Below are positions 1 to 48,074 of a stretch of DNA of 48,074 bases, in pieces; the first letter of the stretch is position 1, and the number at the start of each line of letters is the position of its first letter. Source of the stretch: Lysobacteraceae bacterium NML95-0200 (GTDB lineage: Bacteria; Pseudomonadota; Gammaproteobacteria; Xanthomonadales; Xanthomonadaceae). Under the pieces are notes generated by a model. It made no database searches. It saw only the letters and a program-made list of their open reading frames with translations, and had not been told where the DNA came from. The DNA lies in NCBI GenBank assembly GCA_002798255.1, contig NWQQ01000015.1:1-48074 (forward strand), written 5' to 3'. Both the position numbers and the translations under genes were made by a program.

Positions 1-70
1 AGATAAGGTAGGGTGCGACAAAGCTCCATTCTTCATCGCTGACATCACTGGGGTAAGGTTTACGAGACAT
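1..70 (-). CDS. IS5-family transposase, N-terminal fragment at window edge
   Basis: Only the first 23 codons are inside the window, starting at the ATG at 70. The peptide begins MSRKPYPSDVSDEEW, the hallmark opening of IS5-family transposases (DUF4096-type N-terminal region), which precedes a DDE catalytic domain that would lie beyond base 1. Whether the rest of the gene is intact cannot be seen. It reads away from the neighbouring lipoprotein gene. Confidence 0.8.
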   Translation of the reverse strand, partial: MSRKPYPSDVSDEEWSFVAPYLI

Positions 71-125
71 GCTGATACTGTATCCAAGATCAACACAACC
101 TCTCGGAAAAGTGCATAACACGCTC
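1..125 (-). mobile_element. IS5-family insertion sequence, left end only
   Basis: The window starts inside an insertion sequence whose transposase is read leftward off the edge. Reading the minus strand upstream of the transposase ATG, a sequence beginning GAGCGTGTTATGCAC lies at 125 to 111 and has the look of an IS5-type terminal inverted repeat; it is followed outward by TA. The outer boundary at 125 is inferred from that resemblance only. The partner terminal repeat and the target duplication lie outside the window, so neither could be checked. Confidence 0.55.
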
Positions 126-211
126 TATGCCTTGTTCAAAGCCTCAACAGCAACCCGCCCCATCCACTCTTAAGCCGATAGGTGCATAGCGTTGGCGTTT
201 GAACACAAACC

Positions 212-1036
212 TCAGAGCGCAGCCACGGCATCCATCGGCATACCGCCATGGAGCATACGACGAGCATCAGCCATGATGCGCTGTGCATCCACGCCCGTGC
301 GGCAGCTGAAGTAGCGCGACTTGCCCAGCCATTCATCGTGCTCGGCATAGGCAAACAGCAGCTGGGCTTGTTTCAGATCGTCAATCACCTGCCGGGCAAT
401 GCCATGACGCAGTGCCGGGCAGCCTTGGCTGCGCCCCAGCCGACCCTGCTTGGCAATCAGCTCGGGCTCGGCATACCAAGCGCCGTGCATCACGATGGCG
501 CGCTGCCGGGCAGCATCATTGAAGCCCGTATCCAGCCCGTCCAGACGCAACGAATAACCATTGGCGCCGACATAGGTTTCGGCCGTGCGGTACAGCCCCA
601 GGCTGCTTTGGTAACTGCCCTCGATATTGGAGAAACGACGGGCAAAATTCTCGCCGCTGCCCTGCCCGTGGCTGACATGCTCGTGATACAGCAGCGCCTC
701 GCGGGCAAGGTCGAATACCCATAGCCGTTTGGCGGTGGAGGGCAGCGAATAATCAATCACCGCCAAGCGCGTGCCGATGCCGCGCTCGCCACTGTCAATG
801 GCACAGCCGCGCGCTTCCAGCGCCAGCGCCAGCACCCCGGCGTCGAGCTGCGGTGCCAGTCGTTGCAGGCGGCGCAACTGTGCCCAGCGCGGGTCGGGCT
901 GCGGCTCGGTTTGCAGCTCGGGCATCAGCAGGGTTTGTTGAACGACTGCTGCGGGCTTGCCGGGACGTTGCGGCGCACTGCTGCAACTGCCCAGCGCCAC
1001 CGCTGCCAGCAGCGTGAAAGCTATGTGAAATTTCAT
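212..1036 (-). CDS. Murein L,D-transpeptidase-like (YkuD_2) lipoprotein
   Basis: The 274-residue protein starts at the ATG at 1036, where a lipoprotein signal begins; the lipobox LGSC places the lipidated Cys at residue 18. Longer in-frame starts would bury this signal. The C-terminal half matches the L,D-transpeptidase catalytic-domain-like family: a conserved His near residue 184 in a VMHGAWY context and an SQGC motif with the presumed catalytic Cys at 206. Family members act on peptidoglycan in the periplasm, but the substrate of this subgroup is not established. It is divergent from hemN, with 95 bases between the starts. Function is by motif only. Confidence 0.8.
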   Translation of the reverse strand: MKFHIAFTLLAAVALGSCSSAPQRPGKPAAVVQQTLLMPELQTEPQPDPRWAQLRRLQRLAPQLDAGVLALALEARGCAIDSGERGIGTRLAVIDYSLPSTAKRLWVFDLAREALLYHEHVSHGQGSGENFARRFSNIEGSYQSSLGLYRTAETYVGANGYSLRLDGLDTGFNDAARQRAIVMHGAWYAEPELIAKQGRLGRSQGCPALRHGIARQVIDDLKQAQLLFAYAEHDEWLGKSRYFSCRTGVDAQRIMADARRMLHGGMPMDAVAAL

Positions 1037-1082
1037 GCGCGCACCATACACTGCAAGTTTCACGGCTGCATGAATAGCAGGA

Positions 1083-1096
1083 TTGACCCATATCAA
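1083..1096 (+). promoter_or_regulatory. FNR/Anr-type box upstream of hemN
   Basis: TTGACCCATATCAA matches the FNR/Anr consensus (TTGAT, four bases, ATCAA) at 9 of 10 defined positions. It lies 35 bases before the hemN start codon. Oxygen-independent coproporphyrinogen oxidase is a classic FNR/Anr target induced when oxygen is low, so the position is meaningful. It also lies in the control region of the divergent lipoprotein gene. Confidence 0.7.
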
Positions 1097-1101
1097 GGCC
1101 T

Positions 1102-1119
1102 GCCGCCTTGCAAGGCGGC
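1102..1119. repeat. Perfect 18-base palindrome in the hemN leader
   Basis: GCCGCCTTGCAAGGCGGC is self-complementary along its whole length. It lies between the FNR-type box and the hemN start codon at 1132 and includes the purine-rich AAGGCGG that would act as ribosome binding site. It could be an operator or an RNA structure limiting hemN translation; nothing shows which. Confidence 0.6.
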
Positions 1120-1131
1120 ATCCTGCCCGGC

Positions 1132-2526
1132 ATGCATACGCCGCTACCCCCCTCGCCCGAGCTGCTGCGCCGTTACGACAAACCCGGCCCGCGCTATACC
1201 TCTTATCCCACCGCGCCGCAGTTCTGCGCCAGTTTTGATGAGGACGCGCTGCGCCAGGTGATTGCCCACAGCAATGGCGACCCGGTGCCGCGCAAGCTGT
1301 CGCTGTATGTGCATGTGCCATATTGCCAAAGCCCATGCTTTTACTGCGGCTGCAACCGCATCATTACCCGCGACCACAGCAAGAGCACACCGTATATCGC
1401 CCGGCTTAAGCGCGAAATCGGCATGATGGCGGCCTTGTTCGACCACGACCGCGAAGTCATCCAGCTGCATTTTGGCGGCGGCACGCCCAATTTCTTCAGC
1501 CCGGCCGAGCTGCGCGGCATCGTGGATGAAATGCGCCGCCATTTGCGTTTTTCCAACGCACCCGAGCGCGATATTTCCATCGAGCTTGACCCGCGTTTTG
1601 TCAACCCTGCCGAGGTCGCCGAGCTGGCCGATATCGGCTTCAACCGCGCCAGCTTGGGTGTGCAGGATTTCAATCCCGAGGTGCAGGCCGCCATCAACCG
1701 CATCCAGAGCATCGAAGAAACCCGCGACATCATCGAAGCCTGCCGCGCGCATGGCTTTGCCTCGGTCAATATCGACCTGATCTACGGCCTGCCCAAGCAG
1801 ACCACAGAAGGGTTTGCCAACACGCTCGATAGCGTCATCGCGCTGCGCCCCGACCGGCTGGCAGTGTACAGCTATGCGCATCTGCCGGAGCTATTCCGCC
1901 CGCAGCGCCAGCTGAACGCCTTCGACCTGCCCACGGCGGAGGAAAAAATCGCCCTGTTGCGGCTTGCCATCGAAAAGCTCACCCAGGCCGGCTATGTGTA
2001 TATCGGCATGGATCACTTCGCCCTGCCCGATGACGAGCTGGCGCTGGCACAGGCGCACGGCAGCCTGCACCGCAACTTCATGGGCTATACCACCCATGCC
2101 GACAGCGACCTGATTGGCTTTGGCGTGTCGTCCATCAGCCATATCGGCGAGAGTTTCAGCCAGAACCCACGCACCCTGCCGGAATGGGAAGCAGCGATTG
2201 ATGCCGGTCGCCTGCCGGTCTGGCGCGGCCTTGCCATGAGCGAGGATGACAGCCTGCGTGCCGATCTCATCCAGCAATGGATGTGCCACGGCCGTATCGA
2301 CAAGACGCAAATCGCGCGTCATTACGACATCGACTTCGATGCCTATTTCGCCGATGCCATCGAACGCCTTGCGCCTTTGCAGGCCGATGGCCTGGTGCAG
2401 CTTGACCCCACGCAAATCACGGCCACTGCCCAAGGGCGCTGGCTACTGCGCAATGTCGCCATGTGCTTTGACGCCTATCTGGGGCAGAGTACAGCCGCAC
2501 GCCCGGCCTTTTCCAAGGCGATTTGA
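1132..2526 (+). CDS. hemN: Oxygen-independent coproporphyrinogen III oxidase
   Basis: Radical SAM enzyme that decarboxylates coproporphyrinogen III to protoporphyrinogen IX without oxygen, in cytoplasmic heme synthesis. From the ATG at 1132 the protein has 464 residues, close to the E. coli length. It opens with the HemN signature RYTSYPTAPQF (21-31), carries the iron-sulfur Cys set CQSPCFYCGC (Cys 65, 69, 72, plus 74) and a glycine motif HFGGGTPNF. An in-frame TTG at 1108 would add eight residues and is less likely. It converges on folE with a 10-base gap. The upstream FNR-type box predicts induction at low oxygen. Confidence 0.95.
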   Translation: MHTPLPPSPELLRRYDKPGPRYTSYPTAPQFCASFDEDALRQVIAHSNGDPVPRKLSLYVHVPYCQSPCFYCGCNRIITRDHSKSTPYIARLKREIGMMAALFDHDREVIQLHFGGGTPNFFSPAELRGIVDEMRRHLRFSNAPERDISIELDPRFVNPAEVAELADIGFNRASLGVQDFNPEVQAAINRIQSIEETRDIIEACRAHGFASVNIDLIYGLPKQTTEGFANTLDSVIALRPDRLAVYSYAHLPELFRPQRQLNAFDLPTAEEKIALLRLAIEKLTQAGYVYIGMDHFALPDDELALAQAHGSLHRNFMGYTTHADSDLIGFGVSSISHIGESFSQNPRTLPEWEAAIDAGRLPVWRGLAMSEDDSLRADLIQQWMCHGRIDKTQIARHYDIDFDAYFADAIERLAPLQADGLVQLDPTQITATAQGRWLLRNVAMCFDAYLGQSTAARPAFSKAI

Positions 2527-2536
2527 GACATCACAG

Positions 2537-3145
2537 TTAGCGCCGACTTTCGATAAAGCGCAGGAACTCGTTGCGGGTGCGGGCATCCTCGCGGAACACG
2601 CCGAGCATGGTCGAAGTCATCATGCTCACCCCGCGCTTGTGTACCCCGCGCGTGGTCATGCACTCGTGCGCGCCCTCCACCACTACCGCCACCCCAGCCG
2701 GGTTCAGTGCGCGCTGGATGCAGTTGGCAATCTGCGCAGTCATTTTTTCCTGCACCTGGAAGCGCCGCGCATAAGCATCCACCACCCGCGCCAGCTTGCT
2801 GATGCCGACCACCCGGCCACTGGGCAGATAGCCCACATGCACCTTGCCGATGATCGGCGCCATGTGATGCTCACAATGGCTTTCGTATTCGATATCGCGC
2901 AGCACGATCATCTCGTCATAGCCCTCGACTTCCTCGAAGGTGCGCAACAGGTATTCGTCCGGGTCGATGGCATAACCACTGAACCAGTCGCCATAGGCCT
3001 TCACCACCCGCTTGGGCGTATCCAGCAGCCCTTCGCGCTGCGGGTCTTCACCCGCCCAGCGCAACAGCGTGCGCACGGCGGCTTCGGCCTCATCACGGCG
3101 GACGCCGTTGCGGGTATCGTTATTGGCAGAATCGGATGCGCTCAC
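2537..3145 (-). CDS. folE: GTP cyclohydrolase I
   Basis: Converts GTP to 7,8-dihydroneopterin triphosphate, the first step of folate and pterin synthesis. The protein shows [19 protein letters not shown] with the zinc-binding Cys and His residues, the second Cys in [11 protein letters not shown], and the family ending [16 protein letters not shown] at 3145 gives 202 residues, the usual Xanthomonadales length; a TTG at 3166 would add seven. The pterin link to phhA at 17496 is notable, because phenylalanine hydroxylase uses a tetrahydropterin cofactor, although the genes are far apart. Confidence 0.95.
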
Positions 3146-3279
3146 GGACAGACTCGGAACAACCAAGGGGCGGCCATCTTATACGGTTGCTGATGAAGGC
3201 ACAGCGTTTTGCCCATTGCAGCCGCCATTCAGCTTTTGCCAAGCATCATTTACCGCTATTTGGCCAGTCTTTGCCTGCT

Positions 3280-4065
3280 TTGAATCGCTCTTCCGCCCCT
3301 GCTGTTTTGCTGGACAACGTGCGTCTGGTGCGCGGCGGGCGCACGATTGTCGATGACATCAGCCTGCGCGTCCCTGCCAGCAGCATCACTGCGGTGCTGG
3401 GGCCTTCGGGCTGCGGCAAGTCCACCTTGCTTTCGGCACTGACCGGTGAGCTGCAGCCTGCGCGCGGCCGGGTAGAGGTTTTTGGCCAACCCGTACCCCA
3501 GGCGTCCAGGGCGCTGCTGGAAATGCGCAAGCGGCTGGGGGTGCTGTTGCAGGGCAATGGCCTGTTGACCGACCTCACCGCTGGCGAAAACATCGCCCTG
3601 CCGCTGCGCACGCATACCGATTTGCCACCGCCGGTGTTGGACCAGTTGGTGGACATGAAACTGCACGCAGTGGGGCTTCTGGCCGCACGCGATTTGTACC
3701 CGCGCGAGTTGTCCGGTGGCATGGCGCGACGTGTGGCGCTGGCGCGAGCATTGGCGCTGGATCCGCCCCTGATGATTTATGACGAGCCGCTGACCGGGCT
3801 GGATCCGATTGCCTCGGGCGTCATCATGAGCCTGATTGCCCGGCTCAACCGGGCACTGGGTCTGACCAGCATCGTGGTCAGCCACCATGTGCATGAAACC
3901 CTGCCGATTTGCGACCATGTGCTGGTACTTGCCAATGGCCGGGTGATGTTCAATGGCAGCCCGGAGGCGCTGCAGCACAGCGACGAGCCGCTGGTACGGC
4001 AGTTTTTGAATGGCGAGCCGGATGGCCCCATCGCTTTCGACAGCCCGGTGAGGAAACAGGCATGA
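3280..4065 (+). CDS. mlaF: Phospholipid ABC transporter ATP-binding protein MlaF
   Basis: Cytoplasmic ATPase of the Mla system, which moves phospholipids between outer and inner membrane. Motifs in order: Walker A GPSGCGKST, Q-loop LLQGNGLL, ABC signature LSGGMARR, Walker B LMIYDEP and the switch His in VVSHH. The MlaF-type tail ends near DGPIAFDSP. A TTG at 3280 gives 261 residues and aligns with the family N terminus. An ATG at 3193 would add 29 unrelated residues and leave only 47 bases to the folE start. Neither has a clear Shine-Dalgarno. Its stop overlaps the mlaE start (ATGA). Confidence 0.92.
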   Translation: MNRSSAPAVLLDNVRLVRGGRTIVDDISLRVPASSITAVLGPSGCGKSTLLSALTGELQPARGRVEVFGQPVPQASRALLEMRKRLGVLLQGNGLLTDLTAGENIALPLRTHTDLPPPVLDQLVDMKLHAVGLLAARDLYPRELSGGMARRVALARALALDPPLMIYDEPLTGLDPIASGVIMSLIARLNRALGLTSIVVSHHVHETLPICDHVLVLANGRVMFNGSPEALQHSDEPLVRQFLNGEPDGPIAFDSPVRKQA

Positions 4066-4814
4066 AGGCAATGACTGAAAGCATCCGCAGCATTGGCCGC
4101 GCCGGTCTGTTCACGCTGGCGGTATTGCGCGCCTCCCGACCCAACCGCGCATTGTTTGCAGAGCTGGTGCGCGAAATCTACAAAATAGGCGCGCGATCGC
4201 TGCCGATCATCGCCGTTGGCGGCGCGTTTGTCGGCCTTTCAGTGATTCTGCTGGGCTATCGCGCGCTGGAGACTTATGGCGCCAGCAACCAGGTCAGCGC
4301 CATGCTGGGGCTGGGGCTGTACCGCGAACTGGCGCCGGTGCTGACCGCGCTGCTGTTTGTCGGCCGCGCTGGCTCCTCCATCGCCGCCGAACTTGGCCTG
4401 ATGCGCGCCACCGACCAGCTCACCGCACTGGGTCTGATGGCAATCGACCCGGTCGCCAAGGTGGTGGTGCCGCGCTTCTGGGCGGCGGTGATTGCCGTGC
4501 CACTCTTGACCGGCTTCTTCGTCAGCTTTGCGATGCTCGCCGGCTGGTTCGAGGCGGTGCATATCCTCGGGCTGGATGCCGGGACGTTCTGGCAAGTGAT
4601 GAAAGATATTGTCGATTTCCGCTCCGATTTTCTCGGCGCTTTCCTGAAAGCCGGGGTGTTTGGCGCGATTACCGCACTGGTGGCCGCCCATGCCGGCTTC
4701 CATTCCGAACCCACCATTGAAGGCACCTCGGTCGCCACCACCCGCGCGGTGGTGAATGCTTCGCTGCTGGTGCTGATGTTCAATTTTGTCCTGTCGGCAC
4801 TGATGTTCCGATGA
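4062..4814 (+). CDS. mlaE: Phospholipid ABC transporter permease MlaE
   Basis: Inner-membrane permease of the MlaFEDB complex, with several hydrophobic segments across its 250 residues. Typical MlaE features are visible: the YRELAPVLTALLFVGRAGSSIAAELG block (in two parts, residues about 87-111) and MRATDQLTALG just after. The ATG at 4062 overlaps the mlaF stop by four bases, giving translational coupling. An upstream in-frame extension from 3909 runs over mlaF and is a shadow. Sixty bases with no other feature separate it from mlaD. Confidence 0.95.
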   Translation: MKAMTESIRSIGRAGLFTLAVLRASRPNRALFAELVREIYKIGARSLPIIAVGGAFVGLSVILLGYRALETYGASNQVSAMLGLGLYRELAPVLTALLFVGRAGSSIAAELGLMRATDQLTALGLMAIDPVAKVVVPRFWAAVIAVPLLTGFFVSFAMLAGWFEAVHILGLDAGTFWQVMKDIVDFRSDFLGAFLKAGVFGAITALVAAHAGFHSEPTIEGTSVATTRAVVNASLLVLMFNFVLSALMFR

Positions 4815-4874
4815 AAGCCGCATCCGTCATTTTCAGGCCGGTGTTTTCGGCTGTCCTGTCCGCAAGGAGTTCCC

Positions 4875-5378
4875 ATGAGTATCCGTGGTCCACGTCTTGA
4901 GTTCGCCGTCGGTGCTTTTTTGCTGCTGGCGCTGGCCACCTTGCTGGTGTTGGCGATGGCCTCCACCAATGGCAACTTCGGCTTTTCGTCCAAGACCTAT
5001 CCGCTAACCGCACGCTTTACCAGCATCGGCCAGTTGCGCGTCAACGGCCCGGTGAAAATCGGCGGCGTGAATATCGGCCGGGTAGCGGCCATTGAGGTGG
5101 ATCCGGTGAAATACGATTCGGTGGTCACCCTCGCCATCGACAATACCTTCAAAAACCTGCCCGCCGATACCAGTGCGGGCGTGTTCACCAGTGGCCTGCT
5201 GGGAGAAGCCTATATCGGCCTGCAACCGGGCGGCGACCCGGAAACCCTGCAACCGGGCGAGGAAATCGCTTTTACCCAGCCAGCCGTGGACTTGCTGCAA
5301 CTGGCAGGCAAATACATGTTCAGCGGCGGTGGTACCGGCAGCAGTGATGATTCCGCAGCCGCTACCGAAACCCCCTGA
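4875..5378 (+). CDS. mlaD: Outer membrane lipid asymmetry protein MlaD (MCE domain)
   Basis: The 167-residue protein has one N-terminal membrane anchor (about residues 9-29) followed by an MCE domain (about 38-117). The conserved core includes VNGPVKIGGVNIGRV and GLLGEAYIGLQPG. MlaD forms the hexameric periplasmic ring that passes phospholipid between MlaC and the MlaFE core. The start has a strong AAGGAG ribosome binding site at 4863-4868. The C terminus is a short Gly/Ser/Ala-rich tail. It sits third in the mlaFEDCBA block. Confidence 0.95.
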   Translation: MSIRGPRLEFAVGAFLLLALATLLVLAMASTNGNFGFSSKTYPLTARFTSIGQLRVNGPVKIGGVNIGRVAAIEVDPVKYDSVVTLAIDNTFKNLPADTSAGVFTSGLLGEAYIGLQPGGDPETLQPGEEIAFTQPAVDLLQLAGKYMFSGGGTGSSDDSAAATETP

Positions 5379-5407
5379 CCTATTCCAACCGTTACGGAGA
5401 GCTAGCC

Positions 5408-6064
5408 ATGACCCGTATTCTTGTTTCCCTTGCCATCAGCGCCGTGCTTGCCGCAGCCGCAGTCCCGGCTCATGCCCAGCAAGCCGCGCCTGCCCAGGCC
5501 GCAGCACAGCCCGCGGCCAATAGCGCCAGCCGCCTGGTGCTGGACAACAGCACGCGCATCCTCAGCACGCTGGAATCGCGTCGCGCCGAGTTCACCCGTG
5601 ACCGCGCTGCGCTGAACCGCTTCATCGACAACGAATTCAAGCAAATGTTCGACCGCGACTATGCCGCGCGGCTGGTGCTCGGTCGCCATGCCCGTGGTGC
5701 TTCGGACACGGACATCAAACTGTTTGCCGATGCGCTGACGGAAAACCTGATGTCGCGCTACGGCGCTTCGCTGCTGGGCTTCAATACCCAACTGCGGGTA
5801 CGCATCAAATCCGAAGCCCCCCTGCCCGGCAACCGTGGCGTGCGCGTGGCCAGCGAAATGCTGCGCCAAGGCGGCGAGCCGATTCCGGTGGACTACCTGA
5901 TGCGCCGCGTTGGCGGCCAGTGGCAGGTGTTCGATGTGATGGTGGAGGGCGTATCGTTTGTGCAGACCTTCCGCAACCAGTTCGATAACCCGCTGAGCCA
6001 GCGCGGCATCCGTGCAGTAGCGGCTGAACTCAAAAGCGGCGAGATTCAGGCCAATGCCAACTGA
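5408..6064 (+). CDS. mlaC: Periplasmic phospholipid-binding protein MlaC
   Basis: The 218-residue protein begins with a cleavable Sec signal (hydrophobic stretch to about residue 20, then AHAQQ) and continues as a Tol_Tol_Ttg2/MlaC domain. Family signs include FNTQLRVRIKSEAP and VFDVMVEGVSFVQTFRNQF. MlaC shuttles single phospholipids between MlaA in the outer membrane and MlaD in the inner membrane. A GGAG ribosome binding site lies just upstream. The last 11 bases overlap mlaB, implying coupled translation. Confidence 0.95.
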   Translation: MTRILVSLAISAVLAAAAVPAHAQQAAPAQAAAQPAANSASRLVLDNSTRILSTLESRRAEFTRDRAALNRFIDNEFKQMFDRDYAARLVLGRHARGASDTDIKLFADALTENLMSRYGASLLGFNTQLRVRIKSEAPLPGNRGVRVASEMLRQGGEPIPVDYLMRRVGGQWQVFDVMVEGVSFVQTFRNQFDNPLSQRGIRAVAAELKSGEIQANAN

Positions 6065-6344
6065 TGCACTCAATATCGAGCGTCGTGAAAAGACGCTGGT
6101 TTTCCGTGGGGCACTGACCCACCCCACGGCAGCGGCTGCCTGGCAACAGGCCAGCGCACTGCTGGAAGGCATCGAGCAACTGGATATTGGCGCTGCCAGC
6201 GCCATCGACAGCGCCGGCATGGCCTTACTGGCAGCGCTGAGCGCGCGCCTGCCCAATGCCGAAATCATCGGCCAGCCTGCCGGCTTTACCGAGCTGCGCG
6301 ATGCCTATCGGCTGGATGCCCAACTGCAAATGTCCGTGAACTGA
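6054..6344 (+). CDS. mlaB: STAS-domain protein MlaB
   Basis: A 96-residue cytoplasmic STAS protein that in the Mla complex binds MlaF and stabilises or activates it. The STAS core is seen as LDIGAASAIDSAGMALL, with Ser in the IDSAG turn where other MlaB proteins have Ser or Thr. It overlaps mlaC by 11 bases and lies four bases before mlaA. The family is short and diverse, so the assignment rests mainly on this motif and the position in a complete mla block. Confidence 0.9.
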   Translation: MPTDALNIERREKTLVFRGALTHPTAAAAWQQASALLEGIEQLDIGAASAIDSAGMALLAALSARLPNAEIIGQPAGFTELRDAYRLDAQLQMSVN

Positions 6345-6348
6345 GCCC

Positions 6349-7434
6349 ATGCGCCTGCGCCTTCCCCTGCTGTTTGCCGCTGCCCTGCTGCTAAGCGCCT
6401 GTGCCGGAAAAAACACTTCCCCGGCACTGGCGCCGCAAGCCCCGCAAGCGGTCATTGCCGAAAGCGAGCTCGCGGCTGCACCTATGCCGGCAACCAGCGC
6501 CAGTAGCGAAGCGCCCGCTGAAAACACATCAGGCGTGGCGCTGATTGCCGTGCCGGTTGTGGCCGAGGCACAGCCCGCTGCGCAAACCAGCACGGCCACG
6601 ACGGCTTCCGAAAACGCGCCAAACGCTGCCGCGCAAACCGAGGCCGAAGACGATTTTGTACTGCTCTACGGCAATGGCGAATACGACCTGGTGGCCGACG
6701 CCCATCTGCCCCCCAGTGCCGCGCTCCCCCCGATTTATGACCCCTGGGAACCACTCAACCGCCGCATACATGCATTCAACAATTTTGTTGACCGCTATCT
6801 GGCCACGCCACTGGCACGCGCCTATGTGGCCGTGATACCACGCCCGCTGCGGCTTGGCATCAGCAATTTTTTCAATAATCTCCGTCAGCCACTTTCGGCT
6901 TTCAACGCCTTGTTGCAAGGCCGCCCCGGCGATGCCGGTTTTTCCATGATTCGCTTCACGCTCAACATGACATTGGGCATTGGCGGCCTATTCGACCCGG
7001 CCACCCACTTCAATGTGCCGCATATCAACGAAGACTTCGGGCAAACCCTGGCCGTATGGGGCTGGCGCCAGTCACGCTATCTGGAACTGCCATTCTTTGG
7101 CCCGCGCACCCTGCGCGATGTCTTTGGCATGGTGGCCGACACACCATTCTCGGCACTGCCGCACATCAAGGGCAGTAAAGCCCGCGTGGGTCTGCAAGGC
7201 CTGCAACTGGCCGATATCCGCAGCCGCCTGTTCTCGGTCGACAGCATGCGCGAAGGCGTGGCCGACGAATACCTGCTGTACCGCGATGCCTGGCTGCAAC
7301 GGCGCAATTACCAAATCCTGCGCGACCTGGAACAACCCGAGATGAAGCAGGATGGCCTGCCTGATTATCTGATTGAACCCGAAGACAACCCCAGCATCCC
7401 GGCCGATGGGATCCCGGTAGAAGTTCTGCCCTAA
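6349..7434 (+). CDS. mlaA: Outer membrane lipoprotein MlaA (VacJ) with long N-terminal linker
   Basis: Outer-membrane component of the Mla system that removes mislocalised phospholipid from the outer leaflet. The lipobox LSAC puts the lipidated Cys at residue 18. The MlaA domain starts only at about residue 130 (YDPWEPLNRRIHAFNNFVD) and runs to about 330. Between them lie about 100 residues rich in Ala, Pro, Thr and Glu, absent from the 251-residue E. coli protein. It is the last gene of mlaFEDCBA, and a hairpin at 7448-7476 follows its stop. Confidence 0.93.
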   Translation: MRLRLPLLFAAALLLSACAGKNTSPALAPQAPQAVIAESELAAAPMPATSASSEAPAENTSGVALIAVPVVAEAQPAAQTSTATTASENAPNAAAQTEAEDDFVLLYGNGEYDLVADAHLPPSAALPPIYDPWEPLNRRIHAFNNFVDRYLATPLARAYVAVIPRPLRLGISNFFNNLRQPLSAFNALLQGRPGDAGFSMIRFTLNMTLGIGGLFDPATHFNVPHINEDFGQTLAVWGWRQSRYLELPFFGPRTLRDVFGMVADTPFSALPHIKGSKARVGLQGLQLADIRSRLFSVDSMREGVADEYLLYRDAWLQRRNYQILRDLEQPEMKQDGLPDYLIEPEDNPSIPADGIPVEVLP

Positions 7435-7447
7435 GCGCCTGTTCAAA

Positions 7448-7476
7448 GCGCCCATCCCATCGCTGGGAATGGGCGC
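7448..7476. terminator. Hairpin between convergent mlaA and rlmI-like genes
   Basis: GCGCCCATCCCA and TGGGAATGGGCGC form a roughly 12-bp stem with one bulged base and a 4-base loop. It lies in the 52-base gap between two genes that end facing each other, where a bidirectional terminator is expected. No run of T follows on either strand, so simple intrinsic termination is uncertain. Confidence 0.5.
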
Positions 7477-7486
7477 AAACACGCCA

Positions 7487-8656
7487 TCAATCCAGCACGC
7501 GACAGAACACGGCCTTCAAATAACGCGATTCGGGCACCTGCGCCAGCCACGGGTGGTCGGCGCCGGCGCCGGCGACTTTCAGCACTTGCACGGTGCGCCC
7601 GGCATAGAAGGCGGCGCGGCGCAGCATGTCGAGGAACTGCTCCTCGCTGACCAAGCCGGTGCAGGAGAAGGTGGCAAACAGCCCACCGGGCTTGACCACG
7701 CCCAGCGCCAGTTTGTTCATGTCGAGGTACTTCTTCAGCGCGGCAATCACCTGCTCGCGGTCGCGGGTCATCTTCGCCGGGTCGAGAATCACCACGTCGA
7801 ACTGCTCGCCATTATTGGCCGCATCACGCAGCCAGGGAAAGATATCGGCCTGCACGAACCGCGGCCGTACCTGATTGAGCCGCGCATTGCCCTTGGCGAT
7901 TTCGATCACCGCCGGGTCGATATCCACACCCACCACTTCCGCCGCCCCGCGCGCTGCCGCATACACGGCAAAACCGCCGGTATTGCAGCACAGATCCAAC
8001 ACCCGCTTGCCCGCGCATTGCCGCGAAAGCCATTCGCGGTTTTCGCGCTGGTCGGCAAAGAAGCCGGTCTTGTGGGCGCCTGCCGGGTCGGCGCGGAACT
8101 GGATGCCGTATTCACTAATCACCGCCGGTTGCGTGCCTTGCGTATCGCGGTAATCAAAACTTTCCTGCTTCTGCACATGCTCATCGGCAAAGCTGTGGAA
8201 GCGGCAACCGGGGAACTGCCCGCGCAGTGCATTGAAGATGATTTCCCGATGCCGCCACGCCCCGGCACTGAAAAAACCGACCACGATCAGGTCATCGTAA
8301 CGATCCACCACCAGCCCGCTGATGCCATCGCCCTCGCTGTGGAACACGCGCCAGGCGTTGCTGACTTCATCCAACCGCAGAATCTCCCGGCGCAGCCGCA
8401 CCGCCTCGGCAATCTTGTGCGCAAACCAGTCCGCATCCACACGCACCGCCGGGTCGGCTTCCAGCACCCGCAACGCAATGCGCGAATGGCCGTTGTAGAA
8501 GGCATAACCGACAAACGCGCCATCTACCCCGCGCACCTCGACGAGGCTGCCGGGCTTGGGGCGCTCGGCAGGCTTTTCCACCAGACGTTGAAAAATCCAC
8601 GGATGCGTGGACTTCCACGCGTTCTTGAGCCGGATAACAGGGAGCTGAGTATTCAT
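7487..8656 (-). CDS. rlmI: RlmI-like 23S rRNA (cytosine-C5) methyltransferase
   Basis: The 389-residue class I SAM-dependent methyltransferase has an N-terminal PUA-like region (WIFQRLVEKP onward), a middle RlmI-type domain (DGISGLVVDRYDDLIVV) and a C-terminal Rossmann domain with SAM motif VLDLCCNTGGFAVYAA. LDPAKM and FSCTG are the counterparts of the RlmI DPPK and catalytic Cys motifs. E. coli RlmI makes m5C1962 in 23S rRNA; the same activity is inferred here. The acidic-loop change DPPK to DPAK is a small deviation. It starts at the ATG at 8656, facing the rhomboid gene. Confidence 0.85.
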   Translation of the reverse strand: MNTQLPVIRLKNAWKSTHPWIFQRLVEKPAERPKPGSLVEVRGVDGAFVGYAFYNGHSRIALRVLEADPAVRVDADWFAHKIAEAVRLRREILRLDEVSNAWRVFHSEGDGISGLVVDRYDDLIVVGFFSAGAWRHREIIFNALRGQFPGCRFHSFADEHVQKQESFDYRDTQGTQPAVISEYGIQFRADPAGAHKTGFFADQRENREWLSRQCAGKRVLDLCCNTGGFAVYAAARGAAEVVGVDIDPAVIEIAKGNARLNQVRPRFVQADIFPWLRDAANNGEQFDVVILDPAKMTRDREQVIAALKKYLDMNKLALGVVKPGGLFATFSCTGLVSEEQFLDMLRRAAFYAGRTVQVLKVAGAGADHPWLAQVPESRYLKAVFCRVLD

Positions 8657-8770
8657 CCGCGCATTTTACGCGGGCTGGGCGGGCAACAAAGCACGCCTGA
8701 AAAACACCATTGCATGAATGCAAACTTGTCCTTGGCTTGCATTCAGTGCTTCTGGCTCCACCTTTTGCGC

Positions 8771-9562
8771 ATGATGGATCTTCCCCAACACGATATTCCC
8801 GACACCCCCGAGCAGCGCGCCCGGGATCGGGGCCGTGCGCTGCGCGCCTTCAATCTCGCTCTGGCATCGGTACTGCTGCTGGCGGTGGTGTTTTTTTCGC
8901 AAGAAAGTTTTGATGCACGCGTTTTCAGCGTGCGTCCGCATTTGCCGGCCGGCTTGTGGGGCATCCTGACTGCGCCGTTTTTGCATGGCAGCATCAAACA
9001 TCTGGCCACCAATGCGGTGGCGATATTGATGCTGGGTACCTTGGCAGGCAGCGTGTTTCCACGCGCCACGCTGCGCAGTCTGCCGCTGATTTGGCTGGGC
9101 GCAGGACTGGGCGCATGGCTCTTGGGGCAGGCTGGGCAATATCATCTGGGCGCCAGCGGCATCACCCATGGCCTTGGATTTTTGGTGTTTGCACTGGGAC
9201 TGATTCGCCGCGACCGCGCCGCGATTGCCGCCGGGATGCTGGCCTTTCTGTTCTATGGCGGCATGGTGCTCAGCATCCTGCCACAAGAGCCGGGGGTGAG
9301 CTGGCAATCGCATCTGGGCGGCGCCATCGGCGGTGCACTCGGCGCGCTCTTGTTCCGTCATGCCGACCCGATCCCGCCGCGCAAACGCTATAGCTGGGAG
9401 CTGGAAGAAGAAGCCGAGACCGAAGCCGAACGCCTTCAGCAAGAAGGGCTGGAGCTTGAGCGCCCTGAATATGTGCCGGTGATTTGGCATCGCGAACCGG
9501 GCGAAATGCCCACCGACGAGCGCAAAGTGATTCCCTTCCGCCACCCCGGCAGCAGCGATTAA
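8771..9562 (+). CDS. Rhomboid-family intramembrane serine protease
   Basis: The 263-residue multi-pass protein has the rhomboid core: LHGSIKHLATN (about 71-81), GASG with the catalytic Ser at 129, and the catalytic His at 181 in SHLGGAIGG. Rhomboids cleave membrane-spanning segments; the substrate here is unknown. A hydrophilic, Glu-rich cytoplasmic tail of about 60 residues follows the last membrane segment. Two adjacent ATGs, 8771 and 8774, are possible starts. The much longer open frame reaching back to 7469 is antisense to the rlmI-like gene and is rejected. Confidence 0.88.
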   Translation: MMDLPQHDIPDTPEQRARDRGRALRAFNLALASVLLLAVVFFSQESFDARVFSVRPHLPAGLWGILTAPFLHGSIKHLATNAVAILMLGTLAGSVFPRATLRSLPLIWLGAGLGAWLLGQAGQYHLGASGITHGLGFLVFALGLIRRDRAAIAAGMLAFLFYGGMVLSILPQEPGVSWQSHLGGAIGGALGALLFRHADPIPPRKRYSWELEEEAETEAERLQQEGLELERPEYVPVIWHREPGEMPTDERKVIPFRHPGSSD

Positions 9563-9574
9563 ACGGCCTGCGCC

Positions 9575-10273
9575 TCAAGCCGACTTGATTCTCCGCCCGT
9601 AACGGCGTTCCAGCCACACCGCCGCGGCAAGTGCCACCGCGACCGGTGCAAACCAAGGGAAAAGCTGCACCCAAGCAGCCGGCAAATCCGCCATTTGCTG
9701 CACCCATGACAACAACTTCCTGAGGCCAAGGCCGAGAAAAGCAATATGCGTTGCGATACCGACCCCCAGCATGGATTGGTAGTGCAAACGCAGATGCCAG
9801 CCCGGTGCCTGCACGCGGCGGCGGGCAAATCGCCATATGCGAACGCCCAACAGCAGGCCAATGGCGGAATAGCCGATGAAAAGTGCCTGCCCCCAGCCTA
9901 TCCCGACGCACAGCACCAGCACGGACATCACCACGGTCAGCCAAAGATTGAGTGACCAGCCGATGCGGCGCGTCATGCCTTGCCAGTCATGCTTGTCGGT
10001 TACGGCACGCCAGGCCAGCCACAGCGGGAGAGCCGTCAGGGGCAACAAATAAGCCAGAAACAATGCTGCCAGCCATTGCTGCTGCAACAGCCGCTCAATC
10101 ACCAACGGCAGGCCACTGGCAATCACCACGCACATCGCTTGCATGAACAGCCTGCCAACACGGCGATGCCCCGGTGAGCCCTTGCGCAGCCATGCTGCAG
10201 TCCAGAAAGACAGCAGCGCCACACTGCCAGCCGCGATATGCAGCAGCAGGAAAATCTTGAATACCCACATCAT
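9575..10273 (-). CDS. DUF2306-like multi-pass membrane protein
   Basis: The 232-residue protein is almost wholly hydrophobic, with about six to seven membrane segments. The N terminus resembles the DUF2306-type families: a first helix with LLLHIAAGSVALLSFW, then RKGSPGHRRVGRLF with positively charged residues. His residues lie near helix ends, but no catalytic motif is recognisable. It ends 12 bases from the rhomboid gene and is divergent from the histidine kinase gene, with a 144-base shared control region. Function unknown. Confidence 0.6.
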   Translation of the reverse strand: MMWVFKIFLLLHIAAGSVALLSFWTAAWLRKGSPGHRRVGRLFMQAMCVVIASGLPLVIERLLQQQWLAALFLAYLLPLTALPLWLAWRAVTDKHDWQGMTRRIGWSLNLWLTVVMSVLVLCVGIGWGQALFIGYSAIGLLLGVRIWRFARRRVQAPGWHLRLHYQSMLGVGIATHIAFLGLGLRKLLSWVQQMADLPAAWVQLFPWFAPVAVALAAAVWLERRYGRRIKSA

Positions 10274-10417
10274 TCAACTTCCTCAGAAAACCGGCAGACA
10301 GTCTCACCATCGACAGGCAGCCAAGGCAGTCCCGAACGTCACTTATCGACCCTGCCGGAAGTCACTTTTTGCGGAATTCAGCTTGCGGGGATTGCAACAG
10401 CAAATCACCATAACGGC

Positions 10418-11503
10418 ATGAAATCACGCACAAAACTCCGGGTAAGTCCACTTGATGGCGTTGCCTTTGCCACCTTGCTCGTCATCGGCCTAAGCTTGCC
10501 GCAACTGCCTGTGGATGCGCGCTACCGCATTTATGCCGGGCTACTGGCTTTTGCTGCTCTGCTGTTGCTGGAAGACCATCTGTCACGCCGCTGGCAGGGA
10601 CTGGTGTTGGCAGGGATGGGCGTGCTGTCGCTATGGCTGCTGCTTGCCTACACGATTGGCATGCTCGCCATCCTCAGCATCATCTGGGCGGCGGTGCTGG
10701 CTGCGGCCTGGCCGCTGCACCGGGTTTTGCTGGCAGTCGGGCTGTTTGACCTGCTGGCATTGTTCGGCCCCGGGGGGCTGGCTTACAACGGGTATCTGCC
10801 CGACCTGCTGTCACTGGCCTGCTTTCAGGGCTTCGCTGCACTGACCCTCAGCTATGCCCGCCGTGCCGAGGAAACCCGCGACCATCTGGCACGGGTGAAT
10901 GCCGACCTGCTGGCCACCCGCAGTCTGCTGGCCGAAACCGCCCGCAATACCGAGCGCCTGCGCCTTGCCCGCGAACTGCACGATGTGGTCGGCCACAAGC
11001 TCACCGCCCTGCGACTCAATCTGCGCGCCCTGGCTGCCGGGCAGCCGTCCGAATCGCTGCATCTGGCCGAACAACTGGCCGCCGAGCTGCTAGCCGACAT
11101 CCGTCATGTGGTGCAGGAAATCCGCGCCGATGACGAACTTGATCTGCACACGGCCCTGCACGCACTGGCCGCCCCATTCCCGCGACCACAACTGCGGATA
11201 AGCATCGCCGCCGATGTCAAACTGCACGACCCACTGCTCGCCGAAACCCTGCTGCGGGTTGTGCAAGAGGCACTGACCAACAGTGCCCGACACAGCAACG
11301 CCCGCAACCTGCATGTCAGGCTTGGCCATGAAGAAGGCCAACTGCACCTGCATATCGAAGATGATGGGCAACTCCAGGCGCCGTTGCGCGAAGGCAATGG
11401 CCTTGCCGGAATGCGCGAGCGCATCCATGAGCGCCACGGCAGGCTGGTGTTCTCATGCAGTGAAAAGGGGGCACTGCGCATTGACGCGGTGCTGCCGGCA
11501 TGA
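10418..11503 (+). CDS. NarL/DesK-type membrane sensor histidine kinase
   Basis: The 361-residue protein has about four to five N-terminal membrane segments (residues 12-146) without a large periplasmic loop, a coiled-coil linker (about 150-180), a HisKA_3 domain with phosphorylated His 188 in ELHDVVGHKLTALR, and a HATPase region with N-box EALTNSARHSNA and G-box GNGLAGMRERI. The topology resembles membrane-state sensors such as DesK, but the signal is unknown. Its stop overlaps the start of the response regulator by four bases, so the two form a pair. Confidence 0.9.
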   Translation: MKSRTKLRVSPLDGVAFATLLVIGLSLPQLPVDARYRIYAGLLAFAALLLLEDHLSRRWQGLVLAGMGVLSLWLLLAYTIGMLAILSIIWAAVLAAAWPLHRVLLAVGLFDLLALFGPGGLAYNGYLPDLLSLACFQGFAALTLSYARRAEETRDHLARVNADLLATRSLLAETARNTERLRLARELHDVVGHKLTALRLNLRALAAGQPSESLHLAEQLAAELLADIRHVVQEIRADDELDLHTALHALAAPFPRPQLRISIAADVKLHDPLLAETLLRVVQEALTNSARHSNARNLHVRLGHEEGQLHLHIEDDGQLQAPLREGNGLAGMRERIHERHGRLVFSCSEKGALRIDAVLPA

Positions 11504-12135
11504 AAACCGCACTGCGCCTTGCCCTGGCCGATGACCAAGCATTGATCCGCAGTGGCCTGCGGGTATTGCTGGAGCAACAGGGCTTTGTCATCGCCTGCGA
11601 AGCCGACAGCGGCAGCACCCTGCTGGCGCAATTGGCCAGCTGCCCGGTTGACCTGATTCTCAGCGACATCCGCATGCCGGAGATGGATGGCATCAGCGCC
11701 TTGCGCCAATTGCGCAAATCCGGCAATACCACCCCCTGCGTACTGCTCACCACCTTCGATGACAGCGAGCTGTTGCTGGCCGCCTGCGAAGCGGGAGCAC
11801 AAGGTTTCCTGCTCAAGGATGCGGCCCCCGAGGATTTGTGCGAAGCAATTTGCCGGGCGCTGGCGGGTGAATCCCTATTGCAACCGCTCAGCCCCGGGCC
11901 TGTACGCGCACGCTATCGTTATCACGATCAGAATGCGCCCAAGGCTCTGTTTTCCGCGCGCGAAATCGCCATCCTTCGGCTCATGGCCGGTGGCTACAGC
12001 AACAAGGAAATCGCCCGCAGCCTGTTTCTGGCCGAAGGCACGGTGAAAAACTACGTCTCCACCATACTCGACAAGCTCGGCAGCCGCGACCGTACCCGTG
12101 CGGTACTGAAGGCTATCACCCTGCAAATCATCTGA
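11500..12135 (+). CDS. NarL/LuxR-family response regulator
   Basis: The 211-residue regulator has an N-terminal receiver domain with acidic residues DD (11-12), phospho-acceptor Asp 56 in SDIRMPEMDG, conserved Thr in LLTTFDD and Lys in FLLKDA. A C-terminal LuxR-type helix-turn-helix follows (FSAREIAILRLMAGGYSNKEIA then GTVKNYVSTILDKL). It is translationally coupled to the histidine kinase by an ATGA overlap. Its targets are unknown; the divergent DUF2306-like gene is an obvious candidate because the pair shares its control region. Confidence 0.92.
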   Translation: MKTALRLALADDQALIRSGLRVLLEQQGFVIACEADSGSTLLAQLASCPVDLILSDIRMPEMDGISALRQLRKSGNTTPCVLLTTFDDSELLLAACEAGAQGFLLKDAAPEDLCEAICRALAGESLLQPLSPGPVRARYRYHDQNAPKALFSAREIAILRLMAGGYSNKEIARSLFLAEGTVKNYVSTILDKLGSRDRTRAVLKAITLQII

Positions 12136-12197
12136 ACGCGGGCAGGCGCGGCGACGTATGCTTGCCAGCATCTTTCCCACTTATCAAGGAGCCGTTT

Positions 12198-13226
12198 ATG
12201 TCGCAGTGGTATTTCATCCAGCCCGGCCAGAACGAGCGTCACGGGCCGTTCGATACCGACCAGGCCTTCGGACATGTCCAGCGTCACCCGGATGCGCTGT
12301 GCTGGCGGCAGGGGCTGTCCGGCTGGCAACCGGCGCGGGCGATGCCGGAGTTTGCCGAAGCCTATGCCACCGGCCTGCCCGAAGACATGCCGCCGGTTCC
12401 ACCGCCGAACCAGTCCGCACGCATGGCCAGTGACGACATCGACTACCGCATCGTCGGCAACGACATGCCGTTCGTGGAAGTGGAGCTTGACCCCGGCGAA
12501 AGCGCGGTGGCCGAGGCCGGGGCGCTGATGTACAAGGATGCTGCCGTGCAAATGGATACCGTATTTGGTGATGGCTCCAAATCCGGCGGTGGCGGGATGA
12601 TGGACAAGCTGTTTGCCGCCGGTCGTCGCGTGGTTACCGGCGAGAGCCTGTTCACCACCGTGTTCACCCATGCCGGGCAGGGCAAGGCCAAGGTGGCATT
12701 TGCCGCGCCGTATCCGGGCACGGTGTTGCCGCTGCGGCTGGCCGAACATGGCGGGCGCATCATCTGCCAGAAGGACAGCTTTCTGGCCGGTGCGCGCGGC
12801 GTGAAACTCGGCATTTTCTTCCAGAAACGCATTCTCACCGGGCTATTCGGCGGCGAGGGCTTCATCATGCAGCAGCTCGATGGTGATGGCTGGGTGTTCG
12901 TGCATGCCGGCGGCACGCTGGTGGAGCGCGACCTGGCTGCTGGCGAGCGGCTGGATGTGGATACTGGCTGCGTGGTGGCCTTCCATCCCACGGTACAGAT
13001 GGATATCCGCACCGTGGGCGGCATCAAGAGCATGTTGTTCGGTGGCGAAGGCATGTTTCTTGCCACCCTGACGGGTCCTGGCAAGGTCTGGCTGCAATCG
13101 CTGCCGTTCTCGCGCATGGCCGGGCGGATGCTGGCCGCCGCCCCGCAGGCCGGTGGCAAAAGCATGGGCGAAGGCTCGGTACTTGGTGGCCTTGGCCGTC
13201 TGCTCGATGGCGATAACGGCTTTTGA
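12198..13226 (+). CDS. GYF_2-AIM24 fusion protein (TIGR00266 type)
   Basis: The 342-residue protein has an N-terminal GYF_2-like domain (about 1-60), seen as WYFIQPGQNERHGPFDTDQAF and a later LSGWQPA. The C-terminal AIM24/TIGR00266 domain (about 80-310) has YRIVGNDMPFVEVELDPGE at its start and the Gly-rich GGGGMMDKLF segment. AIM24 proteins are beta-rich and poorly characterised in bacteria; the GYF_2 part suggests protein binding. An AAGGAG ribosome binding site near 12186 supports the start at 12198. No signal peptide is seen. Confidence 0.82.
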   Translation: MSQWYFIQPGQNERHGPFDTDQAFGHVQRHPDALCWRQGLSGWQPARAMPEFAEAYATGLPEDMPPVPPPNQSARMASDDIDYRIVGNDMPFVEVELDPGESAVAEAGALMYKDAAVQMDTVFGDGSKSGGGGMMDKLFAAGRRVVTGESLFTTVFTHAGQGKAKVAFAAPYPGTVLPLRLAEHGGRIICQKDSFLAGARGVKLGIFFQKRILTGLFGGEGFIMQQLDGDGWVFVHAGGTLVERDLAAGERLDVDTGCVVAFHPTVQMDIRTVGGIKSMLFGGEGMFLATLTGPGKVWLQSLPFSRMAGRMLAAAPQAGGKSMGEGSVLGGLGRLLDGDNGF

Positions 13227-13245
13227 TAGTCGACACAATGACCCT

Positions 13246-14238
13246 ATGAACATCTTCAAGCTGCGTCTGTGTCTGCCCCTGATGCTGGGCGCCCTGGTTG
13301 CTGGTTGCGGCGGAGAAGCCGTCAAGCCCGCAGCACCGCCCCCTGTCGTGCAAAGCCCGCCGCCGAAAATCACCGTCGGGCTGGCGCTGGGTGGTGGTGC
13401 CGCCAAAGGTTTTGCCCATATTGGCGTCATCAAGATGCTCGAAGCCAATGGCATCGAGATTGATGTGGTGGCCGGCACCAGTGCTGGTAGCGTGGTCGGC
13501 GCGCTGTATGCCAGCGGTATGAGTCCCTACCAGATGCAGCAGCAGGCGTTTGCGCTGGATGAGGCCAATATCCGCGATGTCAGCCTGTTTTCCGGCGGCC
13601 TTCTCAAAGGCCAGAAATTGCAGGACTACGTCAATCAGCTGCTTGGCCAGAAGCCGATGGAGCGTTTTGCAAAGCCGTTTGCCGCTGTCGCCACCCGGCT
13701 CGATAGCGGTGAGCGCACCGTGTTCGTGCGTGGCAATGCTGGTCAGGCCGTGCGCGCCTCCAGTGCGATTCCCGGCGTATTCGAGCCCGCCCCGATTGGC
13801 CGGCACCGCTATGTCGATGGCGGCATCACCAGCCCGGTGCCGGTGGATGCTGCCCGGCAACTGGGTGCCGACATGGTGATTGCCGTCGATATCTCCAACA
13901 AAGCTGCGGGCAACCGGCCCGGCCATATGCTTGGCATCGTCAACCAGTCGATCGTCATCATGGGGCAGCGGCTGGGCGAGGAAGAAATGAAGCGCGCCGA
14001 CATCATCATCCGCCCGCGCGTAGGCCAAATCGGCCCTGCCGATTTCGAGCACAGAAATGTCGCCATTCTGGAAGGCGAGCAGGCTGCACAGGCACTGATC
14101 CCGCAAATCAAGGCGCGCATCCGTGAGCTCCAGGCTGCTCGCACCGAAGCGGAGCGTCCCAAACCCGAACCCACTCCGGCATGTGAAAGCAGCTGGTTTG
14201 GACGGCGGCTGGGACGTGATGATTGCAAGCGCAATTAA
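13246..14238 (+). CDS. Patatin-like phospholipase lipoprotein
   Basis: The 330-residue protein has a lipoprotein signal (LVAGC, Cys 21), a short Pro-rich linker and a patatin domain. The oxyanion loop GGGAAKGFAHIG starts at 49, the nucleophile Ser 79 lies in GTSAG, and the partner Asp 191 lies in DGG. It is predicted to be a membrane-attached acyl hydrolase in the periplasm, related to RssA/YchK-type patatins. It follows the AIM24 gene by 19 bases and may be cotranscribed. The substrate is not evident. Confidence 0.88.
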   Translation: MNIFKLRLCLPLMLGALVAGCGGEAVKPAAPPPVVQSPPPKITVGLALGGGAAKGFAHIGVIKMLEANGIEIDVVAGTSAGSVVGALYASGMSPYQMQQQAFALDEANIRDVSLFSGGLLKGQKLQDYVNQLLGQKPMERFAKPFAAVATRLDSGERTVFVRGNAGQAVRASSAIPGVFEPAPIGRHRYVDGGITSPVPVDAARQLGADMVIAVDISNKAAGNRPGHMLGIVNQSIVIMGQRLGEEEMKRADIIIRPRVGQIGPADFEHRNVAILEGEQAAQALIPQIKARIRELQAARTEAERPKPEPTPACESSWFGRRLGRDDCKRN

Positions 14239-14428
14239 GGCCGTTTTTTGCATGGGTTCACGCCCAATAAACGCTTAATTTCAGCTTGTTTTCAGGCTCG
14301 TATTCAGCTTTCGGCCACCTTGTTTAACCCCTTGTTTACGGCAAACGGCAAAACCTTTCCATTCGCCAGCGTCTGCAACATCATCCCCTGCACCAGCCCC
14401 ATACCGGGGTTCATGGAGAGCAGTAAAG

Positions 14429-15052
14429 ATGTTCAAGAACAACAAAACCCTCCCCCTGTTGAGCACTGCCCTGGTGGCCGCCTTGGCCTGCGGCAGCGCA
14501 TTTGCACAATCGGCCAGCAACGGTCAGGCCTTTGTCCGTGGCGAAATCGGCCGCACCCATCTGGACAACCGCGATAACAGCGGCCGCCTGAAGGACAATT
14601 CCTTTGTGCTCCGTGGTGGTTACATGTTCAACCCGAATGTCGGCGTGGAAGGTTTCTATGGCCGCTACTACGGCAAGAGCCACAAGTTTGCCGGCTTCAA
14701 CTACGACAATGACGTGGACGGCTACGGCATTGGCGCGGTCGGCAAGGTGCGCTTTGGCGACCAGGCTGCCGATACCGGCTTCTTCGGCATGGGTCGCGCA
14801 GGCTATATGCGTTCGAGCTATCAGGCCTCCAGCCACGGCACCGTTGATGGCGTGGATATCCGCCGCTCGCGCAGCACCCACAGCCACCAGCCGTATTTCG
14901 GCATTGGCGCCGGTTATGACTTCACCCCGAACATGGGCGTGAGCGTCAATTACGACTACTTCCGTGGCAACGATACCCGGCTGCCGACCACCGGGCAGAA
15001 ATTGCGCTACAGCAATCGCACCCTGGCGGCAGGTTTTGAGTACCGCTTCTAA
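14429..15052 (+). CDS. OmpA/OmpW-like outer membrane beta-barrel protein
   Basis: The 207-residue protein has a Sec signal (ending near AFAQ, residue 26) followed by alternating aromatic and hydrophobic strands typical of an eight-strand barrel. Seen are FVLRGGYMFNPNVGVEGFYGRYY, PYFGIGAGYDFTPNMGVSVNYDYF and a C terminus AAGFEYRF ending in Phe, the usual BAM recognition signal. GGAGAG ahead of the start acts as ribosome binding site. The 190 bases before it hold no other gene. A strong terminator follows at 15072. Role unknown. Confidence 0.82.
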   Translation: MFKNNKTLPLLSTALVAALACGSAFAQSASNGQAFVRGEIGRTHLDNRDNSGRLKDNSFVLRGGYMFNPNVGVEGFYGRYYGKSHKFAGFNYDNDVDGYGIGAVGKVRFGDQAADTGFFGMGRAGYMRSSYQASSHGTVDGVDIRRSRSTHSHQPYFGIGAGYDFTPNMGVSVNYDYFRGNDTRLPTTGQKLRYSNRTLAAGFEYRF

Positions 15053-15071
15053 TCCCTGCTGTTGTCAGTCC

Positions 15072-15101
15072 GAAAACGGCCATCCACGGATGGCCGTTTT
15101 C
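15072..15101. terminator. Bidirectional intrinsic terminator after the barrel gene
   Basis: GAAAACGGCCATCC and GGATGGCCGTTTTC are exact reverse complements separated by two bases, giving a GC-rich stem flanked by A on the left and TTTT on the right. It starts 20 bases after the stop codon of the outer-membrane protein gene. Confidence 0.85.
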
Positions 15102-15131
15102 ATGTCCCGCTCCCACACCTTGGTCACTCCG

Positions 15132-15467
15132 ATGAAAATGCTCCCCACACTGCTGCTGTCCGGCCTGTTCCTTGCACCCCTGACTGCCGGTGCAGTCGAT
15201 GCCCAAACCGAACACCGTCTGGCGCGGCTGGAAACCGAAATCCGCCATCTACAGGCACGCATTCAATTACTGGAAGATGAGCGTCGTTATTACGGCCGTG
15301 CCAATAGCGATACGCTGCATGTGTGTCGAATCAGCGCTTTCACGCGCAATTACGAAGGCGAATCCGTTCATCCGGGTATTGCCCGACGACAGGCACAAAA
15401 AGCCTGCGAGCGCGAAAACGACGCGATGTTCTGCCGCACCGAGAATATCCGCTGTAGCCGCTACTGA
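15132..15467 (+). CDS. Small secreted protein, unknown function
   Basis: The 111-residue protein has a Sec signal (MKMLPTLLLSGLFLAPLTAGAVDA) written here as seen up to about residue 23, then a short coiled-coil-like segment (EHRLARLETEIRHLQARIQ, about 27-45) and a Cys-containing C-terminal part with four Cys (in HVCRIS, KACERE, MFCRTE and IRCSRY) that could form two disulfides. I do not recognise the family. It sits between two terminators and is therefore probably its own transcription unit. Confidence 0.65.
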   Translation: MKMLPTLLLSGLFLAPLTAGAVDAQTEHRLARLETEIRHLQARIQLLEDERRYYGRANSDTLHVCRISAFTRNYEGESVHPGIARRQAQKACERENDAMFCRTENIRCSRY

Positions 15468-15477
15468 AGGCATATCA

Positions 15478-15504
15478 AGCCGCGCTGGCAGTATCGGCGC
15501 GGCT
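15478..15504. terminator. Hairpin between convergent small-protein and Kef genes
   Basis: AGCCGCGC and GCGCGGCT form a perfect 8-bp stem with an 11-base loop, in the 36-base gap between two convergent genes. It reaches the first base of the Kef stop codon. No clear T-run follows on either strand, so it is a possible bidirectional terminator. Confidence 0.5.
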
Positions 15505-17378
15505 CAATCCTTGCCTGCCGCACCATCGGCAGCGGCTGCGGGGTGGCTTTCTCCGTGCAACAACTGCTGCATCAACGCCACGGTTTCGGCTTCAATCTGT
15601 CGCATTTTTTCCGCCATTTTTTCGTTGGCGTATTTGGGCAGTTCCGGCTCGTGCATATCGGCCAGCGCCTGCATGCGGTATTCGCTGCGCTGGGTATACA
15701 GCTCGGCCAGTGCCTGTGCCTTGTCCGTGGCGATGCCGAGCGCCTCCAGCGCCAGCCGCGCACTGCGCATCGACGCATCGAAGGTTTCCCGAATCACATG
15801 ATCAGCTCCGGCGCGTTGCAGTTCATGACCATGATGCAAATCGTAGGCACGGGCGATAATCGGCAGCTTGGGATAGTGGCGACGCACAAAATGGATGATT
15901 TCCACCGCGCGGCTGCGATCATCAATCGCCACGATTAACAGCTTGGCCTCATGCAGCCCGGCCGAGGCCAAGAGTTCGGGACGGTTGGCATCGCCGTAAT
16001 AGGTTTTCAGGCCGAAACGGGTCAGCCCCTCGACGGTTTCGGCATGGTAGTCAATCACTGTGGAGTGGAAACCGCAGGCCGCCAGCATGCTGTTGATTTG
16101 TACGCCAAAGCGGCCATGGCCAAGCAGGATGATCGGCTTGTCTTCGCCAATCTCATCATGTGGTCGCTCTGCTGTCTGCGGTTGCCGGGCACTGCGCGTA
16201 GCCAGCCAGTCATGCAGCAGGAACAGCAATGGCGTTGCCAACATCGACAGCGCAATCACCAGTAGCAGACGATCAGCAATCAGTCGCGGCAGCAAATGGC
16301 TTTGCTTGCTGATGGACAGCAGCACGAAGCCGAATTCACCCGCCTGCGCCAGGCTGAACACGAACAATTTGTTGGCCGGACGCGAGAGCCGGAATACCCG
16401 CCCCAGCCCGTACAGCAGCAGCATCTTCAGCAGCAAAAGACCCAGGGTCAGGCCGAGAATCAGCCCCAGCTCCGCGCCTAGCAGCTTGAAGTTGATGCCG
16501 GCGCCAACGGTGATGAAGAACAGCCCGAGAAACAGCCCCTTGAATGGCTCCAGATGGCTTTCCAGCTCATGCCGGTAGGCACTCTCGGCCAGCGCCACCC
16601 CGGCGATGAAGCTGCCGAGCGCAGGCGAAAGGCCAATCACTGCCATCAGCTCGGCAATGCCGACCACCAGCATCAGGGTGAACAAGGTGAACATTTCGCG
16701 CAGTCCGGTACGGCTGATATGCCGGAATGCAGGCGGCACGATGCGGCGCACGCCAAACACAATCAACCACAGCACCAGCGCGGTGATCAGCGCCTGTAGC
16801 CAGACCGGTTCACCTGCCAGCAGGTTGATGGAGTGATCCACGCCCTCGGCCTTGGCCGCAGCGCCGGCGGCGCCCAGCAGCGGCAGCAGCGCCAGCATCG
16901 GAATCGCCGCCACATCCTGGAACAGCAGCACCATGAAGCTGGACTGCCCGCCCTGGCTGGACAGCAGCCCTTTCTCGCCCAGCGTTTGCAACACAATCGC
17001 GGTGGAGGACAGCGCCAGGATGCAACCGGCCGCCACCCCGATCTGCCAGCTTTGCCCCAGCAGTATCGCCACCAGGGCAATCAATGCCCCGGTCAGCCCG
17101 ACCTGCAGGCCACCAAGCCCAAGCAGCTTGTGCCGCAATGCCCACAGTTTGTGCGGCGCCAGTTCTAGCCCGACCAGAAACAGCATCATCACCACGCCAA
17201 ACTCGGCTACCTGCTGGATGCTTTCCACCTCCTTGCCGACCAGCCCCAGTACCGGACCGATGGTGATACCGGCCATCAGATAGCCCAATACCGAGCCCAG
17301 CCCGAAACGCTTGGAAACCAGCACCGCAGCCACGGCGGCAAACAGATAGATAAAGGCGTAAAGCAGGATTTGGCTCAT
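15504..17378 (-). CDS. Kef-type glutathione-regulated K+/H+ antiporter
   Basis: The 624-residue protein matches KefB/KefC architecture. A CPA2 antiporter domain of about 12 membrane segments covers residues 1-380, with GYLMAGITIGP and FLVGLEL early and SLAQAGEFGFVL later. A C-terminal RCK/TrkA-N domain follows, with the nucleotide fold IILLGHGRFGVQIN and IDYHAETVEGL. Kef systems expel K+ to acidify the cytoplasm when electrophiles form glutathione adducts. No kefF/kefG accessory gene is adjacent. The start at 17378 is the first ATG before the membrane domain; the open frame to 18416 only covers phhA antisense. Confidence 0.9.
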   Translation of the reverse strand: MSQILLYAFIYLFAAVAAVLVSKRFGLGSVLGYLMAGITIGPVLGLVGKEVESIQQVAEFGVVMMLFLVGLELAPHKLWALRHKLLGLGGLQVGLTGALIALVAILLGQSWQIGVAAGCILALSSTAIVLQTLGEKGLLSSQGGQSSFMVLLFQDVAAIPMLALLPLLGAAGAAAKAEGVDHSINLLAGEPVWLQALITALVLWLIVFGVRRIVPPAFRHISRTGLREMFTLFTLMLVVGIAELMAVIGLSPALGSFIAGVALAESAYRHELESHLEPFKGLFLGLFFITVGAGINFKLLGAELGLILGLTLGLLLLKMLLLYGLGRVFRLSRPANKLFVFSLAQAGEFGFVLLSISKQSHLLPRLIADRLLLVIALSMLATPLLFLLHDWLATRSARQPQTAERPHDEIGEDKPIILLGHGRFGVQINSMLAACGFHSTVIDYHAETVEGLTRFGLKTYYGDANRPELLASAGLHEAKLLIVAIDDRSRAVEIIHFVRRHYPKLPIIARAYDLHHGHELQRAGADHVIRETFDASMRSARLALEALGIATDKAQALAELYTQRSEYRMQALADMHEPELPKYANEKMAEKMRQIEAETVALMQQLLHGESHPAAAADGAAGKD

Positions 17379-17459
17379 GAAACACGCTCGTTGACAACCC
17401 AGACAGGATAGCCAGGGCGGCACAGGCGGCAAGTCATTTGCAGGATGGACACCATGCTT

Positions 17460-17489
17460 TTGCCGGATACCCCGCTCTGGCACTAGAAT
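17460..17489 (+). promoter_or_regulatory. Predicted sigma-70 promoter of phhA
   Basis: TTGCCG at 17460-17465 and TAGAAT at 17484-17489 are separated by 18 bases. Transcription would start about seven bases after the -10 element, at or next to the phhA ATG (17496), and no Shine-Dalgarno is visible. The mRNA may therefore be leaderless. Confidence 0.5.
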
Positions 17490-17495
17490 CAGGCC

Positions 17496-18386
17496 ATGAA
17501 CAGCACACCCCGCCGCGTAGAAAATATCATCACTGACAAGGGCAAAGTGCCGGTATATGCCACCGGCGTTGTTGAGCAGCCCTGGGACGACTACAGCGCC
17601 GAAGAACATACCACCTGGCGCACGCTGTACCTGCGTCAGCGTGCGCTTTTGGTCGGTCGCGCTGCCGATGAGTTTCTTGCCGCGCAGGATGCAATGGGCA
17701 TGAGCGAAGCGGCCATCCCCAAGTTCAGCGACATCAACCAGGCGCTGCAAAAAGCCACCGGCTGGCAAATCATCGGCGTGGAAGGCTTGCTGCCGGAGCT
17801 GGACTTTTTCGACCATCTTGCCAATCGCCGTTTTCCGGTGACCTGGTGGATTCGCCGCCCCGACCAAATCGACTACATCGAAGAGCCTGACTTGTTCCAC
17901 GACCTGTTTGGTCATGTGCCGCTGCTGATGCTGCCGGTGTTTGCCGACTACATGGAAGCCTATGGCCGCGGCGGCGTGAAGGCGCATGGCATCGGCCCGG
18001 AAGCCCTGATGCACCTGACCCGGCTGTACTGGTACACGGTGGAGTTTGGCCTGATTCAACAGGCTGACGGCCTGCGCATCTATGGCGCCGGGATTGTTTC
18101 TTCCAAGGGCGAGAGCCTGTATGCGCTGGAATCGGATGCGCCCAACCGCATTGGCTTCGACCTTGAGCGCATCATGCGCACCCGTTACCGCATCGACACC
18201 TACCAAAAGACCTATTTCGTCATCGACAGCTTCGAGCAACTGATGAACGCCACCCACCCGGATTTCGCCCCCATTTACCAGCGTGTATCCACCCTGCCTG
18301 CCATCCCCGCAGGTGATGTGCTGGAAGGCGACAAGGTCATCCAGCGTGGCAGCGGTGAAGGCTGGGCAACCGACGCGGATGTTTAA
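17496..18386 (+). CDS. phhA: Phenylalanine-4-hydroxylase
   Basis: Non-heme iron, pterin-dependent monooxygenase that converts L-phenylalanine to L-tyrosine. The 296-residue bacterial-type protein shows the iron ligands His 135 and His 140 in FHDLFGH and Glu 183 in YWYTVEFG, plus the IYGAGIVSSKGES segment. No N-terminal ACT regulatory domain is present, as usual in bacteria. It is divergent from the Kef gene. No pterin dehydratase gene (phhB) is adjacent; folE at 2537 could feed pterin synthesis. Confidence 0.95.
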   Translation: MNSTPRRVENIITDKGKVPVYATGVVEQPWDDYSAEEHTTWRTLYLRQRALLVGRAADEFLAAQDAMGMSEAAIPKFSDINQALQKATGWQIIGVEGLLPELDFFDHLANRRFPVTWWIRRPDQIDYIEEPDLFHDLFGHVPLLMLPVFADYMEAYGRGGVKAHGIGPEALMHLTRLYWYTVEFGLIQQADGLRIYGAGIVSSKGESLYALESDAPNRIGFDLERIMRTRYRIDTYQKTYFVIDSFEQLMNATHPDFAPIYQRVSTLPAIPAGDVLEGDKVIQRGSGEGWATDADV

Positions 18387-18393
18387 TCGCCTC

Positions 18394-18426
18394 AAGAATC
18401 TATTCAAAAATTCCAAATAGATTCTT
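18394..18426. repeat. AT-rich inverted repeat after phhA
   Basis: AAGAATCTATT and AATAGATTCTT are exact 11-base reverse complements around an 11-base spacer, starting eight bases after the phhA stop. The stem is mostly A/T, so a terminator is only one option. The left arm shares AATCTATTCA with 18462-18471 just before the HipA-like gene, which hints at a regulatory site. Confidence 0.55.
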
Positions 18427-18467
18427 ACAACTCTTTGAATTAAAAATTTTTTATTCTTGAAAATCTA

Positions 18468-18496
18468 TTCATGCCTTGATTCAATCAAGGCATGAA
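18468..18496. promoter_or_regulatory. Perfect palindrome covering the start codon of the HipA-like gene
   Basis: TTCATGCCTTGAT and ATCAAGGCATGAA are exact 13-base reverse complements around TCA. The right arm contains the ATG at 18492. A possible promoter, TTGAAA at 18457-18462 and TTCAAT at 18480-18485 (17-base spacing), would place its -10 inside the palindrome. The protein carries its own N-terminal DNA-binding domain, so autorepression at this site is the simplest reading; it is an inference. Confidence 0.7.
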
Positions 18497-19871
18497 CACC
18501 GACGCCCGCCAACAAGCACTTGTTTCCTGGTTGCGCCAGCATGGCCCGGCCAGTGCACGCGCCATCGCGACCGTGCTCGGTGTCAGCCAGCCCACGGTTT
18601 CGCGGCTGATCCAGCGCACGCCGGAAGTCATCACCATCGGACAGGCACGTGCCACCCGCTATGCACTGGCACATACACTGGGACGCGAAGGCAGCTGCTG
18701 GCCGCTGTACCGGCTTAATGCCGACGCACGTCCGGAGCGTCTGGGCACACTGCAAAGCCTGCACGGCGGCGGCTTCCTTTTCCAGCCGGATCAACCGCTG
18801 CCCGCCTTCACTCACGGTGATTTCCACAACGGCCTATATCCGGGGCTGCCATGGTTCCTGGATGATCTGCGCCCACAGGGCTTTCTGGGACGCGCTTTCG
18901 CAAGGCGTGTAGCCCGCCAGATTGGCGCAACCCCCGACCTCACGCTTTGGCGCAGCGATGACATCGTGCGCGCTCTGCTGCAGTCTGGCGAGGATTTGCC
19001 CGGCGACCTGATTCTGGGCGATGAGGCATTGCAGGCCGCAATGCGCGCGGTATTGCAAGCTACGCATGTCATTGATGCTGCCGATGCCGCTGCGGCCTTT
19101 GCCGAGCTGGCGGAAAACGCCCTGCGCGGCGAAGCCATCGGCTCATCCGCAGGTGGCGAGCAGCCCAAATTCACCGCAACCGTGCGCGAGGACGATGGAC
19201 AGCTATATCCATCCATTATCAAATTCAGTGAGCACCATGACAGCGCTGCCGGCAGGCGCTGGGCCGATTTGCTCGCCTGCGAGCAGCTGGCTGCACAGCT
19301 GTTGCAGCAATATGGCATTCCCGCCAGCCACAACCGCCTGCTCCAATACCAGGGACGCACTTTTCTGCAAGTACGGCGTTTTGACCGCAGCACCAATGGC
19401 GGGCGCCACGGCTTTATCTCGCTGGCAGCCGTGGATGCGGCGTTCTACGGCCATGGCCGCATTGACTGGTGGCGTTTTGCCGATGAACTGCATGGTGATG
19501 GCTGGCTTGCTGCCGACGATGCCCGGAAACTGCGCATCATTGGCTGGTTTGGAGCATTGATTGGCAATAGCGACATGCATCTGGGCAATGCCGGATTGAT
19601 GCTCGGCAACGAGCGACCATTGGCGCTGGCACCGGTTTACGACATGCTGCCGATGCTGTGGCGCCCCAGTGCGCATGGCGAAGTGGTGGCACGCGACTTC
19701 CAGATTGCGCTCCCCAGCCCGCAGCACCTTGAAGATTGGCGCCTGGCCGCGCAAATGGCTCTGGCATTCTGGCAGCAGGCGCAGGCATTGGCGCCCCTGT
19801 CGCCGGACTTTCACCAGATTGCGGCCATCTGTGAAACCCGCCTGCATCAGGCCATCACCCGCTTTGGCTGA
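18492..19871 (+). CDS. HipA-family kinase-like protein with own winged-helix domain (YjjJ/HipH type)
   Basis: The 459-residue protein starts with a winged helix-turn-helix (about 1-60: [19 protein letters not shown]), then a HipA-like kinase fold. Seen are [10 protein letters not shown] (218-227) for the ATP loop, Lys 244 in SIIKFS, catalytic Asp 361 in GNSDMHLGN and metal-binding Asp 384 in VYDMLPM. Classical HipA is paired with a separate HipB antitoxin; here the DNA-binding part is fused at the N terminus, as in E. coli YjjJ (HipH). No hipB-like gene is adjacent. The AT-rich upstream region contrasts with its neighbours. Confidence 0.85.
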
Positions 19872-19938
19872 TGCATTTGACAGCAGCCCGGTGCATACCA
19901 GCCGCTACAATGGCAGCTCGCCTTCCGGAGAACTTTTC

Positions 19939-20967
19939 ATGCCTCAAGACCATTCCCCCGTTCCATTGACCCGCTTCTTGATTGAAGAAGAGCGCCAGGG
20001 CCATATCAACGCGCAATTGCGCCTGCTGATTGAAGTGGTGGCGCGTGCCTGCAAACGCATCTCGGTATCGGTCGGCAAGGGCGCATTGGGCGGCGTACTG
20101 GGCGATGCCGGTACCGGCAATATCCAGGGCGAGGCACAAAAGAAACTGGACGTGATTGCCAATGACGTGCTGCTGGAAGCCAATGCCTGGGGGGGACATC
20201 TGGCCGGGATTGCCTCGGAGGAAATGGATCACAGCCAGCCGATTCCCGATGCACATCCGCGCGGCAACTATCTGCTGCTATTTGACCCCCTGGACGGTAG
20301 CTCCAATATTGATGTGAACGTCTCAATCGGTACCATTTTCTCGGTGCTGCGCTGCCCCGAGGGGGTGACCGTGCCAGAAGACGCCCATTTTTTGCAGCCC
20401 GGCCGTGAACAAGTAGCGGCTGGCTACTGCGTGTATGGCCCTGCGACCACGCTGATTCTGACTGTCGGTCACGGCGTACACCAATTCACCCTGGATCGTG
20501 AGCAGGGCAGCTTTGTGCTGACCCAGCGTGGCATGACGGTACCGGAAGAAACCAAAGAGTTCGCCATCAACATGTCCAACAAACGCCATTGGGAAGCGCC
20601 AATGCAGCAATATGTGGATGACCTGCTGGTCGGCAAGGAAGGGCCGCGCGGCAAGGATTTCAACATGCGCTGGATTGCCTCGATGGTGGCCGATGTGCAC
20701 CGCATCCTGACCCGCGGCGGCATTTTTATCTATCCCTGGGACAAGAAAGACCCCGGCAAGCCCGGCAAACTGCGCCTGATGTACGAGGCCAATCCGATGA
20801 GCTTCCTCATCGAACAGGCCGGTGGTGCCGCCACCAATGGCCGCCAGCGCATCATGGATATTGCGCCTTCCGAGCTGCACCAGCGCGTGCCGGTGTTCCT
20901 GGGCTCGAAAAAGGAAGTGGAAACAGCCACCCGCTATCACCGCGACCACGACGCGAAAGCGCAATGA
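19939..20967 (+). CDS. fbp: Class 1 fructose-1,6-bisphosphatase
   Basis: Hydrolyses fructose 1,6-bisphosphate to fructose 6-phosphate in gluconeogenesis. The 342-residue protein shows the metal-binding [25 protein letters not shown] segment (around 115-139, given here in overlapping parts: [11 protein letters not shown] and VSIGTIFSV), [17 protein letters not shown] early, and the C-terminal [17 protein letters not shown] substrate site. GGAG lies before the ATG at 19939. Its stop overlaps the next gene by four bases, so the two are coupled. Confidence 0.95.
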
Positions 20968-21662
20968 GCCACGCCGATTTCATTGAAGTCTATGCAGATG
21001 TCCTGCCCGCAACGCTTTGCGGGCAGATTATCGAAAGGATGAAAACCGCTGCACTGACACCCGGCCAAACCGGGGGCGGCGTGTTTCCCGAGCTGAAGAA
21101 CAGCCGTGACCTTGCCATCGACAACCAGCCGGAATGGCAGGCCATCAAGCAGCAAATCAATCTGGCCATGCTGGGCTGTTTTCGCCAGTACCTGCGCCGC
21201 TATCCGCAAGCATTGATTGCACCCCTGATGCTGCAAGTACCGGGCAGGGACGGCCAGCCCAAACGCCTTGCCGCAGAAGATTTCGCTGACATCTCCGATG
21301 AACTGCTGACCGCACTGATTACCCGCTGTTTCCAGCCTGGCGGCATCAATTTGCAGTGGTATCAGGCCGGTGTTGGCGGCTATCCATACTGGCATTGCGA
21401 GCTGTATCCACGCGATGCCTCGGCACATACCCTGCATCGCCATCTGCTGTGGACGCTGTATCTGAACGATGATTTTGCCGAAGGCGAAACCGAATTTTTA
21501 TTCCAGGCGCGCAAAATCGCCCCCAAAACCGGCAGCCTGCTGATTGCGCCGACTGCTTTCACCCATACCCATCGCGGCAACCGCCCCGAAGGCGGCGACA
21601 AATTCATCGCCACCAGCTGGATTGAATTCCGGCCTGCCTCACAAATCTACGGCAGGCGCTGA
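20964..21662 (+). CDS. 2OG-Fe(II) oxygenase-like protein
   Basis: The 232-residue protein resembles prolyl-hydroxylase-type 2-oxoglutarate/iron oxygenases. A predicted facial triad is His 144 and Glu 146 in YWHCELYP and a distal His (201 or 203) in THTHRGNRP, followed by Lys 213, which could bind 2-oxoglutarate. GETEFLF and [10 protein letters not shown] are typical core strands. The motif reads HxE rather than the commoner HxD. The start overlaps the fbp stop (ATGA). Its 3' end overlaps the convergent histidine kinase gene by 24 bases. Substrate unknown. Confidence 0.72.
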
Positions 21663-22436
21663 TTGCCCCTCGTGCCCGGGCAGCAGCAGATGAATGCTGC
21701 ACCCTTTGCCGGGTGAAGATTCCGCCCAAATCTGCCCGCCATGCCGGGCAACGATGGTTTGCGCAATGGCAAGCCCAAGCCCATCTCCCGCACCCTGCTT
21801 GGTGCTGTGCAGGCGCTGGAAGGGTTCAAATGGCTGCCCAGCATCGCGCAATTCCATGCCAATCCCCTGGTCGCGGATTTCCACATGCAGTCCCCCGGGC
21901 GTATTTTCACCACGGATACAGACATCCACGCGGCCCTTGCCTGCAGAAAACTTCCAGCTGTTTTCCAGTACCTTGAGCAACAAGGTTTTCAGTAGCGACT
22001 CATCACCGCAGACCTGCAAGCCAGGCTGGACATCCAAACCGACCTCCAGTTGCGGCCAAAGTGCACTCAAGTCCATGACCACCCAGTCGACAAGAAAATC
22101 CAGTGCTACCGGCTGATATTTCAGTGTTGCGCGCCCCACGCGCGAATACTCCAGAAGTGCGTCTATCAAGGCGCCACTCCTGGCTGCGGCATGCTGGATT
22201 TGCTCGATACTGCGCTCCACCAGGGCCGTGTCTTGTGCCTGCAAACCCTGCTGCAAACGCAGGGCAAAACCCTCAATGGCGCGCAGCGGCGCACGCAAAT
22301 CGTGCGAAATGCCAAATACCAGTGCCTGCTGCTGCTTTTGCAGCGCGTGCAGCTGCGATTCGGCGGCCTGCAAGCGCCGTTCAAGCGCAAGCGGCGCTCG
22401 CGTCTGTTTACCCGTTGTATCGGTATCGCTTTTCAT
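21639..22436 (-). CDS. Soluble orphan sensor histidine kinase
   Basis: The 265-residue protein has no membrane segment and no recognisable sensor domain. A coiled coil (about 17-38) leads into a HisKA domain with His 45 in FGISHDLRAPLRAI, then a HATPase domain with LLLKVLENSWKFS, DQGIGMEL and GDGLGLAIAQTIVARHGG. The kinase core resembles those of phytochrome-type and PAS kinases, but the input module is missing. No response regulator gene is adjacent, so partner and signal are unknown. Confidence 0.85.
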   Translation of the reverse strand: MKSDTDTTGKQTRAPLALERRLQAAESQLHALQKQQQALVFGISHDLRAPLRAIEGFALRLQQGLQAQDTALVERSIEQIQHAAARSGALIDALLEYSRVGRATLKYQPVALDFLVDWVVMDLSALWPQLEVGLDVQPGLQVCGDESLLKTLLLKVLENSWKFSAGKGRVDVCIRGENTPGGLHVEIRDQGIGMELRDAGQPFEPFQRLHSTKQGAGDGLGLAIAQTIVARHGGQIWAESSPGKGCSIHLLLPGHEGQSAPAVDL

Positions 22437-22528
22437 CAGTTAAAGCTAATACAACATGCGGTTATGCTGCGTGAAAACGGCAAGCCCATCCCGTCCGGCA
22501 TACACTCTTGTTTCCCTGCATAGCCGCC

Positions 22529-24004
22529 ATGCTCATGTCTGCAACCTTCTCTGCCTTGCACGATTTATGGAACGCTTTCTGGCGCATTCCGCATATCACC
22601 GCCTGGATAAGCGCGATATGGGTCTGCTATCTGGTCTGGCTGGCCGGCTGGATTGTGCTGCAAAAACGCGAGCCTGCCGCTACCCTGAGCTGGCTGCTCA
22701 GCCTCGCCCTGCTGCCCATTCTGGGCTTTGTCATCTATTACTGGTTTGGGCCGCAAAAAATCAAACGCCACCGGCTGCGTCGTGACAACTGCAAGGTGAA
22801 TTTATGCCCTGCGCCAAACCCGAACGACAATCCCGAATATGCCGAGCTGCAACATATGGTTTTTTCCAGCACCGGGCTTCCGCCAAGCTCGGCGCAAAGT
22901 GTGCAGATGCTGGTCGATGGCGGCGGCAAATATCCACGGCTGCTTGAGGATATTGCCGCTGCACGGCAGCTGATTCATATCGAGTATTACATCTATCAGC
23001 CCGACCAAAGCGGCACCGCCCTGCGTGATGCCCTGACAGATGCCGCCCGGCGCGGCGTCAAGGTCAGGCTGCTGGTGGATGCCGTCGGCTCGGCCAGGGC
23101 TTCGCAAAAATTCTTCCAGCCCCTGGTAGAAGCAGGTGGCGAAGTGGCACGCTTTCATCCAATGCGCTTTGACGGGATATTTCGCTTCTGGAAACGTCCC
23201 TGGCTCAATCTGCGCACCCACCGCAAGATTGTGGTGATTGATAACCACATTGCCTACGTCGGCGGCATCAATATCACCGATGAGCAGGATGAGCGCATCA
23301 ATCCGCTGGCCTATCGCGACCTGCATCTGCGCATTGAAGGCAATGCTGTGCTGGAATTGCAGCAGGTCTTTGCCGAAGACTGGATTTATGCCCGCCCCGG
23401 CCAGCACGCATGGATCGATGCCATGGCCGACCAGCCTGCCACTGCGGCAAGTGGCGCAATCGCCATGCAGATTATCGCCTCGGGACCGGATTCAGACTGG
23501 GAGGCCATCCATCGTGCGCATGTCTCGGCCATTCATGCAGCCAGAAAGCGGGTGTGGCTGACCACGCCTTATTTTGTGCCCGGTGAGGCCGGCAGAATGG
23601 CGCTCACCTCTGCCGCACTGGGCGGGCTGGATGTGCGCCTGCTGGTACCGAGAATGAGTGACAACCGCCTGGTCACCTATGCCGCCCGCTCCTACTATGC
23701 CGAACTGCTGCGCGCCGGCGTCAGGATTTACGAATACGGCCCCAGGCTTTTGCACAGCAAAACCCTGCTGATTGATGATGACCTGGCCTTGATTGGCACC
23801 GCCAATTTCGACCATCGCAGCTTCCGGCTGAACTTCGAAGTGCAAGCCTTGATTCAGGACAGCGGCGTTGCCTTGCAACTGAAAAAACAGCTTGAAAGCG
23901 AATTTGCCCATACCCCCCAGGTGAAACTGGATGAAAGCAAAAAACCGCTGCTGAGCGCCCGCCTGCCAGAGGCCATTGCCCGGCTGATGTCACCACTACT
24001 TTGA
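22529..24004 (+). CDS. cls: Cardiolipin synthase
   Basis: Inner-membrane phospholipase D-type enzyme that joins two phosphatidylglycerols into cardiolipin and glycerol. Two N-terminal membrane segments (about 28-48 and 58-78) are followed by two PLD motifs: HRKIVVIDNHIAYVGGINI and HSKTLLIDDDLALIGTANFD. The 491-residue length is usual for ClsA-type enzymes. ATG at 22529 or 22535 are both possible starts. It faces away from the histidine kinase, with a 92-base gap, and is followed by the MITE-like element. Confidence 0.93.
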   Translation: MLMSATFSALHDLWNAFWRIPHITAWISAIWVCYLVWLAGWIVLQKREPAATLSWLLSLALLPILGFVIYYWFGPQKIKRHRLRRDNCKVNLCPAPNPNDNPEYAELQHMVFSSTGLPPSSAQSVQMLVDGGGKYPRLLEDIAAARQLIHIEYYIYQPDQSGTALRDALTDAARRGVKVRLLVDAVGSARASQKFFQPLVEAGGEVARFHPMRFDGIFRFWKRPWLNLRTHRKIVVIDNHIAYVGGINITDEQDERINPLAYRDLHLRIEGNAVLELQQVFAEDWIYARPGQHAWIDAMADQPATAASGAIAMQIIASGPDSDWEAIHRAHVSAIHAARKRVWLTTPYFVPGEAGRMALTSAALGGLDVRLLVPRMSDNRLVTYAARSYYAELLRAGVRIYEYGPRLLHSKTLLIDDDLALIGTANFDHRSFRLNFEVQALIQDSGVALQLKKQLESEFAHTPQVKLDESKKPLLSARLPEAIARLMSPLL

Positions 24005-24033
24005 GGCGCCAAGTGCCTGTTCAAAGGCGCTAA

Positions 24034-24300
24034 GAGCCTGTTCAAGGTCTCTTCTCGGTACCCGCAAGTGCAGCCCATGTGCAGGGGCAAGACGCATGCC
24101 GCCGCCAAGACTGGCTGTCTTGGCAAGGTGTGCAACAAAGCACCTGTGCATGGGCTGCCTTGCCCAATGGGTTGCACCGCAAAGGCGGCATCTGCGCTGT
24201 TGCAAATGCTCGCCGGGCCACCAGCCCGCCTGCGCTTTGCGTCTTGCATCTACCGCCTTTGCGAAGCAACGGATGCCAAGAAGAGACTTTGAATAGGCTC
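24034..24300. mobile_element. MITE-like element with 22-base terminal inverted repeats
   Basis: The left end GAGCCTGTTCAAGGTCTCTT and the reverse complement of the right end GAGCCTATTCAAAGTCTCTT match at 18 of 20 bases, and the match continues for two more. Both ends are flanked by TAA, a 3-base target duplication as in some IS5-family elements. The 267-base body has no convincing gene but holds nested inverted repeats: GCCAAGAC/GTCTTGGC (24104-24124), a copy of CAGCCCATG facing CATGGGCTG, and GCAAAGGCGG/CCGCCTTTGC. It fills the 380-base gap between cls and the next gene. A non-autonomous element mobilised by an IS5-type transposase is likely. Confidence 0.72.
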
Positions 24301-24384
24301 TAACGGCAGTTTTCAGCGACTCAGTGGTTCTGCGGCCTGCAGCGCAAATCGTTACACTCTGGTTTTCCGTTGTGGAAGCGCCCC

Positions 24385-24834
24385 ATGTACTGGTCATTGC
24401 TGCCCGTTGCCGGCATTTTCTTCTGGCTGGCCTTGCGTACCCCTTCGGCACTGCTGATGGTGGTCTGGATGTTCCTCACCCTGGTCTGCCTGCTGGCCTG
24501 GGGTTATCTGCATTACCGCAGACTGTTTCCAGAGCAAAACCGCGAGCTGCAAATCACCCCGCTGGATTCGCAACAGCTTGAACTTTTGCGCAAGCAACGA
24601 CAAAACGGCGCTCAACAGGGAAAGCCCGTGGAGGCTGCAACAGCACCCCTGTCTGCACACACAACCCCTGCTCCAACGGCAGCGCCCGCTCCGAATCCTA
24701 CCCCTCACCCAACGCCAACTCCGACGCCAGTACCCACAGCCGCTCCAGTGGAAAGACCCATCACCGGCCGCGCGGTATTTATCCTGCCAGATGATGATTT
24801 GCCGCCCCCCAGCAAACACATACCACCGCAATGA
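24385..24834 (+). CDS. Small membrane protein with Pro/Thr-rich tail, unknown function
   Basis: The 149-residue protein has two N-terminal membrane helices (about 4-20 and 22-42), a charged stretch ([12 protein letters not shown]) and a long C-terminal region dominated by Pro, Thr and Ala repeats ([15 protein letters not shown]). The tail is probably disordered. The last four bases overlap the start of pdxJ. I do not recognise the family. TTG at 24370 would add five residues. Confidence 0.6.
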
Positions 24835-25592
24835 CCAAGCTCTCTGTCAACGTCAACAAGGTCGCCGTACTGCGCAATTCGCGCGGCGGCAGTGAACCCG
24901 ACGTAATCCGCGCCGCCCGTGTCTGCCTGGATGCCGGGGCACATGGCATTACCGTGCACCCCCGACCCGACGCCCGCCATATCCGTGCCGATGATGTCCA
25001 TGCCCTGGCGGTACTCTGCGGCGAATACGAAGTGGAATTCAATCTGGAGGGCAACCCGTTTGCTCCGGCGCGTCCGGGCTATCCGGGCTTTATCGAACTC
25101 TGCCGCGCAGTCCGCCCGGCACAAGCCACCCTGGTGCCTGATGGCGATGCTCAAATCACTTCTGACCACGGCTTTGATTTCAATCACGATATCCCCGCCC
25201 TGACCCCCCTGGTCAGCGAGCTCAAATCCTTGGGTTGCCGCGTCAGCCTGTTTGCCGATGCCGACCATCCGGCGATTGCCCGTGCCGCCGAATGCGGCGC
25301 AGACCGTATCGAGCTCTATACCGGCCCCTATGCCGCAGCTCACGCTGAAGGCGATAGCCATGCCCTGCAACACTGCATCCATGCGGCGCAAACTGCACAG
25401 GCTGCCGGGCTTGCAGTCAATGCCGGCCATGATCTCTCTCAAGACAATTTGGGCGATTTTCTGCGCGCCATCCCGAGCATACAAGAAGTATCCATCGGCC
25501 ACGCACTCATCTCCGAAGCCTTGTACAACGGCCTTGCCAACACCGTACGCGCCTATCTGGACTGTATCGCCAGCGCTACTGGCGAAGCCTGA
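24831..25592 (+). CDS. pdxJ: Pyridoxine 5'-phosphate synthase
   Basis: Last step of deoxyxylulose-5-phosphate-dependent vitamin B6 synthesis, joining 1-deoxy-D-xylulose 5-phosphate with aminoacetone phosphate (3-amino-2-oxopropyl phosphate). The 253-residue TIM barrel shows [40 protein letters not shown] and the phosphate-binding [12 protein letters not shown]. The neighbouring exbD2 on the opposite strand, with convergent ends, is the arrangement known from Xanthomonas. It overlaps the upstream small gene by four bases. About 250 bases with terminator structures follow. Confidence 0.95.
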
Positions 25593-25743
25593 AGCCATCA
25601 GGGCGCATCAACTTTAAGCCTGTTCACAACCGCCCAAGGCCTTCTTTCGCCCAGAACCGCGTCTTGGGTTTTGGGAACTTGCAAGCTGTCCTTGCTTGTT
25701 TCCCCCCCAAGACAGCTATACGCAGACCTTAACAATGAAAAAA

Positions 25744-25766
25744 CGCCGCCCGGAAGCCGGGCGGCG
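25744..25766 (-). terminator. Intrinsic terminator of the tonB-exbB-exbD operon
   Basis: CGCCGCCCGG and CCGGGCGGCG are exact 10-base reverse complements around AAG. On the minus strand the stem is followed by TTTTTT (25743-25738). It lies 77 bases past the exbD2 stop. Confidence 0.88.
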
Positions 25767-25842
25767 TATCAATCCACTCTGATTCAAGTGCTCCGCCAAT
25801 AGCGGAAATTATTCTGCGCGAGTTTCCCCCGCAGGAAATCAA

Positions 25843-26262
25843 TCAATCGCCCTGCACGAAGCCGATTTTTTGCATATCGGCATTCTTGGCTGCAGCCAGC
25901 ACCTTGGCCAATACCTCATATTCGGCATTGTCATCGGTCTGGATCTGCAACTGCGGTTGATTGGTCGGGTCTTTCTGAACTTCAGCCGACATCATGTTCT
26001 GCAGTGCACTGACCGGGGTCAGGGTGTCGTTCCAGTACACCTGATTGGCTGCGTCAATACGCAGCTTGATAGGCTCCGGCGGCTCTACCGGGTTTTCCGG
26101 TGCATCCGGCGGACGCGCCTGCGGCAGGTCAATCTTGATTGGATAGGATTCGATCGGCATGGTCACCATGAAGATGATGAGCAATACCAGCATCACGTCC
26201 ACCAGCGGGGTGACGTTGATATCTGCCATCGCGCCTTTGCCGCCACCTTGTGCAAATGCCAT
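25843..26262 (-). CDS. exbD2: ExbD-type proton channel protein, second copy
   Basis: The 139-residue protein has one N-terminal membrane helix (about 20-36) in [20 protein letters not shown], with the proton-carrying Asp in LVDVML, and a periplasmic domain. With ExbB it energises TonB-dependent outer-membrane uptake. It lies 11 bases downstream of exbD1 and shares a near-identical 74-base segment with it. Paired exbD genes after tonB-exbB are known in Xanthomonas, where the second copy is not always needed for iron uptake. Confidence 0.92.
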
Positions 26263-26273
26263 ATGTCAACTCC

Positions 26274-26696
26274 TTAGTGCTTCTCGGCAATCGCCACGTA
26301 GCCAATATCCAGCATCCCCTGCGACTGGGCGATACGGGTGACTTCGTTGATCACGCTGAGTTTGGTGGTACGGTCACCGCGCAAGTTCAGCTTGGGCTGA
26401 GGTTGCAGCTGCGCCGCGCTGGAAAGCTGGCTTTCCAGCAGGTCTTTGCTAATGGGCTGATCATTCCAGAACAAATCGCCATTGGCAGTGACTGAAACGG
26501 TAATCGGACTCGGGCCAGGCCCTGGTTTTTCCTTGGTTTCAAGATCTGCACGCGGCAGTTCGACCTGGGTCTTGTGGTTCATCAGCGGCGTAGTCACCAT
26601 GAAGATGATGAGCAATACCAGCATCACGTCCACCAGCGGGGTGACGTTGATATCCGCCATCGCGCCGCCACTGGCATCTCCGCTACTCATTCCCAT
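26274..26696 (-). CDS. exbD1: ExbD-type proton channel protein, first copy
   Basis: The 140-residue protein has the same layout as its neighbour: Asp in LVDVML within the single membrane helix, then a periplasmic domain. The periplasmic parts of the two copies differ clearly (about QVELPRADLET here against [11 protein letters not shown] there), so they are diverged paralogues. It lies 50 bases after exbB and 11 before exbD2. Confidence 0.92.
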   Translation of the reverse strand: MGMSSGDASGGAMADINVTPLVDVMLVLLIIFMVTTPLMNHKTQVELPRADLETKEKPGPGPSPITVSVTANGDLFWNDQPISKDLLESQLSSAAQLQPQPKLNLRGDRTTKLSVINEVTRIAQSQGMLDIGYVAIAEKH

Positions 26697-26746
26697 TTTT
26701 CAATTCCTCAAGTCGAACTTTCGATCAGGCAAGGATGGGGTCGCAA

Positions 26747-27487
26747 TCAGCGACCCACATCACCCATACGCGAGCCAGTGGCAAAGAAGTCATGCAGGTC
26801 ATGCGCAAAGGCATCGAACTTGGCAATGATTTCGCTGTTCTGGCGGTTGAAGAAGTTATAGATGATCACCGCCGGGATAGCCACGAACAGACCGATGGCG
26901 GTCATGATCAGGGCTTCACCCACCGGGCCTGCCACGGCCGAGATGGAGGCGTCACCGGAAGCGCCCATGGCGATCAGGGCGTGGTAAATACCCCACACCG
27001 TACCCAAGAGGCCGATAAACGGTGCAGTTGCACCCACGGTTGCCAGCAGGGTCATGCCGTTCTGCAACTTGGAGCTTTCACGCACCACCGCCTGACGCAG
27101 GGCACGGTCAACCAGTTCCGAACGGGTCATGTTGCCGGTCAGGCGGTCATCATGACGCTGATGGTGGGCAGCGGCCTTGGCTGCATCCAGTGCAATCTTG
27201 GAGAACGGTTCACCTGCAGGCTGTTCTTCCATGAAACGGATGGCGTCCTGGGCGTTCGGCGTTTGCCAGAAGGTACCGACCACACGGTCAGCATTGCCGC
27301 GCAACTGGGCGTACTTCACCGACTTGACGACGAAGTAGTAAATCGAAAGAACCGAGAACAGAACCAGGGTCAGGAATACGACCCAGAGCAGCAGATCGAA
27401 TTGCTGGATCAGGTCCTGAAAACCCATGGCCTTGAAAGCTTCGGCATTGGAGCCGCCGGCGGCGGGCGCGGGAGTTTGCTGCAGCAT
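26747..27487 (-). CDS. exbB: ExbB/TolQ/MotA-type proton channel protein
   Basis: The 246-residue inner-membrane protein has three membrane segments (about 30-52, 150-172, 190-215) and the conserved core TLLATVGATAPFIGLLGTVWGIYHAL, shown here in two motifs, GATAPFIGLLGTVWGI and GPVGEALIMTAIGLFVAIPA. ExbB forms the pentamer around ExbD that harnesses the proton gradient for TonB. It follows tonB by 86 bases in the same orientation. Confidence 0.94.
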   Translation of the reverse strand: MLQQTPAPAAGGSNAEAFKAMGFQDLIQQFDLLLWVVFLTLVLFSVLSIYYFVVKSVKYAQLRGNADRVVGTFWQTPNAQDAIRFMEEQPAGEPFSKIALDAAKAAAHHQRHDDRLTGNMTRSELVDRALRQAVVRESSKLQNGMTLLATVGATAPFIGLLGTVWGIYHALIAMGASGDASISAVAGPVGEALIMTAIGLFVAIPAVIIYNFFNRQNSEIIAKFDAFAHDLHDFFATGSRMGDVGR

Positions 27488-27573
27488 GACGCTTACCTTT
27501 GTTGAGTGGATGTAAAGACCCGAAGGTCAGGAAACGTGGAACTTACTACTTTTGGTGAAACTCGATGAAAAAA

Positions 27574-28251
<678 letters not shown>

Positions 28252-28297
28252 GCGCTTGCTCGTCGTTGGTCTATCAGGGCACTTGCGCCCGGGAAAT

Positions 28298-28323
28298 GAT
28301 TCCTGTCCCCAAGGGCAGGAATC
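28298..28323 (-). terminator. Inverted repeat between the TPR gene and tonB
   Basis: GATTCCTG and CAGGAATC are exact 8-base reverse complements with a 10-base spacer that can pair further (CCC with GGG). It lies between two minus-strand genes, 86 bases past the upstream stop. On the minus strand only ATTT follows, so termination is possible but not strong; an operator for tonB is an alternative. Confidence 0.4.
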
Positions 28324-28408
28324 GCTTAGCTTATATCAATTTTTGGTTCACACGCTATACATGAACCGGTTTTTTCTGCTTTATCTTGCCTGATACTTTC
28401 AATATCAA

Positions 28409-29497
28409 TTACTTGAGATTGGCAAGACGGGTCGCTTCCTCGCGGTTCCTCACCCCTTTTTCCAAAGCTTTTTGGGCGGCCTCACGAGTCTGTGCTTTCT
28501 TGCCTTGCTGGTTGTAAACCTTGGCAAGATTGAGCCAGGTTTCCCCATCTTCTGCCAAGGGCGCTGCCAGGGCATAGAACCTGGCAGCCGCATCCAGGTC
28601 TTCATCAAAATATGCACGGTTGGCGGTGACCGACCAGGCTTTGGCAAGGTCGGCATCTTGCGGCAGGATGCCCTTGGCAGCCCCGTCCTCAATCACCTTG
28701 GCCGCTTCGCGCCATTTTTCGTCATTCAAAAGCCCCGAATACAGTGCGCGATATTCACGCGCTTCGGTGAGCAAGCCCTTGCCGCGTGCTTCTTCCAGCA
28801 GGGCATTGGCTTCGCTGAACTTGTCTGCCTGCTGCAAGGTTGCCACGGCATTCATCAGCAAGCCCTTGTCCGAAGGATTCTGCGCATAAAGCGTCTTGAA
28901 CACAGCCGCCGCTTCTTCATTGCGTCCTGCATTGGCCAGCAAACCAGCCTTCATGGTGAGATATTTCGGGTCTTCACTGCGGGTTTCGGACAAGAATCGC
29001 TCAATGGTGGCAATCGCAGCCGGATACTGCTCAGCCTGTGCCTGGGTGACCGCCAGATTGCTCATCATCCGGTAGTGGCTGTTATTGTCCAAACCATTGG
29101 CATCCAAGGCTGCCTGGAAGTACTGCGCAGCACGCGCCATATCATTCGTTTCGGTCGCCGCCACTGCCGCCATCTGGTAAGCAAAGGACTTTTCGTAGAT
29201 GTTGCTGGTGCTTTCGGCAAACGGCACAGCCTTGGCAAGAAGTTCGGGGAACTTGTTTTCTTCGTACAGCTTGCTCAGCGCCTGCAACTCCCTGACACCT
29301 TTCTGGCTGGCTTTTTCGGTCGGCTCGGTACGGCTGGCATTGGGAAATTCCGGCGCGGCTTTCTGCTCTTGCTGCTGTTGCTGTTGCTGACGGCGCTCGC
29401 TGCGCTTGCCAGCCAGCTGCGCATGGGCAGGCACCACCATCAGGGTGGACAGGGCAAGTGCAACGGAAACCGTAACTGCACGTCGAACGCTGGTCAT
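28409..29497 (-). CDS. Secreted TPR-repeat protein
   Basis: The 362-residue protein has a Sec signal (ending near AHAQ, residue 27), a Gln-rich stretch of seven Gln (37-43), and then mostly helical repeats of TPR type, such as YPAAIATIERFL and AGRNEEAAAVFKTLYAQNP. TPR proteins act as scaffolds for protein binding, here in the periplasm. It lies directly upstream of tonB on the same strand, as in related genomes, so a role with the TonB system is possible but unproven. Confidence 0.82.
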   Translation of the reverse strand: MTSVRRAVTVSVALALSTLMVVPAHAQLAGKRSERRQQQQQQQEQKAAPEFPNASRTEPTEKASQKGVRELQALSKLYEENKFPELLAKAVPFAESTSNIYEKSFAYQMAAVAATETNDMARAAQYFQAALDANGLDNNSHYRMMSNLAVTQAQAEQYPAAIATIERFLSETRSEDPKYLTMKAGLLANAGRNEEAAAVFKTLYAQNPSDKGLLMNAVATLQQADKFSEANALLEEARGKGLLTEAREYRALYSGLLNDEKWREAAKVIEDGAAKGILPQDADLAKAWSVTANRAYFDEDLDAAARFYALAAPLAEDGETWLNLAKVYNQQGKKAQTREAAQKALEKGVRNREEATRLANLK

Positions 29498-29625
29498 CGG
29501 AACTCTCCTGAAGGCGTCAAACCGCCGCTATGGCGGACTGGGATGGATAAAACTAGCAGAACTGAAGCATCATCGACAAATTATTTTTGATGCTATTGCG
29601 AAGAACGGCTGTAATTGCTTGATAT

Positions 29626-30438
29626 TCAACCACAATTGGGTCTTTTGCCAGAACTGCGCGCTTGTTCATATTCGTGCATCAAACCCTCTGCACGAATGCC
29701 CATTTCCCGCAGTCGTGACTGCGGGTCGGGGTGGGTGGACAGCCATTGCGGCATTCGGGCACCCCCGGCGGCAATCATGTTCCGCCACAGTTCAACCGCC
29801 TGCCGCGGGTCAAATCCTGCCCGTGCCATCAATTGCTGTCCCACCACATCAGCCTCGCTTTCCTGGGTGCGGTTATTGGGCAGCAAAATCGCCCCCTGGG
29901 CAATCATGCCACCTCCCTGAGTGGCAAAATCACCGACGCTCTGCCCATAAGCTGCGCCAAGCAGCGCACCCAGCAATCCCACCCCCATCTGCGTGCCCAA
30001 CTGCCGGGTAATGCGTTCATCATGATGGCGCGCCACGACATGACCGATTTCGTGCGCCACCACCGCTGCCAGTTGGTCCTGGTTTTTGGCCACCTTGAAA
30101 ATGCCGGTATGAATGCCGACTTTACCGCCAGGCAAGGCAAAGGCATTCGGGCTGTCATCGCTAAATAGCGCGTTTTCCCAGGCATATTGCCGCCAGTTCT
30201 GCGGCAGCTCGCGCACAATGCTGCTGACTACACAATCCACATAGGCGCGCTCACGCGGATTGCTGCTAAGCGGCTTCCTGGCCTTGAGTTCGGCAAAGGC
30301 ACCGGCGCCCATTTGCGCAAGTTGCGCTTGAGAAACCGCCCCTACCCGCTGGGTTCTCCCCGTGGGTGAAGTGGTGGTGGCGCAAGCGGCAACAGTGATG
30401 GATAGAGCACAGGCAAGCAAGCAGGAACGCGGGCGCAT
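29626..30438 (-). CDS. M48-family metalloprotease lipoprotein
   Basis: The 270-residue protein has a lipoprotein signal (VAAC, Cys 19), a conserved NAFALPGGKVGIHTGIF segment, the zinc motif HEIGH (129-133) and a third ligand Glu 193 in QESEAD. It resembles LoiP/YcaL-type periplasmic proteases that act on outer-membrane proteins during stress. ATG at 30438 starts the signal; an upstream start at 30483 would not. It is 161 bases from the gyrB stop, a gap holding a strong hairpin. Confidence 0.87.
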   Translation of the reverse strand: MRPRSCLLACALSITVAACATTTSPTGRTQRVGAVSQAQLAQMGAGAFAELKARKPLSSNPRERAYVDCVVSSIVRELPQNWRQYAWENALFSDDSPNAFALPGGKVGIHTGIFKVAKNQDQLAAVVAHEIGHVVARHHDERITRQLGTQMGVGLLGALLGAAYGQSVGDFATQGGGMIAQGAILLPNNRTQESEADVVGQQLMARAGFDPRQAVELWRNMIAAGGARMPQWLSTHPDPQSRLREMGIRAEGLMHEYEQARSSGKRPNCG

Positions 30439-30560
30439 GGGGTGAATATCGAATGTCGGGGGCACCCTTTTTAGCGCAATCAAGGGAAAATCCCGTCAAT
30501 TTCCGCTATTGCAACCGCATTCGCTTATTGCCGGTTCATGCGCCTATCCGCACCACACAT

Positions 30561-30593
30561 CCGCAAGAGCCGCGAAATTCGCGACTCTTGCGG
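30561..30593. terminator. Hairpin after gyrB
   Basis: CCGCAAGAGCCGCGA pairs with TCGCGACTCTTGCGG with one mismatch, around a 3-base loop. It lies seven bases beyond the gyrB stop. No T-run follows on the minus strand, so it may end transcription with help or protect the 3' end of the mRNA. Confidence 0.6.
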
Positions 30594-30599
30594 GGTTTG

Positions 30600-34213
<3,614 letters not shown>

Positions 34214-34249
34214 TAGCAGGCCAATGGGAATGAACAGGTAAACGCAAAA

Positions 34250-34270
34250 CCGCCCGGACATGCCGGGCGG
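34250..34270 (-). terminator. Intrinsic terminator between dnaN and recF
   Basis: CCGCCCGG and CCGGGCGG form a perfect stem around ACATG. On the minus strand it is followed by TTTTGCGTTT. The dnaN stop is 30 bases upstream and the recF start 37 bases downstream. Confidence 0.75.
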
Positions 34271-34273
34271 TAC

Positions 34274-34289
34274 TGTTTCACGTGAAACA
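34274..34289. promoter_or_regulatory. Perfect parS site between dnaN and recF
   Basis: TGTTTCACGTGAAACA is the exact 16-base parS consensus bound by ParB in chromosome segregation. It lies between the dnaN stop and the terminator at 34250-34270. Confidence 0.9.
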
Positions 34290-34300
34290 TCAGCTCCATG

Positions 34301-35398
34301 TCAGAGCCGCAACGGCATCACGACGTGACGGCTGCGATTGTTGCTGGCCTCCTGCACCAAGGCGGAAGAATTGGCATCGCGCATGGAAATAACCACTTTT
34401 TCGTCCCGCAAGGCGCCCAGTGCATCCAATAAATAGTTGACATTGAAGCCAATCGCCAAACCATCCACAGGGGTTTCGGCTTCCACTTCATCCTGAGCTT
34501 CTTCCTGCTCCGGGTTATTGCTCTGCACTTTCAAGAGGTTGGGCGAAATTTCCACCCGGACACCACGGTATTTTTCATTCGACAAAATCTTGGTGCGGTC
34601 CAGCGCCGCACGCAGGGCTTCACGGTCCACCGTAATTTTCTTGTCTGCGCCAATCGGGATAACCGCTTCGTAATCCGGAAAGTTGCCATCAATCAGTTTG
34701 GAAGTGAAGGTGACATCATCGCGTTTTACACGGATATGGCTGCGACCAATTTCCAGGCTGACACTGCGCTCGCCGCCTTCAAGCAGGCGTTGCAATTCAT
34801 GAACACCTTTGCGCGGGACGATAATCTTGCGCTTGGGCCCTGTTTGCTCCAAAGTGGTTTCACACAATGCCAGACGATGGCCATCGGTGGCAACGCAACG
34901 CAAGTCTTGCTCACGGAAATCAAACAGCAAGCCATTCAGGTAATAACGCACATCCTGTTGCGCCATGGAAAAGGCCGTACGTTCAATCAGCTCCTTGAGA
35001 GCCGCTTCTGCAAGCTGCACTTGATCTGTTGCATCCATTTCTTCGATGGACGGAAAGTCTTTGGCAGGCAAGCTCATCAGACTGAAACGGCTTTTTCCTG
35101 CACGTACTTCAACTTTGTCTCCCGTTTGCTCTACGCGAACTTTGCTGCCATCGGGCAGAGCACGAACGATGTCGAAGAATTTGCGTGCAGGAATGGTGGT
35201 TTCCCCGTTTTCTGCTTCCTGGGCTTCGCAGCGGGAAACCATTTCGACTTCAAGGTCGGTGCCCGTCAAAAGGATGTGATTATCTTCGACTTGCACCAGC
35301 AAGTTGGAGAGAACCGGCAGTGTTTGTCTTCTCTCAATGACATTGACAACTTGAGATAGCGATTTGAGAAGAACTTCGCGTTGCAGAGAAAAACGCAT
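34301..35398 (-). CDS. dnaN: DNA polymerase III beta subunit (sliding clamp)
   Basis: Ring-shaped processivity clamp of the replicative polymerase. The 365-residue protein starts MRFSLQREVLLKSL and ends SRHVVMPLRL, the typical clamp C terminus. It contains VLSNLLVQVEDNHI, FRCVATDGHRL-like DLRCVATDGHRLAL and GNFPDYEAVIP. An acidic insert (EQEEAQDEVEAE, about 290-302) looks longer than in E. coli. The ATG at 35398 borders the presumed oriC. Confidence 0.97.
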   Translation of the reverse strand: MRFSLQREVLLKSLSQVVNVIERRQTLPVLSNLLVQVEDNHILLTGTDLEVEMVSRCEAQEAENGETTIPARKFFDIVRALPDGSKVRVEQTGDKVEVRAGKSRFSLMSLPAKDFPSIEEMDATDQVQLAEAALKELIERTAFSMAQQDVRYYLNGLLFDFREQDLRCVATDGHRLALCETTLEQTGPKRKIIVPRKGVHELQRLLEGGERSVSLEIGRSHIRVKRDDVTFTSKLIDGNFPDYEAVIPIGADKKITVDREALRAALDRTKILSNEKYRGVRVEISPNLLKVQSNNPEQEEAQDEVEAETPVDGLAIGFNVNYLLDALGALRDEKVVISMRDANSSALVQEASNNRSRHVVMPLRL

Positions 35399-35477
35399 TT
35401 GAGTATTCCTTGTGGCTTCGGCGCTACAGCTTTTGATTTATGGATAACTATAAAGCAGGTAGTTGATGTAGTGTTTT

Positions 35478-35514
35478 GGAAAACAAGAAATATCTTTGCA
35501 AGTTCTTGTTTTCC
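35478..35514. repeat. Inverted repeat in oriC candidate
   Basis: GGAAAACAAGAA and TTCTTGTTTTCC are exact 12-base reverse complements around a 13-base spacer. Each arm carries one copy of the GTTTTCC heptamer that recurs nearby at 35580, 35595 and 35606. Confidence 0.85.
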
Positions 35515-35560
35515 TTTAGAAAATCTTCCAATTTGCTTTGAGGAAATTTTACTTTGAACT

Positions 35561-35569
35561 TGTGGATAA
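35561..35569 (-). promoter_or_regulatory. Consensus DnaA box
   Basis: TGTGGATAA on the plus strand is the exact complement of TTATCCACA, the high-affinity DnaA-binding sequence. It lies 75 bases from the dnaA stop codon. Confidence 0.85.
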
Positions 35570-35643
35570 CTTGTGAGCAGTTTTCCCGATGGAAGTTTTC
35601 CTCAAGTTTTCCACAAAATTTACCTCAATTGTCTGCAAGTTGT

Positions 35644-37017
35644 TCACTCGGTGAGTTTTCGCGTCAATTTTTCCCAGTCTTCGTGGACTGCTGCATCGGT
35701 TTCACGCAGATGGGTGATCACTTTGCAAGCATTCATGACTGTGGAGTGGTCACGACCAAAGGCTTCACCTATTTCGGGCAGACTGCGATCGGTCAGTTCA
35801 CGGGCAAGTGCCATCGCCATTTGCCGGGCACGGGCAATCGTGCGTTTCCGTGTGTCGGAAAGCAAAACCCGCAATTGAAGGCTGTAATGGTCTGCAACGA
35901 CTTTTTGGATGTTAGGAATATTGATGACAGCTTGCTGTGACCGGAACAAGTCACGCAGTGTGTCATTGGCAAACTCCATGGTGATTGCCTGTCCCATCAG
36001 GTTGGCGCGTGCAACCAGTGAATTGAGCGCGCCTTCGAGTTCTCGCACGTTGGATTGCATGCGCTTGGCCAGCATCATTACGACATCTTCCGGGATGGAT
36101 GTGTTGCGCTCCCTTGCTTTGGCCAGGACGATTTGCGCACGGGTTTCAAAGTCAGGCGGGTCGATTGCAACGGCAAGGCCATTGCTCATGCGCGAGCGCA
36201 GACGTGGCTCCAGTTTGTCGATTTCGCGTGGATAGCGGTCAGAAGTCAGGATAATCTGCCGCTTGTTGTCGAACAGCGTATTGAAGGTGTGGAAAAACTC
36301 CTCCTGGGTGGAAGGTTTTTCTGCCAGCAGATGGACATCGTCAATCAGCAGGGCATCAACCTTGGTGAAGCTGCGTTTGAAACGGTCACGTGCCAGGGAG
36401 TTTTTGTTGGTGTAATCCTCTTGCAGCGCGCGGAAGAAGCGATTGAAGAAGTCATCGGCGCGCAGATACAACACCCGCGCCTTGGGATTGTTCTGGCGGA
36501 TGAGATTGCCTGCCGCCACCATCAGATGGGTTTTGCCAAGCCCGGTGCCGCCAAATAGCAGAACCGGATTGTTTTGCCGATTGCCGGGGTTCTGGGCTGC
36601 CAGAAGAGCGGCTGCGCGCGCCATGGAGTTGCTGCGGCCTTCAACGAAATTGTCGAAGGTGAAGTAGTTGTCCAGATGGCTTTCAAAAGGTTCTTCAATC
36701 GTCTTGCCAGTCACCGGGGGTGTCGGAGCCGGGGTATGGGTTTGACTTGGGACGGCCAGGCTGCCAATTTTCAATTCGACACTTTCCAGGCCACCAAGGT
36801 GAATGGCTAACTCACGGATTCTGTCCAGATGATGTTCACGAACCTCTTCGAGGACAAAGGTGTTGGGTGCGAACAGATGCAGGACACCGCCTTGTACGCG
36901 CGCTTGCAGGGGTTTTAGCCAGCTGTGCAGGGCTTCTGCTGGCACTTCGCTGGAAAGCCGTTCAAGACAGGCGACCCAAGTGTCCGGCGGGGCAGAGAGG
37001 GAAGAAGTCATGTTCAT
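35644..37017 (-). CDS. dnaA: Chromosomal replication initiator DnaA
   Basis: AAA+ ATPase that binds and opens oriC. The 457-residue protein has a DnaB-contacting N domain ([23 protein letters not shown]), a linker, an AAA+ domain with Walker [12 protein letters not shown] and Walker [10 protein letters not shown], and the DNA-binding domain with [11 protein letters not shown]. The start could be ATG at 37017 or 37011; an open frame to 37224 has no homology. No clear Shine-Dalgarno is seen. It is divergent from rpmH, 196 bases apart. Confidence 0.97.
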
Positions 37018-37150
37018 CGCAAAACTTTTGAAAAAGCAAGACCTGCCGCGCTGCATGGTAGCGTCACGGTAAAGGGGCAGGACGGCCTGCCAGATTACCA
37101 TTCCGGAAGGTTGTCGGCATGTTCCGGACGAAACTTGTGTATTCCCCATA

Positions 37151-37179
37151 TTGACCTTGGTGAAGGGCTTGGGTATAGT
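37151..37179 (+). promoter_or_regulatory. Predicted sigma-70 promoter of rpmH-rnpA-yidC
   Basis: TTGACC at 37151-37156 and TATAGT at 37174-37179 are separated by 17 bases, a near-consensus promoter. Transcription would begin around 37186, about 28 bases before rpmH. Confidence 0.75.
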
Positions 37180-37213
37180 CGCGGGTTCCGTTTTCAACTT
37201 TGACGGCATTACC

Positions 37214-37354
37214 ATGGCCACCAAGCGTACCTACCAGCCCAGCAACCTGAAGCGCAAGCGCGATCACGGCTTCCGTGCCCGCATGAAGACCGCAGATGGT
37301 CGCAAGATTCTGGCTCGCCGCCGCGCCAAGGGCCGCAAGGTCCTGTCCGCCTGA
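37214..37354 (+). CDS. rpmH: 50S ribosomal protein L34
   Basis: A 46-residue, highly basic ribosomal protein beginning [20 protein letters not shown], the L34 signature, and continuing with [22 protein letters not shown]. It is the first gene of the rpmH-rnpA-yidC block and is divergent from dnaA, as in most bacteria. A near-consensus promoter lies just upstream. Confidence 0.97.
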
Positions 37355-37428
37355 TTTTTTGCCGCCGGCAGTTGATGACCGGTGGTGGCAATCTTGCGGG
37401 CTTGGGGCTTGCGCCCAGGTCTTCTGCG

Positions 37429-37878
37429 ATGAGTAACAGCGCGCCCGCCCGTTTTCCAAAAACGGTGCGGGTGCGTTCGCGTGTGCAGTATTCGCGAGTT
37501 TTTGAATGCGCCAAACGCTATCACCATGCGGCCATGACGCTGCATCGCGCGGCACAGACGGACACGGATACCGCCCGGCTTGGGCTTGCGGTTTCGCGCA
37601 AGGTAGACAAACGCGCCGTAGGGCGCAATCGCATCAAGCGGGTATTGCGTGAAACCTTTCGTCAGCACCTTGTACAGCTATTGCCGGGTGATGTGGTGGT
37701 CGTGGTCAAGCCTGCGGCTGCCGGGCTTGACAATGCTGCGCTTGCGGATGCGTTTTTGAGCCTGTTGCGGCGCTCGGGTGCATTGCCGCAGCCAGCTGGC
37801 AGCGGCAAAATGCCCGCCGATTTTCATCCCTCACAACCCAGGGCTGGCATTGACCAGCCGGAAAAGAGCATCTGTTGA
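37429..37878 (+). CDS. rnpA: Ribonuclease P protein component
   Basis: Protein subunit of RNase P, which trims the 5' leader of tRNA precursors. From the ATG at 37429 it has 149 residues. The RNA-binding signature is [16 protein letters not shown] (about 66-81), preceded by [16 protein letters not shown]-terminal extension of about 30 residues (from [11 protein letters not shown]) exceeds the usual length. Upstream ATG 37375 or TTG 37372 are alternative starts. Its stop overlaps the yidC start by one base; yidD, commonly found here, is absent. Confidence 0.93.
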
Positions 37879-39572
37879 TGAACCAGTCCCGAGTTTTTCT
37901 GTTGATTGCCTGGCTCATGGTCGCCACCCTGCTATGGATGGAGTGGGGCAAGGAGCAGCAAGCTGCGCGCATGCCGGCCGCGCCAGTTGCCAGCGCGCAA
38001 CCTGTGCCGCAAATGGTGCCGGGACAGGTGCCGCAGGCAGGCAATGTGCCCGCTGCGCCGGGTACACAGAATGCGGCGATGCCGGCAACTGCCGCCGCAG
38101 GCAACCGTGTGGAAGTGCGTACCGATGTGCTGCATTTGACGCTTGGCGGTGGCAGCGTGGTGGAGGCAGAGCTGCTCAAGTATCCGCAGACCCGTGATGC
38201 GGGCAGCGCGCCGGTCAGGCTGTTCAATGCCGATAACAACAAACTCTACAGCGCACAAAGCGGCTGGGTGGGACAGAATGGCTCGAAAGCGCCGAACCAT
38301 CTGCAATTCCAGCCTGTAGAGCCGGGCAAGCAATATGTGCTGGGTGAAGGCCAGAGCAGCATCTCCATCCCCTTTGTCTGGGAAGATGACGCCGGCCTCA
38401 AGATTACCCGCACCTACACCCTCAAGCGCGACAGCTATGTGGTGGAAGTCAAGGACGAGGCGCATAACGGCGGTGAAGCGCCGTGGAGTGGTTATATCTA
38501 CCGGCAGCTGGTGCGCGTGCCGCCGCAGATTGAAGCCAGCATGTTCCATCCCGAGTCTTACAGCTTCAATGGTGCTACCTGGTGGGATGGCGGCTACGAG
38601 CGCCGCCCGTTCAAGGATTTTCTGGATGACGGCAAAATCAACCAGACCGTTGAAGGCGGCTGGTTGGCGATGCTGCAACATCATTTCTTTACGGCTTGGA
38701 TTCCGCAGAAAGACCAGTCCGCGCTGTACACCTTGGAACAGCAAGGCGTGCTCTCGGCCATCGCTGCGACCGGGCCGCAGTTCACCCTGGCACCGGGACA
38801 AAAGGCGCAAACCCGTGCCCGCCTTTGGGTGGGGCCGAAGCTGGTGGACAAGATTGCTGCCGAAAACGTCAAGGGTCTGGATCGCGCCGTCGATTACAGC
38901 CGCTTTTCGGTATTCGCAGTGTTGGGACAGGGGTTGTTCTGGGTGCTGTCCACGCTGCATGGCTGGATTGGCAACTGGGGGTGGGCGATTATCGGCCTGG
39001 TGTGCTTGCTGCGCATTCTGATGTTCCCGCTGTCCAGTGCGCAGTTCAAATCGGCCGCCAAGATGCGTAAATTCCAGCCGCGCCTGCAGCAGCTGAAAGA
39101 ACGCTATGGCGATGATCGACAAAAGTTCCAGCAGGCGATGATGGAGCTGTATCGCACCGAAAAAATCAACCCGATGGCCGGCTGTCTGCCCATCATCCCG
39201 CAGATGCTGATTTTCATGACGCTGTACTGGGTGCTGTCCGAAGCGGTCGAGTTGCGCCATGCGCCGTGGATTGGTTGGATTCACGACCTGACCGCACGCG
39301 ATCCGTATTTCATTCTGCCTGCACTCAATGCCGCCATCATGATGGCCACCCAGCATCTGACGCCGATGGCACCGGGCATGGACCCGATGCAGCAGCGCAT
39401 GTTCAAGTTGATGCCGCTGATTTTTGGCGTGATTCTGGCCTTCCTGCCTTCGGGGCTGGTGCTCTACCAGGTTGCCAACGGTGGCCTCAGCCTGTTGCAG
39501 CAGTGGTATATGCTGAAAAAACATGGTGAAGCGCCCGGCAAGGCGACCTTCATCCCCAAAGACAAGAAATAA
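37878..39572 (+). CDS. yidC: Membrane protein insertase YidC
   Basis: Inserts and folds inner-membrane proteins, alone or with SecYEG. The 564-residue protein has an N-terminal anchor (about 6-20), an Ala/Pro/Gln-rich linker, the large periplasmic P1 domain (about 75-330) and the conserved five-helix insertase core ([37 protein letters not shown]). The ATG at 37878 shares one base with the rnpA stop. A clear terminator follows at 39579. Confidence 0.96.
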
Positions 39573-39578
39573 GCCTGC

Positions 39579-39608
39579 CCAAGCCCGCCCAGTGCGGGCT
39601 TGGTTTTT
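39579..39608 (+). terminator. Intrinsic terminator after yidC
   Basis: CCAAGCCCGC and GCGGGCTTGG form a perfect 10-bp stem around CCAGT and are followed by TTTTT. It lies in the 45-base gap between yidC and mnmE, so mnmE must depend on read-through or its own promoter. Confidence 0.9.
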
Positions 39609-39617
39609 GGAGTCCAG

Positions 39618-40949
39618 ATGAGCGCGCAAACCGAAACCATTGTTGCCATTGCCACCGCAGCTGCGGCAGCCGGGGTGGGCATCGTGCGGCTTTCCGGCAG
39701 CCGTGCACGCGAAATTGCCGAGAATATCTGCCGCCGTCCGCTGCCACCACGTCGTGCCTGTCATGCCAGGTTCCACGATGAAAATGGCGAAGTGCTGGAT
39801 GATGGCATCGCGATCTTCTTTGCCGCACCGGCGTCTTTCACTGGTGAAGATGTGGCCGAATTGCAGGCACATGGCAGTCCGGTGGTGCTGCGTCGTTTGC
39901 TTGATACTGCCGTGGCAATGGGCGCACGGCAGGCAAGACCCGGTGAGTTCAGTGAGCGCGCCTTTCTGGAAGGCAAACTCGACCTTGCCCAGACCGAAGC
40001 CATTGCCGATCTGATTCATGCCAGCAGCGAGCAGGCCGCCCGTGCCGCCCGGCGTTCGCTGGATGGTGTTTTCTCGCAGCAGGTGGAGCAATTGGCCGCA
40101 AACCTGATGGCATTGCGGGTACAGGCAGAAGCGGCGATTGATTTTGCTGACGAGCCACTGGATACGCTCTCCGACAGCCGCCTTGGGCAAACGCTTGCAG
40201 GCATCCGCCAATCACTTGCGGACTTGCTTCGCCGTGCCGAAGCCGGACAACGGCTGCGTGATGGCCTGCATGTGGTGATTGTCGGCCCGCCCAATGCCGG
40301 TAAAAGCTCGCTATTGAATGCGCTGGCCGCAAGCGACCGCGCCATCGTCACCGATATTGCCGGTACCACCCGCGATGTATTGCGTGAAACCGTGCATATC
40401 GCCGGTATCGAGCTGACCCTGGTGGATACTGCGGGTTTGCGCGAAACCGAGGATGCCATCGAGCGTGAAGGCATCCGTCGTGCCCGAGAGGAACTGCAAC
40501 ATGCCGATCTTGCCCTGCTGGTGGTGGATGCCCGTGAGCCTTCGGCGGCTGTCCAACTGCAGCAGGAGCTGGCGCATGTGCCGCATCGCATCCTGATTCA
40601 CAACAAGATTGACCTCGGTGATAGCGCAGGCGCAGCAGAGGGCGTACTGAAAGTTTCAGCCAAAAACCGTAGCGGCCTGGCTGAGCTTGAAAATGCCATC
40701 CGCCGTATTGCCGAGCAGGGGCTGGATGCCGGCGAGGGCGCATTCAGTGCCCGTGCCCGCCATGTGCGTGCCCTGCACGACTGTGCCGCATGGCTGACAG
40801 CCGCACAGGCGGAAATCGCTGCCTCGCAACCGGAGCTTGCCGCAGAATCCCTGCGCCTTGCGCAAAACGCGCTAGGCGAAATCACCGGCAAAACCCTGCC
40901 TGATGACTTGCTTGGCGCGATTTTCAGCACCTTCTGTATTGGCAAGTGA
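39618..40949 (+). CDS. mnmE: tRNA modification GTPase MnmE
   Basis: With MnmG it makes the 5-carboxymethylaminomethyl group on wobble uridine of tRNAs. The 443-residue protein has the tetrahydrofolate-binding N domain ([22 protein letters not shown] region), a G domain with [18 protein letters not shown] ([11 protein letters not shown]) and NKID, and the C-terminal catalytic CIGK. ATG at 39618 follows the yidC terminator by nine bases. Confidence 0.96.
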
Positions 40950-40962
40950 CAAGCAGGCTGGC

Positions 40963-41871
40963 TTAACGGCTGTTTTTGCGACGGATGGGGATACGCGATA
41001 CCGGGATATGGGCGATTTCGCCGTGGGCATCGCGGATGGGGGTGCCGGCCTGTGGTGCCCAGGCTTGGGCGTAGATGGCCTCCCAGCGCATCGGCAAATG
41101 CCCTTCCGGGGTGCGGGGATGAGCCGCTGCGGCAGCGGTAAAGCGTTGGCGGCCGCTTAGCGTGCTGCGGCGGGTGTGGAGGGCATTGGTGGCGCCCATG
41201 GCTTTGAGGCTATGCAGTACGGCGCTGAAGTCGGGTTTGTGCTCGATAAACACATCGCGATCCAGTACCGGCTCGCGGAAGCCGGCATTGATGAGTGCGT
41301 CACCGAATGCGGCGATGCTGGTGAATGGGCTGACATGGGGGTAGTCATCGACGCTGGCAAAGGCTTCGCGCAGCTCGGCCAAGGTTTCACTGCCGAAGGT
41401 GGAAACCAGTAGCAGGCCGCCGGGGCGCATCACCCGGCGGAATTCGGCAAACGCGGCGGGCAGGTCTTCCACCCATTGCAGGGCCAGATTGCAGAACAGC
41501 AAGTCTACGATGCCATCGGCCAGCGGCAGGGCACGCAGGTCGGCGGCGATGCGCGGGATTTCACGGTGGCGCAGCCACTGCCCGCGGGTATTGGCATGGG
41601 CGGCATGCAGCATCGGCAAGGCCGCATCCAGTGCCAGAATTCGGGCTTTCGGCCAGCGTTCGCGCATGGCATGAGCGGCACGTGCCGGGCCGCAGGCAAG
41701 GTCAACTAGCAGTTGCGGTTTGGCCTCGTTATGGCGAACCAGGTAATGCTCCAGTGACTCCAGCAGCCGCGATTCGATTTCCTGCTGCACGGCCGAGGCT
41801 TGTGCATAGCCCGATGCCGCACGAGCAAAAGCGCGGCGTACCTGGCGAGTGTCGAAGATTGGCTGGGTCAT
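40963..41871 (-). CDS. bioC: Malonyl-ACP O-methyltransferase BioC
   Basis: Methylates malonyl-ACP so that fatty-acid synthase can build the pimeloyl chain of biotin. The 302-residue SAM-dependent methyltransferase has the motif LLVDLACGPARAA, then NLALQWVEDLPAAFAEFRRVMRPGGLLL. The C terminus is longer than in E. coli BioC (251 residues). It is the last gene of the biotin operon and overlaps bioH by four bases; it faces mnmE across 13 bases. Confidence 0.92.
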   Translation of the reverse strand: MTQPIFDTRQVRRAFARAASGYAQASAVQQEIESRLLESLEHYLVRHNEAKPQLLVDLACGPARAAHAMRERWPKARILALDAALPMLHAAHANTRGQWLRHREIPRIAADLRALPLADGIVDLLFCNLALQWVEDLPAAFAEFRRVMRPGGLLLVSTFGSETLAELREAFASVDDYPHVSPFTSIAAFGDALINAGFREPVLDRDVFIEHKPDFSAVLHSLKAMGATNALHTRRSTLSGRQRFTAAAAAHPRTPEGHLPMRWEAIYAQAWAPQAGTPIRDAHGEIAHIPVSRIPIRRKNSR

Positions 41872-42641
41872 GGGCGTGCTTCCAGCAGTTGCCGGATATT
41901 GCGGGCGACTTCATCAGCATGGGTCAGGAAGGGGGCGTGCCCGGCGTGTTCGATATTCACAAAGCGCGCGTTTGGGCTCATATTGGCTGCTGCCTGCATG
42001 GCGCGCGGATTGACCAGCCGGTCGCGGCGACCAGCCATCCAGAGGCTGGGGATTCCAAGTTGCGCCAGGGATGGTCGCAGGTCGGTGTTTTGCAGGAGGG
42101 CAAGACCATCGGCCAGCGCCGACAGTGCGGGTTGGCCGCGCGCAAACAGGGCATCGCGCAGGCTGCGCAATTCTTCTTTGGCGTGGTCGGAGCCAAAGGC
42201 TTCCAGTGCCAGAAAGCGCTCCAGCGTGCCCTGCCAGTCTTGTTGCAGTCCGTGAGCGAAGTCGGCAAACACCTGAGCGGGCATGCCATGCGACCAGTCA
42301 TCACGATGCACGAAACAGGGCGTGGCGCAGAGCATCACCAGTGCCTGCATCGGGATGCGGCGGGATGCGGCGTGTAGCGCCACCAGGCCGCCCAGTGACC
42401 AGCCGCACCAGAGGGCGCTTTCCGGCACGTGTGGAGCGATGGCCTCAACGCAGGCATCCAGGGTGAGTGGCACGTCGCTTGCATGAGAATGGCCGTGACC
42501 GGGCAAGTCCACCAAGTGCAGGTGGAAATCCTGCTGCAGATGCGCCAGCAAGGGGGCGAACACGCCGCCGTGCATCGCCCAACCGTGGATGAGAACCAAA
42601 TCATTGGGGCCGTGGCCGTGCGTCTGGATATGCAGCTTCAT
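41868..42641 (-). CDS. bioH: Pimeloyl-ACP methyl ester carboxylesterase BioH
   Basis: Removes the methyl ester from pimeloyl-ACP, ending chain elongation in biotin synthesis. The 257-residue alpha/beta hydrolase shows the nucleophile elbow GWSLGG (Ser 82), a later Asp in AGRRDRLV and the catalytic His in EHAGHAPF. VLIHGWAMHGG near the start is the oxyanion segment. It overlaps both neighbours by four bases. Confidence 0.92.
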   Translation of the reverse strand: MKLHIQTHGHGPNDLVLIHGWAMHGGVFAPLLAHLQQDFHLHLVDLPGHGHSHASDVPLTLDACVEAIAPHVPESALWCGWSLGGLVALHAASRRIPMQALVMLCATPCFVHRDDWSHGMPAQVFADFAHGLQQDWQGTLERFLALEAFGSDHAKEELRSLRDALFARGQPALSALADGLALLQNTDLRPSLAQLGIPSLWMAGRRDRLVNPRAMQAAANMSPNARFVNIEHAGHAPFLTHADEVARNIRQLLEARP

Positions 42642-43621
42642 GCGCCGTGGTCAGTCCGTAATGCGCGATTCTCGCGGGGGTCTTGCAGGCGTGGGCGGGC
42701 AGCAAGCCAGGCAAACAGCACGATACCGGCGATGATGAGCAGGCTGCCATACAGCGCCCCGCCACGCGGCCAGGCCTCGCCAAGAAACAACACGCCAAGC
42801 AGGGCTGCCAAGACCAGCTCGGCGGCCTGCATGGCCTCGGCGGCGGCAAGTGCGGTGGGATTGTCACGCACCATGCCGGTGGCCTTGAAGAACAGGATGG
42901 TGGCAATCACGCCGGCAGACAGGGCAACACCCGCAGCCAGCAGGATTTGCCCGGTCGAGGGCGTGCCAGCTTGTTGCCAGGCAAACAGCGCCACCAACAG
43001 CCATAGTGGTTGGCTGGCCAGGGTCATGCCGAACACCCGCTGGCTGGCATCCAGGTCTTCGCCGGTTTTTTCCAGATGCAGCAGCAATAGCCGGTTGCCC
43101 AGCGGATACATCACGGCACTTGCCAGCACGCAGAGCAAGGCCAGCAGGGCAGCCGCGTCCAGCCCGCCTTCGGCGTGGGAGAGCTGCATCAGCATCACCC
43201 CGGCCAGGATGAGGATTGCAATCAACCATGCTGAAGCAGGTACTTTGCGGCGCTCATCGCGATACAGGAAGGGGGCGCAAAGCATTCCGGCAATCACGGT
43301 GAACTGGAAGCTGCCAGCCACCAGCCATGAAGGGCCACTGCTGGCCGCAAACGACAGCAGGCAATAAAACAGCACAAAGCCAATCGCGCTATAGCCCAGC
43401 CATGCCAGTGGCCGCTGCCTGATGGCCATCAGCACTGGACGCATGCGCCCGCGCAGCATCATCACCAGCAAGGGCAGGGTAAGAAAATAGCGCAGGCTGG
43501 CCGTCCAGGCCCAATGCCCGCCGTCGATGGCGCTGGCGCGGTTCAGGACATAGGTCAGGGTGAAAAACAGCGACGCCGCCAGAGACAGGGCGACGGCCGC
43601 CAGTGTCTGGCGTGCGCTCAT
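42638..43621 (-). CDS. DMT-superfamily (EmrE/EamA-type) transporter in the biotin operon
   Basis: The 327-residue protein has about ten membrane segments, in the two-repeat style of drug/metabolite transporters. Family marks include [15 protein letters not shown] near the start and [23 protein letters not shown] near the end. It lies between bioF and bioH with 4-base overlaps on both sides, so it is made with the biotin enzymes. E. coli YigM, a biotin transporter, belongs to the same superfamily, so transport of biotin or a precursor is the best guess. ATG at 43621 is chosen. Confidence 0.8.
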
Positions 43622-44817
43622 GCGGGGGCGGTGGCAGGTTGCGTGGTCAAGTCGCGGGCGCGCAGCAAGGCTTCGAGCAGATGGTCGACGTCTTCGGGGG
43701 TATGCAGTGCCGAGAAGGTGATGCGCAGCCGGGCGCGGTTTTCCTGCACCGTGGGCGGGCGGATGGCAGTGACCAGAAAGCCTTGCTGGTTCAGGCTTTC
43801 GGCCATGGCCAGTGCTTGCCCGGCGCTGCCGCACATCAGCGGCTGGATGGGGGTGGACGAATCCAGAAGCTCGAAACCTTCGCGCAGGGCGGCATTGCGG
43901 AAACGCAAGGTCAGCCCCTGCAATTTTTCCCGCCGCCAGTGGTCGCGGCGTGCCATTTTGATGGCGGCCAGGCTGGCTGCGGCCTGTGCCGGAGGCAGGG
44001 CGGTGGTGTAAAGATACGGGCGTGCGGTTTCGGCCAGGTGGGCAATCAGCTCGGCATCTCCGGCGACCACGGCACCGGCACTGCCGAGTGCCTTGCCCAA
44101 GGTGACCATCTGCAACGGCACTTCTTTCACGCCCAGTTGCGCAGCGGCCACACTGCCGTGACCATCATGGCCGACTACGCCGATGCCGTGCGCATCATCG
44201 ACATACAGCAGTGCCTGTTGCATATGCGCGACGATGGCCAGCTCGCGTAGCGGGGCGATGTCGCCATCCATGCTGAACACGCCATCGGTGGCGAGAATGG
44301 CCGCCACTTCGGGCAGGCTGCGCAATTGCCGCAGTGCGCCTTCGGCATCGGCATGCGGATAACGGCGCAATTTGCAGCCAGCAAGCCGGGCACCATCAAT
44401 CAGGCTGGCATGGTTCAGGCGATCCTGCACGCACAGGTCATCTTCACCCAGCAAGGATTGAATCACCGCCAGGTTTGCCATCCAGCCATTGCAAAACAGC
44501 AGCGCTGCCGGGACTTGCAGCCAGTCGGCCATTTCCTGCTCCACGCGCGCATGCAGTGCGTGGTGGCCGCAAACCAGATGCGAGGCGCTGCCGCTGGCGC
44601 CGCTGCGGGCGGATTCATCCTGCAAGGCCGTGGTGACGGAAAAATGCTGGGCAAGCCCCAGATAGTCATTGCTGCAAAACGACATCAGCCAGCGGCCAGC
44701 CACTTCCATGCGGATGCCATCGCGGCGCGTTACGGTCAGCCGCTTGCGGCGCAGATGGCGGTTTTCGCGCTCTGTGCGGGCATGGTTGACACGCGCCAAT
44801 AGCGAGGGGCGGCTCAT
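43618..44817 (-). CDS. bioF: 8-amino-7-oxononanoate synthase
   Basis: PLP enzyme that condenses pimeloyl-ACP (or pimeloyl-CoA) with alanine in biotin synthesis. The 399-residue protein shows [12 protein letters not shown] early, the [16 protein letters not shown] segment, and the PLP Lys in [14 protein letters not shown] at 44817 overlaps the bioB stop by four bases. Length fits the family. Confidence 0.95.
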
Positions 44818-45863
44818 GCAGCCTCCGCATCCTGCTGCGGCAGCACGATATCGGCGTGGACGGTATCGCTGCAACTGTCCACATCAGCGCCAGTAAACGG
44901 CATCGGTTTCAGGCCAAGCCGCGCGAATAGTTGTTCATCGCGGCTCGTTTCCGGGTTGGCCGTGGTCAGCAGTTTTTCGCCGTGGAAGATGGAATTGGCG
45001 CCCGCCAGAAAGCACAGCGCCTGCAGCTCATCGCTCATGGTTTCGCGCCCGGCCGAGAGCCGCACCATCGAGCGCGGCATGACGATGCGCGCCACGGCGA
45101 TGGTGCGGACAAACTCGAACGGGTCGAGCTCTTTTTCTTCAGCCAGCGGCGTGCCCGCAACCCGCACCAGACGGTTGATGGGCACCGAATCCGGGTGCGC
45201 GGGCAGGGTGGCGAGGGTATGCAACAGCCCGGCGCGCTGCTCGCGGCTTTCGCCCATGCCGACAATCCCGCCACAGCAGGTTTTCAGCCCGGCATCGCGC
45301 ACATGGCTCAGCGTGTCCAGACGATCCTGATACTCGCGGGTGGTGATGATGTCGCCATAGAAGTCCGGCGCGGTATCCAGATTGTGGTTGTAGTAATCCA
45401 GCCCGGCATCCTTCAGCGCCCTGGCCTGGGTATCGCTCAGCATGCCGAGCGTGGCGCAGGTTTCCAGCCCCAGCGCCTTCACCCCGGCAATCATCTCCGC
45501 CACTTTCGGGATGTCGCGGTCCTTCGGGCTGCGCCAGGCCGCGCCCATGCAGAACCGGCTGGCACCGGCGGCCTTGGCCTGCCGCGCTTTTTCCAGCACC
45601 TCCTCGCAGGCCATCAGCTTGGTGGCATTGACGCCAGTGTGATAACGCTGCGCCTGCGGGCAGTAACCGCAGTCCTCCGGGCAGCCGCCGGTCTTGACCG
45701 ACAGCAGGGTGGAGACTTGCACCTCATCGGCATTGAAATACTCGCGGTGCACGCGGGCGGCGCGGAACAGCAGCTCGGTGAACGGCAACGCAAACAGTGC
45801 ACTGATTTCTTCGCGCGTCCAGTCATGACGGACGGGGCTTTGGCCGAGGGTGGCTACGGACAT
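44814..45863 (-). CDS. bioB: Biotin synthase
   Basis: Radical SAM enzyme that inserts sulfur into dethiobiotin. The 349-residue protein has the SAM cluster motif in [16 protein letters not shown] (CxxxCxxC) and the family motifs [10 protein letters not shown] and [15 protein letters not shown] at 45863 gives the normal N terminus; ATG at 45881 would add six residues. First gene of the operon, divergent from comF with a 43-base gap. No BirA-type operator is evident there. Confidence 0.96.
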
Positions 45864-45906
45864 AATCTGACAGACGGGCATGGAGTAAAGCGCCAGTCTG
45901 GTAAGC

Positions 45907-46641
45907 ATGTCGATGCCTGTCAACTTTTCCATACGCAGCCTGTTTGCGCCGCTGGCTCGCCTGCTTTGGCCGCCCGCTTGTCTGCTATGCGGCATGCCCG
46001 GGGATTTTGCCGCCGACCGTGAGCTATGCCCGGCCTGTCATGCCACCCTGCCATGGAACCGGCATGCCTGCCGTGGCTGCGCCCTGCCATTGCAGGCGGA
46101 TGATGGCGGCGCCCTGTGTGGCGCCTGCCTGCAACGGAAAACCCGGCCTTTGACAGAAGTCCATTCGGCATTTATTTACGCCGCGCCGCTGGACAGACTG
46201 CTGCCGCGCTTCAAGTTTCATCAGTCACTGCCAGCAGGCAGGCTGGTAGCAGGCTTGATGGCCGATGTCCTGCAAAACATCGAAACGCGCCCCGAAGCAT
46301 TGCTGCCCATCCCGCTGCATCGCGCCCGGCTGCGCCAGCGCGGCTACGACCAGGCACTGGAACTTGCCAGGCCGCTTTCGCGGGCGCTGGGTATCCCGCT
46401 GTTGCATGACGCGCTGCGCAGGCATAAGGCCACCGCCCCGCAATCGCAGCTGGACAAGCGCGCGCGTCAACGCAATCTGCGTGATGCTTTCAGCCTTGCC
46501 ACTACCCGCCCGCTGCCCCGGCATGTGGCGCTGATAGACGATGTGATGACCACCGGCGCCACCCTGGAGGCCGCCGCCCGCACCCTGCATCGCGCAGGCG
46601 TTGCGCGCGTCGATGCCTGGGTCGTGGCACGGGCGTTGTGA
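45907..46641 (+). CDS. comF: ComF-family phosphoribosyltransferase-like protein
   Basis: The 244-residue protein has an N-terminal zinc-binding region with four CxxC pairs (CLLC, CPAC, CRGC, CGAC, about residues 25-78) and a C-terminal phosphoribosyltransferase fold with the PRPP motif [13 protein letters not shown]. In competent bacteria ComF helps process incoming single-stranded DNA. It ends one base before the end of the convergent ubiA. Divergent from bioB. Confidence 0.88.
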
Positions 46642-46642
46642 A

Positions 46643-47536
46643 TCAACGCAGGGAGTAATCCAGCGCAATCCCGGCAAAAATCGCCATGCCCACCCAGTTG
46701 TTGTGCAGGAAGGCGCGGAAGCAAGCCTCGCGTGCGCGACTTTTGGCGATGATGAATTGATACGTCACCAGCGCGGCGGCCACGGCTAGCCCCAGGCCGT
46801 AGTACAGCCCCAGCTCGGCGCGTTGGCCGACGAAAATCAGCGCCAGAAACATCACGCCATACAGCACACCCTGCGCGACCAAATCCATATCGCCAAACAG
46901 GATGGCGGTGGATTTGGAGCCCATGCGGATATCGTCCTCGCGATCCACCATCGCATACCAGGTGTCGTAGGCAGTGGCCCAGAGGATATTGGCGATATAC
47001 AGCAGCCAGGCCAGTGGCGGCACGCTGCCCTGAATGGCGGCAAAGGCCATCGGGATGCCCCAGCCAAAGGCCATGCCCAGATACACCTGTGGCAGATAGG
47101 TATGGCGTTTGAGATACGGATAACTGGCGGCCAGAAACACGCCAATCACGCTCATCCAAATCGCCAGCTTGTTGAGCGTCAGTACCAGCGCGAAGGCGGC
47201 CAGCATCAGGCCGGCAAACAGCCACAGGGCTTCACGGCTGGAGACTTCGCCACTCACCAGCGGGCGATTTTTGGTGCGCTCCACCGAGCCATCCAGCCAG
47301 CGGTCGGCATAGTCGTTGATGACACAGCCGGCGGCGCGGGTCAGCCATACCCCTAGCGAAAACACGATCAGCGGATGCCAGTGAGGAAGGCCTTCGGCGG
47401 CCAGCCACAAGCCCCACCAGGTTGGCCACAACAGTAGCAGCCAGCCAATAGGGCGGTCGGCGCGCATCAATTTGAGATAGGCGTGCAGTTTTTGCCGCCA
47501 GCGCGGTAGCGAGGGGGAATCGGGCATCGAATTCAT
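46643..47536 (-). CDS. ubiA: 4-hydroxybenzoate polyprenyltransferase
   Basis: Attaches the polyprenyl chain to 4-hydroxybenzoate in ubiquinone synthesis, in the inner membrane. The 297-residue protein has about eight or nine membrane helices and both Asp-rich motifs: NDYADRWLD (about 74-82) and DREDDIRMG (around 200). ATG at 47536 or 47527 are possible starts. It converges on comF and is upstream of the tRNA gene on the opposite strand. Confidence 0.95.
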
Positions 47537-47593
47537 ATCGTTAAGCGTAGCAGCCAGTCCCCGGATTCGGCCAAAACGGTTACACTAGCCGCC

Positions 47594-47615
47594 CGCCGGA
47601 GCCAAGACTCCGGCG
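47594..47615 (+). other. Hairpin in the 5' leader of tRNA-Arg
   Basis: CGCCGGAG-type arm GCCGGAG and CTCCGGC pair perfectly around CCAAGA, 12 bases before the mature tRNA. Possible leader structure for RNase P recognition or regulation; no further evidence. A TACACT at 47581-47586 could be the promoter -10 element. Confidence 0.45.
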
Positions 47616-47627
47616 CGCATCCGATAC

Positions 47628-47704
47628 GCGCCTGTAGCTCAGCCGGATAGAGTAGCGGCTTCCGAAGCCGTTGGTCGGGGGTTCGAATCCCTCCAGGCGC
47701 GCCA
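47628..47704 (+). tRNA. tRNA-Arg (CCG anticodon)
   Basis: A complete 77-base cloverleaf: acceptor GCGCCTG with CAGGCGC, D stem GCTC/GAGT, anticodon stem GCGGC/GCCGT around loop TTCCGAA with anticodon CCG, a 5-base variable loop, T arm GGGGG-TTCGAAT-CCCTC, discriminator G and an encoded CCA end at 47702-47704. Confidence 0.95.
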
Positions 47705-47819
47705 TCTTCGATGGCTTCCTTCCGTGATTCCCTGCCCTTCGCGCATAGCGCTCCGGGCGTTCGAAGCTGCATGCACCTGCGGTGCATAAACGCAGCTTCT
47801 CACCCCTCCAGGCGCGCCA
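47705..47819 (+). repeat. tRNA-tail repeat unit 1 (115 bases)
   Basis: Starts right after the tRNA CCA and ends with CCCTCCAGGCGCGCCA, a copy of the tRNA 3' end. Inside lie two hairpins. The first is GCCC and GCGC pairing with GCGC and GGGC (about 47734-47758). The second has outer stem GAAGCTGC/GCAGCTTC (47763-47799) and inner stem ATGCACC/GGTGCAT around TGC. Confidence 0.8.
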
Positions 47820-47936
47820 CTTTCAGTGTCTTGCTGTCGGGATTTCCGGCCATCGGGCTTGCATGCCCGATGGCGCTCAAGGCGATATGTGCCTGCGGCA
47901 CAAAAGCATCGCCTTTCGCCCCTCACAGGCGCGCCA
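47820..47936 (+). repeat. tRNA-tail repeat unit 2 (117 bases)
   Basis: Same layout as unit 1, ending with CCCTCACAGGCGCGCCA. Hairpin one is GCCATCGGGC/GCCCGATGGC (47849-47874). Hairpin two has outer stem AAGGCGAT/ATCGCCTT (47879-47915) and inner stem TGTGCC/GGCACA around TGC. Stems differ from unit 1 but remain paired. Beyond it, ATCTTCGATGGCT repeats the bases that follow the tRNA itself. Confidence 0.8.
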
Positions 47937-47960
47937 TCTTCGATGGCTCAGACCGCTGAC

Positions 47961-47989
47961 AAACCCCGTGTTTTTGGCACGGGGTTTTT
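47961..47989 (+). terminator. Intrinsic terminator after the tRNA repeat units
   Basis: AAACCCCGTG and CACGGGGTTT form a 10-bp stem around a 7-base loop, followed by TT. It suggests that the tRNA and both repeat units are transcribed as one RNA of about 360 bases. Nothing recognisable lies in the remaining 85 bases. Confidence 0.85.
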
Positions 47990-48074
47990 CAATGGCATGC
48001 TGGGAGCCCTTTGAAGGTCAGAAGCATGCGATGCAGCTTGGTCGTGTTGAAGGCGTTCTGTGAAGGATTCGTGC

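Follow-up and report, generated by a model that had tools for sequence, protein, structure and literature searches.

The tRNA-Arg(CCG) Locus

The window analyzed here is a stretch of 48,074 nt, contig C10 of the 2.38-Mb genome of Lysobacteraceae bacterium NML95-0200, and the features described in this section all lie on its plus strand. A tRNA-Arg(CCG) gene with an encoded CCA end (47628..47704) is found by ARAGORN and by Rfam (RF00005, 67 bits, Rfam span 47628-47701). The last 16 nt of this gene (47689..47704) comprise the 3' strand of the T-stem, the 3' strand of the acceptor stem, a G, and the CCA, and they are the first occurrence of a tail that recurs behind the gene at spacings of 115 and 117 nt. 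The first base past the CCA is the start of unit 1, which is 115 nt long (47705..47819) and consists of a leader, a two-hairpin core, and a copy of the tail. Unit 2, of 117 nt, follows at 47820..47936.

Two covariance models describe the core. R1 was built from 20 tRNA-linked units and R2 from 16 dispersed copies without an adjacent tRNA. In unit 1, the core (47734..47805) is matched by R2 over its full length (model positions 1-71, 62.4 bits, E 4e-11). Its hairpin 1 spans 47733..47759, and its hairpin 2, with an outer stem, an inner stem, and a 4-nt internal loop on the 3' side, spans 47763..47799; both are seen in the fold and in covariation. The tail copy that closes the unit (47804..47819) repeats all 16 nt of the tRNA 3' end exactly. 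In unit 2, the core (47848..47921) is again matched at positions 1-71 (53.0 bits, E 4e-9), hairpin 1 folds at 47849..47874, and hairpin 2 folds at 47879..47915 with other stems in the same architecture. The third tail copy (47926..47936) has its last 11 nt identical to the tRNA, with one base inserted before them. Core copy 2 is absent from the whole-genome R2 listing despite its 53.0 bits in the search of the window.

An earlier note on this DNA had described two units behind the tRNA, 115 and 117 nt long, with three occurrences of the tRNA 3' end and two hairpins per unit, the second of which had changed its stems in pairs while keeping a TGC loop. ARAGORN, Rfam, the direct repeats, the sequence, and the fold all agree with this description. 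Compared to dinucleotide shuffles, the folds of the two units have z = -2.9 and -3.1, with 1 of 200 shuffles equally good for each, and the tRNA and array folded together reach z = -7.6, a value equaled by none of 100 shuffles. An Rfam search of the window returned nothing but tRNA at gathering level and only sub-gathering matches up to E = 5. In plasmid records, the 20 listed of 207 matches cover tRNA-length stretches only. A hairpin in the trailer that pairs the CCA end with the leader was considered and rejected as a general feature; it occurs in 6 of 20 arrays and in 2 of 21 loci without units.

The Repeat Behind the Array

Behind the array, on the plus strand, lies the end of a separate dispersed repeat (47946..48074) that holds a terminator-like palindrome at 47957-47991. 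The repeat is about 127 nt long or more and has 15 copies in the genome, 14 of them beyond the window. All 15 copies extend to a contig end or stop at most 24 nt short of it, a stem-loop stands directly 5' of the repeat in 15 of 15 copies (by eye), and a search of the genome turned up no contig carrying the body of the repeat. A mobile element that targets terminators has probably come to lie here, with this repeat as its end. The earlier note had placed a terminator at 47961 and had read from it that tRNA and units form one transcript. The palindrome is present, but because it belongs to the 15-copy repeat, neither its origin as the array's own terminator nor the single transcript is supported. 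A pattern-based terminator scan of the window did not list the palindrome, probably since its A/T stem pairs consume its T-run.

Resemblance to the TLRs of E. coli

The parallel that had been drawn with the repeats behind E. coli tyrT, members of the tRNA-linked repeat (TLR) class, is borne out by anatomy. According to PMC8144298, the E. coli TLRs include rtT/RttR behind tyrT-tyrV and RrA, RrB, and RrF behind 5S genes, with one to five repeats per locus. As in E. coli, the array here stands directly behind a tRNA, the tandem number varies (1 to 6 cores per tRNA-Arg(CCG) locus across relatives, 1-5 repeats in E. coli), and each repeat closes with a duplicate of the upstream gene's 3' end (RttR in MG1655; PMC8144298). 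The identity extends over 18-19 bp at the 3' end of the TLRs, as against 16 nt exact in unit 1 and 11 nt plus an inserted base in unit 2. The core, however, is unrelated, and here it is also dispersed away from tRNAs. R2 gave no match on the tyrT-tyrV stretch of MG1655 up to E = 10. The E. coli tyrT unit also splits a partial T-loop copy (TTCGA/.../ATCC, by eye), whereas here the end of the element joins the T-stem directly. The Rfam family RtT gave no match in the window, whether at gathering level or with the threshold relaxed to E = 5; E. coli records carry the annotation RtT sRNA. Of 5426 E. coli genomes, 4695 contain matches to a 101-nt query from the RttR core, at 1 to 14 places each (median 3); the copy number of this repeat varies, too. 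Judged by its anatomy, the array is a TLR, built on an unrelated dispersed palindromic core for which searches of open PMC found no prior description.

The Core as a Dispersed Element

The earlier note had treated the hairpins as something special to the tRNA, and this is not supported. The core belongs to a dispersed family, as seen in R2 matches, in a census of copies, and in a sequence pattern. R2 is built from dispersed copies only and still finds both cores of the window end to end. The element, 70-72 nt in most copies listed, reads GGCC, hairpin 1, GGCGTTCG, hairpin 2 with its 3' internal loop of 4 nt (frequently AAGC or AAAC), and CTCA-CCC (CTCACCC). The exact pattern GGCGTTCGN{24,54}CTCACCC occurs 2-26 times per genome in six genomes, compared to 0-1 times per strand for the reversed control pattern; some matches in G054 and G022 look coincidental. 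The highest number, 26, is that of G131, where a host palindrome without the element is found beside filled copies. Within one genome, copies can be near-identical; from one genome to another, paired changes set their stems apart.

The census used R2 at E <= 1e-5 on 12 genomes of 11 genera and gave 119 matches. The flanks of 117 were analyzed, the other two copies sharing a fetched region with a counted copy. The ends of the copy are as expected in the orientation used in 116 of the 117. A tRNA gene lies within 500 nt of only four copies, and in three of these the element stands behind the tRNA with a copied tail (Arg CCG twice, Arg ACG once). The idea of a tRNA-derived small RNA, like that of an RNase sponge, is weakened because so few copies have a tRNA nearby. 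In the sequence retrieved around 37 R1 loci, a same-strand upstream tRNA was present in six and tRNAs on the other strand in one. A search of the literature in open PMC, outside of which most subscription papers lie, found no description of the core.

Several classes of small repeat resemble the element in part. Like REP/RAYT sequences, it is a lineage-specific palindrome, near-identical within a genome, with a hairpin that has an asymmetric internal loop. According to PMC2817692 and PMC3686654, one end of the REP palindrome is marked by a GT(A/G)G head. This class was rejected: the element lacks the GT(A/G)G head, its consensus is GGCC...CTCACCC (reverse complement GGGTGAG), and its two hairpins are different. 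The Xanthomonas REP sequences given in PMC2817692 also differ from the core. MITEs, too, are small, non-coding, dispersed, and hairpin-forming, but the GGCC.. and ..CTCACCC ends are not inverted repeats and the two hairpins lie side by side, so this class was rejected as well. A fixed short target duplication of the MITE kind is not established, since duplications are either undetected, as in most copies, or 19-68 nt long.

The likeness to Rickettsia palindromic elements (RPE) and in-frame REP sequences is that of short scattered palindromes, some of which are read in-frame within conserved proteins (PMC3733652 and PMC10969869). One examined case of the element, in the valS gene of genome G236, is read in this way; RPE was compared by description rather than by sequence. 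RPEs differ in being about 150 bp long, compared to 71 nt here, and the present element comes with duplicated gene ends and carries tRNA tails.

Maintenance of the Fold

Covariation was measured in two sets of sequences. A1 holds 20 hand-picked tRNA-linked units and excludes tandem units that are nearly identical to one another as well as loci L042 and L052, whose spacers differ. A3 holds 16 copies of 71 nt without an adjacent tRNA, chosen for a near gap-free alignment from a wider set of 25 copies (A2), whose copies of 70, 72, 75, and 78 nt were dropped from the pair counts; at one A3 locus, a tRNA-Thr lies at a distance of about 1.3 kb (ARAGORN on loci). For A1, the share of paired cells is 87.8%, changes on both sides are seen in 18 of 23 pairs, and the covariation score is 0.458, compared to 0.171 in shuffles; none of 500 shuffles reached these measures (pairing, two-sided changes, score). 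In A3, 91.7% of cells pair and 15 of 25 pairs are changed on both sides, again reached by none of 500 shuffles. Because the structures were drawn from folds of the same sequences, the percentages of paired cells are biased in their favor. Relatedness among rows inflates the shuffle controls, but a control in which partners are slid by 1-3 columns keeps this relatedness, and the pairing measures collapse in all slid controls of both sets. The number of further pair types is unexceptional, being reached by 40 of 500 shuffles for A1 and by 273 of 500 for A3.

The fold is thus maintained both behind tRNAs (A1) and in dispersed copies (A3), with stems that co-vary across relatives, as the earlier note had expected. 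The unit-based model R1 matches in 310 of 395 sampled genomes of the family (E <= 0.001). The stems could also stay paired through palindrome-correcting mutation or gene conversion, without selection on an RNA.

Duplicated Gene Ends

In this genome, a gene end is duplicated across the element at five loci, namely the tRNA-Arg(CCG) locus of the window and four others. The four duplicate 5' ends, those of a ubiG-like methyltransferase gene, purA, an NAD-epimerase gene (2 tandem copies), and tRNA-Ala, the last adjoining tRNA-Ile; names were assigned by eye from translated starts. In this order, the duplicated stretches are 59, 55, 68, and 24 nt long, with 55, 54, 66, and 22 nt identical. R2 supports the ubiG and purA copies at E <= 1e-8. 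For the epimerase and tRNA-Ala copies, R2 lists none at E <= 1 and R1 gives weak matches (0.017, 0.030, 0.08), and these copies were included for their matching layout. In this layout, the right end of the element joins a C-run in the gene, with the intact gene to the left and the gene end repeated to the right. In the window, the right end joins the CCC of the T-stem. The duplicated-gene-end layout was not seen at another weak R1 match (0.124), C23:11839. The copy at the tRNA-Ala gene (C32:3656) lies in reverse at the tRNA 5' end, and the 5' portion of that tRNA is present twice, an arrangement also observed at the tRNA-Arg genes of loci L035 and L052.

Across the census, an exact direct repeat of at least 14 nt flanks 8 of 117 copies, compared to 15 of 2340 and 41 of 2340 in controls. 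Flank duplication is real and enriched, though it is not the rule, and as a universal signature of insertion it was rejected. In an earlier collection of 85 copies, 41 had repeats that measured 14 nt or more, as against 3 of 85 and 4 of 59 in controls, but these copies came mostly from around tRNA-linked loci and give no rate. The duplicated lengths of 19 to 68 nt in the measured cases are unlike those of ordinary transposition.

In the G236 valS gene (locus L149), the element lies inside the gene and the frame is open throughout. Compared to the Thermus ValRS (1gax), residues 398-420 of the fragment are unmatched, with a net excess of about 23-26 residues.

Units Behind tRNA Genes in Relatives

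Units behind tRNA-Arg(CCG) are present in 6 of 16 genomes of the same genus (G006, G007, G009, G010, G011, and G013), those of G009 with weak support from the model (E 0.011), and there is no unit behind this tRNA in the other 10. The named carriers of the array among the Lysobacteraceae (Xanthomonadaceae) are isolates NML07-0707 and NML08-0793 and Lysobacter silvestris. Tandem units are near-identical within G010 and within L053, and several genera have similar trailers and the same junction behind the tRNA. These arrays at one junction of one tRNA could alternatively be old and kept by function.

A pattern scan of a collection of species genomes gave 25 stretches, and R2 supports the core in 13 of these (E <= 1e-6). 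A further match, in L061 from a Salinisphaerales metagenome-assembled genome, has E 2.5e-4. TLR-like anatomy with spacers unrelated to the core is found in L047, L054, L058, L059, and L062. The spacers of L042 and L052 differ from the core; R2 misses L042 altogether and misses L052 in the orientation of the unit, its single match there being on the other strand at the 5' side of the tRNA (5e-4). R2 has no match on L049, which had been aligned with the set. L038, L056, and L057 were rejected as arrays and consist of adjacent full tRNA genes only.

In a class-wide sample of 274 genomes, R2 (E <= 1e-5) matches nine, three of the family and 6 of the 271 outside of it. Three of these six matches stand behind tRNAs with their own tail (Pro GGG twice and Ser TGA; ARAGORN). 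One comprises two reverse-oriented copies beside tRNA-Leu-like 5' halves (by eye), where the contig ends and ARAGORN finds no intact tRNA, and the remaining two stand at contig ends. This placement suggests a preference for tRNAs outside the family, in numbers that are small. At L203, in another family, the duplicated block consists of the tail of tRNA-Pro together with a terminator-like trailer (67 nt, 65 identical).

Origin of the Array

The reading we favor, with moderate confidence, is that the array consists of two copies of a mobile palindromic element of roughly 71 nt that, on inserting at the end of a gene, can duplicate the gene end next to it, followed by tandem amplification. The earlier note had listed a transposition or integration by-product among its suggestions, and this is the best supported of them. 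The element would have lodged behind tRNA-Arg(CCG) with its right end joining the C-run inside the gene. The stretch from the C-run through the gene end would have been duplicated in the process, leaving an intact tRNA upstream and a tail copy after the element, and the block of tail, leader, and core would then have changed its copy number in tandem. The spread may have taken place through a mobile process that needs the fold, as single-stranded DNA or as RNA, with the target duplicated at insertion, while tandem growth may have come from unequal recombination or exchange or from slippage; the order of insertion and duplication is itself conjectural. In a compact genome, an insertion that straddles a gene end would be tolerated only where the duplication leaves one gene intact, which would produce TLR anatomy where the gene encodes a tRNA and the arrangement seen at purA and ubiG where it encodes a protein. 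In favor of the mobile element are the membership of the two cores in the same family as the scattered copies, the conserved fold, the duplicated gene ends at five loci of this genome, the open-frame insert in valS, and the variation in tandem copy number between species.

A mobilizer was sought through the PF01797 domain and none was found; the domain is absent from this genome and from two sister genomes. Near 17 PF01797 matches in 10 genomes, a search for the element gave three weak model scores, the best of 12.4 bits (E 0.14), and the three of these 10 genomes that lack PF01797 all carry copies of the element. Y1/RAYT transposases are unlikely mobilizers.

A functional small RNA linked to the tRNA is the strongest of the other explanations, though we consider it unlikely. 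Here, the array would be co-transcribed with the tRNA and cut after each tail copy by the enzymes that process tRNA 3' ends (RNase E or similar), and the two-hairpin RNAs would bind a protein or RNA partner. Binding to partners has been proposed for the RNAs released from the rRNA-linked TLRs RrA, RrB, and RrF of E. coli, and the 3' end of RrB lies just past the repeated 5S tail, and RrB binds Hfq and CsrA (PMC8144298). The covariation of tRNA-linked units across genera and the trailers and junction shared by several genera fit such an RNA, as does the lack of a listed terminator between the tRNA and unit 1, in a scan that also missed the palindrome at 47957-47991. However, the same core co-varies away from tRNAs, one copy lies within the open reading frame of valS, and 10 of the 16 same-genus genomes do without a unit behind tRNA-Arg(CCG). 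Also, a terminator-like hairpin with a T-run stands between tRNA-Arg(ACG) and the element in three relatives (L100, L101, and L113), as it does before the element at tRNA-Pro(GGG) in L203 and not in L208 (all by eye).

Neutral tandem duplication of a hairpin-rich trailer, with paired changes arising from quasi-palindrome correction and with neither mobility nor function, is improbable. The near-identical tandem units within species (G010 and L053) are what slippage or unequal exchange predicts. As the whole story, neutral duplication is refuted by the dispersed copies and by the R2 matches in the window; the core is mostly of a uniform 70-72 nt, it occurs in the open frame of a conserved gene, and its unpaired 3' internal loop and CTCACCC end have been kept. 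Such duplication may still explain the growth of the array.

The 3' ends of tRNA genes are classic attachment sites. Site-specific integration scars, in which the tail copies would be attL/attR-like remnants of integrative elements using the tRNA 3' end, are nevertheless very improbable. The units measure just about 115 nt and contain a folded core that is conserved. The element is arranged in the same way at ubiG and purA, whose 5' ends are not tRNA attachment sites, and this largely refutes scars as the origin of the units themselves, even if integrases may use the tails secondarily. Two observations had pointed this way. In G004 (C14:487475-539465), a second match, which is partial (query 31-111), consists of part of a tRNA-Arg(CCG) and the start of a unit. 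The intact tRNA is 52 kb away, a distance that would fit an island, as if a genomic island had entered the tRNA and displaced the array. In L012, L019, and L042, a common sequence, CCTGTGACA.ATCTGTGCC, follows the tRNA or tail copy and is probably the end of an integrative element.

Implications for tRNA-Linked Repeats

According to PMC8144298, the first description of TLRs dates from 1978, and no function was known for them until that paper's work on the rRNA-linked ones. Two copies of a dispersed element, each joined to a copy of the tRNA tail, suggest that this old and unexplained class may have been left behind by mobile elements and may not consist of RNAs specific to tRNAs. In this genome and its relatives, the TLR architecture is built from an element that is also found at the ends of protein genes and, in one case, within such a gene, and compensatory changes preserve its fold. 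The mobile structured element makes the question of TLRs a testable one, and the tail copy that ends each unit would gain an origin without invoking RNA processing. There is also a caution in these results, since covariation together with linkage to a tRNA is no proof of a tRNA-derived small RNA. The finding also points to a mobilizer yet to be found in a large, well-sampled bacterial family.

A broader proposal, offered tentatively and on the whole doubtful, is that the element represents a family of structured mobile elements of the Gammaproteobacteria, of which searches in open PMC found no description. These would move through a folded single-stranded intermediate (RNA or single-stranded DNA), insert at C-runs near gene ends with target duplications of variable length, and prefer tRNA 3' ends. 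TLRs in general, those of E. coli included, would be their footprints, later usable as small RNAs.

TLR-like arrangements with other spacers were also observed. In L054 and in L047, where the gene is tRNA-Arg(TCG), partial tRNA copies stand behind tRNA-Arg T-arms with the T-loop split by a hairpin insert (TTCGA / insert / AATCC); read by eye, the T-loop is divided just as it is behind E. coli tyrT. Copies with a spacer unrelated to the core are found behind tRNA-Arg(TCG) in L058 and L059 (Desulfobulbaceae) and in L062 (Thermodesulfobacteriota), with an array of three in L059.
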